The notes beneath the pieces were generated by a model. That model was not told the DNA's origin. It did no database searches and worked only from the letters and a program-made list of their open reading frames with translations. A stretch of 64,000 nucleotides of DNA, taken from positions 79,339-143,338 of the forward strand of contig LUGL01000037.1 in assembly GCA_002796835.1 (NCBI GenBank), in the 5' to 3' direction. This DNA comes from Elainella saxicola E1. Lineage in GTDB: Bacteria; Cyanobacteriota; Cyanobacteriia; Elainellales; Elainellaceae. Position 1 is the stretch's first letter. Each line of letters begins with the position of its first letter. Below, piece after piece: positions 1 through 64,000 of the stretch. The position numbers were made by a program, and so were the translations under genes.

Positions 1-37
1 AAGGTTCAGCAATCAAATCCGGAGGGGTGGTGGTCAT
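1..37 (-). CDS. ABC transporter permease, N-terminal fragment (probable PotB-type)
   Basis: A reading frame opens with ATG at 37-35 on the minus strand, 15 bases after the stop of the PotD-like gene, and runs off the window edge. It encodes MTTTPPDLIAEP. Only the position supports a function: in polyamine ABC operons the permease genes sit beside potD and potA. The close spacing suggests co-transcription with potD. Too little protein is visible to prove the family. Confidence 0.45.
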   Translation of the reverse strand, partial: MTTTPPDLIAEP

Positions 38-52
38 AGTTAAAGATGTAAC

Positions 53-1222
53 TTAAGAACTGGTTAATTCGGTCCAGAACCGATCGTACAAATCGGCAAT
101 CTCTTGGGGCACAGGAGCCACGCTTTCACACTTGGCTAATACTTCCTTGGGTGGAAATAGATTTTCATCCTGTTTCAACTGGTCCGACAGCCGTTCAAAG
201 GCAGCAGCATTGGGTGTGGCAATCCGGAGTCGCTCTACCAACTTCACTGCGTTATCCGGTTCCAAAATGAAGTTGATCCATTCATAGGCTGCATCTGGAT
301 TTGGTGCGGTCTTCGGAATCACCATCGTATCGGTCCATAGCGATGACCCTGTATCGGGAACGACATACTTCAGATTGGAACTCTCTTCCATTAAGGCAAT
401 GGCATCTTGAGAGTAGGCCATCGACAAGGTGAGATCGCCACTCGCTAGCTGGTCTTCCCAACCGTTGGTCTTAAAGGATGAAACCGTGGATTTAATTTCT
501 AAGAGTTTGTCGTAGGCTTCTTCAATTTCCGCTTTTTTCGTTGAGTTCAGGGAATAACCAAGGTATTGCAAGGTAGCTCCCAGCACTTCTCTTGGATCAT
601 TGATCAGCGTGATTTGACGATCGAGCCGATCGACGTTGTCCCACACATAGTCCCATCCCGTCAGATCCCCATCTATTTTTTCCGGATCAAACACCAGTCC
701 GGTCGTGCCCCAAACCGTCGGAATACTATGGGCATTCCCCTTGTCATAAACTGGATCTTGCCAGTTTGCCAGCCAGTTATCAGCCCCTTTCAGTCGCGAC
801 TGATCCAGAGGCGTCAACATTGATGACTTCGCCATTTGGGTCACCATGTAGTCAGATGGGTAGATGATGCTATAGGCTTTTCCGCCACCTGCCTGGACTT
901 TAGCCAACATCGTTTCATTTGAGTCAAACGTATCAACTACCACCTGGATACCCGTTTTATCCTTGAAGCTGCGCAACAACTCATCATCGGTATAGTTTGC
1001 CCAAGTAAAAATATGCAGCGTCTGAGCATCATTGGATGCAGGAGAGTTGCTGGCAGTTGGACTGGATGAGGGATTGTTGTTCGATAAATTGCGGGCACAG
1101 TTAGAAAGCACTACCCCTGACGCAGCAGCGGTAGAAACTTGCAAAAATCGTCGTCTGCTGATTGCAGAAGTTTGAAGTGCTCGGCTCAGCAGGCGAAAAT
1201 TTCGCGGTCTAGTCGGAGGCAT
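53..1222 (-). CDS. potD: Spermidine/putrescine ABC transporter substrate-binding protein (PotD-like)
   Basis: This is the periplasmic binding component of a polyamine ABC importer (389 aa). The N-terminus has a twin-arginine stretch (RRRF, residues 23-26), a hydrophobic run and a lipobox ending at Cys42 (LSNC), so it is probably a Tat-exported lipoprotein. The mature part has the extracellular solute-binding family features of PotD/PotF (near 70 'LHIFTWANYTDDELL', then 'YPSDYMVTQMAK' and a C-terminal 'AYEWINFILEPDNA'). The ATG at 1222 is preceded by AAGGAG at good spacing. It lies 65 bases after potA and just before a permease start, forming an operon transcribed leftward. The exact polyamine preference cannot be read from the sequence. 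Confidence 0.9.
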   Translation of the reverse strand: MPPTRPRNFRLLSRALQTSAISRRRFLQVSTAAASGVVLSNCARNLSNNNPSSSPTASNSPASNDAQTLHIFTWANYTDDELLRSFKDKTGIQVVVDTFDSNETMLAKVQAGGGKAYSIIYPSDYMVTQMAKSSMLTPLDQSRLKGADNWLANWQDPVYDKGNAHSIPTVWGTTGLVFDPEKIDGDLTGWDYVWDNVDRLDRQITLINDPREVLGATLQYLGYSLNSTKKAEIEEAYDKLLEIKSTVSSFKTNGWEDQLASGDLTLSMAYSQDAIALMEESSNLKYVVPDTGSSLWTDTMVIPKTAPNPDAAYEWINFILEPDNAVKLVERLRIATPNAAAFERLSDQLKQDENLFPPKEVLAKCESVAPVPQEIADLYDRFWTELTSS

Positions 1223-1287
1223 TCTCTCCTTGCTCCTACTGGGTAACTTACACCATTCAGAATAGCGAATGGTGAGAAGGAAAATCC

Positions 1288-2430
1288 TTACTTTTCATGC
1301 AATCGGGCAGGCAGCGCTAAACAGTCTTCAGCAGACCAATAGACTTGCACGGGTGTATTCAATTCCGGCAGATCGATCGATCGATTAGGCTGCATCACCG
1401 TTACCGCATCTCCATTTTCCAGCGCCACCACATAGTGGACATGCGTGCCAAGGTACATCACGGTTTGGAGAATTCCCTCACAGCAGTTCACAGCATCCGT
1501 CGCCTCCCGATTGCCAACTTGAATTTTTTCAGGACGAACGCTCACCACCACTTCATTCGCAGGCGACTCAGTCCAAGACGCACTGGGTTTCACCCAAAAC
1601 TTGAGTCCTTGAGCGGTCAACACCTGTAGGAGTCCTCGATCGGAACTTTCAACCTGCCCCTGAAATAAATTGGTATCGCCGATAAAGTCCGCCACAAAAG
1701 CCGTTTGGGGATGCTCATAAATTTCGCTGGGACTGCCAATTTGCTCAATTCGTCCCATATTCATGACCGCGATGCGATCGGACAAACTGAGCGCCTCTTC
1801 CTGGTCATGAGTCACCATCACAAACGTTACTCCCAGTTCTCGGTGCAGATTCGAGAGTTCCATCTGCATTTCCTTGCGCAACTTCAGGTCCAGTGCCCCC
1901 AACGGTTCATCTAACAGCACCACCGTCGGACGATTCACCAAAGCCCTGGCCAAGGCGACTCGCTGCTGCTGTCCCCCAGAAAGCTGCATGGGATAGCGCC
2001 GCGCAAAATTCTCCATTTTCACCAGCTGCAGAGCTTCTCCAACGCGCTGCATCAGTTCAGATTTGCTGCACTTTTGCAAACGCAACCCAAAGGCAACATT
2101 ATCCCAAACCGTCATGTGACCAAAGAGTGCATAACTTTGGAACACCGTATTGACCGGGCGACGATAGGGCGGCACATGCGCCATTGATTTGCCCCGAATC
2201 AGCACTTCTCCACCGGTTGGCTCTTCAAACCCAGCGATCATGCGCAGGGTAGTTGTTTTGCCGCAGCCTGATGGTCCCAAAATGCTAAAGAATTCACCCT
2301 GATGAATTTCCAAATCAATGCCCCGGACTGCCGTCTCACCGTTGAATACTTTAAATACCTTGCGAAGTTCGACATCTCGTTGGGTGTCGGTGCCAGAAAT
2401 ACTTTGCAGTTGTACAGCAGTCTGAGACAT
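1288..2430 (-). CDS. potA: Polyamine ABC transporter ATP-binding protein (PotA-like)
   Basis: Cytoplasmic ATPase of the polyamine importer, about 380 aa. In order: Walker A 'GPSGCGKTTT', Q-loop 'FQSYALFGHMTV', signature 'LSGGQQQR', Walker B 'VVLLDEPLGALD', H-loop 'VTHDQ', then a C-terminal TOBE-type regulatory domain. This is the usual PotA/CysA/MalK layout. The ATG at 2430 (MSQTAV) is preferred over the TTG three codons upstream. It is the first gene of the leftward potA-potD-permease operon. The phrase 'FQSYALFGHMTVWDNVAFGL' is typical of PotA rather than sulfate or sugar ATPases. Confidence 0.9.
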   Translation of the reverse strand: MSQTAVQLQSISGTDTQRDVELRKVFKVFNGETAVRGIDLEIHQGEFFSILGPSGCGKTTTLRMIAGFEEPTGGEVLIRGKSMAHVPPYRRPVNTVFQSYALFGHMTVWDNVAFGLRLQKCSKSELMQRVGEALQLVKMENFARRYPMQLSGGQQQRVALARALVNRPTVVLLDEPLGALDLKLRKEMQMELSNLHRELGVTFVMVTHDQEEALSLSDRIAVMNMGRIEQIGSPSEIYEHPQTAFVADFIGDTNLFQGQVESSDRGLLQVLTAQGLKFWVKPSASWTESPANEVVVSVRPEKIQVGNREATDAVNCCEGILQTVMYLGTHVHYVVALENGDAVTVMQPNRSIDLPELNTPVQVYWSAEDCLALPARLHEK

Positions 2431-2945
2431 AGTTGGCAAATTTCCCTTTTGACACAGTTGCGTTCGAGCAATTGAGAATGGCGATCAATAGACAGGATAG
2501 GGATAGAGAGATAGGGTTAAATTTCCCAGTAAGGCTCGCTTCGTCGCAGAATAACGACATCAGGAGCATATTTTTGTCCCTTAGCATACCCTCGATGAAT
2601 TTTGCTGACAATTCAAAGCTTGCAAAACCCTTCCCTGGTTTTAGGTTACTTTTACTGCATTTAGATTAACGATCGATAAAGCAAGATTTTTAGCTGCCCA
2701 GAGGGCTGCTCAGTCACACTCGTGGACAATGAGTCAGTGGACTGTGTTAGTCTGCCCAATTGGTTCAACATGAATGCAAAGTGAACTACAAAGCGATCGG
2801 CTGTTCAGTTCTCCAGGCTGCTCTATGCAATTAGAACCAATTCGGTGGAAACCCATTTATAGTAGAAGTTTGACATTCAACGGTCGATCGGACTCGACAC
2901 AGAGTTGGCACTCAGGTTTAACTTGAGTTTGAAATCCCCGAATCT
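2431..2945. other. Divergent intergenic region potA / PBP2
   Basis: This 515-base stretch separates the leftward potA operon from the rightward PBP2 gene and must hold both promoters. I see no convincing gene. A TTGACA hexamer lies at 2870-2875 and a TATAGT at 2858-2863, but neither has a well-spaced partner, so no promoter is called. Short frames here lack homology signals. Confidence 0.5.
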
Positions 2946-4769
2946 ATGACGCTTACACAAAATTCGCCGCTGTCTCAGCAATCCAAACAGTCCACTGCTC
3001 GCACGGTCGGACGCCGATATCAATCGTTAATCCTGATGTTAATTGTGACGGTGGCAATGTTGGGTGGCATTGGCTCTCGTTTAGCCTATTTGCAGCTGCT
3101 TCAGGGCGACCGCAACCGACAGCTCGCCGACAACAACCGGGTTCGTCTGATTCCACGTCAGCCTGAACGGGGGAACATTCTCGATCGCAAAGGCCGCATT
3201 CTGGCAGGTAACCGCTTATCTTATGCCGTTTTTCTGTGGCCGATTTCGAATTCCCAGGAGGAATGGAAATCTATTGTGGCGCGTCTGGCCAAGCTGCTGA
3301 ACATTCCTGAGAAAAATATTCACGATCGGTTAGAACAAGCAGGCTATAGTTCTCCAGTGCTCGTGCGGATTGCCCGTGGTTTAAGTCCTGCCCAAATCAC
3401 TGCTTTAGCAGAGTTTAGCCAAGATCTCAAAGGGGTACAGGTCCAAGCAGAAGCCGTTCGCAATTATCCCTATGGCGATCTGGCTGCCCATGTTTTGGGC
3501 TACACAGGAGAGATGAACGATGAAGACCTTAAAGCCCATCAGGATGAAGGGTATCGCCTCGGAGATGTGATTGGGCAAATGGGCGTTGAATCTGCTTTTG
3601 AAAAGCAGCTGCGGGGCGAATGGGGAGGCCAACAGGTCGAAGTAGATGGAGCCGGACGGGTTTTACGGGTACTTGGTGAAAAGCCTGCCCGCGCCGGAAA
3701 CGATGTGCAGTTGACGATCGATTTAGACATCCAACGGGCTGCTGAACGGGCCTTGGGCAATCGAAAAGGGGCAATTGTGGCGATCGATCCGCGCAATGGT
3801 TCCGTATTAGCCATGGTTAGCCGTCCTGCCTTTGACCCCAATTTATTCTCCACTTACATCACAGATGCCCAGTGGAAGCAACTGCAAAATAAAGAATTTC
3901 CCTTTGTCAACCGGGCATTACAGGGTTATCCACCCGCAAGTACTTTCAAGATTGTCACCACAACCGCTGCGATCGAGTCTGGCAAATTCCAGGCTGGAAC
4001 CGTGCTGAACACCTTTCCCTATCTAGAAGTAGGGGGAATTCAGTTTTGGGATTGGAACCGAGCCGGGTTTGGTCCACTGGGATTTCCAGGGGCGATCGCT
4101 TGGAGTAGCGATACCTTCTTTTATCAAACGGCAGTTGGCATGGGCGAGAAAAACCTGATCCAATGGACCAGGCGTTATGGATTTGGCGAAAAGACTGGCA
4201 TCGAAATTGCCAAGGAAGAATCTGCCGGATTAGTACCTGACGAAAACTGGAAGAAGGCTGAATTGAAAGAGCCATGGTACGTGGGAGACACCGTAAACAT
4301 GTCCATTGGGCAAGGCTACATGCAAGCTTCCCCGCTTCAAGTTGCGGTCATGTTTGCGGTTGCTGCCAATGGGGGATATCGGGTTCATCCCCACCTGATG
4401 CTTGATAATGAAGATGCCCGGAATTGGCGAGAATCACTGAACATTAGCCCAGACACCCTTCAGGTGATTAAGGAAGGGCTGCGAATGGTGGTGACTTCAG
4501 GAACGGGACAAGCAGTGACTGCCCCTGGGCTGCCCGATCTCTCTGGGAAGAGTGGCACAGCCGAAGATCCACCTCGGCCCTCGCACACTTGGTTTGGGGC
4601 TTATGGCCCTTCTAACAATCCTGAAATCGCAGTCGTGGCCTTTGGTGAGAACTCGGGCGGCGGCGGTGGCAAAATTGCCGCTCCGATGGTACGGCAGGTG
4701 CTTGAAACCTATTTCACTGGCAAACAATCGACCGGCTCAGCCAGTCCAGCAGATGTGACAAGCGACTAG
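2946..4769 (+). CDS. mrdA: Penicillin-binding protein 2 (peptidoglycan D,D-transpeptidase)
   Basis: Class B penicillin-binding protein of 607 aa, the usual MrdA size. It cross-links peptidoglycan during elongation in the periplasm. A single N-terminal membrane anchor (about residues 27-50) is followed by the PBP dimerisation domain ('RGNILDRKGRILAGNR') and the transpeptidase domain. Active-site motifs are visible: S332-T-F-K335 in 'YPPASTFK', SSD near residue 387, and K535-S-G-T. 'FWDWNRAGFGPLGF' near 370 fits PBP2 rather than PBP3/FtsI. It stands alone on the plus strand, converging with the following gene. Confidence 0.93.
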   Translation: MTLTQNSPLSQQSKQSTARTVGRRYQSLILMLIVTVAMLGGIGSRLAYLQLLQGDRNRQLADNNRVRLIPRQPERGNILDRKGRILAGNRLSYAVFLWPISNSQEEWKSIVARLAKLLNIPEKNIHDRLEQAGYSSPVLVRIARGLSPAQITALAEFSQDLKGVQVQAEAVRNYPYGDLAAHVLGYTGEMNDEDLKAHQDEGYRLGDVIGQMGVESAFEKQLRGEWGGQQVEVDGAGRVLRVLGEKPARAGNDVQLTIDLDIQRAAERALGNRKGAIVAIDPRNGSVLAMVSRPAFDPNLFSTYITDAQWKQLQNKEFPFVNRALQGYPPASTFKIVTTTAAIESGKFQAGTVLNTFPYLEVGGIQFWDWNRAGFGPLGFPGAIAWSSDTFFYQTAVGMGEKNLIQWTRRYGFGEKTGIEIAKEESAGLVPDENWKKAELKEPWYVGDTVNMSIGQGYMQASPLQVAVMFAVAANGGYRVHPHLMLDNEDARNWRESLNISPDTLQVIKEGLRMVVTSGTGQAVTAPGLPDLSGKSGTAEDPPRPSHTWFGAYGPSNNPEIAVVAFGENSGGGGGKIAAPMVRQVLETYFTGKQSTGSASPADVTSD

Positions 4770-4795
4770 CTGCAAGCCTAACCTCACCTGATGCT

Positions 4796-5884
4796 TCAGG
4801 CTGTGGCAATCGGAGCCAACCCAAGCTGGTTCAAAAGTCGATCGAAATTCACATGCTTATTCATCATTTGATAAACCGCCTGCACCTTAATCAGTTCATG
4901 CAAACGCACCTGTCCGAAAGCTCGATCGATAATCTCGACCGTGGTGAGTGTATCCAGGTCAACCGAGAGAATCGGAATCTCTAAATCTTCAGCTCGACTT
5001 AAGATCGTAGGCGAAGGCGGCATGTGGCCCGTCAAAATCAAGCACTGCGTCGAGGTTTCTAGCGCTGCTAGCTGAATGTCTGTGCGATCGCCTCCTGTCA
5101 CAACCGCCATATTGCGAGCTCTACGGAAATATTCCAGAGCTGAGTTGACGTTCATGGCTCCAATTTTGAGGCTTTCCACCATCAGATCAAGACGATCGGC
5201 CCGACAGAGTACCTCAGCCTGAAGCTGCCGCACCAGTTCTCCGACGCTCACACTCCGCAGTAAATCATTGCGGGGTAAAACTCCCAATACTTCAATTTTT
5301 TGCTGCTCTAAAAAAGGTTTGACTTGAGCTTGAACCTGCTCTAGCACAGAACTCGGCACATCATTGATTAAAACACCCAGTAAACGATTACCCAGTTGTT
5401 GCTTTGCAGCCAATAGGCCATCCACGATCAACGGCGAATGAAAGCGAGCCACTAACACCACAGCGGCATCAAGCTGCTGCGCCATTTGAGGCAAAGTTAG
5501 GTTAAACAGCCTGCCTTCTTCCAGCGTGCCAGCGCCTTCCAGCAAGACCAAATCACCCGCTGAAAATTGCAGATAGGACTGAAGGGCCTGTTGATAATCC
5601 ACTTCATCTTCACCGCAAATGCGCCGAGTAATCGTTTCCTCATCTAGTGGAAACAGCATCGGCAAGAGCTTCTCTGGGGCCAGCTTCAAGGTTTCAGCCA
5701 TGAACTGCACATCTTCTTCCACAATGGCAGTTCCAGTACGATCTAAGCAGGTGCCGATCGGTTTGCCATAGGCAATGTCAAGCCCTCTTGTCAAAAAATG
5801 ATGGGCCATTCCCAGCACCAGGGCTGACTTGCCACTATAAGCTTCAGAAGACCCAACCAGGAGAAACTTTGCAGACTTTGGCAC
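4796..5884 (-). CDS. P-loop / DRTGG-domain protein (phosphotransacetylase-family N-terminal-like)
   Basis: A 362-aa cytosolic protein with two parts. Residues 1-210 form a BioD/CobQ-like P-loop NTPase with 'GSSEAYSGKS' near the N-terminus and 'LVLLEGAG' as a Walker B-like strand. The second part carries a DRTGG domain ('VVTGGDRTDIQLAAL'). The same pair of domains forms the N-terminal half of long bacterial phosphotransacetylases, but the catalytic PTA domain is absent, so it is not a phosphotransacetylase. Its function is unknown; a regulatory nucleotide-binding role is inference. The start is GTG at 5884, as no in-frame ATG lies nearby upstream. Confidence 0.8.
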   Translation of the reverse strand: MPKSAKFLLVGSSEAYSGKSALVLGMAHHFLTRGLDIAYGKPIGTCLDRTGTAIVEEDVQFMAETLKLAPEKLLPMLFPLDEETITRRICGEDEVDYQQALQSYLQFSAGDLVLLEGAGTLEEGRLFNLTLPQMAQQLDAAVVLVARFHSPLIVDGLLAAKQQLGNRLLGVLINDVPSSVLEQVQAQVKPFLEQQKIEVLGVLPRNDLLRSVSVGELVRQLQAEVLCRADRLDLMVESLKIGAMNVNSALEYFRRARNMAVVTGGDRTDIQLAALETSTQCLILTGHMPPSPTILSRAEDLEIPILSVDLDTLTTVEIIDRAFGQVRLHELIKVQAVYQMMNKHVNFDRLLNQLGLAPIATA

Positions 5885-6160
5885 ATCCCTACCCCTAACT
5901 CGACAACAAGATCCGCTCTGTGATCAGATCCTGTAATTAACAAATACTTTGATTAGCAGACCGTCAGTCCATCAGTAAGTATTTATTCATTCTAGGTGGG
6001 TTTGCCATTTTTTTAATCTTGCTCAACCGGTCGATCTATGCCCCCTTCTCAAGCCTCCCAATGACTCAAACCCGAAAGAGGAGGGCAATCAACTCTCCTC
6101 CCATGACAGAACAGATTTGGCAGATCAACTCCTGTTCGTTGCTTGAGAACCGCCTCGATT

Positions 6161-6535
6161 TTAGTCGTCGAGTCGTAAAAGTTTGCGATAAAAAGCTTGG
6201 GAAAAATCAGCAACGCGGCTGCTTTTGAAAATAAAGAGCACTTCGATCAGGAAGTCTACAAATTCAAAATTTGCCATGGTTACTTCATAACTAAGGTCAG
6301 CATTGCCATCAAATTGCATGCGGCAGCGCGTTAAATCAGCTGGAATCGAAGAGATATTCCAACTGGCAACGAAGGGAATACTCTCCCCGCCTTCAATTTT
6401 ACGGGATCCTTCTAAATTGCCGGTTTGATAGAGGCTAATAGCCAAAGGTAAAGCACTCCGTTTACGGCCCTGGTAGTAAGGGGCATAAACGCTGACATCA
6501 CGAGGATTTGCCGGCTGGAGTTTCTCTAGAGACAT
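6161..6535 (-). CDS. ebsA: EbsA-like type IV pilus biogenesis/biofilm-suppression protein
   Basis: Small soluble cyanobacterial protein (124 aa from the ATG at 6535, which has an AGGAAG ribosome site upstream). The pattern 'LQPANPRDVSVYAPYYQG', 'GNLEGSRKIEGGESIPFVA' and 'DLTRCRMQFDGNADLSYEV' matches my memory of the conserved EbsA family. In Synechococcus elongatus EbsA is needed for type IV pilus assembly and for self-suppression of biofilm formation. No signal peptide or membrane helix is seen. No pilus genes are adjacent, so the assignment rests on sequence pattern alone and should be confirmed by a profile search. Confidence 0.65.
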   Translation of the reverse strand: MSLEKLQPANPRDVSVYAPYYQGRKRSALPLAISLYQTGNLEGSRKIEGGESIPFVASWNISSIPADLTRCRMQFDGNADLSYEVTMANFEFVDFLIEVLFIFKSSRVADFSQAFYRKLLRLDD

Positions 6536-6732
6536 GCTCAAATCTTCCTAGATTTCCGCGAATGGTCGGATAAATGCAATCGTTGCGGGGACTTCACTGA
6601 GAAGAAAAAATCCTTTCAATCACCCTAGCAGCTAGTGTTCCCTAGACAATATGCCAACCTGCACTTTCAGCTAAATTTAAAATTAAGATCAAACATAGAG
6701 ATCCTGACCATTTCATTGAAGCTTGGAACAGA

Positions 6733-7971
6733 TTGACTCCGCAACCCTTTCAAATTGTTGTTATTGGCGGCGGGGCTGCCGGTTTTTTTGCAGCGATCGC
6801 CTGTGCAGAAACCTATCCCCATACGCAAGTGAAGTTACTGGAGGCATCCTCTCATCCCTTGAGTAAAGTCCGAATTTCAGGCGGTGGACGTTGCAACGTC
6901 ACCCATGCTTGCTTTGATGCTGCCAGCCTGATCCAATACTATCCACGTGGTGGCAAAGCCTTGCGGGGAGCCTTCAGTCGCTTTCAACCCAAAGATACGA
7001 TCGCCTGGTATGCCCAACGCGGAGTGACGCTGAAAACCGAAGCCGATGGCCGAATGTTCCCTATCACCAATGATTCGGAAACAGTCGTCAGTTGCCTCAT
7101 GCGAGCGGCTGACCAGGCAGGCGTACAGTTACAAACCCGATCCGCAGTGACCAGCATCAAAGCGATCGATCGGCGGTTTAGTTTAACGCTCAAATCGGAC
7201 CAGGTTATTCAGGCCGATCGGCTTTTATTAGCAACAGGCAGTAATCCCCATGGCTATCAAATTGCCCAGGGACTAGGACATACGATTGAGCCCCCTGTCC
7301 CTTCTCTGTTTACTTTCAACATTGCTGAGTCAGCCTTACGGGCCTTAGCTGGTGTAGCGGTGGACTCTGCCCAAGTGCGATTAGTTCTACCCGATCAGAA
7401 GCCCCTGGAACAAACTGGTCCCGTTTTAATTACCCATTGGGGCTTGAGCGGTCCTGCCATTCTCAAACTCTCAGCCTGGGGAGCAAGGTTGCTGCACGCT
7501 CGCCAATATCGAGCCACACTCCAAATCAATTGGTTGCCTCAACTCTCGCAAGAGCAAATCCGTCAACACCTTTTGGCCGCGAAACAGGAGCAGGCCAGAC
7601 GATCGATCGTCAGCTCTAGCCTCTTCAACCTACCGCGTCGGCTCTGGCAATATCTGGTAGCCCGATCGGAGATCGCACCTGAACAACGCTGGGCTGATCT
7701 GTCTAAAAAAGCATTGCAACAGCTGCTACAAGAACTTCATCAAGGCAGCTATGCGATCTCAGGAAAAGGCGTGTTCAAAGAGGAATTTGTCACCTGTGGT
7801 GGGGTCAAACTCTCGGAAGTCGATTTCAAAACGATGGAGAGCCGTCTCTGTCCCGGCCTTTATTTTGCCGGGGAGATTCTAGACATTGATGGGGTTACCG
7901 GCGGATTCAACTTCCAGAGCGCTTGGACCACGGGCTGGCTCGCTGGACAAGCTATAGGGTCCAAACTTTGA
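6733..7971 (+). CDS. HI0933/YhiN-family NAD(P)/FAD-dependent flavoprotein
   Basis: 412-aa flavoprotein. The N-terminal Rossmann motif 'VVIGGGAAGFFAAI' binds FAD. It is followed by the family signature 'SGGGRCNVTHACFDAA' and by a C-terminal 'GEILDIDGVTGGFNFQSAW', all diagnostic of the HI0933 (YhiN) family. The physiological substrate of this family is not established. The frame opens with TTG at 6733, just upstream of the conserved start region; no closer ATG exists before the FAD motif. It is a single-gene unit between leftward ebsA and leftward gun4. Confidence 0.88.
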   Translation: MTPQPFQIVVIGGGAAGFFAAIACAETYPHTQVKLLEASSHPLSKVRISGGGRCNVTHACFDAASLIQYYPRGGKALRGAFSRFQPKDTIAWYAQRGVTLKTEADGRMFPITNDSETVVSCLMRAADQAGVQLQTRSAVTSIKAIDRRFSLTLKSDQVIQADRLLLATGSNPHGYQIAQGLGHTIEPPVPSLFTFNIAESALRALAGVAVDSAQVRLVLPDQKPLEQTGPVLITHWGLSGPAILKLSAWGARLLHARQYRATLQINWLPQLSQEQIRQHLLAAKQEQARRSIVSSSLFNLPRRLWQYLVARSEIAPEQRWADLSKKALQQLLQELHQGSYAISGKGVFKEEFVTCGGVKLSEVDFKTMESRLCPGLYFAGEILDIDGVTGGFNFQSAWTTGWLAGQAIGSKL

Positions 7972-8020
7972 GGACTGGCAGTGCTGCATGAGTCAGGGTA
8001 GGCAATCCCGCAACAATCCT

Positions 8021-8758
8021 CTATTCCCAGGCTGGATGATTCAATAACGCCGAAATGACTCGGACACCCCGCAATTGGTTCGATAGCGGCAAATGACCTC
8101 TTGGAGCCTCTAAACTCCAGATAAATTCTTGTGGATAGCGGGTCCAGTTATTACCATTTTTCCAGCCGATCTGATACCAGAGTCTCTCCCAGTTTTTGCC
8201 AACGCCTAGCCAGAGTTCACGTTGCACAGAGAAACCAAATTTTCCTTCTGAATGTACCAGCCAGAGGAGATTGATGGTTTGCAAATCGGTACTCGGGAAG
8301 TTGGCAACCTCAGTAAAATAGAGCCATTTGCGCTGCACGGCTAAATCGCCTGCCAATTCGCACATTTTTTCTAACGTCAGGCGATCGGCAGCCTGAAATT
8401 CCTGTTTGGCCAGCAATCCCTGGAGCGATGCATAATCTACGCCTCGATCTGACCGAAGCGGCACAATTCCTTCGGGGAAATGGGCATCGAGAAACGCTTG
8501 GCTTTTCGCATCGTTGCTTTGAAACAGCACTTGATAAGCTTTTCCTTCAATCACACCAGGGGTGTAGGACTGCCGATCAAGCAAAAACTGCATGAGCACC
8601 TCTAAACCTACCTCTGAGGCAGCTAGCTCATTCACAAGCTGTAGTTGATTTTTGAAGGACTCAGATTTGAGGCGATCGAGGAAGGTCGTGATAAAGTCCG
8701 AGACCTCAGAGTTCGTAAGCTCAGCAGAGATGAGTGGGGATGACTGCGCGTCGGGCAT
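8021..8758 (-). CDS. gun4: Tetrapyrrole-biosynthesis regulator Gun4
   Basis: Activator of magnesium chelatase (ChlH) that binds protoporphyrin IX and Mg-protoporphyrin. The 245-aa product has the bacterial Gun4 architecture: an N-terminal helical-repeat domain (about 1-85) and a C-terminal GUN4 core. The core motifs 'ADRLTLEKMCELAG', 'RKWLYFTEVANFPSTDLQ', 'GKFGFSVQRELWL', 'GWKNGNNWTRYP' and 'GHLPLSNQLRGVRV' line up with the Synechocystis protein as I remember it. Multi-domain GUN4 proteins fused to kinases also exist, but this one is the stand-alone type. The ATG at 8758 is preferred over an upstream frame extension of 19 codons because the extension lacks conserved features. Confidence 0.9.
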   Translation of the reverse strand: MPDAQSSPLISAELTNSEVSDFITTFLDRLKSESFKNQLQLVNELAASEVGLEVLMQFLLDRQSYTPGVIEGKAYQVLFQSNDAKSQAFLDAHFPEGIVPLRSDRGVDYASLQGLLAKQEFQAADRLTLEKMCELAGDLAVQRKWLYFTEVANFPSTDLQTINLLWLVHSEGKFGFSVQRELWLGVGKNWERLWYQIGWKNGNNWTRYPQEFIWSLEAPRGHLPLSNQLRGVRVISALLNHPAWE

Positions 8759-8840
8759 GATCAAATACAAAGAAGGTTGGTGTGGCTGAAGTAGCGAACA
8801 ATTTGGCCAGAACAAGTCTTGCGCCAGTATTGTTCAAAAG

Positions 8841-8866
8841 CACTGTTCGAGCGCACTGTTCAAGCG
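8841..8866. repeat. 13-bp tandem duplication upstream of gun4
   Basis: Two adjacent copies of CACTGTTCRAGCG (8841-8853 and 8854-8866) differ at one base. A third degenerate start (TTGTTCAAAAG) lies just before. It is in the intergenic region between the gun4 start and the stop of the response regulator. Confidence 0.8.
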
Positions 8867-8908
8867 CACATAGGGCACAACTCTACATTGTAAAGGGAAG
8901 CAAGCCGC

Positions 8909-9583
8909 TCATTCGTCTTCATTCTTCTCAACAGGCGGTCGATAGCCCCGCTCAAAAGCATAGCGAATCAGCTGGGAGCGGCTTTCGAGCTGAAGTTTGC
9001 TCAGAATATTGCTGAGGTGGGTCTGCACGGTTCGCGGACTCACAAATAAGCGATCGCCAATCTGTTTATTGGTTAAACCTTGAATCACCTCCCAAAAGAC
9101 TTTTTCTTCCGCAGGGGTTAGAGGCAAGGGTTGAGGGGCGACATCAGGCGCGTGATTAGCGGCGGCTGCGACATGCGATTGCTGCATTAATCGAATAATT
9201 TCGGCATGGATGCGGCGCGATCGCTCAAGCTGGGATTCAATTTTGGCCACGAGTTCTTTGGGATCAAACGGCTTCACCAGATAGTCATCCGCTCCCATTT
9301 GATGCCCTTGTACCCGATCGTCCACTTCTTTACGAGTAGACAGAAAAATAAACGGCACCAGCTGGCCCGATCGCGTGGCCCGTAACCGACGGCAGAATTC
9401 CAGCCCATCCATCTCTGGCATCAGAACATCTGAAACCACAACATCAGGTGGGTTTTGCTCAAATAGCGACAGCCCCTCGATCCCCGAACTTGCTTCTTGC
9501 ACCGAGTATCCCCTTGTCTGCAAGTAGCGAATCAGCGCCGTCCTTAACGTAATGTCATCGTCAACAATTAGAATTTTTTTCAT
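8909..9583 (-). CDS. NarL/LuxR-family two-component response regulator (Ycf29/TctD-like)
   Basis: 224-aa DNA-binding response regulator. The receiver domain (about 1-120) has the acidic pair 'VDDD' near the N-terminus, phospho-acceptor Asp in 'VVVSDVLMPEMDG', the Thr/Ser of 'FLST' and Lys in 'DDYLVKPFDPKEL'. A linker of about 30 residues leads to a LuxR-type helix-turn-helix ('LTPAEEKVFWEVIQGLTNKQIG' split over two helices, then 'SPRTVQTHLSNIL'). The receiver resembles plastid-encoded Ycf29 regulators. No sensor kinase is adjacent, so partner and targets are unknown. It ends upstream of gun4 on the same strand; the two may be co-transcribed. Confidence 0.87.
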   Translation of the reverse strand: MKKILIVDDDITLRTALIRYLQTRGYSVQEASSGIEGLSLFEQNPPDVVVSDVLMPEMDGLEFCRRLRATRSGQLVPFIFLSTRKEVDDRVQGHQMGADDYLVKPFDPKELVAKIESQLERSRRIHAEIIRLMQQSHVAAAANHAPDVAPQPLPLTPAEEKVFWEVIQGLTNKQIGDRLFVSPRTVQTHLSNILSKLQLESRSQLIRYAFERGYRPPVEKNEDE

Positions 9584-9784
9584 TCCACTCTGTTATTGTT
9601 CAGCACCAAACACGGACCAGGAATTGTTCGATTCTCTTGCATTGCCAACAACCTTCCAGGATAGCGAACCTTTGAAAAATCATCGATCGCCCTACTTTAT
9701 GTTCAAAACAGATCATTCTAGAGCAAGAGATCCGGTAATCTACTGTCTGAACCATTGACTGCTGAACAGGAGCTGTTGCAGCTT

Positions 9785-11212
9785 ATGTACGATAAGATTA
9801 CTCCCCCAACAACTGGCACCCGGATTACATTCAATCAAGGTGAGCCAATCGTGCCTGATGACCCCATTATTCCCTTTATTCGCGGAGATGGGACGGGGGT
9901 AGATATTTGGCCTGCTGCTCAGCGTGTTTTTGATGCAGCCGTTGAAAAAGCCTATGCTGGCAAGCGCAAAATTGTTTGGTTTAAGGTCTATGCGGGTGAT
10001 GAAGCCTGTGAGCTGTATGGCACCTACCAGTATCTGCCTGAAGACACCCTGACAGCCATCCGTGAATATGGAGTCGCGATCAAAGGTCCCTTGACGACTC
10101 CGATCGGCGGTGGAATTCGCTCGCTGAATGTGGCCCTCCGCCAAATCTTCGACCTCTATGCCTGCATCCGTCCCTGCAAATACTATTCCGGCACGCCTTC
10201 TCCTCATCGCACTCCAGAAAAGCTAGATGTCATCGTCTATCGGGAAAACACTGAAGACATCTATCTCGGCATTGAGTGGAAACAGGGCAGCGAAATTGCC
10301 GATCGGCTGATCAAGATTTTGAACGAAGATTTAATTCCTGGCACTCCTGAGCATGGCAAAAAACAAATTCCTCTCGATTCAGGCATTGGCATTAAGCCAA
10401 TCAGCAAGAAAGGATCTCAACGGTTAGTGCGGCGAGCCATGCGTCATGCCCTGCGGTTGCCCAAACAGAAACAAATGGTGACGCTGGTCCACAAGGGCAA
10501 CATTATGAAATATACCGAAGGGGCGTTTCGGGACTGGGGCTATGAACTGGTCACCAGCGAATTTCGCAATGAGTGTGTGACAGAACGCGAATCCTGGATT
10601 CTCAGCAACAAGGAGCGCAATCCAGACCTCAGCATCGAAGATAATGCTCGCCAGATTGAACCGGGCTACGATGCCTTAACCGACGAGAAAAAGCAAATAG
10701 TCTGTGCTGAAGTCCAAGCAGTCCTCGATACGATTTGGCAAACCCATGGCAATGGTCAATGGAAAGACAAGATCATGGTGAACGATCGCATTGCAGACAG
10801 TATCTTCCAGCAGATTCAAACCCGTCCAGATGAGTATTCCATCCTGGCAACCATGAACCTGAATGGGGATTATCTTTCCGATGCAGCAGCGGCGATCGTT
10901 GGTGGATTAGGCATGGGACCAGGAGCCAATATTGGAGATGCCTGCGCCATTTTTGAAGCAACCCACGGCACTGCTCCTAAACATGCTGGCTTAGATCGGA
11001 TCAATCCAGGCTCTGTGATTCTTTCGGGCGTGATGATGCTAGAGTATCTGGGCTGGCAAGAAGCCGCTGATCTGATCAAGAATGGGATCGGAGCCGCCAT
11101 TTCTAGCCGCGAAGTCACCTACGACCTGGCTCGCTTAATGGAACCTCCAGTCGAACCGCCGCTGAAGTGCTCAGAATTCGCAGAAGCCATTATCAAGCAC
11201 TTTGACGACTGA
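9785..11212 (+). CDS. icd: NADP-dependent isocitrate dehydrogenase
   Basis: Converts isocitrate to 2-oxoglutarate with NADP, the main source of the ammonium acceptor in cyanobacteria. 475 aa from the ATG at 9785, which matches the usual 'MYDKITPP' start of cyanobacterial Icd. A TTG ten codons upstream is also in frame, but AGGAG at 9768-9772 serves the ATG. Visible family segments include '[16 protein letters not shown]', '[13 protein letters not shown]' (substrate Ser/Arg region), '[15 protein letters not shown]', '[13 protein letters not shown]' and '[14 protein letters not shown]'. Cyanobacterial Icd is commonly NtcA-regulated, but I did not find a clear GTA-N8-TAC box just upstream. A strong terminator follows. 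Confidence 0.96.
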
Positions 11213-11226
11213 TCAACCTGACCCAC

Positions 11227-11248
11227 AATAATGCTCAAATAATGCTCA
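11227..11248. repeat. 11-bp perfect tandem duplication after icd
   Basis: AATAATGCTCA occurs twice head to tail (11227-11237 and 11238-11248), between the icd stop codon and its terminator hairpin. Confidence 0.85.
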
Positions 11249-11288
11249 CAGAGCAGTCCGGTGCGATCGGGCTGCTTGTGTTTTCTTT
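11247..11288 (+). terminator. Rho-independent terminator of icd
   Basis: AGCAGTCCG (11252-11260) pairs with CGGGCTGCT (11268-11276) around a 7-base loop, giving a 9-bp stem with one G-T pair. CACA/TGTG flanks extend it past a bulge. TTTTCTTT follows at 11281. It lies 35 bases after the icd stop. Confidence 0.8.
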
Positions 11289-11400
11289 CGGGTTCTTGTG
11301 GATGGACCAACAAGGTTAATCGCAGGCAAGCAGTTTGGGCCATGCTGACGCTGCTAATGCAATAGGAACACCCTGAATCAACTACAACTGCATCAATGCA

Positions 11401-12468
11401 TTAAGGCTGAGCGGAATTAGGGAAAGGCTGGGTTACTCCACTGTCAGTTGGTTCTCCACTGTCAGTTGGCTGCTTGGACGATCGGTCAGGTAGGGAAAAG
11501 ACGGAAGGCTGAGCCATTCCAGTTTGAGTCGGATCGCTGGATGGAGTGCCAGGAGTTAACGAACGGCCATCCAATGCAGGCTGAGTCGGGAAGGTTTGGA
11601 TAATCTGCGATGAGTTTTGGGTGGCGAAGGTTGAACCGCTTGAGAATCCACCCGGTGAATTGGCTGGGGTTCGGAAAGCAGGCGGCACTGTATCCCCTTT
11701 GGAATTAGCTGAAGGAGAAGGTTCCAACACATTCCCAAAATAGCTTGCTGAAGGAGAAACTGGGCTGGAGGCTCCAGAGGCAGCAGAATTCGCGGACTGG
11801 TCGTAGGGGTTCGCAACAGATGAAGCCTCAGAAGGGGTCGGCAACGTGTTTGCGGAATTAGCTGGCCAAAGACTTGAATGATTACCTGTTTGTAGCCCAG
11901 CATCAGGCCCAAGGCCAGATTGTTGTAGCGCGGCGGATGGTAAAGTCCCAACTTGACTGTTGCTCTCCTTCCCAATCCGCATCTTCGCTGAATTCAGCAA
12001 GGAGTATGACATGTGGGAAGAGTGCGCTGAGGCAGTATTTTCATTTTCAGAAGAGTCCCCCGCTCGCTGAGACAACCCAGAGGATCGGGCATCACGTTTG
12101 CTTTGTGCTTCTTCTTTCGAGAGTGGACTCGTCAAAGAGTGCGCCAACAGGTTATCCAACATTTCAAGTTGGAGGGAGTCATCAATTGGGTCAGCTCCCA
12201 GATCTTTTGATAGAGCTGGATCGTCCAAGAGCTCACTGAGATCGCTAATGGAATCAGGGCTCGATCGTCTCCCTGCTGCACTGTTCACGGTAGCTGACTG
12301 CGAGGCTAAGTCATTTTCTGCCGTTCGATCGGAATAGGGGCCATTATCAACCAACAACCAAATCGGCAGGAGGATCATCAATCCTGCTCCCCAAACAGAA
12401 GGATGCTGCAAAATCTGAAGCTTTGCCTTGAGGTCACGAATCGTCGATCGATGATCTGCCATAGTCAT
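11401..12468 (-). CDS. Ser/Pro-rich single-pass membrane protein of unknown function
   Basis: 355 aa; I do not recognise the family. After about 25 polar residues comes one hydrophobic segment ('GAGLMILLPIWLLV', roughly residues 27-41). The remaining 300 residues are low-complexity, rich in Ser, Pro, Asn, Thr and Gly, with no Cys and no recognisable fold, so a disordered periplasmic domain is likely. The C-terminus contains a duplicated 6-residue unit (PTDSGE/PTDSGV) caused by an 18-bp tandem DNA repeat (11436-11469). It lies 122 bases downstream of the LptF/G-like gene on the same strand, so it may share the LPS-export transcript. The start lies in a 13-bp duplication that supplies several ATGs; 12468 or 12462 are equally plausible. 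Confidence 0.65.
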   Translation of the reverse strand: MTMADHRSTIRDLKAKLQILQHPSVWGAGLMILLPIWLLVDNGPYSDRTAENDLASQSATVNSAAGRRSSPDSISDLSELLDDPALSKDLGADPIDDSLQLEMLDNLLAHSLTSPLSKEEAQSKRDARSSGLSQRAGDSSENENTASAHSSHMSYSLLNSAKMRIGKESNSQVGTLPSAALQQSGLGPDAGLQTGNHSSLWPANSANTLPTPSEASSVANPYDQSANSAASGASSPVSPSASYFGNVLEPSPSANSKGDTVPPAFRTPANSPGGFSSGSTFATQNSSQIIQTFPTQPALDGRSLTPGTPSSDPTQTGMAQPSVFSLPDRSSKQPTDSGEPTDSGVTQPFPNSAQP

Positions 12469-12479
12469 CTGCCATAGTC
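12454..12479. repeat. 13-bp perfect tandem duplication over a start codon
   Basis: ATCTGCCATAGTC occurs at 12454-12466 and again at 12467-12479. Read on the minus strand it duplicates the ATG region of the Ser/Pro-rich protein gene. Confidence 0.85.
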
Positions 12480-12590
12480 AATTGTTTGAAATTTAGGAGG
12501 CCGATTCTGATGCAAACTTCTCATGTGAACTTCTCAATTGTAGGCACATCAGCTCGGCAGTCGTTAGGGGCAAACCTGCAGAAAAGGCGC

Positions 12591-13775
12591 TTAACGAGAG
12601 GAACGGACAAGTAGCCAAATTGCGGCTGACAACCCAAACAAGTTAGGTAGCCATGCTCCCAGGAAAGGCGTAATCACACCTAACTGGGCGATCGAACCAA
12701 ACACAACCGTCAGCAAGTAGTAAGTGAAAATAATCACTAAACTGATGGCAAAACTAGTCGATCGTCCGCCACGATCTAACCTTGCACCTAAGGCCGCCCC
12801 CACTAAGCCAAAAGCCACACAGACAAACGGCAGCGCATAGCGTTGATTGATCCGCACCCGCAACTTCTGAATTTTTTCTTCACTGCCACTTTGTTTCAGC
12901 AGTTCCAAATATTCCAATGACTGAGCAATATTCATCTCGTTATAGTCACGAGACTGAGTTGCCAGATCCAGCGGCGCACGCGGCAATTTCAACCGCTGGT
13001 TATCAAATTTAACAATGTTACGAAATGATCCATCTGACGAGACTACATAGATGGTGCCATCAAAAAAGTCCCAAGCTTTTTCACCTGCATTCCAAACCGC
13101 AGTCTTGGCACTAACAATTTGGTCTAAGCCCGTCTGCGAAAAATCGAGAATGGTCAATCCCTTCATCTCATTGCCATCAAACTCTTTAGCATGAAAAATG
13201 CGGGCGAGAGACTCTTCCTTCTTCCCATTCGGCTGCTCAACTTGCTTAAATTCTTGATAGAGAATATTGTGCTCTTGAAATGATGGGTTTTCATCATTGA
13301 GCGCCTTTGCCAGGGTGACCGTTGCCTGGTAGTTTGCAGATGGCACAATAATTTCGTTGAACGCAAAGGTAATGCCCGTCACGATCAAGCAAACCATCAA
13401 TGCAGGCAAAACCATGCGATAGACACTGACACCGCAAGCCTTCAGAGCCACCAATTCACTGTCGCTGGAAAGCCGACTATAGGTCATTAAATTAGCCAGC
13501 AGGATCGACATGGGAAAGGCATAGGCAATGAACTGTGGAAATTTCAATGCCAACACTTGTAGAGCGATCGAAATGGGCAAGCCTGATTCAGTCACCCGTC
13601 GAATGAGCTCAAACAGGGCGTCGATCGACACACCCAACGACGAAAAAGCCCCTACACCAAACAAAAATGGTGGAATGAGCTCCGTGGCAATGTAGCGATC
13701 CATGACCGGCAGTCGAAAAAATCCCTGCCAGCTGGGCAGCGACAGGCGGGGCGATTTGGGAAAGCCGATCGTCAT
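12591..13775 (-). CDS. LptF/LptG-family LPS export permease
   Basis: Inner-membrane permease of the lipopolysaccharide transport bridge, YjgP/YjgQ family, about 394 aa. Predicted layout: cytoplasmic start with 'MDRYIATELIPPFLFGVGAF', three N-terminal membrane segments, a large periplasmic beta-jellyroll domain (about residues 130-280), and three C-terminal membrane segments ('FVCVAFGLVGAALGARLDRGG' region onward). Proteobacteria have paired LptF and LptG; only one permease gene is visible here, so it could act as a homodimer or pair with a distant paralogue. The ATG at 13775 is preferred over a TTG three codons upstream. The ATPase gene lptB lies immediately upstream in the same operon. Confidence 0.87.
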   Translation of the reverse strand: MTIGFPKSPRLSLPSWQGFFRLPVMDRYIATELIPPFLFGVGAFSSLGVSIDALFELIRRVTESGLPISIALQVLALKFPQFIAYAFPMSILLANLMTYSRLSSDSELVALKACGVSVYRMVLPALMVCLIVTGITFAFNEIIVPSANYQATVTLAKALNDENPSFQEHNILYQEFKQVEQPNGKKEESLARIFHAKEFDGNEMKGLTILDFSQTGLDQIVSAKTAVWNAGEKAWDFFDGTIYVVSSDGSFRNIVKFDNQRLKLPRAPLDLATQSRDYNEMNIAQSLEYLELLKQSGSEEKIQKLRVRINQRYALPFVCVAFGLVGAALGARLDRGGRSTSFAISLVIIFTYYLLTVVFGSIAQLGVITPFLGAWLPNLFGLSAAIWLLVRSSR

Positions 13776-13810
13776 AAGGGGCAATTAGAAGCAACGCATC
13801 ATAGATAACC

Positions 13811-14539
13811 TTAAACCTGGAAGCTGTCTCCCAAGTAATATTGGCGGACGAGCGGATTGGCATAGAGTTCCTCAGCACTCCCAGAAGCCAAAATTTGCCC
13901 ATCACGCATAATGTAAGCTCGATCGATAATGGCTAGGGTTTCCCGCACATTATGGTCTGTGATTAAGATACCCATTTGGCGTTCTCGTAACCGAGCGATA
14001 ATCTGTTGAATTTCGGCAACGGCGATCGGATCAATCCCGGCAAAGGGTTCATCAAGGAACAAAAACTCTGGTCCATTCAGACCAGCTGCTAGGGCTCGGG
14101 CAATTTCAGTGCGGCGGCGTTCTCCCCCTGAAACTCGGATGCCCAGGGTATTGGCCACTTTTTCTAACCGAAATTCTTTTAGCAAAAACTGGAGTCGCTC
14201 GGCTCGCACTTCAATTGGCACATGGGTTTGTTGCAACACCAGCAAAATATTGTCCCGCACGCTCAGATTGCGAAAAACGCTGGGCTCTTGAGCCAAATAG
14301 CCAATCCCTAGCCGAGCACGCTCATACATCGGCAGCGGGGTAATATCCCGATCGTTCAGCCAAACTCTACCTTGATCAGGCTTTTCTAAACCGGTTGCAA
14401 TATAAAAAGTAGTCGTTTTGCCTGCACCGTTTGGACCCAGTAACCCGACAATTTCGCCTGTGGCGATCGACAAATGAACGCGATTAACAACGACGCGCTT
14501 TCCGTACGACTTATGCACGTTTTCCAGCACGATCTTCAA
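13811..14539 (-). CDS. lptB: LPS export ABC transporter ATP-binding protein LptB
   Basis: 242-aa ATPase that drives extraction of LPS from the inner membrane. Walker A 'GLLGPNGAGKTTTFYIATGL', LptB-type 'LAQEPSVFRNLSVRDN', signature 'VSGGERRRTEIARAL', Walker B 'FLFLDEPFAGIDP', H-loop 'ITDHNVRETL'. The 'SGGERRR' signature and 'DHNVRETL' separate LptB from other short ABC ATPases. The frame opens with TTG at 14539, with GGGAG at suitable spacing upstream, and no better ATG exists. It lies 36 bases ahead of the permease and 157 bases after lptA. Confidence 0.92.
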   Translation of the reverse strand: MKIVLENVHKSYGKRVVVNRVHLSIATGEIVGLLGPNGAGKTTTFYIATGLEKPDQGRVWLNDRDITPLPMYERARLGIGYLAQEPSVFRNLSVRDNILLVLQQTHVPIEVRAERLQFLLKEFRLEKVANTLGIRVSGGERRRTEIARALAAGLNGPEFLFLDEPFAGIDPIAVAEIQQIIARLRERQMGILITDHNVRETLAIIDRAYIMRDGQILASGSAEELYANPLVRQYYLGDSFQV

Positions 14540-14578
14540 GGATTTACTCCCAAAGCAAGGCAGGCAAGAATGGTCTTG

Positions 14579-14587
14579 ATTGTATCA
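14579..14587 (-). promoter_or_regulatory. Possible extended -10 element before lptB
   Basis: On the minus strand the sequence reads TGATACAAT, an extended -10 (TG-n-TACAAT), 40 bases upstream of the lptB start in the long lptA-lptB gap. No clear -35 box is present. It could give lptB a promoter separate from lptA. Confidence 0.3.
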
Positions 14588-14696
14588 AAGGAGTAGCGCC
14601 TAAAATTGAGGACTCCTGAATCTGCTGTTCCCCTTTTCAATCCCAACTGCTGAACTTTCAGAATGGCGATCGCAACAATCCGCCTTTTCATAAGGT

Positions 14697-15209
14697 TTAG
14701 GGAGCGCTGATGGGTGCTTTAAATTCAGGTTTGGGATTAAACGGAGGGGTGCCGGGTGGCGTTGTACCCGTTGGAGGCGGAGCATCCTGAACCAAATAAA
14801 TGGACTCAACTTGTTGCCCAGCGTTGGGCATCGCCACAAACCGCCCTTCATCAATTAAATAGGTCACGGTTTCACCCCGAAGGCTATTCCCTGCTTGCAG
14901 CACATAGACATCGCCTTGCAGCACAATCCGCTTCTCGCGGCTATAGTACTGAGCCTGCACAGAAGTTGCTTGAATCTGACGGGCTGGGTAGTTGATCTGC
15001 ACGTTTCCCCTAGCCGTGATCACGCCCGTAATTGCATTAGCTTCTTGAACATCAGCCCGCAGCGTCAGAGCCTGGTTGGGAGCCACCGTTTGAGCAATCG
15101 CAGAGTTTTGAGCAGTTGGGCTAGCGATCGCACCGACCAGAGCCAGCGTCATCAGTCCGGTCCCTAGCGGATTCACACGAACAGAAGAGAGATGGGATGC
15201 AGACACCAT
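14697..15209 (-). CDS. lptA: LptA/OstA-like periplasmic LPS transport protein
   Basis: 170 aa from the ATG at 15209. A signal peptide ends near 'SAIA|QT' (residues 36-41). The mature chain has the OstA/LptA beta-jellyroll pattern: 'TLRADVQEANAITGVITARG', 'VQINYPARQIQATSVQAQYY', 'REKRIVLQGDVYVLQ', 'GETVTYLIDEGRFVA'. LptA oligomers carry LPS across the periplasm. The C-terminal tail is Pro-rich ('PPPTGTTPPGTPPFNPKP'). An in-frame TTG ten codons upstream is possible but would disturb the signal peptide. Position upstream of lptB and the permease supports the function. Confidence 0.85.
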   Translation of the reverse strand: MVSASHLSSVRVNPLGTGLMTLALVGAIASPTAQNSAIAQTVAPNQALTLRADVQEANAITGVITARGNVQINYPARQIQATSVQAQYYSREKRIVLQGDVYVLQAGNSLRGETVTYLIDEGRFVAMPNAGQQVESIYLVQDAPPPTGTTPPGTPPFNPKPEFKAPISAP

Positions 15210-15382
15210 AAAGTTGCCAAGGAAAAGGATATGAACCAAAGACTTATCTTGCCCGGTGCCAGTTGCATTGGCACGATCGCGACATCCTTCAAAAGAGAGA
15301 ACAACCAGGAATGGAGAGCCGCAAATTCAAGCTTCTATCCTGACATAGACCAGTCAACCTGTCCATTTTTAACTCTATTGAT

Positions 15383-15412
15383 TTCAACTCATCCATATTC
15401 AACTCATCCTTA
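15383..15412. repeat. 15-bp tandem duplication at a stop codon
   Basis: TTCAACTCATCCATA (15383-15397) is followed directly by TTCAACTCATCCTTA (15398-15412). The second copy contains the stop codon (TTA on this strand) of the DUF309 gene. Confidence 0.8.
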
Positions 15413-15817
15413 AAGCTGAGGCTGAGACAGAATCTCGATGACAGGCACTACGAATCTCTGATCTAATTCTATTGGATGGAGATTTTCCTGAGCGGGTTCC
15501 ATTTGCTGCAGGGTGGCTTGCAATGATCGCCCTTCCTGGAGCAGACGATCGACATTAATTCCTCCATAGTCAGCTTCGTAACGCCGCAAGCGATTCATCC
15601 CCTCCCCGAACAAAATGATCGCCCCTCGTACATTGCCATTGCCCAAGTGATAGAGCGCGACAGCCATTTGTAAAATTCCCTGATAAAAGGTTTTTTCTGG
15701 CTCACTCGCTTCCATCCAAATCGCTTCTAACGTGTCATGACACGCATAAAACTCACCCTGATTAAATTCTGTCACTCCTTGCCAAAACTCAGGGGGCAGG
15801 GTTTCTGATGTCGTCAA
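15410..15817 (-). CDS. DUF309 domain protein
   Basis: 135-aa small helical protein of the DUF309 family. The hallmark 'FYACHDTLEAIWMEASEPEK' (H..LE..W) and 'FYQGILQMAVALYHLGNGN' are clear. The family is common in cyanobacteria and Firmicutes and has no established biochemical role. The start is TTG at 15817; the strong GGGAGGAGA site three bases upstream supports it over any internal ATG. Neighbours (LPS export, DUF58) give no functional hint. Confidence 0.85.
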   Translation of the reverse strand: MTTSETLPPEFWQGVTEFNQGEFYACHDTLEAIWMEASEPEKTFYQGILQMAVALYHLGNGNVRGAIILFGEGMNRLRRYEADYGGINVDRLLQEGRSLQATLQQMEPAQENLHPIELDQRFVVPVIEILSQPQL

Positions 15818-15820
15818 GCT

Positions 15821-15829
15821 TCTCCTCCC
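15821..15829 (-). promoter_or_regulatory. Shine-Dalgarno supporting a TTG start
   Basis: On the minus strand the sequence reads GGGAGGAGA, then AGC, then TTG at 15817. This strong ribosome-binding site decides the DUF309 gene start, as there is no ATG in reach. Confidence 0.7.
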
Positions 15830-15893
15830 AGCAATGCAGCAACCAATTTTTTAGATTTATTTTTAAGGCTTTAGGAACCAGCTATCGCCCATC

Positions 15894-17087
15894 CTAACGT
15901 GGCTGCCTGGTGGAAACAGAATCTGCGGCACCTGCGGCATTGGTAAGGGACTGTTGCAGCTGGATTTGGAGGGGTCGATCGGGCTGAATCCAAAGACCAG
16001 GAAGAGCGCTGACGGAATTCTCAGAGGGATTCAGGGCAGAAATCGATCGCCACAGCAACCACCGGCTGCCCGCAGGTAAGGTCGCCAATCCAACCGAGGT
16101 TTGCGTCAACCAGAGCAAAGAACTGCGCGGACGATCGGCAATTTGGGTTTCATGGGGCTGAATTCCAGCCAACGTCTCCAGAACTCGCTGGTCTCCTCGA
16201 ATGCGATCGCTGCCTGCAGTCCACAAGCTAACATTCAGTTGATGATGCAAGCCATAAAAGTAAAGGGAGGCTGCTGCAATCACAGCCTGTTCAAAACAGT
16301 TTCGATCCCAGGCGATCGCGCTGTCTAAACCGATCACAAGCTCTTGGCCGCCGGTATAGGTTTCTAACTCTCGCACCCGCAATTCACCATACCGGGCACT
16401 ACTGCGCCAGTGGATAAACCGAGTTGAATCCCCCCACCGATAGGGGCGTAGGGTGCGCGTTACCCCTTCTGTCGCCAGCTTTGACTGATAGTGACTGCTC
16501 ACCTGGAGATGCGGATTTTGACCCATTTCATCCACGATCGGACATTGAGATAGCTTCAGTACCGTTGGATAAACCACAGCTTTAGCAGGTACAACCTGAG
16601 GCCGACAACACCAGAACAAGCCCAACGGCGCGGCTGTACGAACCTGAACCGTTTGCCAGCGATAGATGCCCCGTTGATGAGTCGGCAAAGTGGCAGTCCA
16701 CAAATAGTTGCCTTGGGGGGGAATTTGTTCGATTGCCGTGCGAATCACCGGAAACGGATCAGGCAGATCTTCCTGGATTTGCAGCAAGGTTTTTGGCTGC
16801 TGGGTCAGATTCTCGATCTTCAGTTCCAGCCTCAGTTGCTCTCCAACGCTGACCGGATTGATGGGCGATCGCTGCAACCGTACCCCTCTCAAAGTTTGCA
16901 CTGGCAAGACAGCCGCTAGTGCCAAGATTGCAACAATCACGCCACTGATGACATAAAGCCAACCAGCCATTGTGTTCGTTGCTGCGCCAAAGAAAAAAAG
17001 CGCCAGTCCAGCCATCAACCAGCCCCCATAGGCAGGATTTACCCAATGAGATTCCAACCAGTGCGTCAGGCGATTGTATGGTTTCAT
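15894..17087 (-). CDS. DUF58 domain membrane protein
   Basis: 397 aa. Two N-terminal membrane helices ('GWLMAGLALFFFGAAT', 'MAGWLYVISGVIVAILALAA') are followed by a beta-rich segment and the DUF58 core with its signature 'YRWGDSTRFIHWRSSARYGE' and 'LRVRELETYTGGQELVIGLD', a degenerate von Willebrand A-like fold. DUF58 proteins usually neighbour MoxR ATPases and transglutaminase-like proteins; neither is adjacent here. Function unknown. The ATG at 17087 gives a normal family length. Confidence 0.88.
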   Translation of the reverse strand: MKPYNRLTHWLESHWVNPAYGGWLMAGLALFFFGAATNTMAGWLYVISGVIVAILALAAVLPVQTLRGVRLQRSPINPVSVGEQLRLELKIENLTQQPKTLLQIQEDLPDPFPVIRTAIEQIPPQGNYLWTATLPTHQRGIYRWQTVQVRTAAPLGLFWCCRPQVVPAKAVVYPTVLKLSQCPIVDEMGQNPHLQVSSHYQSKLATEGVTRTLRPYRWGDSTRFIHWRSSARYGELRVRELETYTGGQELVIGLDSAIAWDRNCFEQAVIAAASLYFYGLHHQLNVSLWTAGSDRIRGDQRVLETLAGIQPHETQIADRPRSSLLWLTQTSVGLATLPAGSRWLLWRSISALNPSENSVSALPGLWIQPDRPLQIQLQQSLTNAAGAADSVSTRQPR

Positions 17088-17472
17088 ATTTTATCCAGGC
17101 AGATAATTCATGTAGATTGCAGCAATCAGAGCTGCAACCGCCAATAAGACTATTCTCTCTGGCAATTCTCTCTAGCGATCGGGTTGATGCAAAGATGACA
17201 GTTCTGTCTAAGTTTTCCCACTGAAACTGAGTCTGCCCGTCGAGAGAAATAAGGTCGTTGAACCGTCCTTCCAGAGATGTACGGCCTCTGGACTTTAGTG
17301 GCATCAACCATGCTGTCTGCCTCTGATTTATCAGGCCACGCTGATTTACGGGGATCAGGACTGAGCAACTGCTGGAGTCGATCGAGGCCACCCTTGCTCC
17401 CGGCATGATTCAGCCAAGCAAGTTATAATCTTGGCGGAGCTTGTAAAAATTTCTTTATATAAGATTCGAGAT
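17088..17472. other. Intergenic region DUF58 / DUF6825-like
   Basis: 385 bases between divergent genes. A TATAAT hexamer at 17424-17429 is a good -10 candidate for the rightward gene, but no -35 box is found at 16-18 bases. Minus-strand frames crossing this region are open but run into the DUF58 gene in another frame and show no family features, so none is called. Confidence 0.45.
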
Positions 17473-17799
17473 ATGAGTAATCCGTTAGTCCATGCTTTTT
17501 TTGTCGGTCGAGCCCTTGCAGAAGCGATCGGCGAACAGGTTGAGAATGCTGTCACAAATACCTTGAGCGAGTTAGGCAAATTTGATGCTGAGCAACGGGA
17601 GCGGCTGCGGCAGTTCACAACTCAGGTTCTGGAGCGGGCTCAGCGCGAAGCAGAACTCTCGATGCAGGGTCGCAGTAGTTCATCCGGTCCAGCGGCTTCT
17701 CAACCAGAAGACCTGCAGGCCATGATCGATGACTTGCGGGCAGAAACGGCTCAACTCCGGGCCGAACTTCAGCGCTATCGCAACCGATCCGCATCTTAG
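17473..17799 (+). CDS. DUF6825-like small cyanobacterial protein
   Basis: 108 aa from the ATG at 17473. 'MSNPLVHAFFVGRALAEAIG' and 'LSELGKFDAEQRERLRQF' match a short protein family conserved in cyanobacteria and plastid-bearing plants (DUF6825, from memory). The chain is helical, with heptad-like Leu/Ala spacing at 30-60 and a C-terminal coiled coil ('DLQAMIDDLRAETAQLRAEL'). A low-complexity Ser stretch lies between. No known biochemical role. A TTG 14 codons upstream is in frame but overlaps the likely promoter. Confidence 0.75.
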   Translation: MSNPLVHAFFVGRALAEAIGEQVENAVTNTLSELGKFDAEQRERLRQFTTQVLERAQREAELSMQGRSSSSGPAASQPEDLQAMIDDLRAETAQLRAELQRYRNRSAS

Positions 17800-17945
17800 G
17801 GGCACTCTGACAGCAGCATCTGGCTGTTGCAATGGCCCTCTTCGGTGTCTTTTTATCCGATCGTTCCATATTCCCCCACGCCGTAGCAGTTGCTACTCCC
17901 TTTCGTTTCCAAGTGACTTCCAGGAGCCTTCCCGACTCGTTTACC

Positions 17946-19667
17946 ATGGATGATCCCGCTGCCCAACCTCGCATTCGGTCTTACGGCGATGGTTCTTACC
18001 GCTGGAGCCGTGAGAATTACTCTCGCCAACGGCGCTATATCGATATTTGGGCATTTGTCCTCAAGCTGATGGTGGCCCAGTGGGCCTACAACAAAGCATG
18101 GTCTTATCCCAACGGTAGGACAGAAGAGGCAACTGCTAAGCGCCGGCGAGCCATGGCAGTTTGGATTCGCGAAACTTGTCTAGATTTAGGACCAACATTC
18201 ATTAAAGTTGGACAGCTATTCTCGACGCGGGCCGATCTGTTTCCGATCGAATATGTCGAAGAGCTATCAAAGCTGCAAGACAAAGTGCCTGCTTTTAGCT
18301 ATGAGCAGGTTGAGAAAATTATTGAAGAAGACTTTGGCAAACCCATTCCAGAGCTTTACCGCAATTTTGATCCGATTCCCCTTGCAGCAGCCAGTTTAGG
18401 TCAGGTTCACCGGGCCCAGCTCCACAGCGGTGAGGAAGTCGTGGTTAAGGTGCAGCGTCCTGGCTTGAAAAAGCTATTTACGATCGATCTACAAATTCTT
18501 AAGGGCATCGCTCGTTATTTCCAAAATCATCCAACCTGGGGCCGTGGCAGAGACTGGATGGGGATTTATGAAGAGTGCTGTCGCATTCTTTGGGAAGAAA
18601 TTGAGTATCTCCATGAAGGCCGCAATGCTGACACCTTCCGCCGCAATTTTAGAGATGAAGATTGGGTGCAGGTGCCGCGCGTTTATTGGCGCTATAGCTC
18701 CCATCGCACCTTGACCCTGGAATATTTGCCCGGTATCAAAATCAGCCATTATGAGGCGATCGAAGCAGCAGGACTCGATCGAAAAAACCTGGCTAAATTA
18801 GGGGCAAAAGCCTATTTACAGCAGTTGCTCAACGACGGCTTCTTCCATGCCGATCCCCATCCCGGCAATATTGCGGTCAGTCCGACTGGAACGCTGATTT
18901 TCTATGACTTTGGCATGATGGGGCAGGTCCAGGCAATCACGCGAGAAAAGCTGATGGGATTGTTCTTTGGCATTGCCCAGAAGGATGCAGAGCGGGTAAT
19001 GGATGCTTTGGTTGATCTCGGGGCATTGGCTCAAGCCAACGACATGGGTCCGGTACGGCGATCGATCCAATATATGCTAGATCACTTTATGGATCAGCCC
19101 TTTGAGAACCAGTCGATTACGGCAATTAGTGATGATCTGTATGAAATTGCTTACGATCAACCGTTCCGATTTCCGGCTACCTTTACCTTTGTGATGCGGG
19201 CTTTCTCAACTCTAGAGGGAGTCGGCAAAGGGCTTGACCCTGAATTTAACTTTATGGAGGTTGCACAACCGTTTGCAATGCAGCTTATGACAGATGGGAA
19301 TGGATCGCGATCGAATGGATTATCGGAAGGGCTGTTAGGTGAGTTGGGGCGTCAGGCGGCTCAGGTCAGCACAACTGCATTAGGACTGCCTCGCCGGATT
19401 GAAGACACACTCGATAAGCTGGAAAAGGGTGACATCCGGGTGCGGACGCGCTCTACCGAGACCGATCGGGCTTTACGCCGGATTAGTAACGTCAATATGG
19501 GCACCAATTACAGCCTGTTGATTGGCGCATTCCTCTTATCAGCCACAATTTTGTTGGTGAATCAGTTCATCTGGTTAGCTATACTGGCGGCTATAGCGGC
19601 AGTTGTTCCTACCGTTGCTTTCATCCGTTTATTGATTCGCCTTGATCGATCCGATCGGATGATTTAA
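17946..19667 (+). CDS. ABC1/AarF/UbiB-family atypical kinase
   Basis: 573 aa from the ATG at 17946. ABC1 kinases support quinone and prenyl-lipid metabolism; cyanobacterial members act in plastoquinone or tocopherol homeostasis. The ABC1 KxGQ motif appears as 'IKVGQLFSTRADLFP', followed by the Ala-rich loop 'LAAASLGQVHRAQL', the invariant Lys in 'VVVKVQRPG', 'GFFHADPHPGNI' (catalytic-loop equivalent) and 'LIFYDFGMMGQ' (DFG). Two hydrophobic C-terminal helices ('LLIGAFLLSATILLV', 'LAILAAIAAVVPTVAF') anchor it in the membrane. A 38-codon upstream extension is open but lacks conserved residues. Confidence 0.9.
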   Translation: MDDPAAQPRIRSYGDGSYRWSRENYSRQRRYIDIWAFVLKLMVAQWAYNKAWSYPNGRTEEATAKRRRAMAVWIRETCLDLGPTFIKVGQLFSTRADLFPIEYVEELSKLQDKVPAFSYEQVEKIIEEDFGKPIPELYRNFDPIPLAAASLGQVHRAQLHSGEEVVVKVQRPGLKKLFTIDLQILKGIARYFQNHPTWGRGRDWMGIYEECCRILWEEIEYLHEGRNADTFRRNFRDEDWVQVPRVYWRYSSHRTLTLEYLPGIKISHYEAIEAAGLDRKNLAKLGAKAYLQQLLNDGFFHADPHPGNIAVSPTGTLIFYDFGMMGQVQAITREKLMGLFFGIAQKDAERVMDALVDLGALAQANDMGPVRRSIQYMLDHFMDQPFENQSITAISDDLYEIAYDQPFRFPATFTFVMRAFSTLEGVGKGLDPEFNFMEVAQPFAMQLMTDGNGSRSNGLSEGLLGELGRQAAQVSTTALGLPRRIEDTLDKLEKGDIRVRTRSTETDRALRRISNVNMGTNYSLLIGAFLLSATILLVNQFIWLAILAAIAAVVPTVAFIRLLIRLDRSDRMI

Positions 19668-19708
19668 CATCATCGCAATCTTTGATTCCTTGATGCCAGG
19701 GTCACGCC

Positions 19709-20464
19709 ATGAAACGTTTATTCACGGGTCTTACTGATCCGGGGCTCCTCCGTGCCGTTAACCAAGATGATTACTATATTGATCCGAAGGGTCGTTTTTT
19801 TGTGGTTGCGGATGGAATGGGTGGACATGCTGGTGGACAAGAAGCCAGCCGCATTGCAACTCAAGCAATTCAGATTTATCTCAACGAAAATTGGGACAAG
19901 GACGAATCCCCCCAGACCCTACTCGAAAATGCCTTTCTTAAGGCAAACCACGAGATTTTGCAAGATCAGGCTGAACATCCCGAACGAGCCGACATGGGAA
20001 CCACTGCTGTTGCGGTGATGTTTCGAGCCGATCAGCCTTGGTGCGCCCATATTGGTGATTCGCGGCTCTATCGACTAAGAGGCGCTAAACTGCATCAAAT
20101 TACTGAGGATCACACCTGGGTCGCGCGGGCCATGAAGCTAGGAGAACTGACACCTGATCAAGCTCGGATTCATCCTTGGCGACATATCCTCTCGAAGTGT
20201 TTGGGGCGGGAAGATGTGCGACAGGTTGATGTGCAGCCCTTTGATTTGCAGCCGAACGATCGTCTCTTGCTATGTAGTGACGGCTTAACTGAGGAGCTAT
20301 CCGATCAGCTGATTGCCTTTCATCTCAAAACAATTCGGGCTTGCGATCGAGCAGCTCTGGCCCTTGTGAATGCCGCAAAAGACCGGGGCGGACGCGATAA
20401 TATCACCGTTGTCATCGTGGCTTTTGACGATTCCAACGCAGATCCTAATTCTTTTGAAGAATAG
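19709..20464 (+). CDS. PP2C-family serine/threonine phosphatase
   Basis: 251-aa metal-dependent protein phosphatase (PPM/PP2C). The metal-binding motifs are all present: 'VNQDDYY', 'VVADGMGGHAGGQEAS', 'MGTTAVAVMF', 'HIGDSRLYRLR', 'LLLCSDGLTEE' and 'GGRDNITVVIV'. It is a compact single-domain enzyme of the PrpC/Stp type that reverses Hanks-kinase phosphorylation. No kinase is fused or directly adjacent, but four Hanks-type kinases and an ABC1 kinase lie in this window. It starts 41 bases after the ABC1 gene and may share its transcript. Confidence 0.93.
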   Translation: MKRLFTGLTDPGLLRAVNQDDYYIDPKGRFFVVADGMGGHAGGQEASRIATQAIQIYLNENWDKDESPQTLLENAFLKANHEILQDQAEHPERADMGTTAVAVMFRADQPWCAHIGDSRLYRLRGAKLHQITEDHTWVARAMKLGELTPDQARIHPWRHILSKCLGREDVRQVDVQPFDLQPNDRLLLCSDGLTEELSDQLIAFHLKTIRACDRAALALVNAAKDRGGRDNITVVIVAFDDSNADPNSFEE

Positions 20465-20542
20465 GATGATGAAATCGGAAAGGTTGCTGTAAGCTAATGC
20501 TGTATTTTCACTTTCCGAACTGTTCATCGGGCGATTTCAATC

Positions 20543-21142
20543 ATGCGATCGAACCCAACTCCTCGTCGAAAAAAGCGTTCCCTGCCTCTCCGATTGTTCC
20601 GTTTTGTAACACGCGCAGCATCTGGAATCGTAGTGCTGCTGCTGTTTGGATTTGGGTTTAAGCAGGTAGAGAGCCTATGGCATAACCCGGAAGCAGTGTT
20701 AGTGCTGGGAGGTGCCGCTGAGCGTGAGCGCTTTGCTGCAGAATTTGCCAAACAACACCCCGACTTGCCAGTGTGGGTTTCTTCAGGTAGCAACCCCGAA
20801 TATGCTGAATGGGTGTTTATGCAGGCAGGCATCGATCCAAATCGCATTCATCTAGACTACCAAGCAGTCGATACCGTCACCAATTTCACAACGCTAGCAG
20901 ACTACTTCAAGCAGAGCCGCATTCGCAGCGTTTATCTCATCACCTCCGATTACCATATGACAAGGGCTCAGGTGATTGGGGAGATTGTTTTAGGCAGTCG
21001 CGGCATTGATTTTCACCCTATTGCAGTGCCTTCTAACCGATCGCCCGAACCGATCACTAAAGTAGTACGAGACGCAGCACGGGCGATGCTCTGGGTCGCT
21101 ACTGGAGAAACAGGTTCAAATTTTGCCAATCGGTTTAGATAG
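20543..21142 (+). CDS. YdcF/ElyC-family (DUF218) membrane-anchored protein
   Basis: 199 aa. One N-terminal membrane segment ('ASGIVVLLLFGFGF', about 25-38), then a DUF218 domain: 'AVLVLGGAAERERFAAEF', 'LPVWVSSGSNPEYAEWVF', 'VDTVTNFTTLADYF', 'VYLITSDYHMTRAQVIGEI'. ElyC/YdcF proteins are linked to envelope and lipid-carrier homeostasis in enterobacteria; the activity here is unknown. The stop codon lies in an 11-bp tandem duplication. Confidence 0.85.
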   Translation: MRSNPTPRRKKRSLPLRLFRFVTRAASGIVVLLLFGFGFKQVESLWHNPEAVLVLGGAAERERFAAEFAKQHPDLPVWVSSGSNPEYAEWVFMQAGIDPNRIHLDYQAVDTVTNFTTLADYFKQSRIRSVYLITSDYHMTRAQVIGEIVLGSRGIDFHPIAVPSNRSPEPITKVVRDAARAMLWVATGETGSNFANRFR

Positions 21143-21160
21143 TCATCAAATAGTCATCAG
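21139..21160. repeat. 11-bp tandem duplication at the ydcF-like stop codon
   Basis: ATAGTCATCAA (21139-21149) is followed by ATAGTCATCAG (21150-21160). The first copy includes the TAG stop codon (21140-21142) of the DUF218 gene. Confidence 0.8.
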
Positions 21161-21343
21161 ATAGCCAGATGGATAGTTAGCTCAACCAAATGCAGTAAAG
21201 TTATCAAAAATTTAATACATTTGTACTGTATTCTTTGCCCATTTTGCATTTGATCGGTCAAGATGGAAGCAGAGGGAATTGTGCATATTTTGCGGAATTT
21301 CACTCTAATCAAAGATTTTTAGCCAATTTACTCTGGCGAAGGT

Positions 21344-21979
21344 ATGTCAGGTATTCATACTGTTCCATCGACGCGAGGGCTTGATACAGACTTAGTGGCA
21401 GGTTCGGCAACAGATTTGCTGGATGCCTCTAGTCTCCATACGGTATTGACCATGCTGGAAGTGATCGATTGTGTTGAGGATCTTTCACTGCTAGAAACCC
21501 TATCTATTGCGCAAAAGCGGCAAGTTTGGGATGCCACCCCAGAATCTACCCGTTTGCGTTTAAAGCAGTTAAGGACGCTTGGGTCCAACGAAGAGAACTC
21601 ACTCAGCGATAGTTCTCGATCGCCAGAGCTAGTTAACACAGCAACCCTGATCGAGGCTGCTGATCTGCTCATAGTCGAACATAGCGCGATCGAAGAAACG
21701 GCGGCAGTTGATTTGCAAGCGCAGCAGGAAGAGATCGACCTGATGCTTCAGGAACCGATCAATCTTGAGGCTGCACCAACTGTGGCAGTAGGAGATTGGA
21801 TTGTGTTACACGCTAAACCGAAATTGACACGAGCAGAGCTGATCGCGATTTGGGAAGTGATCGAAGTGCAGGGAAACTATGCTCGAATTTTGGCCAAGGG
21901 CTTGGGTACTCGTCTGTATCCCACAGGCTGGATGTTGCTTTACCCTAAACCGATCGACTATACGGAACCTGAGTTCTAA
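21344..21979 (+). CDS. Hypothetical protein with conserved C-terminal SH3-like region
   Basis: 211 aa, soluble, acidic, no signal peptide. Residues 1-150 are Leu/Glu/Ser-rich and probably helical. The C-terminal 60 residues are more structured: 'VAVGDWIVLHAKPKLTRAEL', then 'IWEVIEVQGNYARILAKGLG', 'RLYPTGWMLLYP', a short beta-barrel-like pattern. I recall similar C-termini in cyanobacterial proteins but no function. It stands alone and meets the following gene tail to tail with a 2-base gap. Confidence 0.65.
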   Translation: MSGIHTVPSTRGLDTDLVAGSATDLLDASSLHTVLTMLEVIDCVEDLSLLETLSIAQKRQVWDATPESTRLRLKQLRTLGSNEENSLSDSSRSPELVNTATLIEAADLLIVEHSAIEETAAVDLQAQQEEIDLMLQEPINLEAAPTVAVGDWIVLHAKPKLTRAELIAIWEVIEVQGNYARILAKGLGTRLYPTGWMLLYPKPIDYTEPEF

Positions 21980-21981
21980 GC

Positions 21982-22773
21982 TTATCCTCTAGATGAAATA
22001 CTCCTGAGATGAGGCATGGGCGGCTGTGATGGACCCGGATTAGCGCGATAAGGCACGGCATAGGGGTCAAAATTTGGCTGCCCATAGGGTTGCTGGTGTG
22101 GATAAGCATAGGGAGCTGGCGGCATTGAGTAATCAGGGCCTGGAACGTAGGGCTCAACATCAGCATCCGGATAGGGAACATCTGCCATTGGTGCATTCAG
22201 GGCATTATCCTGACTGGATATCTCGGCTGGTACATCTGTAGCCACTTCCCCTGTAGCTACTGCGTCTGTTGCGCCTGGTTGCTTTAAAGTGGCTAGATGA
22301 TCAGGAGCCAGCCATTGCGTTGCAAAACGAATATACACATCCCGATTGTGGGCATAATCACCCAACACTTTGTCCCGATAAGCTGCATCAAATTTGTCCC
22401 GAACGCCCCAATAGTCAGAGCCTTCTTTTAACCAGTTCAAAATGTTGTGAGCAATCTCAAGCTGTTGTTCAGATGTGAGCCGATGCTGCTCTTCAGTCTG
22501 TAGGGATTGGGAGAGGTCAAACAAATAATTATTCTCATCTTGACCCAGAGCAGGGGAAGCCAGACTCGATGACTCAGCAGGCAGTTTTTGGACGACCGAG
22601 GTGGCAAGCGGTGCAGGGGATGAAGTCGCGATCGGCAGGTTTGCCAAAGTTGGATGCTTAGAAAGTTCCGATCGAGCCGTAATACTATCCCAAGCTAAAA
22701 AACTAGTCACTCCCGCTGCTGTCAATGCGGATGCTAGCACTCCTACAGAAAGCCATGTAATCAAAGATTTCAT
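21982..22773 (-). CDS. Hypothetical membrane-anchored protein with Pro/Tyr-rich tail
   Basis: 263 aa from the ATG at 22773 (a GTG four codons upstream has a poorly spaced site). An N-terminal hydrophobic helix ('LITWLSVGVLASALTAAGVT') is followed by a Ser/Ala/Pro linker. A compact conserved-looking region follows (about 95-165: 'LTSEQQLEIAHNILNWL', 'DYWGVRDKFDAAYRDKV', 'RDVYIRFATQWLAP'). The 70-residue tail is rich in Pro, Tyr and Gln ('YVPGPDYSMPPAPYAYPHQQ') and probably disordered. The family is not recognised. It is probably a periplasmic or surface-exposed anchored protein. Confidence 0.6.
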   Translation of the reverse strand: MKSLITWLSVGVLASALTAAGVTSFLAWDSITARSELSKHPTLANLPIATSSPAPLATSVVQKLPAESSSLASPALGQDENNYLFDLSQSLQTEEQHRLTSEQQLEIAHNILNWLKEGSDYWGVRDKFDAAYRDKVLGDYAHNRDVYIRFATQWLAPDHLATLKQPGATDAVATGEVATDVPAEISSQDNALNAPMADVPYPDADVEPYVPGPDYSMPPAPYAYPHQQPYGQPNFDPYAVPYRANPGPSQPPMPHLRSISSRG

Positions 22774-22896
22774 CGCCTTAAACACCTCTCTAGAGTCAAT
22801 ACTGGTAAGTTTGCGTTAATACCCCCTGCATTTAGTGTATCAACATTGATCAAGGTGAATTATTTGCAACTTTTAAAGTTGTGACAAGGGGATTAT

Positions 22897-23691
22897 TTGA
22901 TAGTCTTACGACAACTCATAGAGGCATTCAGGAAAAATCAAGGCAGAAAGCCCGTGAGATGGGGAGTAAAAGGCAACATGGAGCAATACCGGGAAGCAGA
23001 TATTCGCGATCACGTCGAGTTTTGGCTCAAACAACAAGGGATCGCCGTTGAACGAGAAGTTTCCTGCGGCAATGGCATTCGGGCAGATCTGGTAACGCCA
23101 GATATGGTGATCGAGGTCAAAAAGTATTTAAATCGGGGCACAATCTATCAGGCGCATGGTCAGGGGATTGCCTATCAAAAGCATTTAAACAAACCCAAAC
23201 TGCTGATTATTGGCTTCGCGCCCGCTTCAGAAACTCGCTATCAAGAGGCCCAACGCATTGCCGAAAATATTCGGACAGAAGGGGTAGAAATTGTTTTTCT
23301 CGATAAAGATCCACAATGGGCTGCGGCAATGGCAGCCATGCCTGTTCCGGCCAAAATCGCTCCTGTAAAAGCCACAGCTGAGTCGAAATCTCCGGTGCTG
23401 CCTTTCGAAAAAGTCGCTGCTGCAACAGCGTCAAAGGCTGAATCTAGTTCTGCTAAAGCAGCAGATTCAAAAGCAGCAGATTCAAAAGCAGCCTCAAAGG
23501 CTGAATCTAGTTCTGGATCTAGTTCTGCATCTGACGATCGTCCAACTTTTGGCATTCGCGACTTTTGGACCTTGTTGTGGATTATTTTGCTCTTTCTTTG
23601 GTTACGATCCGCGTTGGTCACTGCCGATCGAGCAGAAGAACAGCCCCTACAGCCAACCCCTCAAGAAAGGAAATCTGAAAATAGCCACTGA
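22897..23691 (+). CDS. PD-(D/E)XK nuclease-fold protein with C-terminal membrane anchor
   Basis: 264 aa. Residues about 28-140 carry a PD-(D/E)XK-like core: 'DHVEFWLKQQGIAVEREVSC', then Asp in 'RADLVTPDM', the E-x-K of 'VIEVKKYL', and a helix with Gln ('YQAHGQGIAYQKHL'), followed by the strands 'PKLLIIGFAP' and 'GVEIVFLD'. This arrangement is typical of restriction and repair nucleases. A low-complexity Ala/Ser/Lys linker (about 150-215, with KAADSKAADSKAASKAESSS) leads to a C-terminal membrane helix ('FWTLLWIILLFLWL'). The catalytic core would sit in the cytoplasm. TTG at 22897 has an AAGGGG site; an ATG at 22978 would trim 27 residues. No methylase is adjacent. Substrate unknown. Confidence 0.65.
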   Translation: MIVLRQLIEAFRKNQGRKPVRWGVKGNMEQYREADIRDHVEFWLKQQGIAVEREVSCGNGIRADLVTPDMVIEVKKYLNRGTIYQAHGQGIAYQKHLNKPKLLIIGFAPASETRYQEAQRIAENIRTEGVEIVFLDKDPQWAAAMAAMPVPAKIAPVKATAESKSPVLPFEKVAAATASKAESSSAKAADSKAADSKAASKAESSSGSSSASDDRPTFGIRDFWTLLWIILLFLWLRSALVTADRAEEQPLQPTPQERKSENSH

Positions 23692-23778
23692 CCACTGTTT
23701 CGGTAGAAATCTTCAGAAGTTTCTGTCAAGCAATGGCTGCCTGTGCCAAAATCAGTGATCAACGGATCGCGGAGGCTC

Positions 23779-25896
23779 ATGCTGGATTCGCTGCTGAAAG
23801 ATCGCTACAAACTGATTTCCGTACTGGGCACAGGCGGATTTGGTCAAACTTATCTAGCAGTGGATCTTGCAGATGCAGAGCAATCTCGCTGCGTCGTCAA
23901 GCAGTTTAAACCTGCGAAAGAAGATGCCAGTTTTTTAGAAATTGCCCGCCGCCTGTTTGATACAGAAGCACAAATCCTCGAACGATTAGGCAAACATCCC
24001 CAAATTCCAACCTTTTTAGAGTTTTTTGAGGAAGCAGACCAGTTTTATCTCGTCCAAGAATTTATTGATGGCTATCCGCTCAACGATGAGTTTTCGCCCT
24101 TTCACCGCCTGACTGAGGCAGAGGCGATCGAACTCTTGCGAGATGTGCTTGGCATCCTCGAATTTGTCCACTCACAGCAGGTGATTCACCGCGATATCAA
24201 GCCCAGCAATTTAATTCGGCGGCGATCGGACGACAAAGTAGTGCTGATCGACTTCGGGGCGGTGAAGGAAATTCGAACGCAGTTGCTGAGCGAAACGGAG
24301 CAAAAATTTACCGTTGGCATTGGCACACAAGGCTATACACCAGGCGAACAGCTGGCAGGCAGACCTCGCTATTGTAGCGATCTCTATGCGCTGGGCACGA
24401 CAGTAATCCAGGGCATTACTGGCATTCAACCCGTTCAGCTGGCAACTGACCCAGAAACCGGAGAACTGATTTGGCAGGCACAGGCTCCGATCGGGCTGGG
24501 TTTGCAGCGCGTTTTAGAGAGAATGGTGCGCTATCACTTCAGCCAGCGTTACCAATCGGCCAGAGAGGTTTTAGAGGCACTTGATCGGCTGAACGAGATT
24601 TCGTTGGAATCGACAGTCTTGCCCCCCTCGCTGGTAGTGCCCCCCTCGTTATTGCACCATCCAATTGGGGATGAAACGGTTGTTGATAGTCCTGTCCCTG
24701 GCAGCCGATCGCGGTTCGACCTGCGACGAGGCATACAAATCATTGGTATCGCAGCGATCGCCGTGACGGGATTAGTGGCAGGGCTACGGCAAATGGGCTG
24801 GCTGCAAGCCCCAGAACTCGCGGTTTATGACCAGTTAGTTCGACTGCGTCCTAGTCAGGGTTTTGATCCAAGATTGCTGATCGTCGAAATTACCGAATCC
24901 GATTTGCAGACCTTGCAACGGGGTACACCTGCCGATCGCGATGTCGCTCAGGTCATTCAGAACCTACAGCAATATCAGCCACGAGTGATTGGTCTCGATC
25001 TGCACCGAGATTTGCCGCAAGAACCAGGCCATGCAGACTTGATGCAGCAGTTGCAGACGGATAATGTCGTCACCATTATGAAATTAGGAGGTGACAGCAA
25101 AACGTTTGATATTCCGCCACCAGCTGGCATTCCTGCCGATCGCTTGGGCTTTAATGATTTCGCGATCGATCCCGATGGGGTGGTACGGCGCAATCTGCTG
25201 TATGCCACGGTTGGTCAGCAAAACTTTATGTCTTTTTCGCTGCGCCTTGCGACGAAATACTTGCAGCCGAAAATCGTGCCGCGTGAAAGTTCCCAGGGGG
25301 CAGGTATCATGCAGCTTGGTAATACAGTATTTTGGCCGATCGAATCTACCTCAGGTGGCTACCAGCAAATCGATGCGGCAGGCTATCAAATCATGCTGGA
25401 CTACCGTTCGCCACAACCACCCGCGCCGCAAATTTCCTTTGTTCAAGTGCTGCAAGGCCAATTTGATCCAGCGCTTGTGAAAGACAAAGTTATCCTGATC
25501 GGCACAACAGCAGCAAGCGGCAAGGATCTATTCTATACCCCCTTCAGCAGCGGCAGTCGAGGAGAGTTTTTGATGCCGGGGGTGGTGATTCATGCCCAGA
25601 TGGTCAGCCAGGTGTTGAGCAGCGTACTAGATCAACAGTCGCTGTTATGGATGCTGCCAGACAGCATAGAACTCCTGTGGATTGGCGGTTGGGCGATCGT
25701 CGGCGGCAGTCTAGCCTGGTTTGTGCGGCATCCTGCTCTCCTCAGTTTAGGCAGCATCGTTGTCCTAGGAGCATTAGGCGGCAGCGTCTGGTTCATTTTC
25801 ATCCATCATGGCTGGCTGCCCGGTCTCACTCCAGCGATCGCTCTTTTGCTTACAGGTGCAGTGGTTGTGTCATGGCGATCGTATCAGAGTGAATAA
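23779..25896 (+). CDS. Serine/threonine protein kinase with C-terminal CHASE2 sensor domain
   Basis: 705 aa from the ATG at 23779. The N-terminal Hanks kinase has the G-loop 'VLGTGGFGQTYLAVD', catalytic Lys in 'CVVKQFKP', 'VIHRDIKPSNLI' and 'VLIDFGAVKEI', followed by 'GTQGYTPGEQ'. After a first membrane helix ('GIQIIGIAAIAVTGLVAGL') comes an extracytoplasmic CHASE2 domain (about 350-600: 'DPRLLIVEITESDLQTL', 'PRVIGLDLHRD', 'VVRRNLLY', 'DKVILIGTTA'). Three C-terminal membrane helices close the chain. The topology is kinase inside, sensor outside. The signal is unknown. The kinase is RD-type and looks active. Confidence 0.92.
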   Translation: MLDSLLKDRYKLISVLGTGGFGQTYLAVDLADAEQSRCVVKQFKPAKEDASFLEIARRLFDTEAQILERLGKHPQIPTFLEFFEEADQFYLVQEFIDGYPLNDEFSPFHRLTEAEAIELLRDVLGILEFVHSQQVIHRDIKPSNLIRRRSDDKVVLIDFGAVKEIRTQLLSETEQKFTVGIGTQGYTPGEQLAGRPRYCSDLYALGTTVIQGITGIQPVQLATDPETGELIWQAQAPIGLGLQRVLERMVRYHFSQRYQSAREVLEALDRLNEISLESTVLPPSLVVPPSLLHHPIGDETVVDSPVPGSRSRFDLRRGIQIIGIAAIAVTGLVAGLRQMGWLQAPELAVYDQLVRLRPSQGFDPRLLIVEITESDLQTLQRGTPADRDVAQVIQNLQQYQPRVIGLDLHRDLPQEPGHADLMQQLQTDNVVTIMKLGGDSKTFDIPPPAGIPADRLGFNDFAIDPDGVVRRNLLYATVGQQNFMSFSLRLATKYLQPKIVPRESSQGAGIMQLGNTVFWPIESTSGGYQQIDAAGYQIMLDYRSPQPPAPQISFVQVLQGQFDPALVKDKVILIGTTAASGKDLFYTPFSSGSRGEFLMPGVVIHAQMVSQVLSSVLDQQSLLWMLPDSIELLWIGGWAIVGGSLAWFVRHPALLSLGSIVVLGALGGSVWFIFIHHGWLPGLTPAIALLLTGAVVVSWRSYQSE

Positions 25897-25910
25897 TTTC
25901 AGCATGAGTT

Positions 25911-25949
25911 AGCAAAAACCCCACCTGACTAAGATTGCGAGGTGAGGTT
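25911..25949 (-). terminator. Rho-independent terminator of the VKOR-Trx gene
   Basis: AACCCCACCT (25917-25926) pairs with AGGTGAGGTT (25940-25949) with one mismatch around a 13-base loop. Read on the minus strand the hairpin ends in GGGGTTTTTGC, giving the U-tract expected of a leftward terminator, 37 bases after the VKOR-Trx stop. Confidence 0.55.
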
Positions 25950-25985
25950 CAAGCGTTTCACAGATTTTTCAGAAATAGACTGAGT

Positions 25986-26924
25986 CTATTCCTTATTGAT
26001 AAAGTTTTGTGGGCCTTGATATCCAGAATATTGGGCTAACTGTTGTAGAGTCTGCGTTCCCGAATAGGTTTGCCCATTAATCTTCCAGGTCGGATAACCC
26101 TTCACGCCTTCGCTCTGACATAGAGAAGCCTGCGAATTTGCACCACCCGGATCGCACTCAACATAAGGAATTTGCTTCACGGCTTCCTTACCGAACAGTT
26201 TCTTCTGATCTTGGCAATGCGGACACCAATAGGCACCATACATCTTTGCCCCAATCTGCGTCAGGTGTTGAGCCAGTGCAATTTCAGCAGGACCTGACTG
26301 AGTCGTCACCACAAAACCAGATGAATCAGCTTCAGCAGACTGAGTATTGGGATTACCCAGGTTGTAGATCGCCAAAGTACCGACGATCGTCACCATCGCC
26401 ACAATCAATCCACTGAATAGCAACTGTCCAACATCTTCCCACGCTCGACCCACCAGGGTAAGGACAAACATGGTCAAAGCAAACAGCGCAGAAGCCACAC
26501 AGTAATAGCAGATCCCGTCTGCCCCGTAAACGGAGACAAATTTGGTGGCCATGATCACCATCAGATAGCCACTGAACACCAGCATGGCCGTCGAGCCCAA
26601 AAACAGCAGCAGCCAGGTCCAGTTTTCTAGCTCATTTCTAAGTGGCTTATTTTTTTCAGGATTGATCGCGAGGGGTCCCAGGGCAAACACCAACATGGCG
26701 GTATAGGCCAAAAAACCAAACAGGGACAGCGGCAGGCCAAACACCTGAGCATAGGAACTCGATAGAACCTGATGGCATCCACTGGTTGGACAAGCCGTTT
26801 CCCCTCCAAACAGCTTCGTGACAGTCAAATATCCGGTATTGAGCATTCCCAAAGCCGCAACAGCCCCAATCAAGGGCCGCGACCAGAGGTGAATCCACGG
26901 GGTAGGTTTGCGACGACTACTCAT
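25986..26924 (-). CDS. Vitamin K epoxide reductase-thioredoxin fusion (thylakoid/periplasmic disulfide-forming enzyme)
   Basis: About 312 aa. VKOR domain with four to five membrane helices: the loop cysteines in 'GGETACPTSGCHQVL' and the active CxxC in 'GICYYCVASALFAL'. A soluble thioredoxin-like domain follows, with 'YGAYWCPHCQDQKKLF' (CPHC) and 'VECDPGGANSQASLCQSEGV', ending in 'GYPTWKING'. The same fusion in Synechococcus, and LTO1 in plants, oxidises lumenal thiols using a quinone, which matters for photosystem II assembly. The start at 26924 is chosen because GAGGAG lies four bases upstream; an ATG ten codons earlier lacks such a site. Confidence 0.93.
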   Translation of the reverse strand: MSSRRKPTPWIHLWSRPLIGAVAALGMLNTGYLTVTKLFGGETACPTSGCHQVLSSSYAQVFGLPLSLFGFLAYTAMLVFALGPLAINPEKNKPLRNELENWTWLLLFLGSTAMLVFSGYLMVIMATKFVSVYGADGICYYCVASALFALTMFVLTLVGRAWEDVGQLLFSGLIVAMVTIVGTLAIYNLGNPNTQSAEADSSGFVVTTQSGPAEIALAQHLTQIGAKMYGAYWCPHCQDQKKLFGKEAVKQIPYVECDPGGANSQASLCQSEGVKGYPTWKINGQTYSGTQTLQQLAQYSGYQGPQNFINKE

Positions 26925-26928
26925 ACGG

Positions 26929-26934
26929 CTCCTC
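26929..26934 (-). promoter_or_regulatory. Ribosome-binding site deciding the VKOR start
   Basis: GAGGAG on the minus strand, four bases from the ATG at 26924. The alternative ATG at 26954 has no comparable site. Both ATGs sit in similar ATGAGTAG contexts, suggesting a local duplication. Confidence 0.6.
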
Positions 26935-27178
26935 GGCCTTGCATGGCTACTCATAGGCTTTCGCTCAGCATGTTAGTAAAAGTTTAGTGGCGAGTCAGGG
27001 CATGCCCCTCTCTGAATAGACTATTCTGCCTCAAACTTTCAAAAGTGAGCGGATCAACAAAACATTATTCAGTTTTCCCAACCGATCGTTCAACTTGACA
27101 ACATTCGATCAAAAGCAGCTCCATTTCAATCGAGCCAAATCGAGCTAATCAATGAACCAATCAATTTCAATCAACAAT

Positions 27179-28075
27179 CTAGATCGAATTAGAGGGTACT
27201 GCAACGGATGCCGAAACTGTAGCAGCTTGCTCGTTGAGGGAGAGACTGCGACGCATCGCCTCGACAAACTGGCTCACCCGAATTGGATCGATCGGCTGCT
27301 CAATTTGGCCCCGACGCTTCAAAGAACTGGAAACAATCACCCCATCAGCCGCCTGAATCAATTGAGGAATGTTTTCCCAGCTTGCTCCGCTGCCAATAAA
27401 AACTGGAGTACCGTTAGCAGCCGCAGTTGCCAATTCCAAATCTTCTAGACTGGGAGGACTACCCGTCGCCCAACCTGAGAGGATGATGCCATCTGCTAAA
27501 CCCCGTTCAATTGTCTCTTGTACAGCTGTTGTCAGGTTCGGTGAACCCAGCGGACGCGCATGTTTAACTAGTACATCAGCCAGGATTTTGACATCGCTGC
27601 CCAACTCACGCCTGTAGCGTAAAAGCTGATGGGCCTGTCCCTCAATCAATCCTTGATCGGTGGCCATCACGCCTGTCAACACATTGACTCGAATAAAATG
27701 GGCCTGAACGCAGCTCGCTATCGCCATTGCGCTATGAGCGTCATTACGCAGCACATTGATTCCGATCGGCAAGGTGACCAGATGCATGAGACGATGCAGC
27801 ACCAAACTCATGGCGCTAACAACTGCCGGATCTACGCAATCTTTAGGGAAGGGCGCATCAAAGAAATTTTCGACAATGATGCCATCGACACCACCCGATG
27901 CCAGAGCCACAGCCTCTTGCTCTGCGCGGTCGATCACTTTTCTGAGACTGCCTCCCCAGCGCGGCGAGGTGGGCAAGGGCAGCAAATGAACAACGCCAAT
28001 AATCGGGTTGGCAGTTTTAAAGGTTTGTTTTAAGTCCACAGGTCTATTGATATGGTTCGGACTCAGCCAAGGCAT
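27179..28075 (-). CDS. btpA: BtpA/SgcQ-family protein (photosystem I biogenesis protein BtpA)
   Basis: 298 aa with a TIM-barrel-like pattern. 'NPIIGVVHLLPLPTSPRWGG' near the N-terminus, 'GVDGIIVENFFDAPFPKDCV', 'FIRVNVLTGVMATDQGLIEG', 'DVKILADVLVKHARPLG' and 'GSGASWENIPQLI' are typical of BtpA. In Synechocystis BtpA is a thylakoid-associated extrinsic protein needed to stabilise the PSI reaction centre. The same fold also occurs in non-photosynthetic SgcQ proteins, but the cyanobacterial context supports BtpA. ATG at 28075 is preferred to a TTG two codons upstream. Confidence 0.9.
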   Translation of the reverse strand: MPWLSPNHINRPVDLKQTFKTANPIIGVVHLLPLPTSPRWGGSLRKVIDRAEQEAVALASGGVDGIIVENFFDAPFPKDCVDPAVVSAMSLVLHRLMHLVTLPIGINVLRNDAHSAMAIASCVQAHFIRVNVLTGVMATDQGLIEGQAHQLLRYRRELGSDVKILADVLVKHARPLGSPNLTTAVQETIERGLADGIILSGWATGSPPSLEDLELATAAANGTPVFIGSGASWENIPQLIQAADGVIVSSSLKRRGQIEQPIDPIRVSQFVEAMRRSLSLNEQAATVSASVAVPSNSI

Positions 28076-28390
28076 GAACAAGAGTGAGACCAGACAATAT
28101 TTGTCTATCCTCTTTATAAATTTACTCTAACAGTAATCCATTCCCCAACCTTGCTCCTCTCCTGGCAAATCCAGATATCAAAGAAAATGTAAAGTTATAT
28201 TATCCATCTCGCCATAGCTGTGTTAAGATTGTTTTCACACACCTCTGAAGTGGTGCGATTGCAGTTAACGGTTGTTTTTCGGCATCCTGCTGGAAGACGT
28301 TGAGAGACAAAGTTCAGTCCGTTGATAACGCGATCGCTACAGGTTCGCAATTTTACGCTTTATTTTGTCTCACATCTCTTGATTAACTGC
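28076..28390. other. Intergenic region btpA / rimO
   Basis: 315 bases between divergent genes. It is AT-rich around 28180-28240 (GTTATATTATCC, GTTAAGATTG), where the rimO promoter is likely, which would leave a leader of more than 100 bases before the ATG at 28391. A 23-codon upstream extension of the rimO frame is open but has no conserved residues. No gene is seen. Confidence 0.4.
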
Positions 28391-29755
28391 ATGGGCAACA
28401 AACCAACGATTGCCGTCTCTCATTTAGGCTGCGAAAAGAACCGAATCGACACCGAACATATGCTAGGGCTGCTGGTGCAAGCAGGCTATCAGGTCGATTC
28501 AAATGAAGAATTAGCGGATTACGTCATTGTCAACACTTGCAGTTTCATCCAGGCTGCGCGAGAAGAATCGGTGCGGACGCTGGTTGAGCTAGCAGAAGCC
28601 AATAAGAAAATCGTGATTACGGGCTGCATGGCTCAGCATTTTCAACAAGAGTTGTTGGATGCGATTCCCGAAGCAGTTGCAGTCGTCGGTACGGGTGACT
28701 ACCACAAGATTGTCGATGTGGTGCAGCGGGCAGAAGCAGGCGAGCGCGTTCAGGAGATCTCTACTGAACCTGTTTATATCGCGGATGAAACCACACCTCG
28801 CTACCGCACCACGACAGAAGGGGTTGCTTATCTACGGGTAGCCGAAGGTTGTGATTACCGCTGCGCCTTTTGCATCATTCCCCACCTGCGGGGCAATCAG
28901 CGCTCACGTTCGATTGAATCGATCGTAGCCGAAGCCAAGCAACTCGCAGCCGAAGGCGTCCAGGAAATTATTCTGATTTCCCAGATTACGACGAATTATG
29001 GGCTAGACCTGTACGGCGAACCCAGGCTGGCAGAATTACTGCTGGCTTTAGGAGAAGTGGAGGTCCCCTGGATTCGCATGCACTATGCCTATCCCACAGG
29101 GCTAACACCAAAGGTGATCGAGGCGATTCAAGCGACGCCAAATGTCATCCCCTACCTCGATTTGCCGCTCCAGCATTCCCATCCTGAGGTGCTGCGAGCC
29201 ATGAATCGTCCCTGGCAAGGCCGTGTCAATGACGGCATTATCGAACGGATCAAAGCTGCAATTCCCAACGCCGTCCTACGTACCACTTTTATTGTGGGGT
29301 TTCCTGGCGAAACGGATGAGCACTTTGAGCATCTGCTGCAGTTTGTGCAGCGCCATGAGTTCGACCATGTGGGCGTCTTCACCTTTTCTCCTGAAGAAGG
29401 GACAGCCGCCTATGACTTGCCCAATCAACTGCCGCAAGCTGTCATGGATGAACGCCGTGATGCCCTCATGACGATACAGCAGCCGATTTCCCTCCGCAAA
29501 AATCAAGCGGAGATCGGCAAGGTCGTTGATGTTTTGATTGAACAAGAAAATCCTGAAACTGGAGAGCTAGTTGGGCGATCGGCCCGGTTTGCTCCAGAAG
29601 TTGACGGCTTAGTCTACGTCCAAGGGAACGCTCGTTTGGGATCGATCGTGCCGGTTGAAATTTTGGACGCAGATGTTTATGACCTCTATGGTCAAATTGC
29701 AGATCCCACAACCCAGCTAAAAGGCGCGCTTCGCGCCACTGTTCACTCTGTTTAA
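28391..29755 (+). CDS. rimO: Ribosomal protein uS12 methylthiotransferase RimO
   Basis: 454-aa radical SAM enzyme that methylthiolates an Asp of ribosomal protein S12. The N-terminal MTTase domain has three cluster cysteines ('[13 protein letters not shown]', '[10 protein letters not shown]', 'VITGCMAQ'). The radical SAM motif is '[17 protein letters not shown]' (CxxxCxxC), and a C-terminal TRAM domain closes the chain ('GKVDVL..' region to '[17 protein letters not shown]'). '[10 protein letters not shown]' and '[12 protein letters not shown]' separate RimO from MiaB. It is the first gene of a tight pair with the RNA helicase crhR. Confidence 0.95.
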
Positions 29756-29759
29756 GGAG
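29754..29759 (+). promoter_or_regulatory. Shine-Dalgarno of crhR overlapping the rimO stop
   Basis: AAGGAG overlaps the TAA stop of rimO and lies five bases before the crhR ATG. The arrangement favours translational coupling of the two genes. Confidence 0.7.
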
Positions 29760-29764
29760 CCTAA

Positions 29765-31201
29765 ATGACTCTCTCATTCCACAGTCTCGGTCTGTCTGAA
29801 GCGCGCGTTCGCCATTTGGAAAAGGCCGGCTTTGCGAGTCCTACCCCGATTCAAGCACAGGCAGTTCCTCATTTGCTTTCAGGTCGAGATGTTGTTGGAT
29901 TAGCACAGACCGGCACGGGCAAAACAGCTGCTTTTTCACTGCCGATTCTTGAACGAATTGATCTCAACAACCACGCAGTTCAAGCGCTGATCTTGACCCC
30001 AACCCGCGAACTGGCGATTCAGGTCTATCAATCAATTCGCACGCTCAGTGACGATCGCCGTCTACATGTGCTGCCAATTTATGGTGGTCAGGCGATCGAC
30101 ATTCAAATTCGTCGCTTGCAAAGAGGCGTCCAAGTAGTCGTCGGTACCCCTGGACGGGTCCTGGATCTGCTCAGCCGGGGCGACCTCAAACTCAACAAAC
30201 TCAGCTGGATCGTGCTGGACGAAGCTGATGAAATGCTGAACATGGGCTTTATTCAAGATGTCGAGAAGATCTTGGCTCAGGCCCCTGGCGAACGGCAAAC
30301 AGCCTTCTTCTCCGCCACCATGGAGCCTTCAATTCGCGAACTGGCGGCCAAGTTTCTGCGCACTCCAGTTACGGTCAATGTCGAACAGCCGAAAGCAGCC
30401 CCTGCGAAAATCAATCAAATTTTCTACATGGTGCCTCGCGGCTGGACCAAGGCTCGTTCCTTGCAGCCCATCCTGGAAATGGAAGATCCAGAATCAGCAC
30501 TGATCTTTGTCCGCACCCGCAAAGCTGCCGCAGAACTCACGCGTCAACTTCAGGCCGCTGGCCATAGCGTCGATGAATATCATGGTGACCTTAGCCAATC
30601 TCAGCGGGAACGGCTGTTGCTCAGATTCCGGCAGCGGCAGGTGCGTTGGGTAGTTGCCACCGATATCGCTGCACGCGGTTTGCATGTGGATGATTTAACC
30701 CATGTGATCAACTACGACCTGCCCGATAGCGTGGACAGCTATGTGCACCGGATTGGCCGTACAGGACGCGCTGGCAAAGAAGGTACCGCTATTTCGCTGA
30801 TTCACCCGCTGGATAAGCGGAAGCTGCGCGATATTGAGCGCCATATTCGTCAGCGTCTGGAAATGGGAACGATCCCAACTCGCGCCCAGATCGAAGCTCG
30901 CCACTTGAAGAAGTTGCAGGATCAGCTACGAGAAACGCTGGCCGGTGAACGGATTGCCTCTTTCTTGCCGATCGTTGCTCAGCTCAGCGAAGAGTTCGAG
31001 CCCCACACGATCGCAGCAGCAGCCCTGCAAATGGCCTATGACCAAACTCGGCCTAGCTGGATGCGGGTTGATCCAGGCTGTGCAGAGGATCCAATCATGG
31101 ATGAGCCAAGACCCCGTTCTAATAGTCATTCTGGCGGTGGTCCAGTTCGCAAGCAGAAGCCGATCAAGCGCAGCAAATCACCTGTGTCTTCGCAGCAATA
31201 G
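29765..31201 (+). CDS. crhR: DEAD-box RNA helicase CrhR
   Basis: 478 aa. Q motif 'FASPTPIQAQAVP', motif I 'AQTGTGKTAAFSLP', Ia 'LTPTRELAIQV', II 'VLDEADEML' (near residue 153), III 'FFSATME', V 'VATDIAARGLHVDDLTHVIN', VI 'HRIGRTGRAGKEG'. The C-terminal extension resembles cyanobacterial CrhR, with a basic tail ('KQKPIKRSKSP'). In Synechocystis CrhR is the redox- and cold-regulated helicase encoded in an operon with rimO; the same order, with 9 bases between genes, is seen here. It unwinds and anneals RNA and supports cold acclimation. Confidence 0.93.
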   Translation: MTLSFHSLGLSEARVRHLEKAGFASPTPIQAQAVPHLLSGRDVVGLAQTGTGKTAAFSLPILERIDLNNHAVQALILTPTRELAIQVYQSIRTLSDDRRLHVLPIYGGQAIDIQIRRLQRGVQVVVGTPGRVLDLLSRGDLKLNKLSWIVLDEADEMLNMGFIQDVEKILAQAPGERQTAFFSATMEPSIRELAAKFLRTPVTVNVEQPKAAPAKINQIFYMVPRGWTKARSLQPILEMEDPESALIFVRTRKAAAELTRQLQAAGHSVDEYHGDLSQSQRERLLLRFRQRQVRWVVATDIAARGLHVDDLTHVINYDLPDSVDSYVHRIGRTGRAGKEGTAISLIHPLDKRKLRDIERHIRQRLEMGTIPTRAQIEARHLKKLQDQLRETLAGERIASFLPIVAQLSEEFEPHTIAAAALQMAYDQTRPSWMRVDPGCAEDPIMDEPRPRSNSHSGGGPVRKQKPIKRSKSPVSSQQ

Positions 31202-31297
31202 GCAAGTAACCACGACTGGTAACGCGACTGGTATGAAAAGTTAAGCATTGGAGCAATCCTTGGCACGAATCGTACACAGTTAAGCGAATATTAGAGA

Positions 31298-31327
31298 GGG
31301 CAGGGATTTTCTCTGCCCATTTCGTTT
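31298..31327 (+). terminator. Probable terminator of the rimO-crhR unit
   Basis: GGGCAG (31298-31303) pairs with CTGCCC (31313-31318) around a 9-base loop, followed by ATTTCGTTT. It lies about 97 bases after the crhR stop and just before the next gene. Confidence 0.5.
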
Positions 31328-31349
31328 AAGAACTTTATCTGCCCTCAAA

Positions 31350-32201
31350 GTGCTTTCTACCGAACTTTTAAGCTATTACCGCAGCCTGAGTCAGTCGCTC
31401 TTCACGGTAGTGGATGTCGAAACTACAGGTCGCTATGCCTGGGAGAATCGAGTTACTGAGGTTTCAGTCTTACAAGCAACGCTGTCAGGCGGCATTCAAC
31501 ACCAGCAGACGGATCTGGTGAATCCCCAAACCCGGATTCCCCTCAGAATTGTGCATTTCACAGGCATTACGCAGCAAATGGTCGATGCCGCCCCCGATGG
31601 CAGTCAGGTTTTTCCCAACTACTTGCCGTTGCTGAGGCAGGGAATTCTCACCGCTCACAACCTGGAATTCGACTATCCCTTTTTGCAGGCAGAATATGCG
31701 CGGCTGGGCAGTCAATTTACCCGACCTGATTTAGAGCAGCTCTGTACCGTACAGCTATCGCGGCTGATGCTACCCGATCTTCGATCCCGTAAGCTGCCTG
31801 ATCTGGTCCAACATTTTCAGTTTCAGGTGGGTCGATCACATCGCGCTGAAGCGGACACGTTGGCCTGTTGGTTGCTGGTCAAGACCCTGTTTACGCAACT
31901 GCTAGAAGAGGACGATCGGATTCTGCTGGAGCGATTTGCCCGACAGCGCATTCCTTTGAAAGTCGCAGCTGACCTGCTGGGGTGTTCTGCGGTAGAAGCT
32001 CAAGCGGTATTAGAAGCAGCAGGAGTGCCCTCAAAGTTTGTTGGACGTGGCCGGACCGGTACCTGGATGTATCGCCGGGGTGAGGTTGAGCAGGTCGTTG
32101 CCACCCAAGCTGAGACGAATCAGGCCGCAAAAATGCAGTTAACTTTAGCCCAAGCCCAGGCAAGAGCTCAGCGATCGCGCAATGTCCAAAAAGATTCCTA
32201 G
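31350..32201 (+). CDS. DnaQ-like 3'-5' exonuclease with C-terminal helical DNA-binding-like domain
   Basis: 283 aa. The N-terminal DEDDh exonuclease domain has Exo I 'VVDVETTGRYAWENRVTE' (D-x-E), Exo II 'LTAHNLEFDYPFLQAEY' and Exo III 'HRAEADTLACWLL' (H-x4-D). The last 100 residues are distinct: 'IPLKVAADLLGCSAVEAQAV' followed by 'GRTGTWMYRRGEVEQVV' resembles a MerR/excisionase-like helix-turn-helix. The pairing suggests a nuclease with its own nucleic-acid recognition module. It is not DnaQ itself, as the Pol III-binding region is absent. The start is GTG at 31350. Confidence 0.82.
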   Translation: MLSTELLSYYRSLSQSLFTVVDVETTGRYAWENRVTEVSVLQATLSGGIQHQQTDLVNPQTRIPLRIVHFTGITQQMVDAAPDGSQVFPNYLPLLRQGILTAHNLEFDYPFLQAEYARLGSQFTRPDLEQLCTVQLSRLMLPDLRSRKLPDLVQHFQFQVGRSHRAEADTLACWLLVKTLFTQLLEEDDRILLERFARQRIPLKVAADLLGCSAVEAQAVLEAAGVPSKFVGRGRTGTWMYRRGEVEQVVATQAETNQAAKMQLTLAQAQARAQRSRNVQKDS

Positions 32202-32274
32202 CCGATCTTAATTGGGCCCTCATCTTTGCCCCAATCATTCTCAGGAGAATTGATTCAACTTTCAGGACAGCCCC

Positions 32275-33606
32275 TTGAGTAGTACCGATCGTCTCATTGT
32301 TTTTACCCGTTATCCCCAGCCTGGACAAGCAAAAACCCGTCTGATTCCAGCCCTGGGAGCCGAGGGTGCCGCAAATTTTCAGCGGCAAATGACGGAACAT
32401 ACGCTGCGGCAGGTCCAGATTCTACAATCTGCTGGAATCTCAGTTGAAATTTGGTTTGCCAGCACTCAATCTGATTCCCAGTCTAACGGGATCGATCGAT
32501 CACTGATGCAGGATTGGCTCAGTTCAACTTGGGTTTATCAAGCCCAGCAAGGAGAAGATTTAGGGGAACGATTAATTCATGCCATCCAGGCCGCATTCGA
32601 TGCAGGCATGCAGCGAGTTGTGACGATCGGCACTGACTGTCCTGACTTAGATGCAGCCCGAATGCAGCAGGCATTTGAACAATTGCAGCAGGCCGATGTG
32701 GTGTTGGGTCCTGCAACGGACGGTGGTTATTACTTAATCGGCCTGAAGCAGCCCATCCCTCAACTCTTCACTGGCATTACCTGGGGTAGCGCCTCGGTTT
32801 TGCAGCAAACGATCGCCATTACGGAACAGTTAGGTCTAACGGTAGCTTTGCTGGATGCATTGACCGATATCGATCGCCCTGAAGATCTGGCTGTCTGGGA
32901 GGCTATGCAGCAATCCCAAAAACGACCTCGAATTTCGGTGGTCATTCCGGTGCTGAACGAGGAAGCAAGCATTGAAGCAGTATTAACTGCCCTACAAAAA
33001 TTTGATGTGGAAGTGATTGTCGTGGACGGGGGCAGTGGCGATCGCACCTTGGAACGGGCCAAAGCGATAGGAGTAAATGTGTTACAGTCGGCAGCGGGAC
33101 GGGCGATGCAAATGAATGCGGGGGCAGCCGTTGCTCAAGGTGAGATTTTGCTGTTCCTCCATGCGGACACTCAGTTGCCCGATCGCTTTGTGGAACTGGT
33201 GCAACAGACTTTAAACCAACCCAATGTGATTGCAGGCGCGTTTGATTTAAAGATTGCCGGACAACAACCCGGATTGCGTTGGATCGAGCAGGGCGTGAAG
33301 TGGCGATCGCGCTGGCTGCAAATGCCCTACGGCGACCAGGCGCTATTTCTCAGAGCTAAGACCTTTCAACAATTGGGTGGCTTTGCTGAACTGCCGATCA
33401 TGGAAGATTTTGAACTCGTGCAGCGTTTAAAAAAACTTGGCATGATTGCGATCGCACCTGCCGAGGTGATCACTTCAGGCCGACGGTGGCAACGGTTAGG
33501 CGTGCTAAGAACTACGGTGATTAATCAGCTGGTGATTCTGGCCTATTGGTTCAAAATCTCACCTCGTTACTTGACAAAACTCTATCACGGGGTCAAGAAG
33601 AAGTAG
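32275..33606 (+). CDS. Fused TIGR04282-like (DUF2064) and TIGR04283-like glycosyltransferase
   Basis: 443 aa made of two nucleotide-sugar enzymes. Residues about 1-215 are a DUF2064/TIGR04282-type domain ('LIVFTRYPQPGQAKTRLIPA', 'VVTIGTDCPDLDAARMQQAF', 'VLGPATDGGYYLIGL'). Residues about 225-440 are a family-2 glycosyltransferase of the TIGR04283 type ('ISVVIPVLNEEASIEAVL', 'EVIVVDGGSGDRTLE', 'ILLFLHADTQLPDRF', 'YGDQALFLRAKTF', 'IMEDFELVQRLKKLG'). Both families are annotated as arsenosugar-biosynthesis glycosyltransferases in databases and are usually separate neighbouring genes. The radical SAM or ArsM partners are not in the window. The start is TTG at 32275. Confidence 0.85.
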   Translation: MSSTDRLIVFTRYPQPGQAKTRLIPALGAEGAANFQRQMTEHTLRQVQILQSAGISVEIWFASTQSDSQSNGIDRSLMQDWLSSTWVYQAQQGEDLGERLIHAIQAAFDAGMQRVVTIGTDCPDLDAARMQQAFEQLQQADVVLGPATDGGYYLIGLKQPIPQLFTGITWGSASVLQQTIAITEQLGLTVALLDALTDIDRPEDLAVWEAMQQSQKRPRISVVIPVLNEEASIEAVLTALQKFDVEVIVVDGGSGDRTLERAKAIGVNVLQSAAGRAMQMNAGAAVAQGEILLFLHADTQLPDRFVELVQQTLNQPNVIAGAFDLKIAGQQPGLRWIEQGVKWRSRWLQMPYGDQALFLRAKTFQQLGGFAELPIMEDFELVQRLKKLGMIAIAPAEVITSGRRWQRLGVLRTTVINQLVILAYWFKISPRYLTKLYHGVKKK

Positions 33607-33636
33607 AGCCTGATCGATAAAAATGGCCCTGACAAC

Positions 33637-33667
33637 AAAACGATCGGAGTTGGATTGACCCCGATCG
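33637..33667 (-). terminator. Possible terminator of the DUF1517 gene
   Basis: CGATCGG (33641-33647) and CCGATCG (33661-33667) form a 7-bp stem with a 13-base loop. Read leftward, TTTTGTTG follows the stem. It lies 45 bases after the stop of the leftward DUF1517 gene and between convergent genes. Confidence 0.45.
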
Positions 33668-33711
33668 CCTCGTTCAGAAATTTAAGCTTTGCCAGACTCG
33701 TGAATCCAGAC

Positions 33712-34683
33712 CTAGACTAACTTCAGGTCAGGATATTGAGCGATCACGTCATCTGAAGAGAGGGTATCTCCTTCAGCCTGGGGCGTCCACAGCACTTCGA
33801 GCGCCAGCAAATTATCGCTAGGCACAGAACCAAGTTGCGAAATCGCTTGACGCAGATCTTGAGAGTTGTTGATCGCCGGAAGCTGTTGCTTGCCTTGAGC
33901 TGCCACCAGGAAGGTTACGACAATGTATTCACCTGGGGCTTGATCAAGCATCGCTAGGTCACCTGCCGCAGCCAGCGCTTTCTTCGCTTCTGCATGTCTG
34001 AGCAGATTGTCATAATTCGAGAGCGTTTCTGAGGAGAACTTGCTCCGTTCTGCCAGGGAGAGGTGATTAAACTGGTTTTCGGCTGATGCCAAGCTGGTCA
34101 ACTGAGTTTGCCCCCCTGCGTAAACCCAATATTCCGGGTGTCGCAGTAGCGCCAAGGTTGATTCTTGCAGCACTTGAGCCAATCCTGCTGAGGTTCCCGT
34201 ATCTGCTATTTCTGCAATTCGATTCAGGTCTGCCTGCAAACTGCGCGCTTCCGAGAGCAAACCAACCTGGAGCTTGGTCACAGAGACCGTTGGAGAGGCT
34301 AAATCATAGCCTGAACCATCGCTTTGAGCAGCCCGGAAACTGCGAACCAGGAAACCTGCGATCGAAATAAAGATCAGAATGGTGAACAAGCCACCAAAGC
34401 CACCACCGACACCAAAGATGGGCACCAGGAAGGGAAAGCCAAAACCACCGCCGGGATAATAGCCGCCGTAACCGCCACCATAACCGCCATAGCCTTCCGG
34501 AGGACTGTAGGTGCGGCTCGGAGCCACCGTACGACTCGGTGCTCTAAAGCTACCGCCACCAATCCGGCCACCGCTGGCAGCCCAAGCTCCTTGAGCCTGA
34601 CTAAAAAACAGTACGAGGGCCAGGGTTGTTGCGGCTAAAGGTTTAATAAAAGGTTTCATTAACGCAAACAGTTTTTTGAGCAT
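33712..34683 (-). CDS. DUF1517 domain membrane protein
   Basis: 323 aa from the ATG at 34683. An N-terminal signal or anchor ('PLAATTLALVLFFSQAQGAWA') is followed by 'SGGRIGGGSFRAPS', a Gly/Tyr-rich stretch ('GGYGGGYGGYYPGGGFGF') and a membrane helix ('GLFTILIFISIAGFLV'). A DUF1517 domain follows ('VSVTKLQVGLLSEARSLQAD', then 'YIVVTFLVAAQGKQQLP'). DUF1517 proteins occur in cyanobacteria and chloroplasts of plants; their role is not established. A 19-codon upstream extension of the frame is less likely because the signal peptide would become internal. Confidence 0.85.
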   Translation of the reverse strand: MLKKLFALMKPFIKPLAATTLALVLFFSQAQGAWAASGGRIGGGSFRAPSRTVAPSRTYSPPEGYGGYGGGYGGYYPGGGFGFPFLVPIFGVGGGFGGLFTILIFISIAGFLVRSFRAAQSDGSGYDLASPTVSVTKLQVGLLSEARSLQADLNRIAEIADTGTSAGLAQVLQESTLALLRHPEYWVYAGGQTQLTSLASAENQFNHLSLAERSKFSSETLSNYDNLLRHAEAKKALAAAGDLAMLDQAPGEYIVVTFLVAAQGKQQLPAINNSQDLRQAISQLGSVPSDNLLALEVLWTPQAEGDTLSSDDVIAQYPDLKLV

Positions 34684-34990
34684 AGTCTCTTGCCTATCTA
34701 TATGAGACCAATCTTGGCTGGATTCCAGGAATAGCTGCACCTCTAATTCTCTTGGCCAATATCGAAACTATTCTGTAGAAAATTTCGATCGCCCTTCCTG
34801 CGGCACAACTACTCATTGAAATTAACCAAACGTTACAAAGCTTTCACTTCTCTAGTTTACCGTTTTGATTCATTCCAAAAAACCGCGCATAAGAGGGATA
34901 ACCGTAATCGATTCCCCGATCGCTTTCTCGATTGCAGTGGAATTTTTATCTAGCTAAAATTTGAAGCCGAACAGCAGCTATGAGTGGAAG
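34684..34990. other. Intergenic region DUF1517 / L,D-transpeptidase
   Basis: 307 bases between two leftward genes. It should hold the promoter of the DUF1517 gene. No conserved reading frame, repeat or hairpin stands out. Confidence 0.4.
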
Positions 34991-35686
34991 CTACTGATGA
35001 ACAATCACTGGGGTTCCTGGCGTGACCTGGGTAAAAAGAGCCTGAATATCTGGATCGCGCATGCGGATACAGCCATGAGAGACGGCCTGCCCGATCAATT
35101 CTGCTTGGTTAGTGCCGTGAAACCCGATTTGATGCTTACCATCCGTCCAGAAGCCAATCCAGCGGGAACCGAGCGGATTTTCACTCACATTAGTAACAGT
35201 TTCTCCCGTAATGGGATTCTGCCACACCGGATTTTCCTGCATGCTGAGAATTTGGAAGGATCCGATCGGCGTTTCCCAACCTTCTTTACCAACTGCAATG
35301 CCATATTGAGCTTGCAAAACACCATTTTCATAAAGCGAAACTTGGCGATCGCTTAAATCCACCACTAATTCTGGCTGATGAATCAGCGCCACGGGGTGCA
35401 AGGTGCTTGAAAGAATATCTGCAATTCCAACTTGCAGCGCTGACTGACTCGCATTTGCTGAAGCAAGGGTTGAAGATGCGGCAGACGAAACTGCCTGATG
35501 CGCATCAACTTCAGAAGCAGGCTGCATGTTGCTTGTAGCTGAACCAGTTACCAAACTTGCCTTTGAATTGGTCGCTGAATTTGCCAACATACTCTGCCCC
35601 TGAACGGCGATTAATAGCGCTGCCGTCAGAAAGCTGAGGAACATAAAACTGCCGCTAATTGCACTGTATCTATTGCTCACCGCCAT
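34991..35686 (-). CDS. L,D-transpeptidase (YkuD domain)
   Basis: 231 aa. An N-terminal membrane/signal helix ('GSFMFLSFLTAALLIAVQG') and a Ser/Ala-rich linker precede the YkuD domain: 'LVVDLSDRQVSLYENGVLQA', 'YGIAVGKEGWETPIGSFQIL', and the catalytic motif 'GFHGTNQAELIGQAVSHGCI' with His and Cys in 'SHGCIRMRD'. It forms 3-3 cross-links or attaches proteins to peptidoglycan in the periplasm. It lies beside another envelope gene on the same strand. Confidence 0.92.
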   Translation of the reverse strand: MAVSNRYSAISGSFMFLSFLTAALLIAVQGQSMLANSATNSKASLVTGSATSNMQPASEVDAHQAVSSAASSTLASANASQSALQVGIADILSSTLHPVALIHQPELVVDLSDRQVSLYENGVLQAQYGIAVGKEGWETPIGSFQILSMQENPVWQNPITGETVTNVSENPLGSRWIGFWTDGKHQIGFHGTNQAELIGQAVSHGCIRMRDPDIQALFTQVTPGTPVIVHQ

Positions 35687-35752
35687 TGGTTTAATGCTGC
35701 CCAGCGCATTTGACCTTCATGCCCGTGAAGGATGAGCAGTCACGATCAAATT

Positions 35753-37906
35753 TTATTCCATAGGCTGAATAATACCCTGAAATCCATTGCGACTTAACAT
35801 CTCAACTGCCTCTTCAGCATTATCCCGGCTGCTAAACGCGCCGATTTGCATCACCGATCGCCCATCCACAACAGTTACAAACGCTTCAGGCACGATCGAT
35901 TGAACGCTCGCTTGAGTTTGCTCATCCTCTGCAGCAACCACCACCCGATATTGCAGATTAACGGGACTGGCAAACAATGAGGCATTGGTTGAGTTGGCAA
36001 TCCTAATTCGCTCCACGCCGCTTGTATTGCCTAATGGAGCCTCTGCAGCAGGAACCGGCAAGATGCGAGTATTGGCATTCGCAGCAGCACTCGACCCATT
36101 TGACTTTGCAGCACTCGGCTGGGCTGGCGGCGGTACGGGAATATTGATCGGCGTTCCTCCTAAGGTGGGCGCAATTGAGCTGGCCGGAAAAGACTGACGA
36201 GGCAAGCTAGCAGCCGCAGTAACCACGACATCAGTGAGCGGCGGTGAATTCACGCTTACAGGCGTTGACCCAGTGGCTGAATGATCAGGCCGATTGGGAG
36301 GTGGCACCGAAATTTCGATCGCCCTAGCCATCTGAGTTGCAGAATTTGGGCGTGGAGCGGCGGCAGGACGCAGCAGGGCAGTCGTTGAGGTTTGACGAGC
36401 AGCAGCCGGACGTTCAGGTGGCGGCACATTAATTTCAACCGGAGCCGGAGCCGTTTGCCTCGACGCTGTTCTGACTGACGAGACCTCTGGAGCTGGGACA
36501 GGAATTTCGATCGGCGATCGAGCCGCAGCCAATTTCACTTCAGTCGGGGCCGTTCTTGCTGGTGCTGTTCTCGCTGGCACTGTTCCCGCTGGTACTGTGC
36601 TTGCTGGCACTGTTCTCAGCGTCGGCGGCAGACTCGAAATCAATGTGGCAGATGGAGCCGTCTGAATCGTAGAAGCAACAGCTGGGCGAGGCGTCGCAGG
36701 AACTTGTGCCGCAGCATTGGTCGATCGGCCTAGAGTAGCAACTGAAACCGTTTGATTGAGAGGTAAGTGATTTGCCACAGAAGCTACGGTGGTCACTTCC
36801 ATCAGCGGCGCACGACCCGTTAAATCCACCTTGCCCGCTACTTGAGTGTTTGCGAGTTGATTCCCATAGGCTGGCAGCGTTTGACTGGTCGCCAGCGCAT
36901 CAATATCATGCTGTCGATTATTCAAGAAAGTATTGTTGCCGGGATCCGCAACTGTTCCTAAGTTGGGCTGGGCCTGGGCAATCACCACCAATCCATTGCG
37001 ATCGCTGTCTTCGATCGTGTTGCTTCTGAGCACGGGCTGAGCGTTTCCCTGAATCACAATGCCATCGCGATTTTGGCTGATGCGGTTGCTGATGATCTGA
37101 GGAGCTGATTCTTCGCTAATCACCAATCCAGACCCAGTGCGTTGAAAGATGTTGTTTTGCACTGCAGGACGAGCGTCGCCAGCAACGGTTAACCCACTGG
37201 TGCGATTCAACATAAACAGGTTGCTTTCAACGATCGGAGCGCTGCTGCCTGCTGCCACTAGGCCCGTTTGACTGCTGCCCGTAAAAGTGTTGCTGCGCAC
37301 GGTTGGATTGCCAGCTTCAACCCAAAGCCCATATCCACGCACGGTTGAATTCGTAATGGTAACTCCCAGCAGCACTGCTTGACTGGCACCAATTAACGTC
37401 GCATTCTGGCGACCCAAGCTTGGACTGGTATAGGAACCGCCGCCCCGAATCACAACATCGCTGCCCAGCTCATCGGGATTGCCCTGCACTGTGACGCCAG
37501 ACTTTAGAACGATCGGAAAAACCTCACCCGTATCTGTACTGTAAGTACCACTCGCCAACTGAATGACCGTATTCGCCTGGGCTTTTTCTAAAGCATGGGT
37601 TAAGGTGCGGAAGGGAGCTTGCTCGCTGCCATTCCCATTTGCATCATTCCCCGTTTGCGGATTTACCCAAAGCATGGTTTGTTGCGCAGGCAAACTATTG
37701 CGACGCGGCAACCTTGGCGACGGCAACGGATTACTCGCAGATTCTGCCTTGGCCACAAAATTACGACTACTAAAGAGAACGATCGCAAATACGCTCATCC
37801 CCGTTGCCAACAGAAAAAGACGATTTCTCCAAGCTGAGGTTTTCCCAACTAAAGCAAAGGGAGCAGTAGATCCAGCATCACGATCGTGAGGAGGGCAGAG
37901 CAGCAT
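35753..37906 (-). CDS. DUF1565/right-handed beta-helix envelope protein with C-terminal SPOR-like domain
   Basis: 717 aa from the ATG at 37906, with AGGAG nine bases upstream. A short cytoplasmic start precedes one membrane helix ('RLFLLATGMSVFAIVLFSS'). Then 'WVNPQTGNDANGNGSEQAPF' opens a DUF1565/pectate-lyase-like beta-helix (about 75-330) with repeated 'NPTVRSNTF', 'APIVESNLF', 'RPAVQNNIF', 'APQIISNRI', 'QPVLRSNTI' rungs. A long Pro/Ala/Thr linker (330-640) contains repeated 'EI(S/P)VPPPxRP' motifs. The C-terminus ('VMQIGAFSSRDNAEEAVEML') is SPOR-like, which binds denuded peptidoglycan. It is probably a periplasmic, wall-bound protein. Function unknown. Confidence 0.82.
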   Translation of the reverse strand: MLLCPPHDRDAGSTAPFALVGKTSAWRNRLFLLATGMSVFAIVLFSSRNFVAKAESASNPLPSPRLPRRNSLPAQQTMLWVNPQTGNDANGNGSEQAPFRTLTHALEKAQANTVIQLASGTYSTDTGEVFPIVLKSGVTVQGNPDELGSDVVIRGGGSYTSPSLGRQNATLIGASQAVLLGVTITNSTVRGYGLWVEAGNPTVRSNTFTGSSQTGLVAAGSSAPIVESNLFMLNRTSGLTVAGDARPAVQNNIFQRTGSGLVISEESAPQIISNRISQNRDGIVIQGNAQPVLRSNTIEDSDRNGLVVIAQAQPNLGTVADPGNNTFLNNRQHDIDALATSQTLPAYGNQLANTQVAGKVDLTGRAPLMEVTTVASVANHLPLNQTVSVATLGRSTNAAAQVPATPRPAVASTIQTAPSATLISSLPPTLRTVPASTVPAGTVPARTAPARTAPTEVKLAAARSPIEIPVPAPEVSSVRTASRQTAPAPVEINVPPPERPAAARQTSTTALLRPAAAPRPNSATQMARAIEISVPPPNRPDHSATGSTPVSVNSPPLTDVVVTAAASLPRQSFPASSIAPTLGGTPINIPVPPPAQPSAAKSNGSSAAANANTRILPVPAAEAPLGNTSGVERIRIANSTNASLFASPVNLQYRVVVAAEDEQTQASVQSIVPEAFVTVVDGRSVMQIGAFSSRDNAEEAVEMLSRNGFQGIIQPME

Positions 37907-38017
37907 GAACAATTCTCCTGACCTGGAAAGAACGGGCGGCGAACCAATCTCAAGTCGCTGAACGGAAGCTTGCCGCAGTGACGATCTTGGAACCTTATGC
38001 TTAAACCCACTATCTAC

Positions 38018-38052
38018 AGAGCAAAAGGCTAGCTTTTATCGTTTTTTGCTCT
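38018..38052. repeat. 9-bp inverted repeat in the thiE upstream region
   Basis: AGAGCAAAA (38018-38026) and TTTTGCTCT (38044-38052) form a perfect palindromic pair with a 17-base gap. It sits between divergent genes, about 140 bases before thiE, so it is not an ordinary gene-end terminator. It could be an operator, a leader hairpin or a terminator of a short transcript. Confidence 0.5.
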
Positions 38053-38195
38053 ACTGATAGCGTGGTTTACTAAAACGGAATGACTAAATTTTGCCTGATT
38101 TTTCTCTGATGGGAACAAGTCGGGCTAAATTTTTTAGAGTCCGTTGTTCAGGATTTCACGTTCAAGCGCCCGTAACTTAGCATGGGAAGAAAAGC

Positions 38196-39344
38196 ATGGG
38201 AAAACATACACTCGACCGATCGCGCAAGTCGGCCTCTAAAATGAACGAACCCATTTCACCTCGCTCCAATGATGTGGCCCATGCCGCCATTGAGCCAGGA
38301 AAAACCACGATTTATCGGATTCTGGACGCCAATCTCGATCGGGCCAGAGAAGGGTTACGCATCATCGAAGAATGGTGCCGTTTTGGTTTGAACCATGCAA
38401 CCTATACCGATCTTTGCAAGCAGCTCCGGCAAGAATTGGGGCAGTGGCACAGCGATGAAATTCGGGCTGCCAGAGACACGCCTAATGATCCAGGCACCGC
38501 GTTGACCCATCCACGTGAACAAGAACGCCATAATATCACCGAAGTGCTGCGCAGCAACTTCTGTCGCGTCCAGGAAGCCCTGCGGGTGTTGGAAGAATAT
38601 GGCAAACTGCATTCCGTGCAGATGGGGGAAGCCTGCAAACAGATGCGCTACCAGGTTTACAGCTTAGAAAGTGAACTAATGGGGTCACAGCAGCATCAAA
38701 AACTGAAGCAGTCCTTGCTCTACCTGGTCACTTCACCGATCGACAATCTGTTTGCCGTTGTGGAAGCAGCGCTAGAAGGCGGCCTAACCCTAGTACAGTA
38801 TCGCGACAAAACCAGCGATGATGTCACCCGCCTACGCCAAGCCGAAAAACTGAAGCAGCTCTGCCATCGCTATCATGCACTGCTGATTCTGAACGATCGC
38901 GTTGATTTAGCCGTAGCAGTTGACGCCGATGGCGTGCATTTGGGCCAGGAAGATGTGCCGATCGCCTTTGCCAGACAATTGCTGGGATCACAGAAAATCA
39001 TTGGCCGATCAACCAAAAAGCCAGAAGAAATGCAGCGAGCCATTCAGGAAGGAGCCGATTACATTGGCGTCGGTCCTGTTCACGAAACTCCTACCAAAGC
39101 CGGTCGGGCTGCCGCTGGGCTGGACTATGTGCGCTATGCCGCTCAACATGCCACGATTCCCTGGTTTGCAATTGGCGGCATCAATGCTGAGAACCTGGCG
39201 GATGTACTATCGAACGGAGCAGAGCGAGTCGCCGTGGTTCGTGCGATCATGGAAGCAGAACAGCCGACGCTGATGACGCAATTTTTTGTGTCGCAAATGA
39301 ACCGCATCCAAACAATTCGATCGACCAGCAGCAGAGAAACCTAA
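38196..39344 (+). CDS. thiE: Thiamine-phosphate synthase with N-terminal extension domain
   Basis: 382 aa, about 170 longer than E. coli ThiE. Residues 165-370 are the ThiE TIM barrel: 'LYLVTSPIDNLFAVVEAALE', 'LVQYRDKT', 'LLILNDRVDLAVAVDADGVH', 'LGQEDVPIA', 'IIGRSTKKPEE', 'YIGVGPVHETPTKAGRAAAG' and 'WFAIGGINAEN'. It couples HMP-PP and thiazole phosphate to thiamine phosphate. Residues 30-160 form the cyanobacteria-type N-terminal domain ('YRILDANLDRAREGLRIIEE', 'RNFCRVQEALRVLEEYGKL'-like). No thiamine riboswitch is visible upstream. thiS follows with no gap. Confidence 0.93.
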   Translation: MGKHTLDRSRKSASKMNEPISPRSNDVAHAAIEPGKTTIYRILDANLDRAREGLRIIEEWCRFGLNHATYTDLCKQLRQELGQWHSDEIRAARDTPNDPGTALTHPREQERHNITEVLRSNFCRVQEALRVLEEYGKLHSVQMGEACKQMRYQVYSLESELMGSQQHQKLKQSLLYLVTSPIDNLFAVVEAALEGGLTLVQYRDKTSDDVTRLRQAEKLKQLCHRYHALLILNDRVDLAVAVDADGVHLGQEDVPIAFARQLLGSQKIIGRSTKKPEEMQRAIQEGADYIGVGPVHETPTKAGRAAAGLDYVRYAAQHATIPWFAIGGINAENLADVLSNGAERVAVVRAIMEAEQPTLMTQFFVSQMNRIQTIRSTSSRET

Positions 39345-39581
39345 ATGGGGGACAACGTGACAGGACCAGTGGCCGAAGAGCTAACCGTGCATGTGAATGG
39401 GGAATTACGGCAGTGTCAGGCTCAAACTGCTTTGCCAGATTTTTTGCAGCAGCTCGGCATGAATCCCCGACTGGTAGCTGTGGAATATAACGGCGAAATT
39501 TTGCACCGTCAATTTTGGCCCACAACCCAAATCCAACAGGGCGATCGCCTCGAAATTGTCACGATCGTGGGGGGTGGTTGA
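39345..39581 (+). CDS. thiS: Sulfur carrier protein ThiS
   Basis: 78-aa ubiquitin-like carrier for thiazole sulfur. 'VHVNGELRQCQAQTALPDFL', 'LGMNPRLVAVEYNGEI', 'GDRLEIVTIVGGG' are typical. The chain ends in Gly-Gly-Gly; the terminal Gly-Gly is needed for adenylation and thiocarboxylate formation. The ATG directly abuts the thiE stop, so the pair is translationally linked. Confidence 0.93.
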   Translation: MGDNVTGPVAEELTVHVNGELRQCQAQTALPDFLQQLGMNPRLVAVEYNGEILHRQFWPTTQIQQGDRLEIVTIVGGG

Positions 39582-39625
39582 TCAGGCCGTTCAAGGCTTT
39601 GATCAAGGCTGCATCCTAGAGTGCG

Positions 39626-40171
39626 CTATCCTTCATGTCTTCGCACCAGCTCCACCGCATCTCGACCATCTAGATCCTGGAGGTAAACTTTAATTTTTTC
39701 TTCTTTAGACGTGGGAAGCGTTTTGCCCGTAAAGTCAGGGTGAATGGGCACTTCTCGATGGCCGCGATCGACCAAAACCGCCAGTCGAATCACTTCTGGT
39801 CTGCCATATTCGTTCACGGCATTCAGTGCTGCCCGAATCGTCCGGCCCTTAAAAATGACATCATCGACTAAGACAACGGTTTTATCTGACAAATCAAACG
39901 GAATATCGGTCTTTTCGGGCGTGCGCAGGTCAATCTGGTCCAGGTCATCTCGATAGAACGTAATATCTAGAGAACCAACTGGAATTTCAATCTGTTCAAA
40001 CACTTCAATTTGGCGCGCTAACATTTCTGCCAGGGGCACGCCGCGCGTATAAATCCCCAACAGCACCAGTTTCGACAGATCTCCTGACCGTTCTACAATC
40101 TGGGAAGCCATTCGGTTGAGGGTGCGGCGCAGCTCGTCAGCAGAGAGAATCTCAACGACTTCAGGGGGCAT
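39626..40171 (-). CDS. pyrR: PyrR bifunctional pyrimidine regulator / uracil phosphoribosyltransferase
   Basis: 181 aa. The PRPP-binding motif '[20 protein letters not shown]' and '[18 protein letters not shown]' identify PyrR. '[17 protein letters not shown]' forms the N-terminal phosphate loop. In Firmicutes it binds pyr mRNA; in cyanobacteria it may act mainly as an enzyme. No pyr biosynthetic gene or attenuator is near. Confidence 0.93.
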
Positions 40172-40277
40172 ATTCTTAGGTAAGTGGTTTAAGACACATC
40201 GCTTGATTTTCTCCGTATTATCTCCTTGATGCTTCCCCCTTGCACTGCTCCCCGAAATTGATGACTAGTGATATGCA

Positions 40278-42740
40278 ATGAATCGAGCCAATGCCAGCCC
40301 TACTTCCCAACCTGACGGACTGACGGAATCGGAGGTGATCGCCCGCCGTGCTGCTGGTGAGGGCAATCTGACGAAACTGCAAACGAGCCGCTCTTATCAG
40401 CAAATCCTGCAGGAAAATCTCTTCACCGCAATCAACGCAATTTTCTTTGCCATCAGTTTAGTGATGTTTCGCCTGGGCCGCTTTAGTGACGGCATTTTGG
40501 TGGTTATCGTCATTTTTGGCGGCGTGCTGGTCAATATTTATCAAGAAATTTGGGCCAAGCAGCAGCTCGATCGCATTGCCTTATTGAACCGACCCAGGGT
40601 GACAGTTGTACGATCGGGCCAGGAACACCCGATCGATCCCAGTGAGATTGTCCGGGGCGATATTTTGCTGGCCTATCCCGGCGATCAAATTGTTGTGGAT
40701 GGTCAGGTCGTGGGCGAAGGTCGGATGGAAGTGGATGAATCTCTGCTGACTGGCGAATCCGATCTGATTCCCAAGCAGCTCGATGATTGTGTCTATTCTG
40801 GCAGCTTTTGCGTTAGCGGCATGGCCTGGTATGAGGCCCAAAAAGTGGGCAGCGAAACGGTTGCCTATAAGCTGATGGCAGGTGCAAGAGCTTTTCGCCG
40901 ATCGCTCACCCCGCTGCAAGTTGAAATCAATGTGGTAATCCGGATTTTTATGTTGCTGGCCTGTTTCCTCTGGACGCTGGTCGGCATCAGCTTTCTCAGC
41001 AGCAGCTATTCCGCCACAGAAATTGTGCAGCGCTTTGCCGTGATCGCCGGACTCGTGCCTGCGGGTCTGTTGCTTGCCATCACGCTGGCCTATGGGTTAG
41101 GAGCCGTGCGCATGGTGGGTCAGGATGTCTTAATTCAGCAGGCCAATGCAGTCGAGTCGCTCAGCAATGTGGATACACTCTGTTTAGATAAGACCGGAAC
41201 GCTGACCACCAATCAGATCACGCTGCAAGAAGTCTTTCCGATCGGTCTTTCTGAAACGGAACTGCGATCGCTGCTAGGAGACTTTGCGGTCAATCTCAGC
41301 ACAAGCAACCGCACCAGTGAGGCGATCGCCGCTGCCTGTCCGGGGCAAATGCGCCATCCCAAAGCCGAAGTGCCGTTTTCTTCAGCCCGCAAATGGAGTG
41401 CTGTTGCCTTTGATGAGACCGATCGTCAAGGGGTTTACATTCTCGGTGCGCCGGAAGTGTTGCTGACCACAACAGGTCTACTTAGTCCTGAAATGACCGA
41501 ATATATTCAATCCGGGGTGGAGCAGGGCTTGCGGGTCGTGCTGTTTGCTCAAAGTAACGATGTTGTAGCGTTGACGGGTGAGGTGTTGCAACTTCCTGCC
41601 GATCTTGTGCCGCTGGGAATTCTGCGATTTAGCGATCAGCTGCGTCCAGAAGCCTATGAAACCCTAGAAGGCTTTGCCAAAGCAGGAATTCGCGTCAAGA
41701 TTATCTCTGGTGATAATCCCCAAACCGTTGCAGCCCTAGCTAGACAAGCTGGACTCACATCCGAGATTCAGGTCGTCTCTGGCAGCCAGCTGGCCCAAAT
41801 GGATGAGGCCCAATTTGCCCAAACTGCGCAAGCCTGTACTGTCTTTGGCCGCATCACACCCGATCAGAAAGCAATGCTGGTTAAAACGCTGCGGCAGCAA
41901 GGATGCTATGTCGCCATGATCGGGGATGGCGTCAATGATGTACTGTCTCTCAAGCAGGCGAATTTGGCGATCGCCATGGAAAGCGGCAGCAAGGCAACCC
42001 GAGGAGTCGCTGACATTGTCTTGTTGAAAGATTCGTTCGGAGCCTTACCCCATGCCTTTCTAGAAGGCCAGCGGATCCGTAACGGCATCCAGGATGTCTT
42101 GAAGCTTTTCCTGATTCGCACCTTTTGTGTGACGCTGCTGATCTTTGCTACCGCGATCGTCACCGATAGCTTTCCGCTACAAAACAAACAAAGTGCGATC
42201 GTAGCCCTGATTGGCGTTGGCTTTCCCACCATGTGCATTCCCATCTGGGCTAAACCGGGTCTGCTGCCGCGCCGCAGTATGGTGCGATCGATGCTGCATT
42301 TCGTGATTCCGGCTACGCTGACGCTGACGTTAGTATCGCTACTGATCTATCTGTTTTATCTCGTCGTTGCCGTACTCGATTTGCCGCCCGGAGCCACCCT
42401 GGCAGAAGTTAATCATGCTATTCCGCGCAGTGCTTTAGTGGCTATTCTGGTGATGGGAGAGTTGCTGCTGATTCCTTTCCTTAAACCTCCTACGACTGCC
42501 TGGGTTGGTGGCGAACCACTCAGTGGTGATTGGCGTTATTCGATCGTTGCCTTTTTGCTGCTGTTGTTATACCTGCTGATTGTCAGTTTGCCGCCGCTAC
42601 GTCGCTTTTTTGAACTTTACCCGCTCGATCCGCTACATTACCTGTTCATTGGTCTGGTGGCGATCGAGTGGTGTTTCATTCTGCGATTTGTTTGGCGAAC
42701 CCGTTTCCTCGATCGGTTTTTAGGCGTGAATTTGCGTTAA
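40278..42740 (+). CDS. P-type cation-transporting ATPase (Exp7/YfgQ-like)
   Basis: 820-aa P-type ATPase. Actuator motif 'LLTGESDLIPK', phosphorylation site D304-K-T-G-T in 'LCLDKTGTLTTNQI', hinge 'MIGDGVNDVLSLKQANLAIAM' and eight to ten membrane helices (two near residues 50-80, two at 215-275, the rest from 610 on). There is no N-terminal heavy-metal domain and no CPx motif, so it is not a Cu/Zn exporter. The layout resembles the group typified by pneumococcal Exp7/CaxP, where calcium export is known for one member. The substrate here is not proven. Confidence 0.87.
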   Translation: MNRANASPTSQPDGLTESEVIARRAAGEGNLTKLQTSRSYQQILQENLFTAINAIFFAISLVMFRLGRFSDGILVVIVIFGGVLVNIYQEIWAKQQLDRIALLNRPRVTVVRSGQEHPIDPSEIVRGDILLAYPGDQIVVDGQVVGEGRMEVDESLLTGESDLIPKQLDDCVYSGSFCVSGMAWYEAQKVGSETVAYKLMAGARAFRRSLTPLQVEINVVIRIFMLLACFLWTLVGISFLSSSYSATEIVQRFAVIAGLVPAGLLLAITLAYGLGAVRMVGQDVLIQQANAVESLSNVDTLCLDKTGTLTTNQITLQEVFPIGLSETELRSLLGDFAVNLSTSNRTSEAIAAACPGQMRHPKAEVPFSSARKWSAVAFDETDRQGVYILGAPEVLLTTTGLLSPEMTEYIQSGVEQGLRVVLFAQSNDVVALTGEVLQLPADLVPLGILRFSDQLRPEAYETLEGFAKAGIRVKIISGDNPQTVAALARQAGLTSEIQVVSGSQLAQMDEAQFAQTAQACTVFGRITPDQKAMLVKTLRQQGCYVAMIGDGVNDVLSLKQANLAIAMESGSKATRGVADIVLLKDSFGALPHAFLEGQRIRNGIQDVLKLFLIRTFCVTLLIFATAIVTDSFPLQNKQSAIVALIGVGFPTMCIPIWAKPGLLPRRSMVRSMLHFVIPATLTLTLVSLLIYLFYLVVAVLDLPPGATLAEVNHAIPRSALVAILVMGELLLIPFLKPPTTAWVGGEPLSGDWRYSIVAFLLLLLYLLIVSLPPLRRFFELYPLDPLHYLFIGLVAIEWCFILRFVWRTRFLDRFLGVNLR

Positions 42741-42776
42741 GAAGAAGGCATAAATGAGTGCTGGACTGATGAAACT

Positions 42777-43619
42777 ATGCGTTTAGAAGCGGGTTGTCAA
42801 ATTTCTTTTGAAGCAGAGGCACCTACCCCAGTCATTTTGATGTTGCGGCCTCGGAGCGGAGATGCTCAATGGGTCATGCGCGAGACCTATTTGTTGACAC
42901 CTACTGTGCCTGTGGTGGAGTACACGGACGGCTATGGCAACCTCTGTCAGCGTTTGGTGGTGCCTCCTGGCAAGTTCCAGGTGCGATCGACCGCAGTCGT
43001 TGAAACCGCAGATACAATTGATGTCCAACCCGGAACTGCCTATGTCCCGGTGCAGAATTTGCCGGAGAACCTATTGCAGTTTCTGTTACCAAGCCGCTAT
43101 TGTCCTGCCGATCGGATGGGTCAATTAGCCCTGGAGATTGTGGGCGATCGAACCCCTGGATATGATCAGGTTGAAGCGATCCGTCATTGGATTCAGACTC
43201 AAATTAAATATGCTTACGGCAGCAGTGACGCTTCGACTTGGGCATTGGACACTGTTGAAACGCGAGTGGGTGTTTGCCGGGACTTTGCGCATCTGGGCAT
43301 CGCCCTTTGCCGCAGCCTCAACATTCCAGCTCGCATGGTCGTGGGTTATCTGTATGAGCTAGACCCCATGGATTTACATGCCTGGTTCGAAGCCTGTGTT
43401 GGCACCGATACAACCGGGGAATTTGGACGCTGGTACACCTTTGATGCCACCCAGGAACAACCGCGCGGTAACCGGATTGCGATCGCCTATGGACGAGATG
43501 CCGCAGATGTTGCCCTTGCCACCCAATTCGGACCAATGCAGCTCCTGAACATGCAGGTTTGGGTTAATGCCGCATCCACTGAGGTAACTGAATTGGGTAA
43601 GTTGGAAGAGAACCACTAA
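42777..43619 (+). CDS. Transglutaminase-like cysteine protease family protein
   Basis: 280 aa. An N-terminal beta-sandwich typical of bacterial transglutaminase-like proteins ('YLLTPTVPVVEYTDGYGNLC', 'VPPGKFQVRSTAVVETAD') precedes the catalytic core. The triad is visible: Cys167 in 'VGVCRDFAHLGIALCR', His in 'MDLHAWFEA' and Asp in 'WYTFDATQEQP'. No signal peptide, so it is cytoplasmic. Members act as proteases or amidases. It starts 36 bases after the P-type ATPase gene and 26 bases before the next gene. Confidence 0.87.
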   Translation: MRLEAGCQISFEAEAPTPVILMLRPRSGDAQWVMRETYLLTPTVPVVEYTDGYGNLCQRLVVPPGKFQVRSTAVVETADTIDVQPGTAYVPVQNLPENLLQFLLPSRYCPADRMGQLALEIVGDRTPGYDQVEAIRHWIQTQIKYAYGSSDASTWALDTVETRVGVCRDFAHLGIALCRSLNIPARMVVGYLYELDPMDLHAWFEACVGTDTTGEFGRWYTFDATQEQPRGNRIAIAYGRDAADVALATQFGPMQLLNMQVWVNAASTEVTELGKLEENH

Positions 43620-43645
43620 AACTGGACAGCAAGTGAGACGAGCAG

Positions 43646-44311
43646 ATGGAAGAGTTTTCCGAGTCGCAGATTGAGTATCCGGTCAGCATTTTGGAAGGCA
43701 TCGCAATTACCGGAGGCGCTGTTTTACTCATTGCCACCGGACTTGTAGGGTTAGGGTTTAAAGCACTTGGGAATGCATTCAATCCAGAACGGGCTGAGGC
43801 GATCGCTCGCAGTTTGATGACTTACGACATCCCAGGCGGTTCCAGTGGTTTTTTTGGCACCAATATTGGGGGCGGCAAAATGGCAGTCGTGGCTAGCACT
43901 GCGACTATCCCTGCTAAAGGCACCCCATCCTCACCCAAAATCGAACTGTTTTTAGCACGCATGCCGATTACGGAAGACCCCAAGGTGGATAGCGGTGCAG
44001 ATAGCTCACCGGCAGCAGATGTACTCAACAATGAACTGTTCTCAGGGTTTTCGTTTTCCTATCCCGATCCAGCAGCGTTTCAGATCCAGAATGCGCGAAC
44101 CGAACAGAAACTCTTGTGTGATGCCTTTATCCCTGTGGAAATTCAGCAAGGCTTGCTGACTATGGCTGAAGGAGTTGCACCTCTCCCAGCCGTAAAATAT
44201 CAGGTGAACCGACCGATCGAAGCAAAACACGACGTGATTGTGATTTCTGCACTTGGCCCTGACGCAATCCCCCAAGCCAATCAGGTGTTCAAATCTTTAT
44301 CTTGCAAGTAG
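43646..44311 (+). CDS. Hypothetical single-pass membrane protein
   Basis: 221 aa; family not recognised. One membrane helix near the N-terminus ('ILEGIAITGGAVLLIATGLVG') is followed by a soluble region with 'MTYDIPGGSSGFFGTNIGGG', 'MAVVASTATIP', 'KIELFLARMP', then an acidic linker and a C-terminal 'FKSLSC'. The pattern 'IARSLMTYDIPGGSSG..GGGKMAVV' suggests a small alpha-beta domain. Close spacing to the transglutaminase gene suggests co-transcription. Confidence 0.6.
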   Translation: MEEFSESQIEYPVSILEGIAITGGAVLLIATGLVGLGFKALGNAFNPERAEAIARSLMTYDIPGGSSGFFGTNIGGGKMAVVASTATIPAKGTPSSPKIELFLARMPITEDPKVDSGADSSPAADVLNNELFSGFSFSYPDPAAFQIQNARTEQKLLCDAFIPVEIQQGLLTMAEGVAPLPAVKYQVNRPIEAKHDVIVISALGPDAIPQANQVFKSLSCK

Positions 44312-44396
44312 GATTTGGCAATTGGGACAAGCTGCCGATTATTTGTCAGTCGATGTCTGCCTTGCTTCTGTTTGGCAACGTTCGATTGAGGCCAAC

Positions 44397-44458
44397 GTTA
44401 ACCAGTCATAGTATTAACCAGTCATAGTATTAACCAGTCATAAGGTTAGCCAGTGATA
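44397..44458. repeat. 16-bp tandem repeat, about four copies
   Basis: The unit GTATTAACCAGTCATA is perfect at 44411-44426 and 44427-44442, truncated at 44397-44410 (GTTAACCAGTCATA) and degenerate at 44443-44458 (AGGTTAGCCAGTGATA). It lies between convergent genes. With this short spacerless unit it is not a CRISPR; it resembles cyanobacterial short tandem repeats. Confidence 0.85.
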
Positions 44459-44493
44459 GTGTCGCCTTTTCACACTTGTTGCTTAGCCTGGAA

Positions 44494-45432
44494 CTATCCA
44501 AGCTGTTCCATTGCCTGGACGACCTGCTGAGACACAAACGGCAACAGCATTTCATTTTGGCTTTGCGCTTTGCCTTCAGTAAACAAAACCAGGAGATAGG
44601 GCCGCAACCCAGGGATTTCGATATAGGCGGCATCGTGACGCACCTGACTCATCCACCCTGCCTTCGACCAGAGTTTTGCAGTTTGTGGCAGCCCTCCGCC
44701 TAAGAAACCCGTGACTTGGTTCTCAGGATTTGCGGCCAGCTCATCTGGGTGCAGGCTGCGCTGCATCAAGGCCATCATCGCTTGCGATCGCACCGATGAT
44801 ACGGCAATGCCCCCTATGATGCTATGCATAAGTCGAGCAGTCGCATTGGTGGTCAATTTATTGCGATTTTGGTACTGATCGCCCAGAAAAATCCTTTCTC
44901 GCCCATAAGCACCATCACACCATGTTTTCTGATTAATATTGATACTTTCCAATTCCACCCAGTTGAGCGATTGAAAATAGCGATTGACGATGTTGCGCTG
45001 ATACTGCCAGGTTTCGCTCGGTCCAGGTGGCAACTCCGGTCCACTCGTTGTGCCGCTCAGCACATCTACGATCAAGCTGGTCGCATCATTGCTGGAATCG
45101 ACAATCATGTCGCGAATAGCACGATCGAGTTCGGCAGAAGGGGTCACCATGCCCTTTTCTAGCCACTCCTGCACTGCCACCAGATAAAACAGCTTCACCA
45201 CGCTGGCTGGATAAATGGGTTCGACGCCCCGGTAGGCAAAGCCGCGCATCGAATAGCGCCAGAACTCGTCGGAGGTCAAGGCACCGCCGGTGTTAACCGG
45301 AACTGGCTCATCATAAACAACCCAGGTCATCGCGATTTGATTTTGCGCCAATCCCGGAAACTTGGCCCAAACTGCTTCTAGAATTCGGTCGCCCCATTGA
45401 TCCAGCGATTCATCGCGATGAAAAAAAAGCAT
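44494..45432 (-). CDS. Class A beta-lactamase-like serine hydrolase
   Basis: 312 aa. The serine-hydrolase motifs are S77-V-V-K80 in 'IYPASVVKLFYLVAVQEW', 'DSSNDATSL' at the SDN position, and 'KAGW' in place of KTG. No signal peptide is seen, so a cytoplasmic or non-classical location is likely, unlike secreted beta-lactamases. The class-A fold also serves for esterases and peptidases; resistance should not be assumed. Confidence 0.82.
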   Translation of the reverse strand: MLFFHRDESLDQWGDRILEAVWAKFPGLAQNQIAMTWVVYDEPVPVNTGGALTSDEFWRYSMRGFAYRGVEPIYPASVVKLFYLVAVQEWLEKGMVTPSAELDRAIRDMIVDSSNDATSLIVDVLSGTTSGPELPPGPSETWQYQRNIVNRYFQSLNWVELESININQKTWCDGAYGRERIFLGDQYQNRNKLTTNATARLMHSIIGGIAVSSVRSQAMMALMQRSLHPDELAANPENQVTGFLGGGLPQTAKLWSKAGWMSQVRHDAAYIEIPGLRPYLLVLFTEGKAQSQNEMLLPFVSQQVVQAMEQLG

Positions 45433-45568
45433 AGCGAAATATCAGGTCTGTAAATTGAGGGAAATTAAGGGTTGCTATGCTGATTGTCTCTCTCTTTCCG
45501 GCGCTTGTTCAAACGATTCAGTCAAATTCCTTACTTAAACCGTCCATTAACCAACGTTAATTCGAACT

Positions 45569-46309
45569 ATGGTTTCTCTTGTGCAACTTCAGGCCGCGAT
45601 CGATGCAGGGCAGCCGATCGAATATCAATGTCTGGCGAATTTAAATCTATATGATGCTCCCTCCCTCCAAAGTTTGGCGACTCAAGCGGTTGCAGGGCGA
45701 CAGTTAAGAGTCTTGCCAGAAGGTCTAACAGACCATAAACAGGCCATTCAGGTCGTGCTTTGTGAAGATGACTATCCAGGCTGGTTGCCAACCGAAGATT
45801 TAGATTTGCTAGAGGTGGCTGAAGTTCCCTATCAGGCAATTGTTCGATCGGCCAGTGAAATTCGCGATCGCTTACCGCAGGTTTTGGCCTATACCCGCAT
45901 GGCAATGGCTCAGCCCAATCATTATCTTTGGGGCGGCACCGTGGGACCAAATTACGACTGCTCAGGTCTCATGCAAACGGCCTTTGCGGCAGCTGGAATT
46001 TGGTTACCTCGCGATGCTTATCAGCAGGAGGCATTTGTGCAGCCGATCGACCTAGACGATTTGCAGTCCGGCGATCTGATTTTCTTCGGTACACCCGATC
46101 GAGCCACCCATGTTGGATTGCACTTAGGAGAGAACCAATATATCCACAGTTCTGGCAAAGATCAGGGCCGCAATGGCATTGGCATTGATGTGTTGTCGGC
46201 AGAAGCGGATGCGGTTGGTCAGGCATACTATCGTCAGTTGAGGGGGGCAGGCCGTGTCGTTGCCAGCTATTTACCTCAAAACCAACGCTCTGAAACAAGA
46301 GAAAATTAG
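45569..46309 (+). CDS. NlpC/P60 (C40) peptidase with N-terminal SH3-type domain
   Basis: 246 aa. An N-terminal bacterial-SH3-like domain (about 10-85) precedes the C40 core: Cys131 in 'NYDCSGLMQTAFAAAGIWLP', His in 'THVGLHLGEN' and a polar third residue in 'YIHSSGKDQG'. This layout matches the cyanobacterial gamma-D-glutamyl-L-diamino-acid endopeptidases that recycle cell-wall peptides. No signal peptide, consistent with recycling in the cytoplasm. Confidence 0.9.
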   Translation: MVSLVQLQAAIDAGQPIEYQCLANLNLYDAPSLQSLATQAVAGRQLRVLPEGLTDHKQAIQVVLCEDDYPGWLPTEDLDLLEVAEVPYQAIVRSASEIRDRLPQVLAYTRMAMAQPNHYLWGGTVGPNYDCSGLMQTAFAAAGIWLPRDAYQQEAFVQPIDLDDLQSGDLIFFGTPDRATHVGLHLGENQYIHSSGKDQGRNGIGIDVLSAEADAVGQAYYRQLRGAGRVVASYLPQNQRSETREN

Positions 46310-46325
46310 CCTTTAAAATCAGAAA

Positions 46326-46417
46326 GAGCACCGACGACTGACCGTGTTTCGTCTCGGTGCCCTTGCTGGTTCGCTCCTCACACGACAGCTAATATAACAG
46401 ACCCGGTTTGGGTTTGT
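46326..46417 (+). ncRNA. Possible Yfr1-like small RNA (weak candidate)
   Basis: Between convergent genes lie a stem-loop (GCACCGA 46328-46334 with TCGGTGC 46354-46360), an unpaired stretch containing CTCCTCACAC (46374-46383) and a second stem-loop (ACAGACCC 46397-46404 with GGGTTTGT 46410-46417). Cyanobacterial Yfr1 has two hairpins flanking an unpaired ACUCCUCACAC; here the first A is G. A TAAAAT -10-like box lies at 46314-46319. Against it, the 3' hairpin lacks a U-tract and the spacing is longer than in known Yfr1. The first hairpin, read leftward, could simply be a terminator. Confidence 0.25.
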
Positions 46418-46513
46418 CATCCTTTTGGCATTAATGTTGCATAGATGTGACAAATATTTCCCTAGGGAAATATAACCTGGCTTTATCCCAAAGAATTGTT
46501 GCAGTACAGAAAC

Positions 46514-47503
46514 TTAGAGACCGCTCAGCCCGTCGTATCCGAGCTTTTGCAGGACAAGCTGAAGCAGATATTGCGTGATTTGTACTAGCCCCAGCCTCAC
46601 CTTCATCCGATCGGCCTCTTGCTCTTTGACCTCACCCCAGATGCGGCAAGCAGCATGAAAGGCATGGAAGGTTTGGCTCAGGTTCTGGCCCACTTTCAGG
46701 GTGAGTTGGGGCGCAAGCGATTGGTCTAACTCTGAATGCTCTGAGTCTGAGGAATCTGAGCGATCGATCTGGGCAAGATGGTCTAGCGTATCGCTCAGTT
46801 GAGTAATCAGCGCCCATTCCGCCGGATGCTGACAACATAGCCGATCGGCCATCAGCCAAGGCAGGATTAATCCTGTACTGTCCTGACTGTCAGCCTTCAA
46901 ATTTGATGTCATCAGTCGCTCTTGTTTTGCCAACCTTAGCAGTGAACAACAGCGATGATGAGCATATAAAATCTCAAAAATTTTAGGGTCGTACCTATCA
47001 ACAAAAGATCTATCTAAAGATAGGTCAATTGAGTTTGAAGTCTTAATATTGGTCATTGCAATTTCAAATAAAATCTGCAACCATTCAGCAACTCCAATTT
47101 CTATGAGTTCAAAATAAATCCATCCTGGAGGTGCAACCGAAACTATTATTTTTTTCAAAAACTGTCCACTTGGGGGATTGCATGAGTCCAAGTGATCACA
47201 TTCAAATGCTTTGATCCACCGATCTAAGATTTGCTCGGCTAATACCCCAGCATGTTGCTGGCAAAGTTGAGATAACTTCAATGCGATCGCTGAAACATAT
47301 TTAATTTGATTTCCGGATTTGATTCGATTTAGCGGAATACCATTAAGATGGAGTGATTTGGAGTGAGAGTGCTGAGTTAGCTTCGATAATTGGCTTGATG
47401 ACTGCGATAAACCAGTTCCGGTAAAAGTGCAACTTTTTTGTAGTCTATTGACTATTACCGATCGAAGTGCAAAATGTACGATAGAAGCAGTCAGCAAATT
47501 CAC
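46514..47503 (-). CDS. ArgRS-derived protein: N-terminal and DALR domains without a catalytic core
   Basis: 329 aa. The C-terminal 100 residues are a DALR anticodon-binding domain of the arginyl-tRNA synthetase type ('LTLKVGQNLSQTFHAFHAAC', then 'RLGLVQITQYLLQLVLQKLG'). The N-terminal part reads like the ArgRS additional domain: 'YVSAIALKLSQLCQQHAGVL', 'AEQILDRWI', then 'PPGWIYFELIEIGVAEWLQI' in place of the 'GPGFINLTL' strand. The class I catalytic domain (HIGH, KMSKS) is absent. The middle of the gene (about 46900-47400) is AT-rich compared with the 3' third. The start is GTG at 47503 with AGGA five bases upstream. It is probably tRNA-binding; function unknown. Confidence 0.75.
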   Translation of the reverse strand: MNLLTASIVHFALRSVIVNRLQKSCTFTGTGLSQSSSQLSKLTQHSHSKSLHLNGIPLNRIKSGNQIKYVSAIALKLSQLCQQHAGVLAEQILDRWIKAFECDHLDSCNPPSGQFLKKIIVSVAPPGWIYFELIEIGVAEWLQILFEIAMTNIKTSNSIDLSLDRSFVDRYDPKIFEILYAHHRCCSLLRLAKQERLMTSNLKADSQDSTGLILPWLMADRLCCQHPAEWALITQLSDTLDHLAQIDRSDSSDSEHSELDQSLAPQLTLKVGQNLSQTFHAFHAACRIWGEVKEQEADRMKVRLGLVQITQYLLQLVLQKLGYDGLSGL

Positions 47504-47799
47504 AGCAATCCTGTCACCTTTCGTTCAACTTTTGGTTTACCATCAACCTAAACTCCTGAAGCGGCTTCTCAATCAAAGATAAAATAATCAAATAATTGGA
47601 AATCGTTACTCAAGTTCAACAATAGAAGAAGTTCTCAAGAGACATTGGGTTCTACGACCCTCTTTTAATGAGAGGTCAAGTTAAGCTAATCTTGGTCCGG
47701 AATTTTGACAGCGGTAGAAATGAAGTTAAGCTGCTTTTGTGCTATCTGATTTTTTCTGACGGTTCCTCTGACTCCAATTGGTTGTAAACGCTCTCTCCT
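47504..47799. other. Divergent intergenic region
   Basis: 296 bases between the leftward ArgRS-like gene and the rightward Crp-family gene. AT-rich around 47560-47640. No conserved frame, no clear NtcA-type palindrome and no strong promoter pair were found. Confidence 0.4.
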
Positions 47800-48495
47800 A
47801 TGTTTTCAGTGTCATCACCATCGCCATCCGAAGCATCTCGTCCCTTCCTGACTTGGCAGAGAATCCTGGATTGGGCACAAGAGCATTATCGCTGCCGTAC
47901 CTTCAGTAAGGACGAGAAAATTCCCACGCGGGCAGGGCTGCTTTATCTCGTGCAGCGCGGTGCAGTTCGATTGGTTGGGGAAGCACAGGTGAGTGCAACC
48001 TCAAGCTCCTCTCGCGTTCCTAGAATTAACTCTGAAGAGGCATTTCTGGGTTTTGTGGGGGCAGGCCAACCCTTCGAGATTGTGGCGCAATCCCCATTTA
48101 CGATTCAAAGCTTTGCCCATGTTGACCAAACATCCGTGATTTGGCTCTACTGGCATGATTTAGATAATTGGCCCCACTTCCGGCGCGAAGTACTTGATGC
48201 TTTTCGGTATCAGCACCAGCGTAAATTGCTATGGTTGAGCACTTTAGGGCAACGGCGCACGATCGATCGCCTGCTGGGCTTTCTAACCCTACTAATTGAA
48301 GAATTTGGCGAACCTTGCGAAGAAGGCTATTGCTTACCTTGGGCGCTGACTCACGCACAAATCGGCAGTGCGATCGGCTCCACCAGAGTCACAGTCACAC
48401 GCTTGATGGGAAAATTGCGTCAGCGTGGCCTCATTCGCACCTATGGAGACAATCTCCTCTGTTTGCCTGCCGAATCGCTTTCCCGCAATAACTAA
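47800..48495 (+). CDS. Crp/Fnr-family transcriptional regulator
   Basis: 231 aa. A cupin-like cNMP-fold N-terminus (about 25-130: 'DEKIPTRAGLLYLVQRGAVR', 'FLGFVGAGQPFEI') and a C-terminal helix-turn-helix ('LTHAQIGSAIGSTRVTVTRL', 'MGKLRQRGLIRT'). The recognition helix 'STRVTVTRLMGKLR' is close to that of NtcA. The effector pocket lacks the 'GELALL-R-A' signature of cAMP binding, so cAMP is unlikely. It is an NtcA paralogue or another cyanobacterial Crp member; targets unknown. Confidence 0.83.
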   Translation: MFSVSSPSPSEASRPFLTWQRILDWAQEHYRCRTFSKDEKIPTRAGLLYLVQRGAVRLVGEAQVSATSSSSRVPRINSEEAFLGFVGAGQPFEIVAQSPFTIQSFAHVDQTSVIWLYWHDLDNWPHFRREVLDAFRYQHQRKLLWLSTLGQRRTIDRLLGFLTLLIEEFGEPCEEGYCLPWALTHAQIGSAIGSTRVTVTRLMGKLRQRGLIRTYGDNLLCLPAESLSRNN

Positions 48496-48600
48496 CGCAT
48501 CATCAATTCACAGCAAAACTGTTTGGGCATTTCATGGGTTTCACAACAGCATGTCATGCCCCTGTTTGCTTTAAAGGGAAATTCAAGTTGATAAAGAGAT

Positions 48601-50049
48601 TCAAGGATTATTCGAGAGAGGCACGAAGTCAAAACCATAGCCCGATCGCTTACCTGGCTCGATCGTCACAAGCTGCACGCCCTGATTGCGATCGCCAGAT
48701 GGCAAGAATTTGACCGTGCCAGAAGCGCCCGTTTGGCTGGCAAAGTTGGGGTTGACAAGCGCTTCCTGAATACTCTGCCGAGTTGGCTGAGCCCCAGCAG
48801 CAAGGGCAGCAATCAAGGCATCTGCGGCATCATAAGCCATCGCCGTCCGCCAATTGACATCTGCTCGCCAAAGCTGCCGCGAACTCTTCACAAATGGCAC
48901 ATTGGGATTGGCCAGAATATGCCAGGGAACAGCAACCACCATTTTCTGAGCCGCAGCTCCCGCAACCGACAGGGTTTTAGGGGCATAGACATCATCGCCA
49001 CCCAGCAGCGTCAGGCGTTGTTGATTAACCTGAACCACTTGTAAGGCGCGATCGAGCTGGCCGGAATTGGGTAACAGGGCCAAGACCGTCGCCCCCTGTT
49101 GAGTAGCCTGCTTAAAGCTATCTGCTGCATTGAATCCTGGATTCGACAGGTCAAATTCACTCACGATCTGACCACCCTCTAACGAGAGCGCCGAAGCAAA
49201 CTCTGACTTGAGCGATTGACTGTAGGCACTTTGGGAATTGAAGTAAATCGCAGCCTGCTTTTGCTGAAGCCGATTCAGCATATAGTTGGCCAAAGCTCGC
49301 GCAGCCACAAAATCGCTGGGAACCGTCCGAAACACATAGGGGCCAAAATTCGATAGCTTGACCGATGTGCTGACAGGCGAAATCATGACTACTTTGCCCT
49401 GGTTATACACTTCCCCCGCAGCGAGAGACATGTCGCTGCTGTAATGTCCAATCACACCCAAAATCGACTGATCTTTGACGATCGCTTCAGCCACCTGCCT
49501 CGCTTTTTCCGGTGTACCGCCATCATTCACAATTCGAATTTTTAGCGGCACATTGGCAATCCCGCCCTTTTGATTCACCTCATCCTGGGCCTGGGCCACC
49601 CCTCGCAACATTTCTAACGAAGCATCTACATCCGTATCTAAGGGAACGGCGATCGCAATTTCATAGGCTTTTTGATCGCCAATCCGGGCGTTATTCAAAT
49701 AAATTAGCGCTTCTGGATCGTTCTGCTTTGCTTGCAATGCTGCCTCAAAAGCTGCCACTGCCTGGGGATAATTCTTCGCTGCCATCGCTGCCACACCGGC
49801 CTGCTTCTGACTCTGAGCAGTGGGATTAGGTGCAGGCCCCTCTGGAACCAGCAACGCCTCACCCGCGCTAAATCGAGCCGCTACTGCATTTTGGTCCAAC
49901 GGCGGCGCAGTCTGAGATGGAAAGTTGGAAGATGTTGAGCCGCCCAGATTGGTGAGCCGTTTCCCAAACCACCACAAACCGCCGCCGATTAGCAAAAGCG
50001 TGGCCAGCAGGGCAATCAACAAGACAGGAGTTTCGTTCTTTTTAGACAT
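48601..50049 (-). CDS. Type-1 periplasmic binding protein (amino-acid type) with membrane anchor and TPR-like segment
   Basis: 482 aa. The N-terminal membrane helix ('LLIALLATLLLIGGGLWW') is followed by a polar linker, a TPR-like pair of helices (about 75-120: 'GVAAMAAKNYPQAVAAFEAA') and a leucine/amide-type binding-protein fold ('AIAVPLDTDVDASLEMLRGV', 'ILGVIGHYSSDMSLAAGEVY', 'VVMISPVSTSV', 'YVFRTVPSDFVAARALANYM'). No transporter genes lie nearby, but a Ser/Thr kinase gene lies directly upstream, 49 bases away, on the same strand. It may be a ligand sensor feeding that kinase rather than a transport component; that is inference. Confidence 0.85.
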   Translation of the reverse strand: MSKKNETPVLLIALLATLLLIGGGLWWFGKRLTNLGGSTSSNFPSQTAPPLDQNAVAARFSAGEALLVPEGPAPNPTAQSQKQAGVAAMAAKNYPQAVAAFEAALQAKQNDPEALIYLNNARIGDQKAYEIAIAVPLDTDVDASLEMLRGVAQAQDEVNQKGGIANVPLKIRIVNDGGTPEKARQVAEAIVKDQSILGVIGHYSSDMSLAAGEVYNQGKVVMISPVSTSVKLSNFGPYVFRTVPSDFVAARALANYMLNRLQQKQAAIYFNSQSAYSQSLKSEFASALSLEGGQIVSEFDLSNPGFNAADSFKQATQQGATVLALLPNSGQLDRALQVVQVNQQRLTLLGGDDVYAPKTLSVAGAAAQKMVVAVPWHILANPNVPFVKSSRQLWRADVNWRTAMAYDAADALIAALAAGAQPTRQSIQEALVNPNFASQTGASGTVKFLPSGDRNQGVQLVTIEPGKRSGYGFDFVPLSNNP

Positions 50050-50098
50050 AGCGTGAATAGCAACAGGTCAAGCGACACACCTAAGCCCAGCTTACTCG

Positions 50099-51715
50099 CT
50101 ATAGCAGCCGAGAGAGCAGGTTGTAAATCAAGCGAAATATGACCGTTGCAGCGATCGCAATCAGGCTCATGAACCCAGCAATCACCAGGATCATCACCAC
50201 TGGGCTTCCCAGTCCCAAGGCTTGAGCGATCGTACTCAGAGGTGGCATTAAGAGAATTTTATTGAACAAATTGAACGGGAATAGCCAGACGGCCAGCAAT
50301 GTAAGGCCAGCAATGATCAGGAAATCGACCTTCTCTACCCAGCGCTGCATTTGGGCAAAAATCAAGCCTGTCATCAGCCCTAGCAGAATCAGCCAGAAGA
50401 AAGGCGAAAGTCCGGCGGTGCCTAAAAGACTCGCTAGCGCGATCGCGAGCAGACCTCCCTCAAAGCCAGTAAACGCTGCGCTAGCAAGAATTTCTCCCAG
50501 CGAAAAGTTGGGTAAAGAAATCTGCGGCAAAGCTAGATTAGGGCGCGATCGCCTTGATACAACCGGGGGAGCTGGCTGAACCGGAGCCACAACCGGAGCC
50601 GGGACCGGAGAAACAAGCTGGGGTGAGGGTTGAGTGAGAGGCGGCTGAATTGGAGGGGGAGATGGGGCTGGCTGGCCTTGCGGTGCCTGGGATTGTAGAG
50701 CAGTCGCTGCCGCAGGAGGCATGAAGGTCGGAGATGGACTGGCAGACGCTGCGCTAATCGGACCTTGTAGTGCCACCAGCACCTCATCCGCTGATTGAAA
50801 GCGTTGATTGGGAATGGGCAACAGCAACCGGTTCAAAATGGCTTCCAGGCGATCGTTGACCTGAGTGTAAATTCGCCAATTCCAAGTGTCGCTATAGGTG
50901 TCATGCAGTTCGTTTGGCTGTTTGCCCGTCAGAAGGGTAATACAGGTAACTGCCAGCGCATAGAGATCTGTTGCTGGATACACTTTGTCGCCTCGCATTT
51001 GTTCCGGTGGCGCAAATCCCATGGAATAAATGCCGGTTGAAGCTTTACCGGGCTGATTACTGGCCGCCCCAGCCGTGACTTGTTTCACTGCTCCAAAATC
51101 TAGCAAAAATAGCTGGCCATCCCGTCGCCGCATGATATTCGAAGGTTTAATGTCGCGGTGAATCGAGCCACTATCATGCACAAATTTCAAGACTTTCAGC
51201 ATCTCAGTTAAAATTTCTAAGATTTCTGCCTCAGAAAATTTACCCCTTGCGGCCAGTTCCGCTTCCATATCTTGCCCATCCACAAACTCCTGGACAATAT
51301 AGAAGAGTTGTCCGGTTTGCCCCGTGATCTGTCCAGATACCTCGAGTGGGAAAAAAGCCAATAAATCAGGAATTTGAGGATGACGATTGCCGAGATCTTC
51401 CAGCACCTCCGCTTCCCGTTCAAATAGGCGCTGGGCAACGGCTAATTGATCAGGAGACAAATTACCCGTAGGCTGAAATTGTTTGACGACGCAGTAGCGC
51501 ATGTTGGGGGTGCGCCGATCGCGAGCCAGAAAAGCAGCTCCAAAACCACCTTGACCCAGCAATCTAGTTGTGAAATATCGATTGTCTAAAATTAACGGCA
51601 TCCCGCAAGCCGTACAAAATTTTTGCGACACCGTTTTAAGTTTGGTACTGTCATCCAGATCAGGAAAGAAGTTGCGCGGTCGAGAACAACCTGGACGAGT
51701 ACAGTAGATCTCCAT
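50099..51715 (-). CDS. Cyanobacterial 4-Cys serine/threonine kinase with C-terminal membrane region
   Basis: 538 aa. The N-terminus carries four cysteines ('YCTRPGC' and 'FCTACG'), the 4-Cys zinc-ribbon-like mark of a cyanobacterial kinase group. The kinase domain follows: 'LLGQGGFGAAFLARDR', 'CVVKQF', 'SIHRDIKPSNIMRR', 'FLLDFGAVKQV' and 'GFAPPEQMRG'. A Pro/Gln-rich linker (about 330-410) leads to four or five membrane helices. It is RD-type and looks active. The gene lies upstream of a periplasmic-binding-type protein in one transcription unit. Confidence 0.92.
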   Translation of the reverse strand: MEIYCTRPGCSRPRNFFPDLDDSTKLKTVSQKFCTACGMPLILDNRYFTTRLLGQGGFGAAFLARDRRTPNMRYCVVKQFQPTGNLSPDQLAVAQRLFEREAEVLEDLGNRHPQIPDLLAFFPLEVSGQITGQTGQLFYIVQEFVDGQDMEAELAARGKFSEAEILEILTEMLKVLKFVHDSGSIHRDIKPSNIMRRRDGQLFLLDFGAVKQVTAGAASNQPGKASTGIYSMGFAPPEQMRGDKVYPATDLYALAVTCITLLTGKQPNELHDTYSDTWNWRIYTQVNDRLEAILNRLLLPIPNQRFQSADEVLVALQGPISAASASPSPTFMPPAAATALQSQAPQGQPAPSPPPIQPPLTQPSPQLVSPVPAPVVAPVQPAPPVVSRRSRPNLALPQISLPNFSLGEILASAAFTGFEGGLLAIALASLLGTAGLSPFFWLILLGLMTGLIFAQMQRWVEKVDFLIIAGLTLLAVWLFPFNLFNKILLMPPLSTIAQALGLGSPVVMILVIAGFMSLIAIAATVIFRLIYNLLSRLL

Positions 51716-51748
51716 GAATATTGCTAGCTGCGGGTGGAATAGAAGAAA

Positions 51749-52759
51749 TTAACTACTGGGATGAAGCGGCGTGGCCTCAAGGGGTAAAGCATGCTCAGCG
51801 ATCGACTTATGTTCCAGCACTTCGTCAGTCGGCGGTTCATAAGTCGCAAATTGAGGCAGAATCTCCTGCGTAAAGGCTTCTGCCGCTTTAGAACGATAGC
51901 GATTTGGATTAAAAATCACGGATAAGGTGCGATTAACAACCACCCCTTCGATCCGAGAACGGTGCAGGACCCCCATTTGCAGCTCTTTCTCAATCGCGGA
52001 GATGGATACAAACGCTGCTCCCAGTCCGGCTTGCACCGCATTTTTGATCGCCTCGATCGTATTCAGCTCCATTTCAATTTTGAGACGCCGCGTTTCAATG
52101 CCGCATCGGGTTAGCACTTGATCGATCACTTTACGAATCGTAGATTGGGAATCCAGCGCGATGAATTGCAGCTTATAGAGGTCATCTTTCTCAATCTGTG
52201 GCAGGCGAGCAAAAGGATGAAACATCGGCAAAATTAACGCCATTTCATCCTCGGCATAGGGAATGACTTCGAGGGAATCCTGCAGCTCAGGCGGAATTTC
52301 ACCGCCAATAATAGCCAGATCGATCTGCCCATTGGCCACACTCCAAGCCGTGCGTCGTGTTGAGTGGACATGGAGCTGCACAGCCACATCTGGATATTTT
52401 TGCCGAAACAAGCCCAGCATACGTGGCAATAAGTAGGTGCCCGTGGTTTGGCTTGCCCCTACAATCAGCGTGCCGCCTTGCAAGTTTTGCAGGTCTTCGA
52501 TCGCTCGACAGGTTTCTTCACAAAGGCTCAAAATTCGATCGCCATAATTAAGCAGGAGATGACCCGCTTCGGTCAGCTGGGCTCGACGGCCACCGCGATC
52601 AAACAAAGGGACATCAAGCTGACGCTCCAGGTTCTGTACTTGAAGGCTGACAGCAGGTTGTGAAACGTAAAGACTGTCAGCAGCACGCTTAAAGCTTCCT
52701 TCAGCAGCGATCGCTTTAAGGATGCGTAACTGATCCAAAGTAAACGGAAGATCAGACAT
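51749..52759 (-). CDS. rbcR: LysR-type regulator RbcR/Ycf30
   Basis: 336 aa from the ATG at 52759. '[20 protein letters not shown]' and '[20 protein letters not shown]' form the winged helix, followed by the effector domain ('[20 protein letters not shown]', '[20 protein letters not shown]', '[10 protein letters not shown]'). This is near-identical in pattern to RbcR/Ycf30, which controls rubisco and carbon-concentration genes; metabolites of the photorespiratory or Calvin cycle act as co-effectors. NdhR/CcmR is the main alternative, but the N-terminus favours RbcR. It is divergent from the photosystem-assembly cluster. Confidence 0.9.
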
Positions 52760-53020
52760 GGCTATTAAATCCAGTAAGGAGGAGAAGCCGTCACACTTGG
52801 TCAACAGTACTACCTGAAACGGTCATCATACAAGCAAGTGGGGTTTGGGGTAGACTGCTCAACATCGATCGGGCACCAGAGAGCAAAGCAAACCTGCGGT
52901 GAGAGCAACAGGGTGCCTCCATACAGGTAGTCTAGAATCAGTCTAAAAGCAACAAAAGATCTAGCTATAAAGAATCATAATGAATAGGGGATCTTAGGTC
53001 GATGGGGAAGTAACGATAAC

Positions 53021-54007
53021 ATGCCAATGAGACAGGAGGTTATCCAAAATTTCTTGGATGTCCCAGGAATCGCAGGCGTGGCGCTAATCGATGGCATTTC
53101 TCGCCCCTTCTTTCATGGGTTTGCGACTGGGTTTGACTTCTCGCAGCAGGAAGGAGTGGCTCAGAGTATTCAGCAAGTTCTGGAAACGGCCCCAGAAGGC
53201 TTCAACTCTTTTGAATTTCAATTTGGCCGCTACCGAGTTTACCTGCATAAGCTTAATCAAGGCACAACGCTTCTTGTGCTGACGGGCAACTATTTACCTC
53301 GGTTCGTCTACATGCAGGAGATCCGACGCCTGCTATTAGAGTTGCAAATTGGTCAAGAAAATCCGATCGCAGAATTTCGATCGTTGGCAGCCCACATCCC
53401 CATTTCATTCAAACCGCTTCCTCTGCCGTCCCAGCCCATTCCCGTCTTGTCAGAGGATTTACTGGCAGAACACCAGCCGAATCAAGCCGTTCAGATAAAT
53501 CCAGCTGTGACAGATCAGGCTGGGATAGAGGCTGCTGATTTAGCCCTAGCACCTGAGACTGCGACAGCACCATCTTTAGAGACTAAACCCTCAGAACCAA
53601 AATCTCTACTATCTCTCTCAACAGAAACAGCCCAAATTGCTTCCACAGAACCGATCGCCCCACAGCCCATTAGCGTGAAAGAAGTTTTGGCCGCCATCAA
53701 TACCCTGAGTCAAATTACAGCCCAATATTTGGGAACTATGGTAGTTGCAAACTATTGGAAGGTCACTTGTCCAGACGACGATTGGCTACATCACTTCCAA
53801 ATTGAACGTTCTGGCCAAATGACGTATGTTGTGCAGATTCCTTCAGAGCGCCTACCACTGCTGACGGTTGAACAGCATCAAACGATTCAAATCTGGGTTG
53901 CTGCCTTTCTGGAACGCTGTTCTAAAGTCATTCGGAACTTCGCCAAAATTGTGCAGCATTCTTTGGACGATCGGCAAAAGTCATTGCTGCTTCACCTTCC
54001 GCATTAA
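53021..54007 (+). CDS. Roadblock-like domain protein at the head of the PSII-assembly-like cluster
   Basis: 328 aa. The N-terminal 95 residues read as a roadblock/LC7-like fold ('NFLDVPGIAGVALIDGISRP' and 'RYRVYLHKLNQGTTLLVL'). A low-complexity Pro/Ala/Glu linker (about 120-215) follows. The C-terminal 100 residues form a separate domain ('LSQITAQYLGTMVVANYWKV', 'LPLLTVEQHQTIQIWVAAFL') that I do not recognise. It is soluble. It lies 36 bases before the ferredoxin gene and probably heads the same transcript. Roadblock proteins regulate small GTPases or act as scaffolds; none is near. Confidence 0.7.
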   Translation: MPMRQEVIQNFLDVPGIAGVALIDGISRPFFHGFATGFDFSQQEGVAQSIQQVLETAPEGFNSFEFQFGRYRVYLHKLNQGTTLLVLTGNYLPRFVYMQEIRRLLLELQIGQENPIAEFRSLAAHIPISFKPLPLPSQPIPVLSEDLLAEHQPNQAVQINPAVTDQAGIEAADLALAPETATAPSLETKPSEPKSLLSLSTETAQIASTEPIAPQPISVKEVLAAINTLSQITAQYLGTMVVANYWKVTCPDDDWLHHFQIERSGQMTYVVQIPSERLPLLTVEQHQTIQIWVAAFLERCSKVIRNFAKIVQHSLDDRQKSLLLHLPH

Positions 54008-54043
54008 TCTAACTCAGACCTGCTGTGCTTCGGAGTTCAATTC

Positions 54044-54529
54044 ATGGTGAAAACCGTCAGACTAGAACCGATCGCTCAAGAAACTTCGATCGAAACAAAC
54101 GGCAATTTACTTTCAGTCCTGATCGCCAAAGATCTGGATGTTTTACGGGAGTGCGGCGGCAGAGGCATGTGTGCCACTTGCCATGTTTTCGTCCAACAGG
54201 GCATGGAGGCCTTAACCCCCGTGAATCGGCGGGAGCAAAGAACGCTAGAAGTCATTACCTCTTGTCAGCTGAATTCACGTCTTGCCTGTCAAGCCAGAGT
54301 TTTAGCCAATGGGGTGGTTGTAGAACTGCCGCCCGGTATGTACATCAACTCTATTCAAGACATTGAAGCGCTGGTGGGTCGGCGAGCGGAACAAAATCTA
54401 CTTCACCCGGTAACGGGCCAAGTGTTGGTTGAAGAAGGGAAGCTGATCACGCGATCGATGCTGAAGCAGATTGAAAAAGCAACCAGCTTTAATTTCAACG
54501 ACTTTTTCTTAAATAGCAGCGATATTTAA
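54044..54529 (+). CDS. Adrenodoxin-type [2Fe-2S] ferredoxin (Slr0148-like)
   Basis: 161 aa. The cluster ligands are Cys37, Cys43, Cys46 and Cys82 (C-x5-C-x2-C-x35-C; 'LRECGGRGMCATCHVF'), the spacing of adrenodoxin or bacterial-type ferredoxins rather than plant PetF. An extra Cys74 is present. The C-terminal 60 residues extend beyond the ferredoxin fold and end in an acidic, aromatic tail ('FNFNDFFLNSSDI') that could dock a partner. From memory the slr0144-slr0152 cluster of Synechocystis contains such a ferredoxin. The electron partner is unknown. Confidence 0.85.
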   Translation: MVKTVRLEPIAQETSIETNGNLLSVLIAKDLDVLRECGGRGMCATCHVFVQQGMEALTPVNRREQRTLEVITSCQLNSRLACQARVLANGVVVELPPGMYINSIQDIEALVGRRAEQNLLHPVTGQVLVEEGKLITRSMLKQIEKATSFNFNDFFLNSSDI

Positions 54530-54855
54530 CAGAATTCAGCAATGGATGATTGAGAGCCAAGGGCTGCGCAGGTTCAACGTCCTGTCTCGCTTTGCATGCC
54601 GAGAATAATAAACCAGAGAATGCATTGAGAATAATAAACCAGGGAACACTGAAACCAGCGATTCCTCCTATGATCTGGAACTGAAGCCTAGTACTGAAAC
54701 CTAATTCAGTTTGCTGCACCAAAACTGCCGATTCAGATGTTGTCTCTGATGCAGGATTTTTGCTGAAAGCATCAGGGAGGATCACAATCCTGGGCGACTC
54801 GTAATCGCAAGACACCTTTGAACCTTAGCAACTCCTTCTGAAGGAAAATTCATCC
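54530..54855. other. Intergenic region inside the cluster
   Basis: 326 bases between the ferredoxin and the first phycobiliprotein-like gene. It contains a direct repeat (54601-54642). A 106-codon frame is open on the minus strand but overlaps the ferredoxin end and shows no family features. A promoter for the downstream genes may lie here; no convincing box pair is seen. Confidence 0.4.
54601..54642. repeat. 16-bp direct repeat, period 26
   Basis: GAGAATAATAAACCAG occurs at 54601-54616 and 54627-54642. Each copy is preceded by a GCAT. It lies in the ferredoxin downstream region. Confidence 0.8.
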
Positions 54856-55332
54856 ATGTTGAGTCAGCTTGAACGTCTCAGTCGTGAAGTCGATGGTCGC
54901 TATGCCAGTGATGCAGAGCTCACTTTTGCGATCGACTATGTACGCTCTTTCAACCTGCGTTTGCAAACCTATCAAAAACTGCAAGAGCTAGAAGCAACGC
55001 TTATTCAGCAAACCTACGCCAAAATGCGATCGATCGACCCAACCGTTTTCAACACAGGAGGCGTGGACCTGAGTGGTAAGTGGAAGCGCGATACGCTACG
55101 AACCATGCGCTATGTCGCCACTGCCGTTTTGATGGATGATGCTGACACATTCCGCGAACGGATGTTGCTCTGGTTTCAAACCCTGATGCGCGCTTTTGGA
55201 GCCCAACGCAGCTGTAATTTGACCTACCAGGTGATGCAAGATGTCGTGAAGCAATATCTAACAACCCCACAGGCCGATCTGGTCTGTCCTTTGCTGGAGC
55301 TGAGCCGCCGTGTGCTTGGCACGATCGCCTAG
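54856..55332 (+). CDS. Phycobiliprotein-fold protein lacking the bilin cysteine
   Basis: 158 aa, all-helical. The pattern matches allophycocyanin-family proteins: 'DGRYASDAELTFAIDYVRSF' aligns with the conserved RYLSPGEL helix, 'MRSIDPTVFNTGG' with the 'KRPDVVSPGGN' loop, and residues 76-95 ('WKRDTLRTMRYVATAVLMDD') with the chromophore helix of ApcA. At the bilin-Cys position stands Trp76; the Arg-Asp pair (78-79) and the Arg nine residues on (Arg85) are kept. It therefore cannot bind bilin covalently at the usual site. It may act as a partner or a structural mimic. It precedes the first V4R gene by 91 bases. Confidence 0.72.
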   Translation: MLSQLERLSREVDGRYASDAELTFAIDYVRSFNLRLQTYQKLQELEATLIQQTYAKMRSIDPTVFNTGGVDLSGKWKRDTLRTMRYVATAVLMDDADTFRERMLLWFQTLMRAFGAQRSCNLTYQVMQDVVKQYLTTPQADLVCPLLELSRRVLGTIA

Positions 55333-55423
55333 CCCGTCTGGACTGTTTTTCTGCTAGCGCTGACTTAACCAAGCTTCATCCAATTATTGTCTATCGGATT
55401 CATCAAAGGAATCAATCATAGTG

Positions 55424-56101
55424 ATGGCGACCGAAACCCAAAATCCGCTTAAGCGTAGATACCCGAAAAAACACAACCATTACGGTTTTCAGGACTTTTT
55501 CCAGTTTGATCCAGACAAAGGAACCATTGTTGACTGGAACAATAGTCAAAATATCCTCACAACCGAAGATTTCATTGTGGGTTTAGTTGAAGGCTTGCAA
55601 GAAGAAGTCGGCGACGCATCGGCTGCCACCATGTATACAATCGGCTGTGAATGGGGCCAGAAAGATGCCTTCTTCTTCGAGAAATGGTTTGAGCAAGAAT
55701 TCGATCGCAATATGCGCCAAACTAACCTGATGTTTTTGCTCGAAACCTGGTGGTGGCCGTTCACTTCTCAAGGCTGGGGTCGCTGGGAGGTGGACATGGG
55801 CGATCGTCGGCAAGGCTTCATGTTCATCAACATTTTTGACTCTGCGGTAGCCCGAACCTTGGGAGATGTCGGGAAACCCGTGTGCTATCTCTATGCAGGC
55901 TTGTTTGCCGGATTTTTTACAGAGCTGGTGAAAAAGCAATTGAGCTGTATTGAAATTCAGTGCTACTCCATGGGAGAAACCTATTGCAAGTTTCTGTTAG
56001 GGGGTCAAGATCGGATTGATGCTGCCGCATTTTGGCTGAATGAAGGCGCAACTGCACGAGATATTGAGAAGCGCTTACGGACTGGGGAGGTTTTAAGATG
56101 A
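55424..56101 (+). CDS. V4R-domain protein (Slr0144-like)
   Basis: 225 aa. V4R (4-vinyl-reductase) domain with the two conserved cysteines in 'LSCIEIQCYSMGETYCKFLL'. Upstream segments are 'YPKKHNHYGFQDFFQFDPDK', 'ASAATMYTIGCEWGQKDAFF' and 'LETWWWPFTSQGWGRWEVDM'. V4R domains bind small hydrophobic or tetrapyrrole-like ligands in BchJ. From memory Slr0144 of Synechocystis has this sequence type and is part of a cluster supporting PSII assembly. The ATG at 55424 follows a GTG at 55421; the ATG is preferred. The stop overlaps the next ATG (ATGA), so the two genes are coupled. Confidence 0.85.
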   Translation: MATETQNPLKRRYPKKHNHYGFQDFFQFDPDKGTIVDWNNSQNILTTEDFIVGLVEGLQEEVGDASAATMYTIGCEWGQKDAFFFEKWFEQEFDRNMRQTNLMFLLETWWWPFTSQGWGRWEVDMGDRRQGFMFINIFDSAVARTLGDVGKPVCYLYAGLFAGFFTELVKKQLSCIEIQCYSMGETYCKFLLGGQDRIDAAAFWLNEGATARDIEKRLRTGEVLR

Positions 56102-56427
56102 TCCAGGCTTCCCTGCCTCATTCCAACGGGGCGGCTGCTCATGCGAACCGAAGTTGGTTGCGACAGACAGTGCAGCAGTTTTTTCAGCAGATCAACTGGG
56201 AAGATCATCCCCCAGAAATTCATATCTTGCGGCAGCCAACCGCCGAAGGTCAGGATCCCTCACTCAGTCTGTTACTCACCGTCAACCAATTCTTTAGTGC
56301 AATTAACTGGGAAGGGCATTCCGTTGCCATGTCCCCTAATCCGATCGCCGAATCATTCCCCATCACCGATTCAACAACTGAAGAAACAGACCCCTTCACG
56401 CTGGAAGACTTTTCCGGTCTGTTCTAG
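56098..56427 (+). CDS. Small protein with two copies of a TVxQFFxxINWExH motif
   Basis: 109 aa, soluble, acidic. Residues 24-37 (TVQQFFQQINWEDH) and 61-74 (TVNQFFSAINWEGH) are two copies of one motif, separated by a Pro/Glu-rich linker. The C-terminus ends in 'DPFTLEDFSGLF', an acidic-aromatic tail reminiscent of docking peptides. There is no recognisable enzyme fold, so a bivalent adaptor is a reasonable inference. Its position suggests the Synechocystis slr0145 slot. It is coupled to the upstream V4R gene by ATGA. The stop codon lies in a 15-bp duplication. Confidence 0.75.
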   Translation: MIQASLPHSNGAAAHANRSWLRQTVQQFFQQINWEDHPPEIHILRQPTAEGQDPSLSLLLTVNQFFSAINWEGHSVAMSPNPIAESFPITDSTTEETDPFTLEDFSGLF

Positions 56428-56445
56428 TTAGGTCTGTTCTAGTTA
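56416..56445. repeat. 15-bp perfect tandem duplication over a stop codon
   Basis: GGTCTGTTCTAGTTA occurs at 56416-56430 and 56431-56445. The TAG of the first copy (56425-56427) ends the motif-duplication protein. Confidence 0.88.
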
Positions 56446-56595
56446 ATGGTCTAGCACCTGCTGGCGATCGTTGCCATTTAGGTTGATGTTAGAGATTGAC
56501 ATTACAGGTTGTTATTACAAGTTGCCATTTAGGCTGACACTTAGACCGCAACTCCCGCTGATTAATTTCTCGCTCATTATCTACTGTGAACCTCT

Positions 56596-57114
56596 ATGAA
56601 CCCTCACATTGCTGCGATTTTCGATGAAGCTGAAAATCGTTACTTAAAACCGGAAGAGCTGAAGTTAATTACCCAATATGTGGCATCTATGCCAGAGCGG
56701 CTCGATACTTATCGCAGTTTGCGCGATCGTGAGCTAGAAATCATGGAAACGGTTGCCGCTCAGCTACAGCAGGAAATGCCGCAAGCGCCGGAAGCCTTAA
56801 TCGAGCGCTGCCTCAAACATGCCTTACTGATGCTGCGTTACTGTGCCTTGAGCCTGCTCACCCATGACGAAACATTAGTACAGCGGCGCTTTGTCGATTG
56901 GGTGGGGCCTTTAACTCGAATCTATGATACGAAAGCGATCGATGCCAAGCTCTATCGGCTGCTGAACCAACAGTTATCGAAGGCATTGACACCAAAACAA
57001 CTGGGTTGTCTGAGCCCCAGTCTGGCTTTTGCCCAGGAGGCCATCCTCTCAACGGCCTCGATGAACAGTGCCTCAATGAACAGTACTTCGATGAATGCAA
57101 CTGTCGGCAACTAG
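56596..57114 (+). CDS. Phycobiliprotein-fold protein retaining the bilin-cysteine position
   Basis: 172 aa. 'ENRYLKPEELKLITQYVASM' aligns with the phycobiliprotein RYLSPGEL helix, and 'CLKHALLMLRYCALSLLTHD' (from Cys72) aligns with the ApcA chromophore helix, keeping Cys72 and Arg81 at the same spacing. The Asp that contacts the bilin nitrogens (CLRD) is His75. The fold is therefore close to allophycocyanin, but the site is altered, so bilin binding is possible and unproven. The C-terminal tail has a repeated MNSAS/MNSTS/MNATV unit from 15-bp tandem repeats. From memory it fits the slr0146 slot of the Synechocystis cluster. Confidence 0.75.
   Translation: MNPHIAAIFDEAENRYLKPEELKLITQYVASMPERLDTYRSLRDRELEIMETVAAQLQQEMPQAPEALIERCLKHALLMLRYCALSLLTHDETLVQRRFVDWVGPLTRIYDTKAIDAKLYRLLNQQLSKALTPKQLGCLSPSLAFAQEAILSTASMNSASMNSTSMNATVGN
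57055..57099. repeat. 15-bp tandem repeat, three copies, in coding sequence
   Basis: GCCTCGATGAACAGT (57055-57069), GCCTCAATGAACAGT (57070-57084) and ACTTCGATGAATGCA (57085-57099) encode a repeated five-residue unit at the C-terminus of the phycobiliprotein-like protein. Their ATGs also create spurious start codons for the next gene. Confidence 0.8.
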
Positions 57115-57157
57115 TTCACCCTCTGACCTTGGCATCCCTTATCTTTTGATACGCAAT

Positions 57158-57811
57158 ATGATTTCTGTTGCTGACCTTTTAATCAATAACAAAGTCCCCG
57201 GAAACTTTTTTACCCCTGAGGTTTACGTGCATGGAGACCTCGAAGTCGGCCTGTTGGAAAACCGTCAGGGCGATCGCCTTTTAGCCGTTCCAGAAACCTT
57301 GATTCAAGCCATCTATTCTGGATTGGATAAAGAAACCGGACAGGCTGCCCGCATGGTGTTGTTTAACTGTGGCAAGTGGTGGGGCAAAAGTTTTTACATC
57401 CGCTTCTCAGAACAAATGACCGGGTATTATGGCATACCGCTGGCTAACCTGCCGATGGCGGAGTTCCTCCAGGCTTTGCAGGAATGCTGGATCGCTCACG
57501 GCTGGGGCAAGATTGACCTCGATCAGACCTATCAGAACCGAGGTTTTTTGATTGCAAAGACCTGGAATTCTGCCTTTGCTCGACTTGCACCCTCGCAAGG
57601 TCAACCCGTTTGTCATCTGGAAGCGGGAGTTCTGGCTGCGTTCTTCAGTCAACTCACTGGGAAAGAATTACACTGTGTGCAAACCAGCTGCGAATCCATG
57701 GCGGCTGACTGCAATCGCTTTCTCCTGGGCTTGCCGCAGCGATTAGAGCCGATTGAGGCGATGGTACCTAATCTGGATCACGATGCAATCATGCAGGAGC
57801 TTTGTCCCTAA
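57158..57811 (+). CDS. V4R-domain protein (Slr0147-like)
   Basis: 217 aa from the ATG at 57158. The V4R signature is 'CVQTSCESMAADCNRFLLGL', with both key cysteines kept. 'GNFFTPEVYVHGDLEVGLLE', 'AARMVLFNCGKWWGKSFYIR' and 'PVCHLEAGVLAAFFSQLTGK' parallel the first V4R protein, so the two are paralogues. An ATG at 57095 would add 21 non-conserved residues and overlap the previous gene. A strong terminator follows 38 bases after the stop, ending this transcription unit before the kinase. Confidence 0.83.
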   Translation: MISVADLLINNKVPGNFFTPEVYVHGDLEVGLLENRQGDRLLAVPETLIQAIYSGLDKETGQAARMVLFNCGKWWGKSFYIRFSEQMTGYYGIPLANLPMAEFLQALQECWIAHGWGKIDLDQTYQNRGFLIAKTWNSAFARLAPSQGQPVCHLEAGVLAAFFSQLTGKELHCVQTSCESMAADCNRFLLGLPQRLEPIEAMVPNLDHDAIMQELCP

Positions 57812-57849
57812 CGTCCGCGTTCAACAACTTTAAATTCGGTTTGAATTGA

Positions 57850-57884
57850 GGAGAATCAAGTCATTTAACAGATTCTCCTTTTTT
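57850..57884 (+). terminator. Rho-independent terminator between V4R and kinase genes
   Basis: GGAGAATC (57850-57857) pairs perfectly with GATTCTCC (57871-57878) around a 13-base loop, followed by six T (57879-57884). An A-T pair extends the stem. It is the clearest terminator in the window and ends the phycobiliprotein-like/V4R unit. Confidence 0.85.
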
Positions 57885-57940
57885 CGATTCAGATCCGATA
57901 TCCTGGCAGTGCAATATTTGATTACGCTGCGCTTCTGCAT

Positions 57941-59854
57941 GTGTCTTTCTTACCCCATTCTGAGTTAAAACGCTCGAAGTACCGCCTCCTGGGACTGATC
58001 GGACAGGGACAGTTTGGACAAGTCTTTTGTGCTGTGCATCGGCCAACAGGGCGTTTAGTCGCCCTCAAAAACTTAGAACAAGAGCGGTTTCCCACCCATA
58101 AGTTTCTGCGGGAACTGCGGTTTTTGTTGAGTTTGCAACATCCGAATATCGTCACCTGTCAGGCGCTGGAACATACAAGCACCGGACGCTATTTGGTGAT
58201 GGACTATTGCGAAGGGGGAACCCTGCGATCGCTCATGGCCGAAGAGAGCTTTCTCAGCCTGCCCCAAAGCCTCAAGCTTGTGATGGATGTTTTAGCGGGG
58301 CTCGACCATGCTCACAGTCGTGGGATCGTCCATTGCGACATTAAGCCAGAAAACATTTTGCTGCATGTTCAGCCGGAAGGTTGGATCGCCCGGATCTCTG
58401 ACTTTGGTATTGCTCGCTTGCTGAAAGAAGTGATCCGCCAAGAAGGAGACACTGGCTCACCTGCCTATATGGCTCCTGAACGCTTTTATGGTCAATATTC
58501 TGCCGCATCGGATCTCTATTCAGTTGGGATTCTCCTGTTTGAACTGATCACTGGTTACCGCCCATTTTCAGGGACACCCGCAGAATTGATGTCTGCACAC
58601 CTCAATGCACCACTGAAGTTACCGGATACGATTCCTGCTGTCTGGCAGGCTGTAATTGCCCAGGCCTTGCAAAAACTTCCAGCCCGACGATTTCGATCGG
58701 CAGGAGGAATGCGGTCAGCAATTCAGGCGATCGTTGATAAACAGCTAGGAATGGGCGAGATCAGTGAATCTGTTCCCCTTTTTTTCACCGTGGTTGCCCC
58801 AACGCAATGTGCTTTTCAACCGGTTAGCCAGCTGCCAATCCAGCGACCCGTGCAGGCTGTTGCAGTGTGGCCCCAGGTCGATCACTCCGTCGTCAGTGCC
58901 TCTTCTCAGGCGAGTCCAATCAACGCCTGGTTATGCACCGCTACCGATCGCCAAGTATGCATGGAAATTTGGCCTGACGCCCCTTGTTGCCCAGCTTTCA
59001 ACGAGACTGATGAGACGATAACCCAGCCTGGATCAGACCCAGTCTTGGCTTCATTCGATCATTTGATCGATCAGCTCTTGGTGCGGCCATGCGGCTGCTT
59101 TGTTGTAACACCACAGTCGATCGGGTTGCTTGCCACTGCCGTAGAGACACCAGGCAAAGAAACACGAGATACAAAAACACCAGGACTTCAACGCATCCAT
59201 GCCTGGACAGAGTCCGCTGCCGTAACCATTGATCCGCAAGGCAAATGGTTTGCGACAATTGCCCCTTGCGCCCCTGAATCGACTTGCCAATTGACGATCG
59301 GCTTAATCACTAAACCACAGTCCCCTTTACGGCGATACCTGCCGATCAAGGCTCATCCCCACATGCAACTGCTGGCCCTAGATTCGAGGCACCTAGCCCT
59401 GATTCTGCCCCCTTCTCCTGAGGAACCAGCACATGGCACAACGCTCCACTTACTTAGTCGGCGGGGTCACGTGATGGGATCGTTTCATCTGGCATTGTCG
59501 CTCCAGCAGGTGGTACTCACCCGCAACCCTTATCAACTGCTGGCAGTAGACCCTCAACCTGGAAATCTGCTGCTGATTGATTTGAAACCCTATCGAGTAA
59601 AACGACTTTGGGTGGAGATTCCTCTGCAGTTTTTGGCAACCGTCCCCTGGGGATATGTGTTGGGCGCAACGAATGGACAGGTGGTGTTTTTGGATCAGGA
59701 GGGTCGATCGATCGGAACGTTACAATGTCCAGAGCCCCTAACCGCCATGACTGTCGTTCAACCCCAAGGCTTAATTCTGGCTACCTGGAATGGACAGGCA
59801 GGGAATTTGTATCGGTTTGATTTACGGACGATCGGGTTGGATCTCGTGTTTTGA
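57941..59854 (+). CDS. spkG: Serine/threonine protein kinase (SpkG-like) with C-terminal beta-rich region
   Basis: 637 aa. N-terminal Hanks kinase (about 15-275): G-loop 'GLIGQGQFGQVFCAVHR', Lys in 'VALKNLEQE', catalytic loop 'GIVHCDIKPENILL', 'ISDFGIARL', 'GSPAYMAPERFYGQY'. The HRD Arg is Cys132 (H131-C-D133), so this is a non-RD kinase. The C-terminal 340 residues are beta-rich with no clear repeat ('AVTIDPQGKWFATIAPC', 'GQVVFLDQEGRSIGTLQ'), resembling a degenerate propeller sensor. SpkG (Slr0152) ends the comparable Synechocystis cluster. The start is GTG at 57941. No membrane helix. Confidence 0.85.
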   Translation: MSFLPHSELKRSKYRLLGLIGQGQFGQVFCAVHRPTGRLVALKNLEQERFPTHKFLRELRFLLSLQHPNIVTCQALEHTSTGRYLVMDYCEGGTLRSLMAEESFLSLPQSLKLVMDVLAGLDHAHSRGIVHCDIKPENILLHVQPEGWIARISDFGIARLLKEVIRQEGDTGSPAYMAPERFYGQYSAASDLYSVGILLFELITGYRPFSGTPAELMSAHLNAPLKLPDTIPAVWQAVIAQALQKLPARRFRSAGGMRSAIQAIVDKQLGMGEISESVPLFFTVVAPTQCAFQPVSQLPIQRPVQAVAVWPQVDHSVVSASSQASPINAWLCTATDRQVCMEIWPDAPCCPAFNETDETITQPGSDPVLASFDHLIDQLLVRPCGCFVVTPQSIGLLATAVETPGKETRDTKTPGLQRIHAWTESAAVTIDPQGKWFATIAPCAPESTCQLTIGLITKPQSPLRRYLPIKAHPHMQLLALDSRHLALILPPSPEEPAHGTTLHLLSRRGHVMGSFHLALSLQQVVLTRNPYQLLAVDPQPGNLLLIDLKPYRVKRLWVEIPLQFLATVPWGYVLGATNGQVVFLDQEGRSIGTLQCPEPLTAMTVVQPQGLILATWNGQAGNLYRFDLRTIGLDLVF

Positions 59855-59873
59855 GAACTGGTTTCAGGCTTGC

Positions 59874-61631
59874 TCAAGGTTTAATTAAATATTGCTCAGC
59901 CTGACGATAGCTAGCGATTTGCTTTTGGCGTTGCAAGGGGAAATAGGCCGCAAGCACGACCCAGAGTATTCCTAAACAAGCCGTGATCGTGGTTAACAGG
60001 GGCGTCAGCAAACCGGGTGCTAAGCAAAGCCCCAGCGAAAAGCTGGTTGCAGCAGTGACAAGGGTAATGGTTGCAGAAAACCGTTTACTCAAGCCAAATT
60101 CTATTAAGCGTTCCACCGCTCTGCCGATTCCAATTCCAGCAAACACGCCCGCTACAATGCCTATTGCTACCCCAATCGGCAATACAGAAGCAACCATCGG
60201 CGTTTGAATTTCAAACACGCGCAGTAGAGTCATGCCGCCCAGAAACACGCCAGCCAGTACAGATGTGGTTGACCCGATCGCCAACGAAGCATTAGACAAC
60301 ATCCAGGCCGCAATTTGACAGCCGATCGCTGCACCAATCAGAGCACCAAATCCCAGGCTTGCAGGCGCATTCATGACCATGCCCAACATCACCAGGATCA
60401 GGGCAACAATCCAGCCTGCTACACCAAAACCGAGGAAAATCAGACCAACTAGCGGATAGGGCAAATGACGCAATTGAATCGGGATGGGAGCTGTTTGAAC
60501 CTGGATCGGAATTGAATAGACCTTGGGAAAAGAATTCGTATGTAGCAAAAGCGTGCGCTGATAGGTTTTGTTCGCCATCAGTCGCTGAGTATGAATCAAG
60601 ATTTGGCAGTCTATCTCATTCGCACTGAAGCGAGCAGGCTGAATCTGAATCCAGGTATGGGCATCTGGGGTATGAGGCGGATCGCTGACATGCGTTGCCA
60701 CTTCCAAATGTCCTTCTAGCAAGGTATCTGGAACTAAATTCGTAATGCGAATGGTTTGAGTTAAAGGCTCTCGCAATCGAGTTGCCGTGAACTGGAGCTG
60801 GGAAGCACTCAATTGCACCTCTGGTAGCCGAAGCGGCGTTTTAGGCATCGCATTCAGGGCCGCCGCTGCGTTAGCAAACCGATCTTTCACCTTCGGCTCC
60901 ACCATTTTCTCCAGCCAGTTAATCCAGTGCGGGCTAAGCTTAGACACCAAATGTTTAAAACTCACCCGGTAGCTGATATCAACCAGATTGCCAATCTCAT
61001 CTGTTTTGGTTTTGGTCAGCAAACAGATCAGCGTTAAACCCAAGCCATAGAGATCAGAAGCTTCCGTCAATTGGCGGTTAAACAGTTGTTCGGGAGGCAT
61101 GAACCCCAGCGTCCCCTTCACAACGCTACTGACCCCAACTTCGCCATCCCCCACCCTGGCAAAACCAAAATCCACCAGGTAGACATTTATCTGCTCATCG
61201 ACCAGGATATTTTCGGGTTTGACATCTCGGTGAATGACGGGAGGCAGACGGTTCTGGAGATAGATCAGAATTTCTAGTGCAGACACTGCAATTTGGCGTA
61301 CCTCTTCAGCACTAAAGCTACGCGTCACGCTCAGCGGCAGCGCAGGTTTATATTCCTGCACCATGCAAAAGCCCGCTTCCGTTTGAAAGGAATCTAAATA
61401 GCGTGGAATCCCTCGATGTTCGAGGCCCCGAAGCACATCTATTTCACGATGATAGGCATCATAGCCAGACCAACCGACACTCGATCGAGCAAACTGAAAT
61501 TGCTTAATCACCACCGTTGCTTCAGTCGCGATCGCAGTTGCTAGATAAGTGACTCGCCCACCTGCACGATTCGAACCTAATTCTCGCTCGACGCGATAGC
61601 CGTAATCCAAAAAATCTGAAAAATCGTTCAT
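59874..61631 (-). CDS. Serine/threonine protein kinase with Ig-like region and C-terminal membrane helices
   Basis: 585 aa from the ATG at 61631. Kinase domain: 'ELGSNRAGGRVTYLATA', Lys in 'TVVIKQFQ', 'PPVIHRDVKPENILV', 'VYLVDFGFARVG', 'GTLGFMPPEQLF'. It is RD-type. A beta-sandwich segment (about 275-395: 'LQFTATRLREPLTQTIRITN') follows. Five or more membrane helices close the chain ('GLIFLGFGVAGWIVALILVM' and later), several Gly/Ala-rich. It ends tail to tail with the SpkG-like gene, 19 bases away. The signal sensed is unknown. Confidence 0.88.
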   Translation of the reverse strand: MNDFSDFLDYGYRVERELGSNRAGGRVTYLATAIATEATVVIKQFQFARSSVGWSGYDAYHREIDVLRGLEHRGIPRYLDSFQTEAGFCMVQEYKPALPLSVTRSFSAEEVRQIAVSALEILIYLQNRLPPVIHRDVKPENILVDEQINVYLVDFGFARVGDGEVGVSSVVKGTLGFMPPEQLFNRQLTEASDLYGLGLTLICLLTKTKTDEIGNLVDISYRVSFKHLVSKLSPHWINWLEKMVEPKVKDRFANAAAALNAMPKTPLRLPEVQLSASQLQFTATRLREPLTQTIRITNLVPDTLLEGHLEVATHVSDPPHTPDAHTWIQIQPARFSANEIDCQILIHTQRLMANKTYQRTLLLHTNSFPKVYSIPIQVQTAPIPIQLRHLPYPLVGLIFLGFGVAGWIVALILVMLGMVMNAPASLGFGALIGAAIGCQIAAWMLSNASLAIGSTTSVLAGVFLGGMTLLRVFEIQTPMVASVLPIGVAIGIVAGVFAGIGIGRAVERLIEFGLSKRFSATITLVTAATSFSLGLCLAPGLLTPLLTTITACLGILWVVLAAYFPLQRQKQIASYRQAEQYLIKP

Positions 61632-61816
61632 AACTGCTCGCAAGAGAGGAGGTGAACAAATACAGCAGATTGCTGCAAGGCAGATTGCAAACCCAGTTCA
61701 CATCAATAACTCAACTCGAGCAATGGATTTCTGTCTGCCAACACAGGGATCAAAGCAAATTGTACAAGCGGACCTTTCAAGTCGTTTTCATTATGACGTG
61801 ACAATGTGGCAGAAGC

Positions 61817-61864
61817 AAAGCTAAGAGTCTATGCGGAATAAAAGCTAAGAGTCTATGCGGAATA
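61817..61864. repeat. 24-bp perfect tandem duplication over a stop codon
   Basis: AAAGCTAAGAGTCTATGCGGAATA occupies 61817-61840 and again 61841-61864. The second copy contains the TAG stop (minus strand, 61853-61855) of the thioredoxin gene. It is the longest perfect duplication noticed here. Confidence 0.9.
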
Positions 61865-62212
61865 ACTATAGCGCAACATAATGCGTTCTAATGCAGTCTG
61901 CAAATCTGCTGCCGCCCGATGAAAATCATCCCGCCCCTTAAACTGGTCGAGACGACAAAGCAGGTTGCCTTGATCAAACAGCATGACTGTGGGTAGCGTT
62001 GCGAGCTTATAACAACTTGCCAACCGCAGGTTCTCATCAGCATTAATGCTCACCAACTTAATCTGCCCTCGCCATTCAGCCTGCAACTCTATCAGCATTG
62101 GGTTAACCATGCGGCAAACTCCACACCAGGGAGCCCAAAAATTAACGAGTACAGGGGTTGCGGATCCTAAAACTTCTTGCTTAAATGTCAGTTCATTCAC
62201 TGCTAGTGCCAT
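61853..62212 (-). CDS. Thioredoxin-family protein
   Basis: 119 aa. The active site is C30-G-V-C33 in 'NFWAPWCGVCRMVNP', followed by 'IKLVSINADENLRLASCYKL' and the cis-Pro region 'ATLPTVMLFDQG'. CGVC differs from the CGPC of classical TrxA, so the redox potential and partners may differ. The ligand helix 'VNPMLIELQAEW' is typical. Its stop lies in a 24-bp duplication. Confidence 0.9.
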   Translation of the reverse strand: MALAVNELTFKQEVLGSATPVLVNFWAPWCGVCRMVNPMLIELQAEWRGQIKLVSINADENLRLASCYKLATLPTVMLFDQGNLLCRLDQFKGRDDFHRAAADLQTALERIMLRYSYSA

Positions 62213-62235
62213 AACGCCTCGTTTTTTAAAAATTG

Positions 62236-62251
62236 ACTTGATAACTTGATA
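62236..62251. repeat. 8-bp perfect tandem duplication upstream of the thioredoxin gene
   Basis: ACTTGATA occurs at 62236-62243 and 62244-62251, 24 bases upstream of the thioredoxin start. Confidence 0.7.
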
Positions 62252-62280
62252 AAAAGCTTAATGCCTGCTTTGGGATCATG

Positions 62281-62994
62281 CTACCAGCCTACGCTGCCAG
62301 ACGCACGAATGATCAGCGGGTGAGCCCACCAAAATAACAGCACAAAAGCTGTCACTCCCAGGTAGGCAGGTCGCAGGAACTCTTGTAGATTCAGGGTTTG
62401 ACGGCCTTCTAAAATGGCTAAAAAAGGAATTATTGAAGTTCGAGATTTCAAGATTTCAAAGGATTCGCCATAGCGAGCTTGCATGCGGCGATCGCCATGC
62501 CAAACCGCAAACAGGTGGTGCAGGATCAACCCCAGAGAAGTCACTATCATGAAAGTCGTCCCAACCCAGAGCGTATGGGCAATGCACCAAAGTACCTGAC
62601 CGACCATTTGGGGATGGCGAGTGATGCGAATGATCCCGGTTTCATAAAGATGCACCTGAGGCTTCTGAATCGCCGCCACCTCCAATAAGTTAAACGTAGC
62701 TGGATAGAGGAACAAGAAAGAAATCGCCGACAGAATCCAGACAAAGGATTCTATCCCAGCCACCCCTTGTAGATTCCAGAGCCGCAACCCGTCATACCGA
62801 TGCTGAATAAAGTAAACGATGAGCACGGGAGCGAAAGGAATGCTCACCAACGCAAATAAGACTCGGTAGAGCCTTGCTCCGATCCATTTTTCACCCCGAG
62901 AACGCAGTGCGGCCAGACCACTATGGGCAATCGCAAAGCCGACCAGCAAGCTAAACATAATCCAATGACTGCGGGTAAGCCACTCGTAGAGCAT
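62281..62994 (-). CDS. 15-cis-zeta-carotene isomerase (Z-ISO) / NnrU family
   Basis: 237 aa, six to seven membrane helices. 'FNLLEVAAIQKPQVHLYETG', 'RITRHPQMVGQVLWCIAHTL' and 'HHLFAVWHGDRRMQARYGES' closely match plant Z-ISO, which isomerises the 15-cis bond of 9,15,9'-tri-cis-zeta-carotene using a heme held by His residues. Histidines are present in 'TRHPQ' and 'ILHHLF'. NnrU proteins of denitrifiers are the more distant relatives; the closeness to plant Z-ISO favours the carotenoid role. ATG at 62994 is preferred over a TTG six codons upstream. Confidence 0.85.
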   Translation of the reverse strand: MLYEWLTRSHWIMFSLLVGFAIAHSGLAALRSRGEKWIGARLYRVLFALVSIPFAPVLIVYFIQHRYDGLRLWNLQGVAGIESFVWILSAISFLFLYPATFNLLEVAAIQKPQVHLYETGIIRITRHPQMVGQVLWCIAHTLWVGTTFMIVTSLGLILHHLFAVWHGDRRMQARYGESFEILKSRTSIIPFLAILEGRQTLNLQEFLRPAYLGVTAFVLLFWWAHPLIIRASGSVGW

Positions 62995-63324
62995 ATGGCT
63001 GAGTTTAAACAAACTTAAAGAGACACCTCACTCTGGACTGTAGTAGATGGTGGTATGTGCTGTAAAGGTAATTTCTTAAAAGGTTCCGTTGTAACCAGGG
63101 GTCGTGATTGGGGGATTGATCAGGGAATTGATCGCAGAAAGATGGGGTTTGTTCGATCGCTTCATTCAGAGGAGTCGATGAATTTATTAGTATTGCCCAG
63201 CATTGCAATCTCCGTAAAAACCCTGAGATGATAGGTCAGCCCCCTCATCTGCTCATCAATAGCCCTTAGAAGCTTGCCAGTCAAGACGTTTAGCCATTTT
63301 TAATCAGCAAAAACCGGCTTAAGG

Positions 63325-63355
63325 TTTACAGAATATTTACTAAATTCTTTATATT
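63325..63355 (+). promoter_or_regulatory. Candidate promoter
   Basis: TTTACA (63325-63330) and TATATT (63350-63355), 19 bases apart, in a very AT-rich stretch. The spacing is longer than ideal. It would start a transcript about 185 bases ahead of the final gene. Confidence 0.3.
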
Positions 63356-63457
63356 TTGATAAAATCCTTACGTTAAAACACGGAAACCAAGTTAATGTTT
63401 GACATTGAATGAGGAAAACAGCATCCTCTTTAGCCTGAAATTACGTGTGTTCAAGGG

Positions 63458-63492
63458 AAGAGCAAAAATCGCAAATTAACCGTTGCTCTTTT
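63458..63492 (+). terminator. Terminator-like hairpin in the leader of the last gene
   Basis: AAGAGCAA (63458-63465) pairs perfectly with TTGCTCTT (63483-63490) around a 17-base loop, then TT follows. It lies about 57 bases before the ATG at 63549, so it may end a short transcript or act as a leader attenuator. The arms share AGAGCAA with the inverted repeat at 38018-38052. Confidence 0.4.
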
Positions 63493-63548
63493 AGCCATTT
63501 TTCGGCTTCGGGTATTGAGTCAAATCAATTTATCCACGTAGGCTAACT

Positions 63549-64000
63549 ATGAGTTTTTCTAAACACCTACTGTCTGCTGTTCTCTTAGGGGGAACGGTTT
63601 TCGCGGTAGCAACTCTGCCCTTAGCAATGCTTGGTCCCAAACCGCTTGCTATCCAGGTAGAAGGTAAGCCCATTTTTACCGGGCATTTTCAAGATTTGTC
63701 GGCCCCTTATATCGGGTTAGTGCTAGCCATGAGTATCGGTACAGGGGCAACACATCTCGCAATGATGCGCTGGCAGCAGGTTGCTCGCAAGCTCGATCGA
63801 ACCGAGACTCAGATGAATACTCTCAAACATAAACTGCATGAGCAGGAAACCCTGATTGAAAAGCTGAGTTTTGCTCCGGCTCGTCTGCAAGCCTCAGGCT
63901 TAGAGCCATTTTTACGAAACGAATCGAAATTCCCGCAAGAAGAACGATCGCCCTCTAAACGGGAACAACCCAAACGTAAGAAATCAACATCCAAGCGTTC
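63549..64000 (+). CDS. Hypothetical membrane protein, C-terminus outside the window
   Basis: At least 150 residues, open to the window end. The N-terminal hydrophobic segment ('LLSAVLLGGTVFAVATLPLA') and a second ('PYIGLVLAMSIGTGATHLAM') are probable membrane helices. A coiled-coil region follows ('KLDRTETQMNTLKHKLHEQE'), then a basic tail ('SKREQPKRKKSTSKR'). The family is not recognised. Confidence 0.65.
   Translation, partial: MSFSKHLLSAVLLGGTVFAVATLPLAMLGPKPLAIQVEGKPIFTGHFQDLSAPYIGLVLAMSIGTGATHLAMMRWQQVARKLDRTETQMNTLKHKLHEQETLIEKLSFAPARLQASGLEPFLRNESKFPQEERSPSKREQPKRKKSTSKR

Follow-up and report, generated by a model that had tools for sequence, protein, structure and literature searches.

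Positions 53021–59854 of the window (the whole 64,000-nucleotide stretch of DNA that was analyzed) contain eight plus-strand genes that form a cyanobacterial V4R/BBAG cluster, with the core slr0144–slr0149 of the slr0144–slr0152 (pap) operon of Synechocystis PCC 6803. Relative to the published outline of this cluster, the new element is RBC, an undescribed C-terminal domain encoded by the first gene, and its confinement to V4R-positive genomes. The possibility raised in a preliminary description of this DNA, that homologs might never co-occur in other genomes, was contradicted by a synteny survey of 140 cluster loci, in which the genes were found together across many genera.

Gene Content of the Locus

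The eight proteins named in the preliminary description were all confirmed in place on the plus strand. Genes were taken from the list of open reading frames, and Pfam supplied domain matches for six of the eight, roadblock and adaptor excepted. The first gene (53021–54007, 328 aa), recognized from its open reading frame, homologs at other loci, and a structure model, encodes the roadblock-RBC protein. It is followed by a 2Fe-2S protein of the ISC/adrenodoxin type (slr0148/Fd5 kind; 54044–54529; Fer2, 5e-8; fdx_isc, 4.6e-13) and by globin 1, a cyanobacterial BBAG of the slr0149 kind identified by Pfam and a motif survey (54856–55332; Phycobilisome, 3e-18). V4R protein 1, of the slr0144 kind (55421–56101; V4R, 2e-22), overlaps by 4 bases an adaptor with two FFxxxNW motifs in the slr0145 position (56098–56427), and globin 2, a phycobiliprotein-like protein in the slr0146 position (56596–57114; Phycobilisome, 3.7e-9), overlaps by 20 bases V4R protein 2, of the slr0147 kind (57095–57811; V4R, 7e-16). 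The last gene encodes an SpkG-type Hanks kinase (57941–59854), assigned by Pfam (Pkinase, 2.5e-52) and synteny.

Genes for a PetF-type ferredoxin and a TPR protein were absent from the open reading frames at the locus, as previously noted, and a genome-wide search with the N-terminal half of the TPR protein found no match. Neither a bilin reductase nor a heme oxygenase was present among the eight genes, all of which were assigned to other families. An Rfam scan of 50–62.5 kb found no RNA family, and promoter and terminator scans at the locus gave counts equal or close to the shuffled level.

Gene Order and Relation to Known Clusters

The link to the slr0144–slr0152 photosystem II (PSII) assembly cluster drawn in the preliminary description was correct, and had already been published in outline. 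Both loci have V4R, adaptor, globin, V4R, Fe-S, globin, and SpkG-type kinase genes, and the kinase of the full operon, like the one here, carries the SpkG-type C-terminal domain. The arrangement differs from Synechocystis in that the FeS-globin pair lies upstream of V4R 1 rather than downstream of V4R 2, the PetF and TPR genes are absent, and a roadblock-RBC gene is linked at the front. To that extent the order is distinct, as had been claimed; however, it is the ordinary arrangement of its branch and not peculiar to this genome. The exact order recurs in 23 of the 140 loci and is thus not due to chance. Across loci, V4R-adaptor-globin-V4R constituted a fixed core, and the FeS-globin pair moved between positions as one block.

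A second phycobiliprotein-like gene had also been counted as a difference, mistakenly, because Synechocystis-type operons have two globin genes as well; for example, the nine genes of locus L086, which match slr0144–slr0152 in kind and order, include two globin genes and the adaptor. The roadblock gene, by contrast, proved a better extra than first noted, because its RBC domain is restricted to cluster-bearing genomes.

In the available portion of Rockwell (2023; PMC10151467), the cyanobacterial BBAG cluster is described alongside pre-PcyA clusters and as descending from bilin clusters; the Fe-S protein, two V4R proteins, and phycobiliprotein-like globin are common to it and to the present locus, and the cyanobacterial form lacks bilin reductase and heme oxygenase. 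In the published cluster, the two V4R proteins fall one each into clades A and B. The conserved parts listed in that portion do not include the adaptor, the RBC protein, or the kinase domain, each of which was confined to V4R genomes here. Locus L135, from another class of the same phylum, has the order FeS-V4R-adaptor-globin-V4R together with heme oxygenase and bilin reductase. Most surveyed cyanobacteria lacked V4R genes, so PSII assembly as such does not require the cluster.

The Roadblock-RBC Protein

Homologs of the roadblock-RBC protein were present at 50 of the ∼140 cluster loci; Met3 is invariant, so the conserved start is probably at 53027. Although the gene had no Pfam match, the predicted structure of residues 1–114 (53021–53362) matched Roadblock/MglB/LC7 chains. 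The best Foldseek match of the model was a Thorarchaeal Roadblock protein (E 3.3e-4); VIA gave a Z score of 10.3 over 107 residues at 2.9 Å, and MglB was also matched. In the predicted model, the N-terminal domain thus has the Roadblock/LC7 fold, which it has in common with MglB and other Roadblock/LC7 proteins; here it is fused to RBC by a disordered linker.

RBC itself (53681–53989; ∼100 aa, here ∼102) was modeled with a pLDDT of 94.8 and is encoded once in the genome. Of the 386 genomes surveyed in the phylum, 41 encode it, and all 41 are V4R-positive (raw counts that ignore kinship); RBC often lies apart from the cluster. The N-terminal partner can be exchanged: roadblock, pentapeptide, and receiver-like domains occur there, and in the surveyed relatives of Synechocystis PCC 6803 the RBC protein is one with pentapeptide repeats. 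A Pfam scan of 31 RBC members gave nothing above chance, and a fold search gave no significant match (best Foldseek E 1.4); the best VIA match, to an H-NOX chain of the H-NOX/V4R superfamily (Z 5.2 over 65 residues), was not taken as evidence of kinship, and the best match in a PDB sequence search (E 0.06) was dismissed. A parallel with TRAPP, in which longin and Bet3 folds combine (PMC10933270), was considered for the roadblock and V4R folds but set aside because other genomes swap the roadblock part for unrelated domains.

The Adaptor and the Kinase C-Terminal Domain

Two further families showed a similar distribution in the genome survey. The adaptor, a single-copy gene, contains FFxxxNW twice, as its homologs usually do, and a C-terminal TLxDFSxLF motif. 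It was found in 54 genomes, of which 53 were V4R-positive, and the kinase C-terminal domain (58808–59848), an SpkG-type region with no Pfam family beyond scattered weak matches, was found in 48, of which 47 were V4R-positive (both raw counts that ignore kinship). The L135 cluster encodes an adaptor homolog (E 7.6e-9) beside its bilin enzymes. The kinase domain was restricted to V4R genomes even where it was unlinked. The matches outside V4R genomes, one for the adaptor in a 451-aa frame of genome G299 (E 1.2e-5) and one for the kinase domain in G071 (E 6e-4), were weak and are probably due to chance.

Candidate Ligand and Redox Sites

The two V4R proteins are distinct in position and in conservation of the zinc site. 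In V4R 1, the three Cys and one Glu of this site were invariant in 126 of 126 sequences, and C155, E178, C181, and C189 aligned with the zinc residues of PoxR and MopR, whose zinc and ligand pocket have been described (PMC10715001, PMC7264223); in V4R 2, by contrast, the Cys site was variable. V4R 1 thus keeps a predicted zinc site of the PoxR/MopR type. It shares the V4R profile and the Cys/Glu/Cys/Cys residues with the phenol sensors PoxR, MopR, and DmpR, but at 226 aa it stands alone, with no AAA+ or DNA-binding parts, and its alignment with PoxR (E 0.0095) was weak beyond the zinc region.

The four Cys ligands of the Fe-S protein were kept in at least 77 of 78 aligned rows. The globins had been described as tetrapyrrole-pocket proteins, which holds only in part. 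The bilin site of globin 1 reads KWKRD, so that the Arg and Asp of CxRD are kept but Trp replaces the bilin-attaching Cys found in Synechocystis; this residue is Trp in most of the branch and toggles repeatedly. The corresponding site of globin 2 reads ERCLKH instead of xCxRD, with the Cys in place and Arg-Asp missing. The complete CxRD attachment motif was found in neither globin, which makes it uncertain that they bind bilin in this genome.

Proposed Function and Alternative Explanations

The preliminary description proposed a regulated cofactor-handling module, and we likewise infer that ligand handling for PSII assembly may be the mechanism. The locus is a member of the V4R/BBAG cluster, in lineage-typical order and with an added roadblock-RBC protein; in the reading that we favor, to which we give an even chance, its products would cooperate to deliver a cofactor or report its supply. 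The two V4R proteins, two globins, and Fe-S protein would form one complex, held together by the adaptor through its FFxxxNW motifs. The ligand of the V4R proteins would be hydrophobic, probably of the tetrapyrrole type, and bound in a zinc-stabilized pocket; globin 1 might hold, noncovalently in this genome, a bilin or a tetrapyrrole related to it. The Fe-S protein would pass or sense electrons and be phosphorylated by the SpkG-type kinase, the RBC protein would attach an interchangeable domain, a scaffold or a sensor and in this genome a roadblock dimer, to the complex, which would then deliver cofactor, or report its supply, in PSII assembly and repair. In Synechocystis, affinity purification-mass spectrometry with Slr0149-GFP supports interactions among Slr0144–Slr0149 on the thylakoid (PMC9880817), Fd5 is no longer phosphorylated when SpkG is missing (PMC11863333), and published operon mutants are affected in PSII level. 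The PSII effects may belong to slr0150–slr0152, as PMC10151467 notes, and two of these three genes are missing at the present locus.

An alternative, which we regard as possible but rather unlikely, is that the cluster is a signaling module and not an assembly factor, with the V4R and Fe-S proteins sensing a small molecule or redox state and reporting via the kinase and the RBC/roadblock protein to partners elsewhere. In PoxR, MopR, and DmpR, V4R domains with the same zinc site act in ligand sensing, and MsvR has V4R cysteines that are redox-responsive; the fusion of RBC to roadblock, pentapeptide, or receiver-like domains and the confinement of the kinase C-terminus to V4R genomes, linked or not, also fit signaling. 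However, the V4R proteins here carry no fused output domain such as DNA binding, and the PSII phenotype of the operon mutants and the thylakoid complex also tell against it. It is less probable again that the cluster is a relic of bilin metabolism, still acting on bilins that PcyA and heme oxygenase produce elsewhere, with only an indirect effect on PSII. In L135 the same gene set comes with a heme oxygenase and a bilin reductase, bilin binding is known for BBAGs from other bacteria, and the present genome carries four bilin reductases; all four, however, are on contigs other than that of the cluster, and the replacement of the globin 1 attachment Cys by Trp in most of the branch, with repeated toggling, speaks against such a role.

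The roadblock gene might also be a mere passenger beside a conserved LysR gene, unrelated to the cluster, since in the branch of the window it always has the LysR gene on one side and the Fe-S gene on the other; this is highly improbable, because there are at least three other positions, none with LysR, in which RBC adjoins the cluster, and because RBC is found in V4R genomes only, even when unlinked. We instead propose, tentatively and at somewhat short of an even chance, that RBC is a new family serving the V4R/BBAG complex as a dedicated socket. The complex would be bound by one face of the domain, and different scaffolds or inputs would be plugged in through the exchangeable N-terminal partner, so that the same photosystem-assembly machine would be wired to cues that differ between lineages.

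Although slr0144–slr0152 has for years been linked with PSII assembly, no biochemical role has been assigned to it. The three cluster-confined families, RBC, the adaptor, and the kinase C-terminus, provide a defined parts list, and the invariant zinc site of V4R 1 provides a concrete handle on the V4R ligand. In several Synechocystis-type genomes RBC lies outside the cluster, and experiments that delete the operon could therefore overlook it.

Gene Content and Order of the Cluster

All eight genes of the preliminary description were found on a single strand (+) at 53021-59854, encoding a roadblock protein, an Fe-S protein, globin 1, V4R 1, a short adaptor with two FFxxxNW motifs, globin 2, V4R 2, and a SpkG-type kinase. 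Pfam and NCBIfam confirmed the families of the Fe-S protein, the two phycobilisome-family globins, the two V4R proteins, and the Hanks kinase. The roadblock gene lacked sequence-family support; its proposed roadblock-like identity was supported by structure, as residues 1-114 of an AlphaFold model built from 17 aligned sequences matched Roadblock, MglB, and LC7 structures. The V4R 1 and adaptor genes overlap by 4 bases and the globin 2 and V4R 2 genes by 20 bases. Scans for promoters and terminators were uninformative; gene spacing suggests that the cluster genes likely form one transcript. A divergent LysR regulator gene (51749-52804, − strand), which begins 216 bases away from the roadblock gene and shows 80-94% identity among loci of the same gene order, is a possible regulator of the cluster genes. 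Three Hanks-kinase-like genes lie inside 12 kb (50099-51715, −; 57941-59854, +; 59874-61643, −), the last tail to tail with the cluster kinase.

The published counterpart, the slr0144-slr0152 operon, is tied to PSII assembly and repair. Rockwell and co-workers (PMC10151467) traced its core, slr0144-slr0149, to pre-PcyA clusters of other bacteria; they described it as combining genes for Fe-S proteins, V4R proteins, and bilin-biosynthesis-associated globins (BBAGs), and they noted that it varies, is frequently lost, and is occasionally duplicated. The window’s cluster almost certainly belongs to this type and is a lineage-typical variant of it. At one surveyed locus (L086), nine genes run V4R, adaptor, globin, V4R, Fe-S, globin, PetF-like, TPR, and kinase, the same kinds in the same order as slr0144-slr0152; thus, the adaptor and the second phycobiliprotein-like gene, the latter previously taken as peculiar to the window, are normal parts. 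The PetF and TPR genes are indeed missing from the window’s locus, and the N-terminal half of the TPR protein had no match in the whole genome, all matches being to its TPR repeats.

Among 140 loci (80 drawn from named genome contigs and 60 from a phylum sample, including some near-duplicates), the V4R-adaptor-globin-V4R string was almost constant, and the Fe-S and globin 1 pair occurred upstream, downstream (Synechocystis type), or, in inverted orientation, after V4R 2. The exact window order, with divergent LysR, roadblock, Fe-S, globin, V4R, adaptor, globin, V4R, and kinase genes and hence the pair upstream, was carried by 23 of the 140, in Leptolyngbyaceae- and Oculatellaceae-type genomes and Roseofilum, so the order first described as distinct is the usual one of this branch. 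Five loci (L090, L114, L115, L116, and L133) had a second cluster type without the adaptor (Fe-S, RBC, Fe-S, V4R, globin, V4R), in which RBC, the C-terminal domain of the roadblock protein, follows a receiver-like N-terminus; some genomes (G187 and G340) carry this type plus an ordinary cluster, with a separate RBC gene for each copy.

Confinement of Cluster Parts to V4R Genomes

RBC (∼102 residues, one copy in this genome) is a separate domain, predicted confidently (pLDDT 94.8). Pfam and PDB-sequence searches found no match for it, and fold searches none of significance. Of 386 sampled genomes of the phylum, 60 had V4R domains and 41 had RBC, all of the latter V4R-positive (0 of 326 V4R-negative genomes), spanning 16 of the 20 V4R-positive cyanobacterial families; the hypergeometric value for this co-occurrence (6e-41) ignores ancestry and hence is no true probability. 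V4R and RBC are both present in G052 and both absent from G077, a genome of the same genus. RBC is frequently distant from the cluster (∼0.7 Mb in G014) and, where linked, lies before Fe-S, before V4R 1, or after the kinase. Its N-terminal partner is roadblock-like in the window, pentapeptide repeats in other genomes (L146, Pfam 3.8e-37), in a third group a receiver-like domain (E 0.005, below Pfam’s cut-off), and elsewhere other sequence. A mere passenger role is unlikely, because RBC takes several positions beside the cluster and stays confined to V4R genomes even when unlinked. At L103:5355-9500, a SpkG-type kinase gene sits between two RBC genes, all in front of the cluster.

RBC is the one genuinely new lead of this analysis, and the confinements of the adaptor and the kinase are two supporting ones. 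Of the 54 genomes matched by the adaptor profile, 53 carry V4R; the matches that were inspected sat inside the cluster, flanked by V4R 1 and globin 2. A model built without the L135 sequence detected a homolog at the equivalent place in that locus, from another class of the phylum (E 7.6e-9). Because L135 also encodes proteins matching PF05996 (bilin reductase, 1.6e-17) and PF01126 (heme oxygenase, 2.4e-13), the adaptor seems to have long belonged to the bilin-associated cluster. There (L135:2823-12284), Fe-S, V4R, adaptor, globin, V4R, and heme oxygenase genes stand in a row, the bilin reductase gene and another globin gene lie close by, and the adaptor has at least three motif copies. The window’s own genome has four ferredoxin-dependent bilin reductase genes (G000:C17:55118-60790 and G000:C60:708-1367), three close together and none near the cluster. 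Of the 48 genomes matched by the kinase C-terminal domain, 47 carry V4R (the match in one of these is weak), and the domain was frequently unlinked. The Fe-S protein of the slr0144-slr0152 cluster, Slr0148, is presumably ferredoxin 5. In Synechocystis, a SpkG mutant loses ferredoxin 5 phosphorylation (PMC11863333).

Predicted Binding Sites and Proposed Mechanism

V4R 1 residues C155, E178, C181, and C189 showed no variation across 126 of 126 sequences and match the corresponding positions of PoxR and MopR in alignment; in the V4R domains of these two proteins, three Cys and one Glu hold zinc alongside a hydrophobic ligand pocket (PMC10715001, PMC7264223). Glu is the least certain ligand of this predicted site, as DmpR’s printed Glu numbering fits the alignment inexactly; in V4R 2 the zinc-type site is partial, variable, and without Glu. 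At the bilin-attaching Cys position of globin 1, 48 of 78 tree rows had Trp and 30 had Cys, and well-supported branches force at least four switches. The window’s globin 1 (KWKRD) has Trp there, with Arg and Asp retained, so covalent bilin attachment is not expected from its sequence; globin 2 (ERCLKH) lacks both Arg and Asp. Bilin binding of any kind by these globins is therefore uncertain.

Interactions among the cluster proteins were demonstrated in Synechocystis by AP-MS with Slr0149-GFP (PMC9880817). The main rival account is that the cluster senses a ligand rather than delivering it. In the best-supported picture, whose chances are put somewhat below even, the cluster proteins would form one complex that serves PSII assembly in this organism by handling a ligand that is hydrophobic and probably a tetrapyrrole; the adaptor may act as a tether and RBC may provide docking, and the kinase and a replaceable module attached via RBC would exert control. 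The analysis itself shows the parts of the cluster, their confinement, and, by sequence, the zinc site. Cluster membership and this mechanism, blended as one best explanation, stand at about an even chance.
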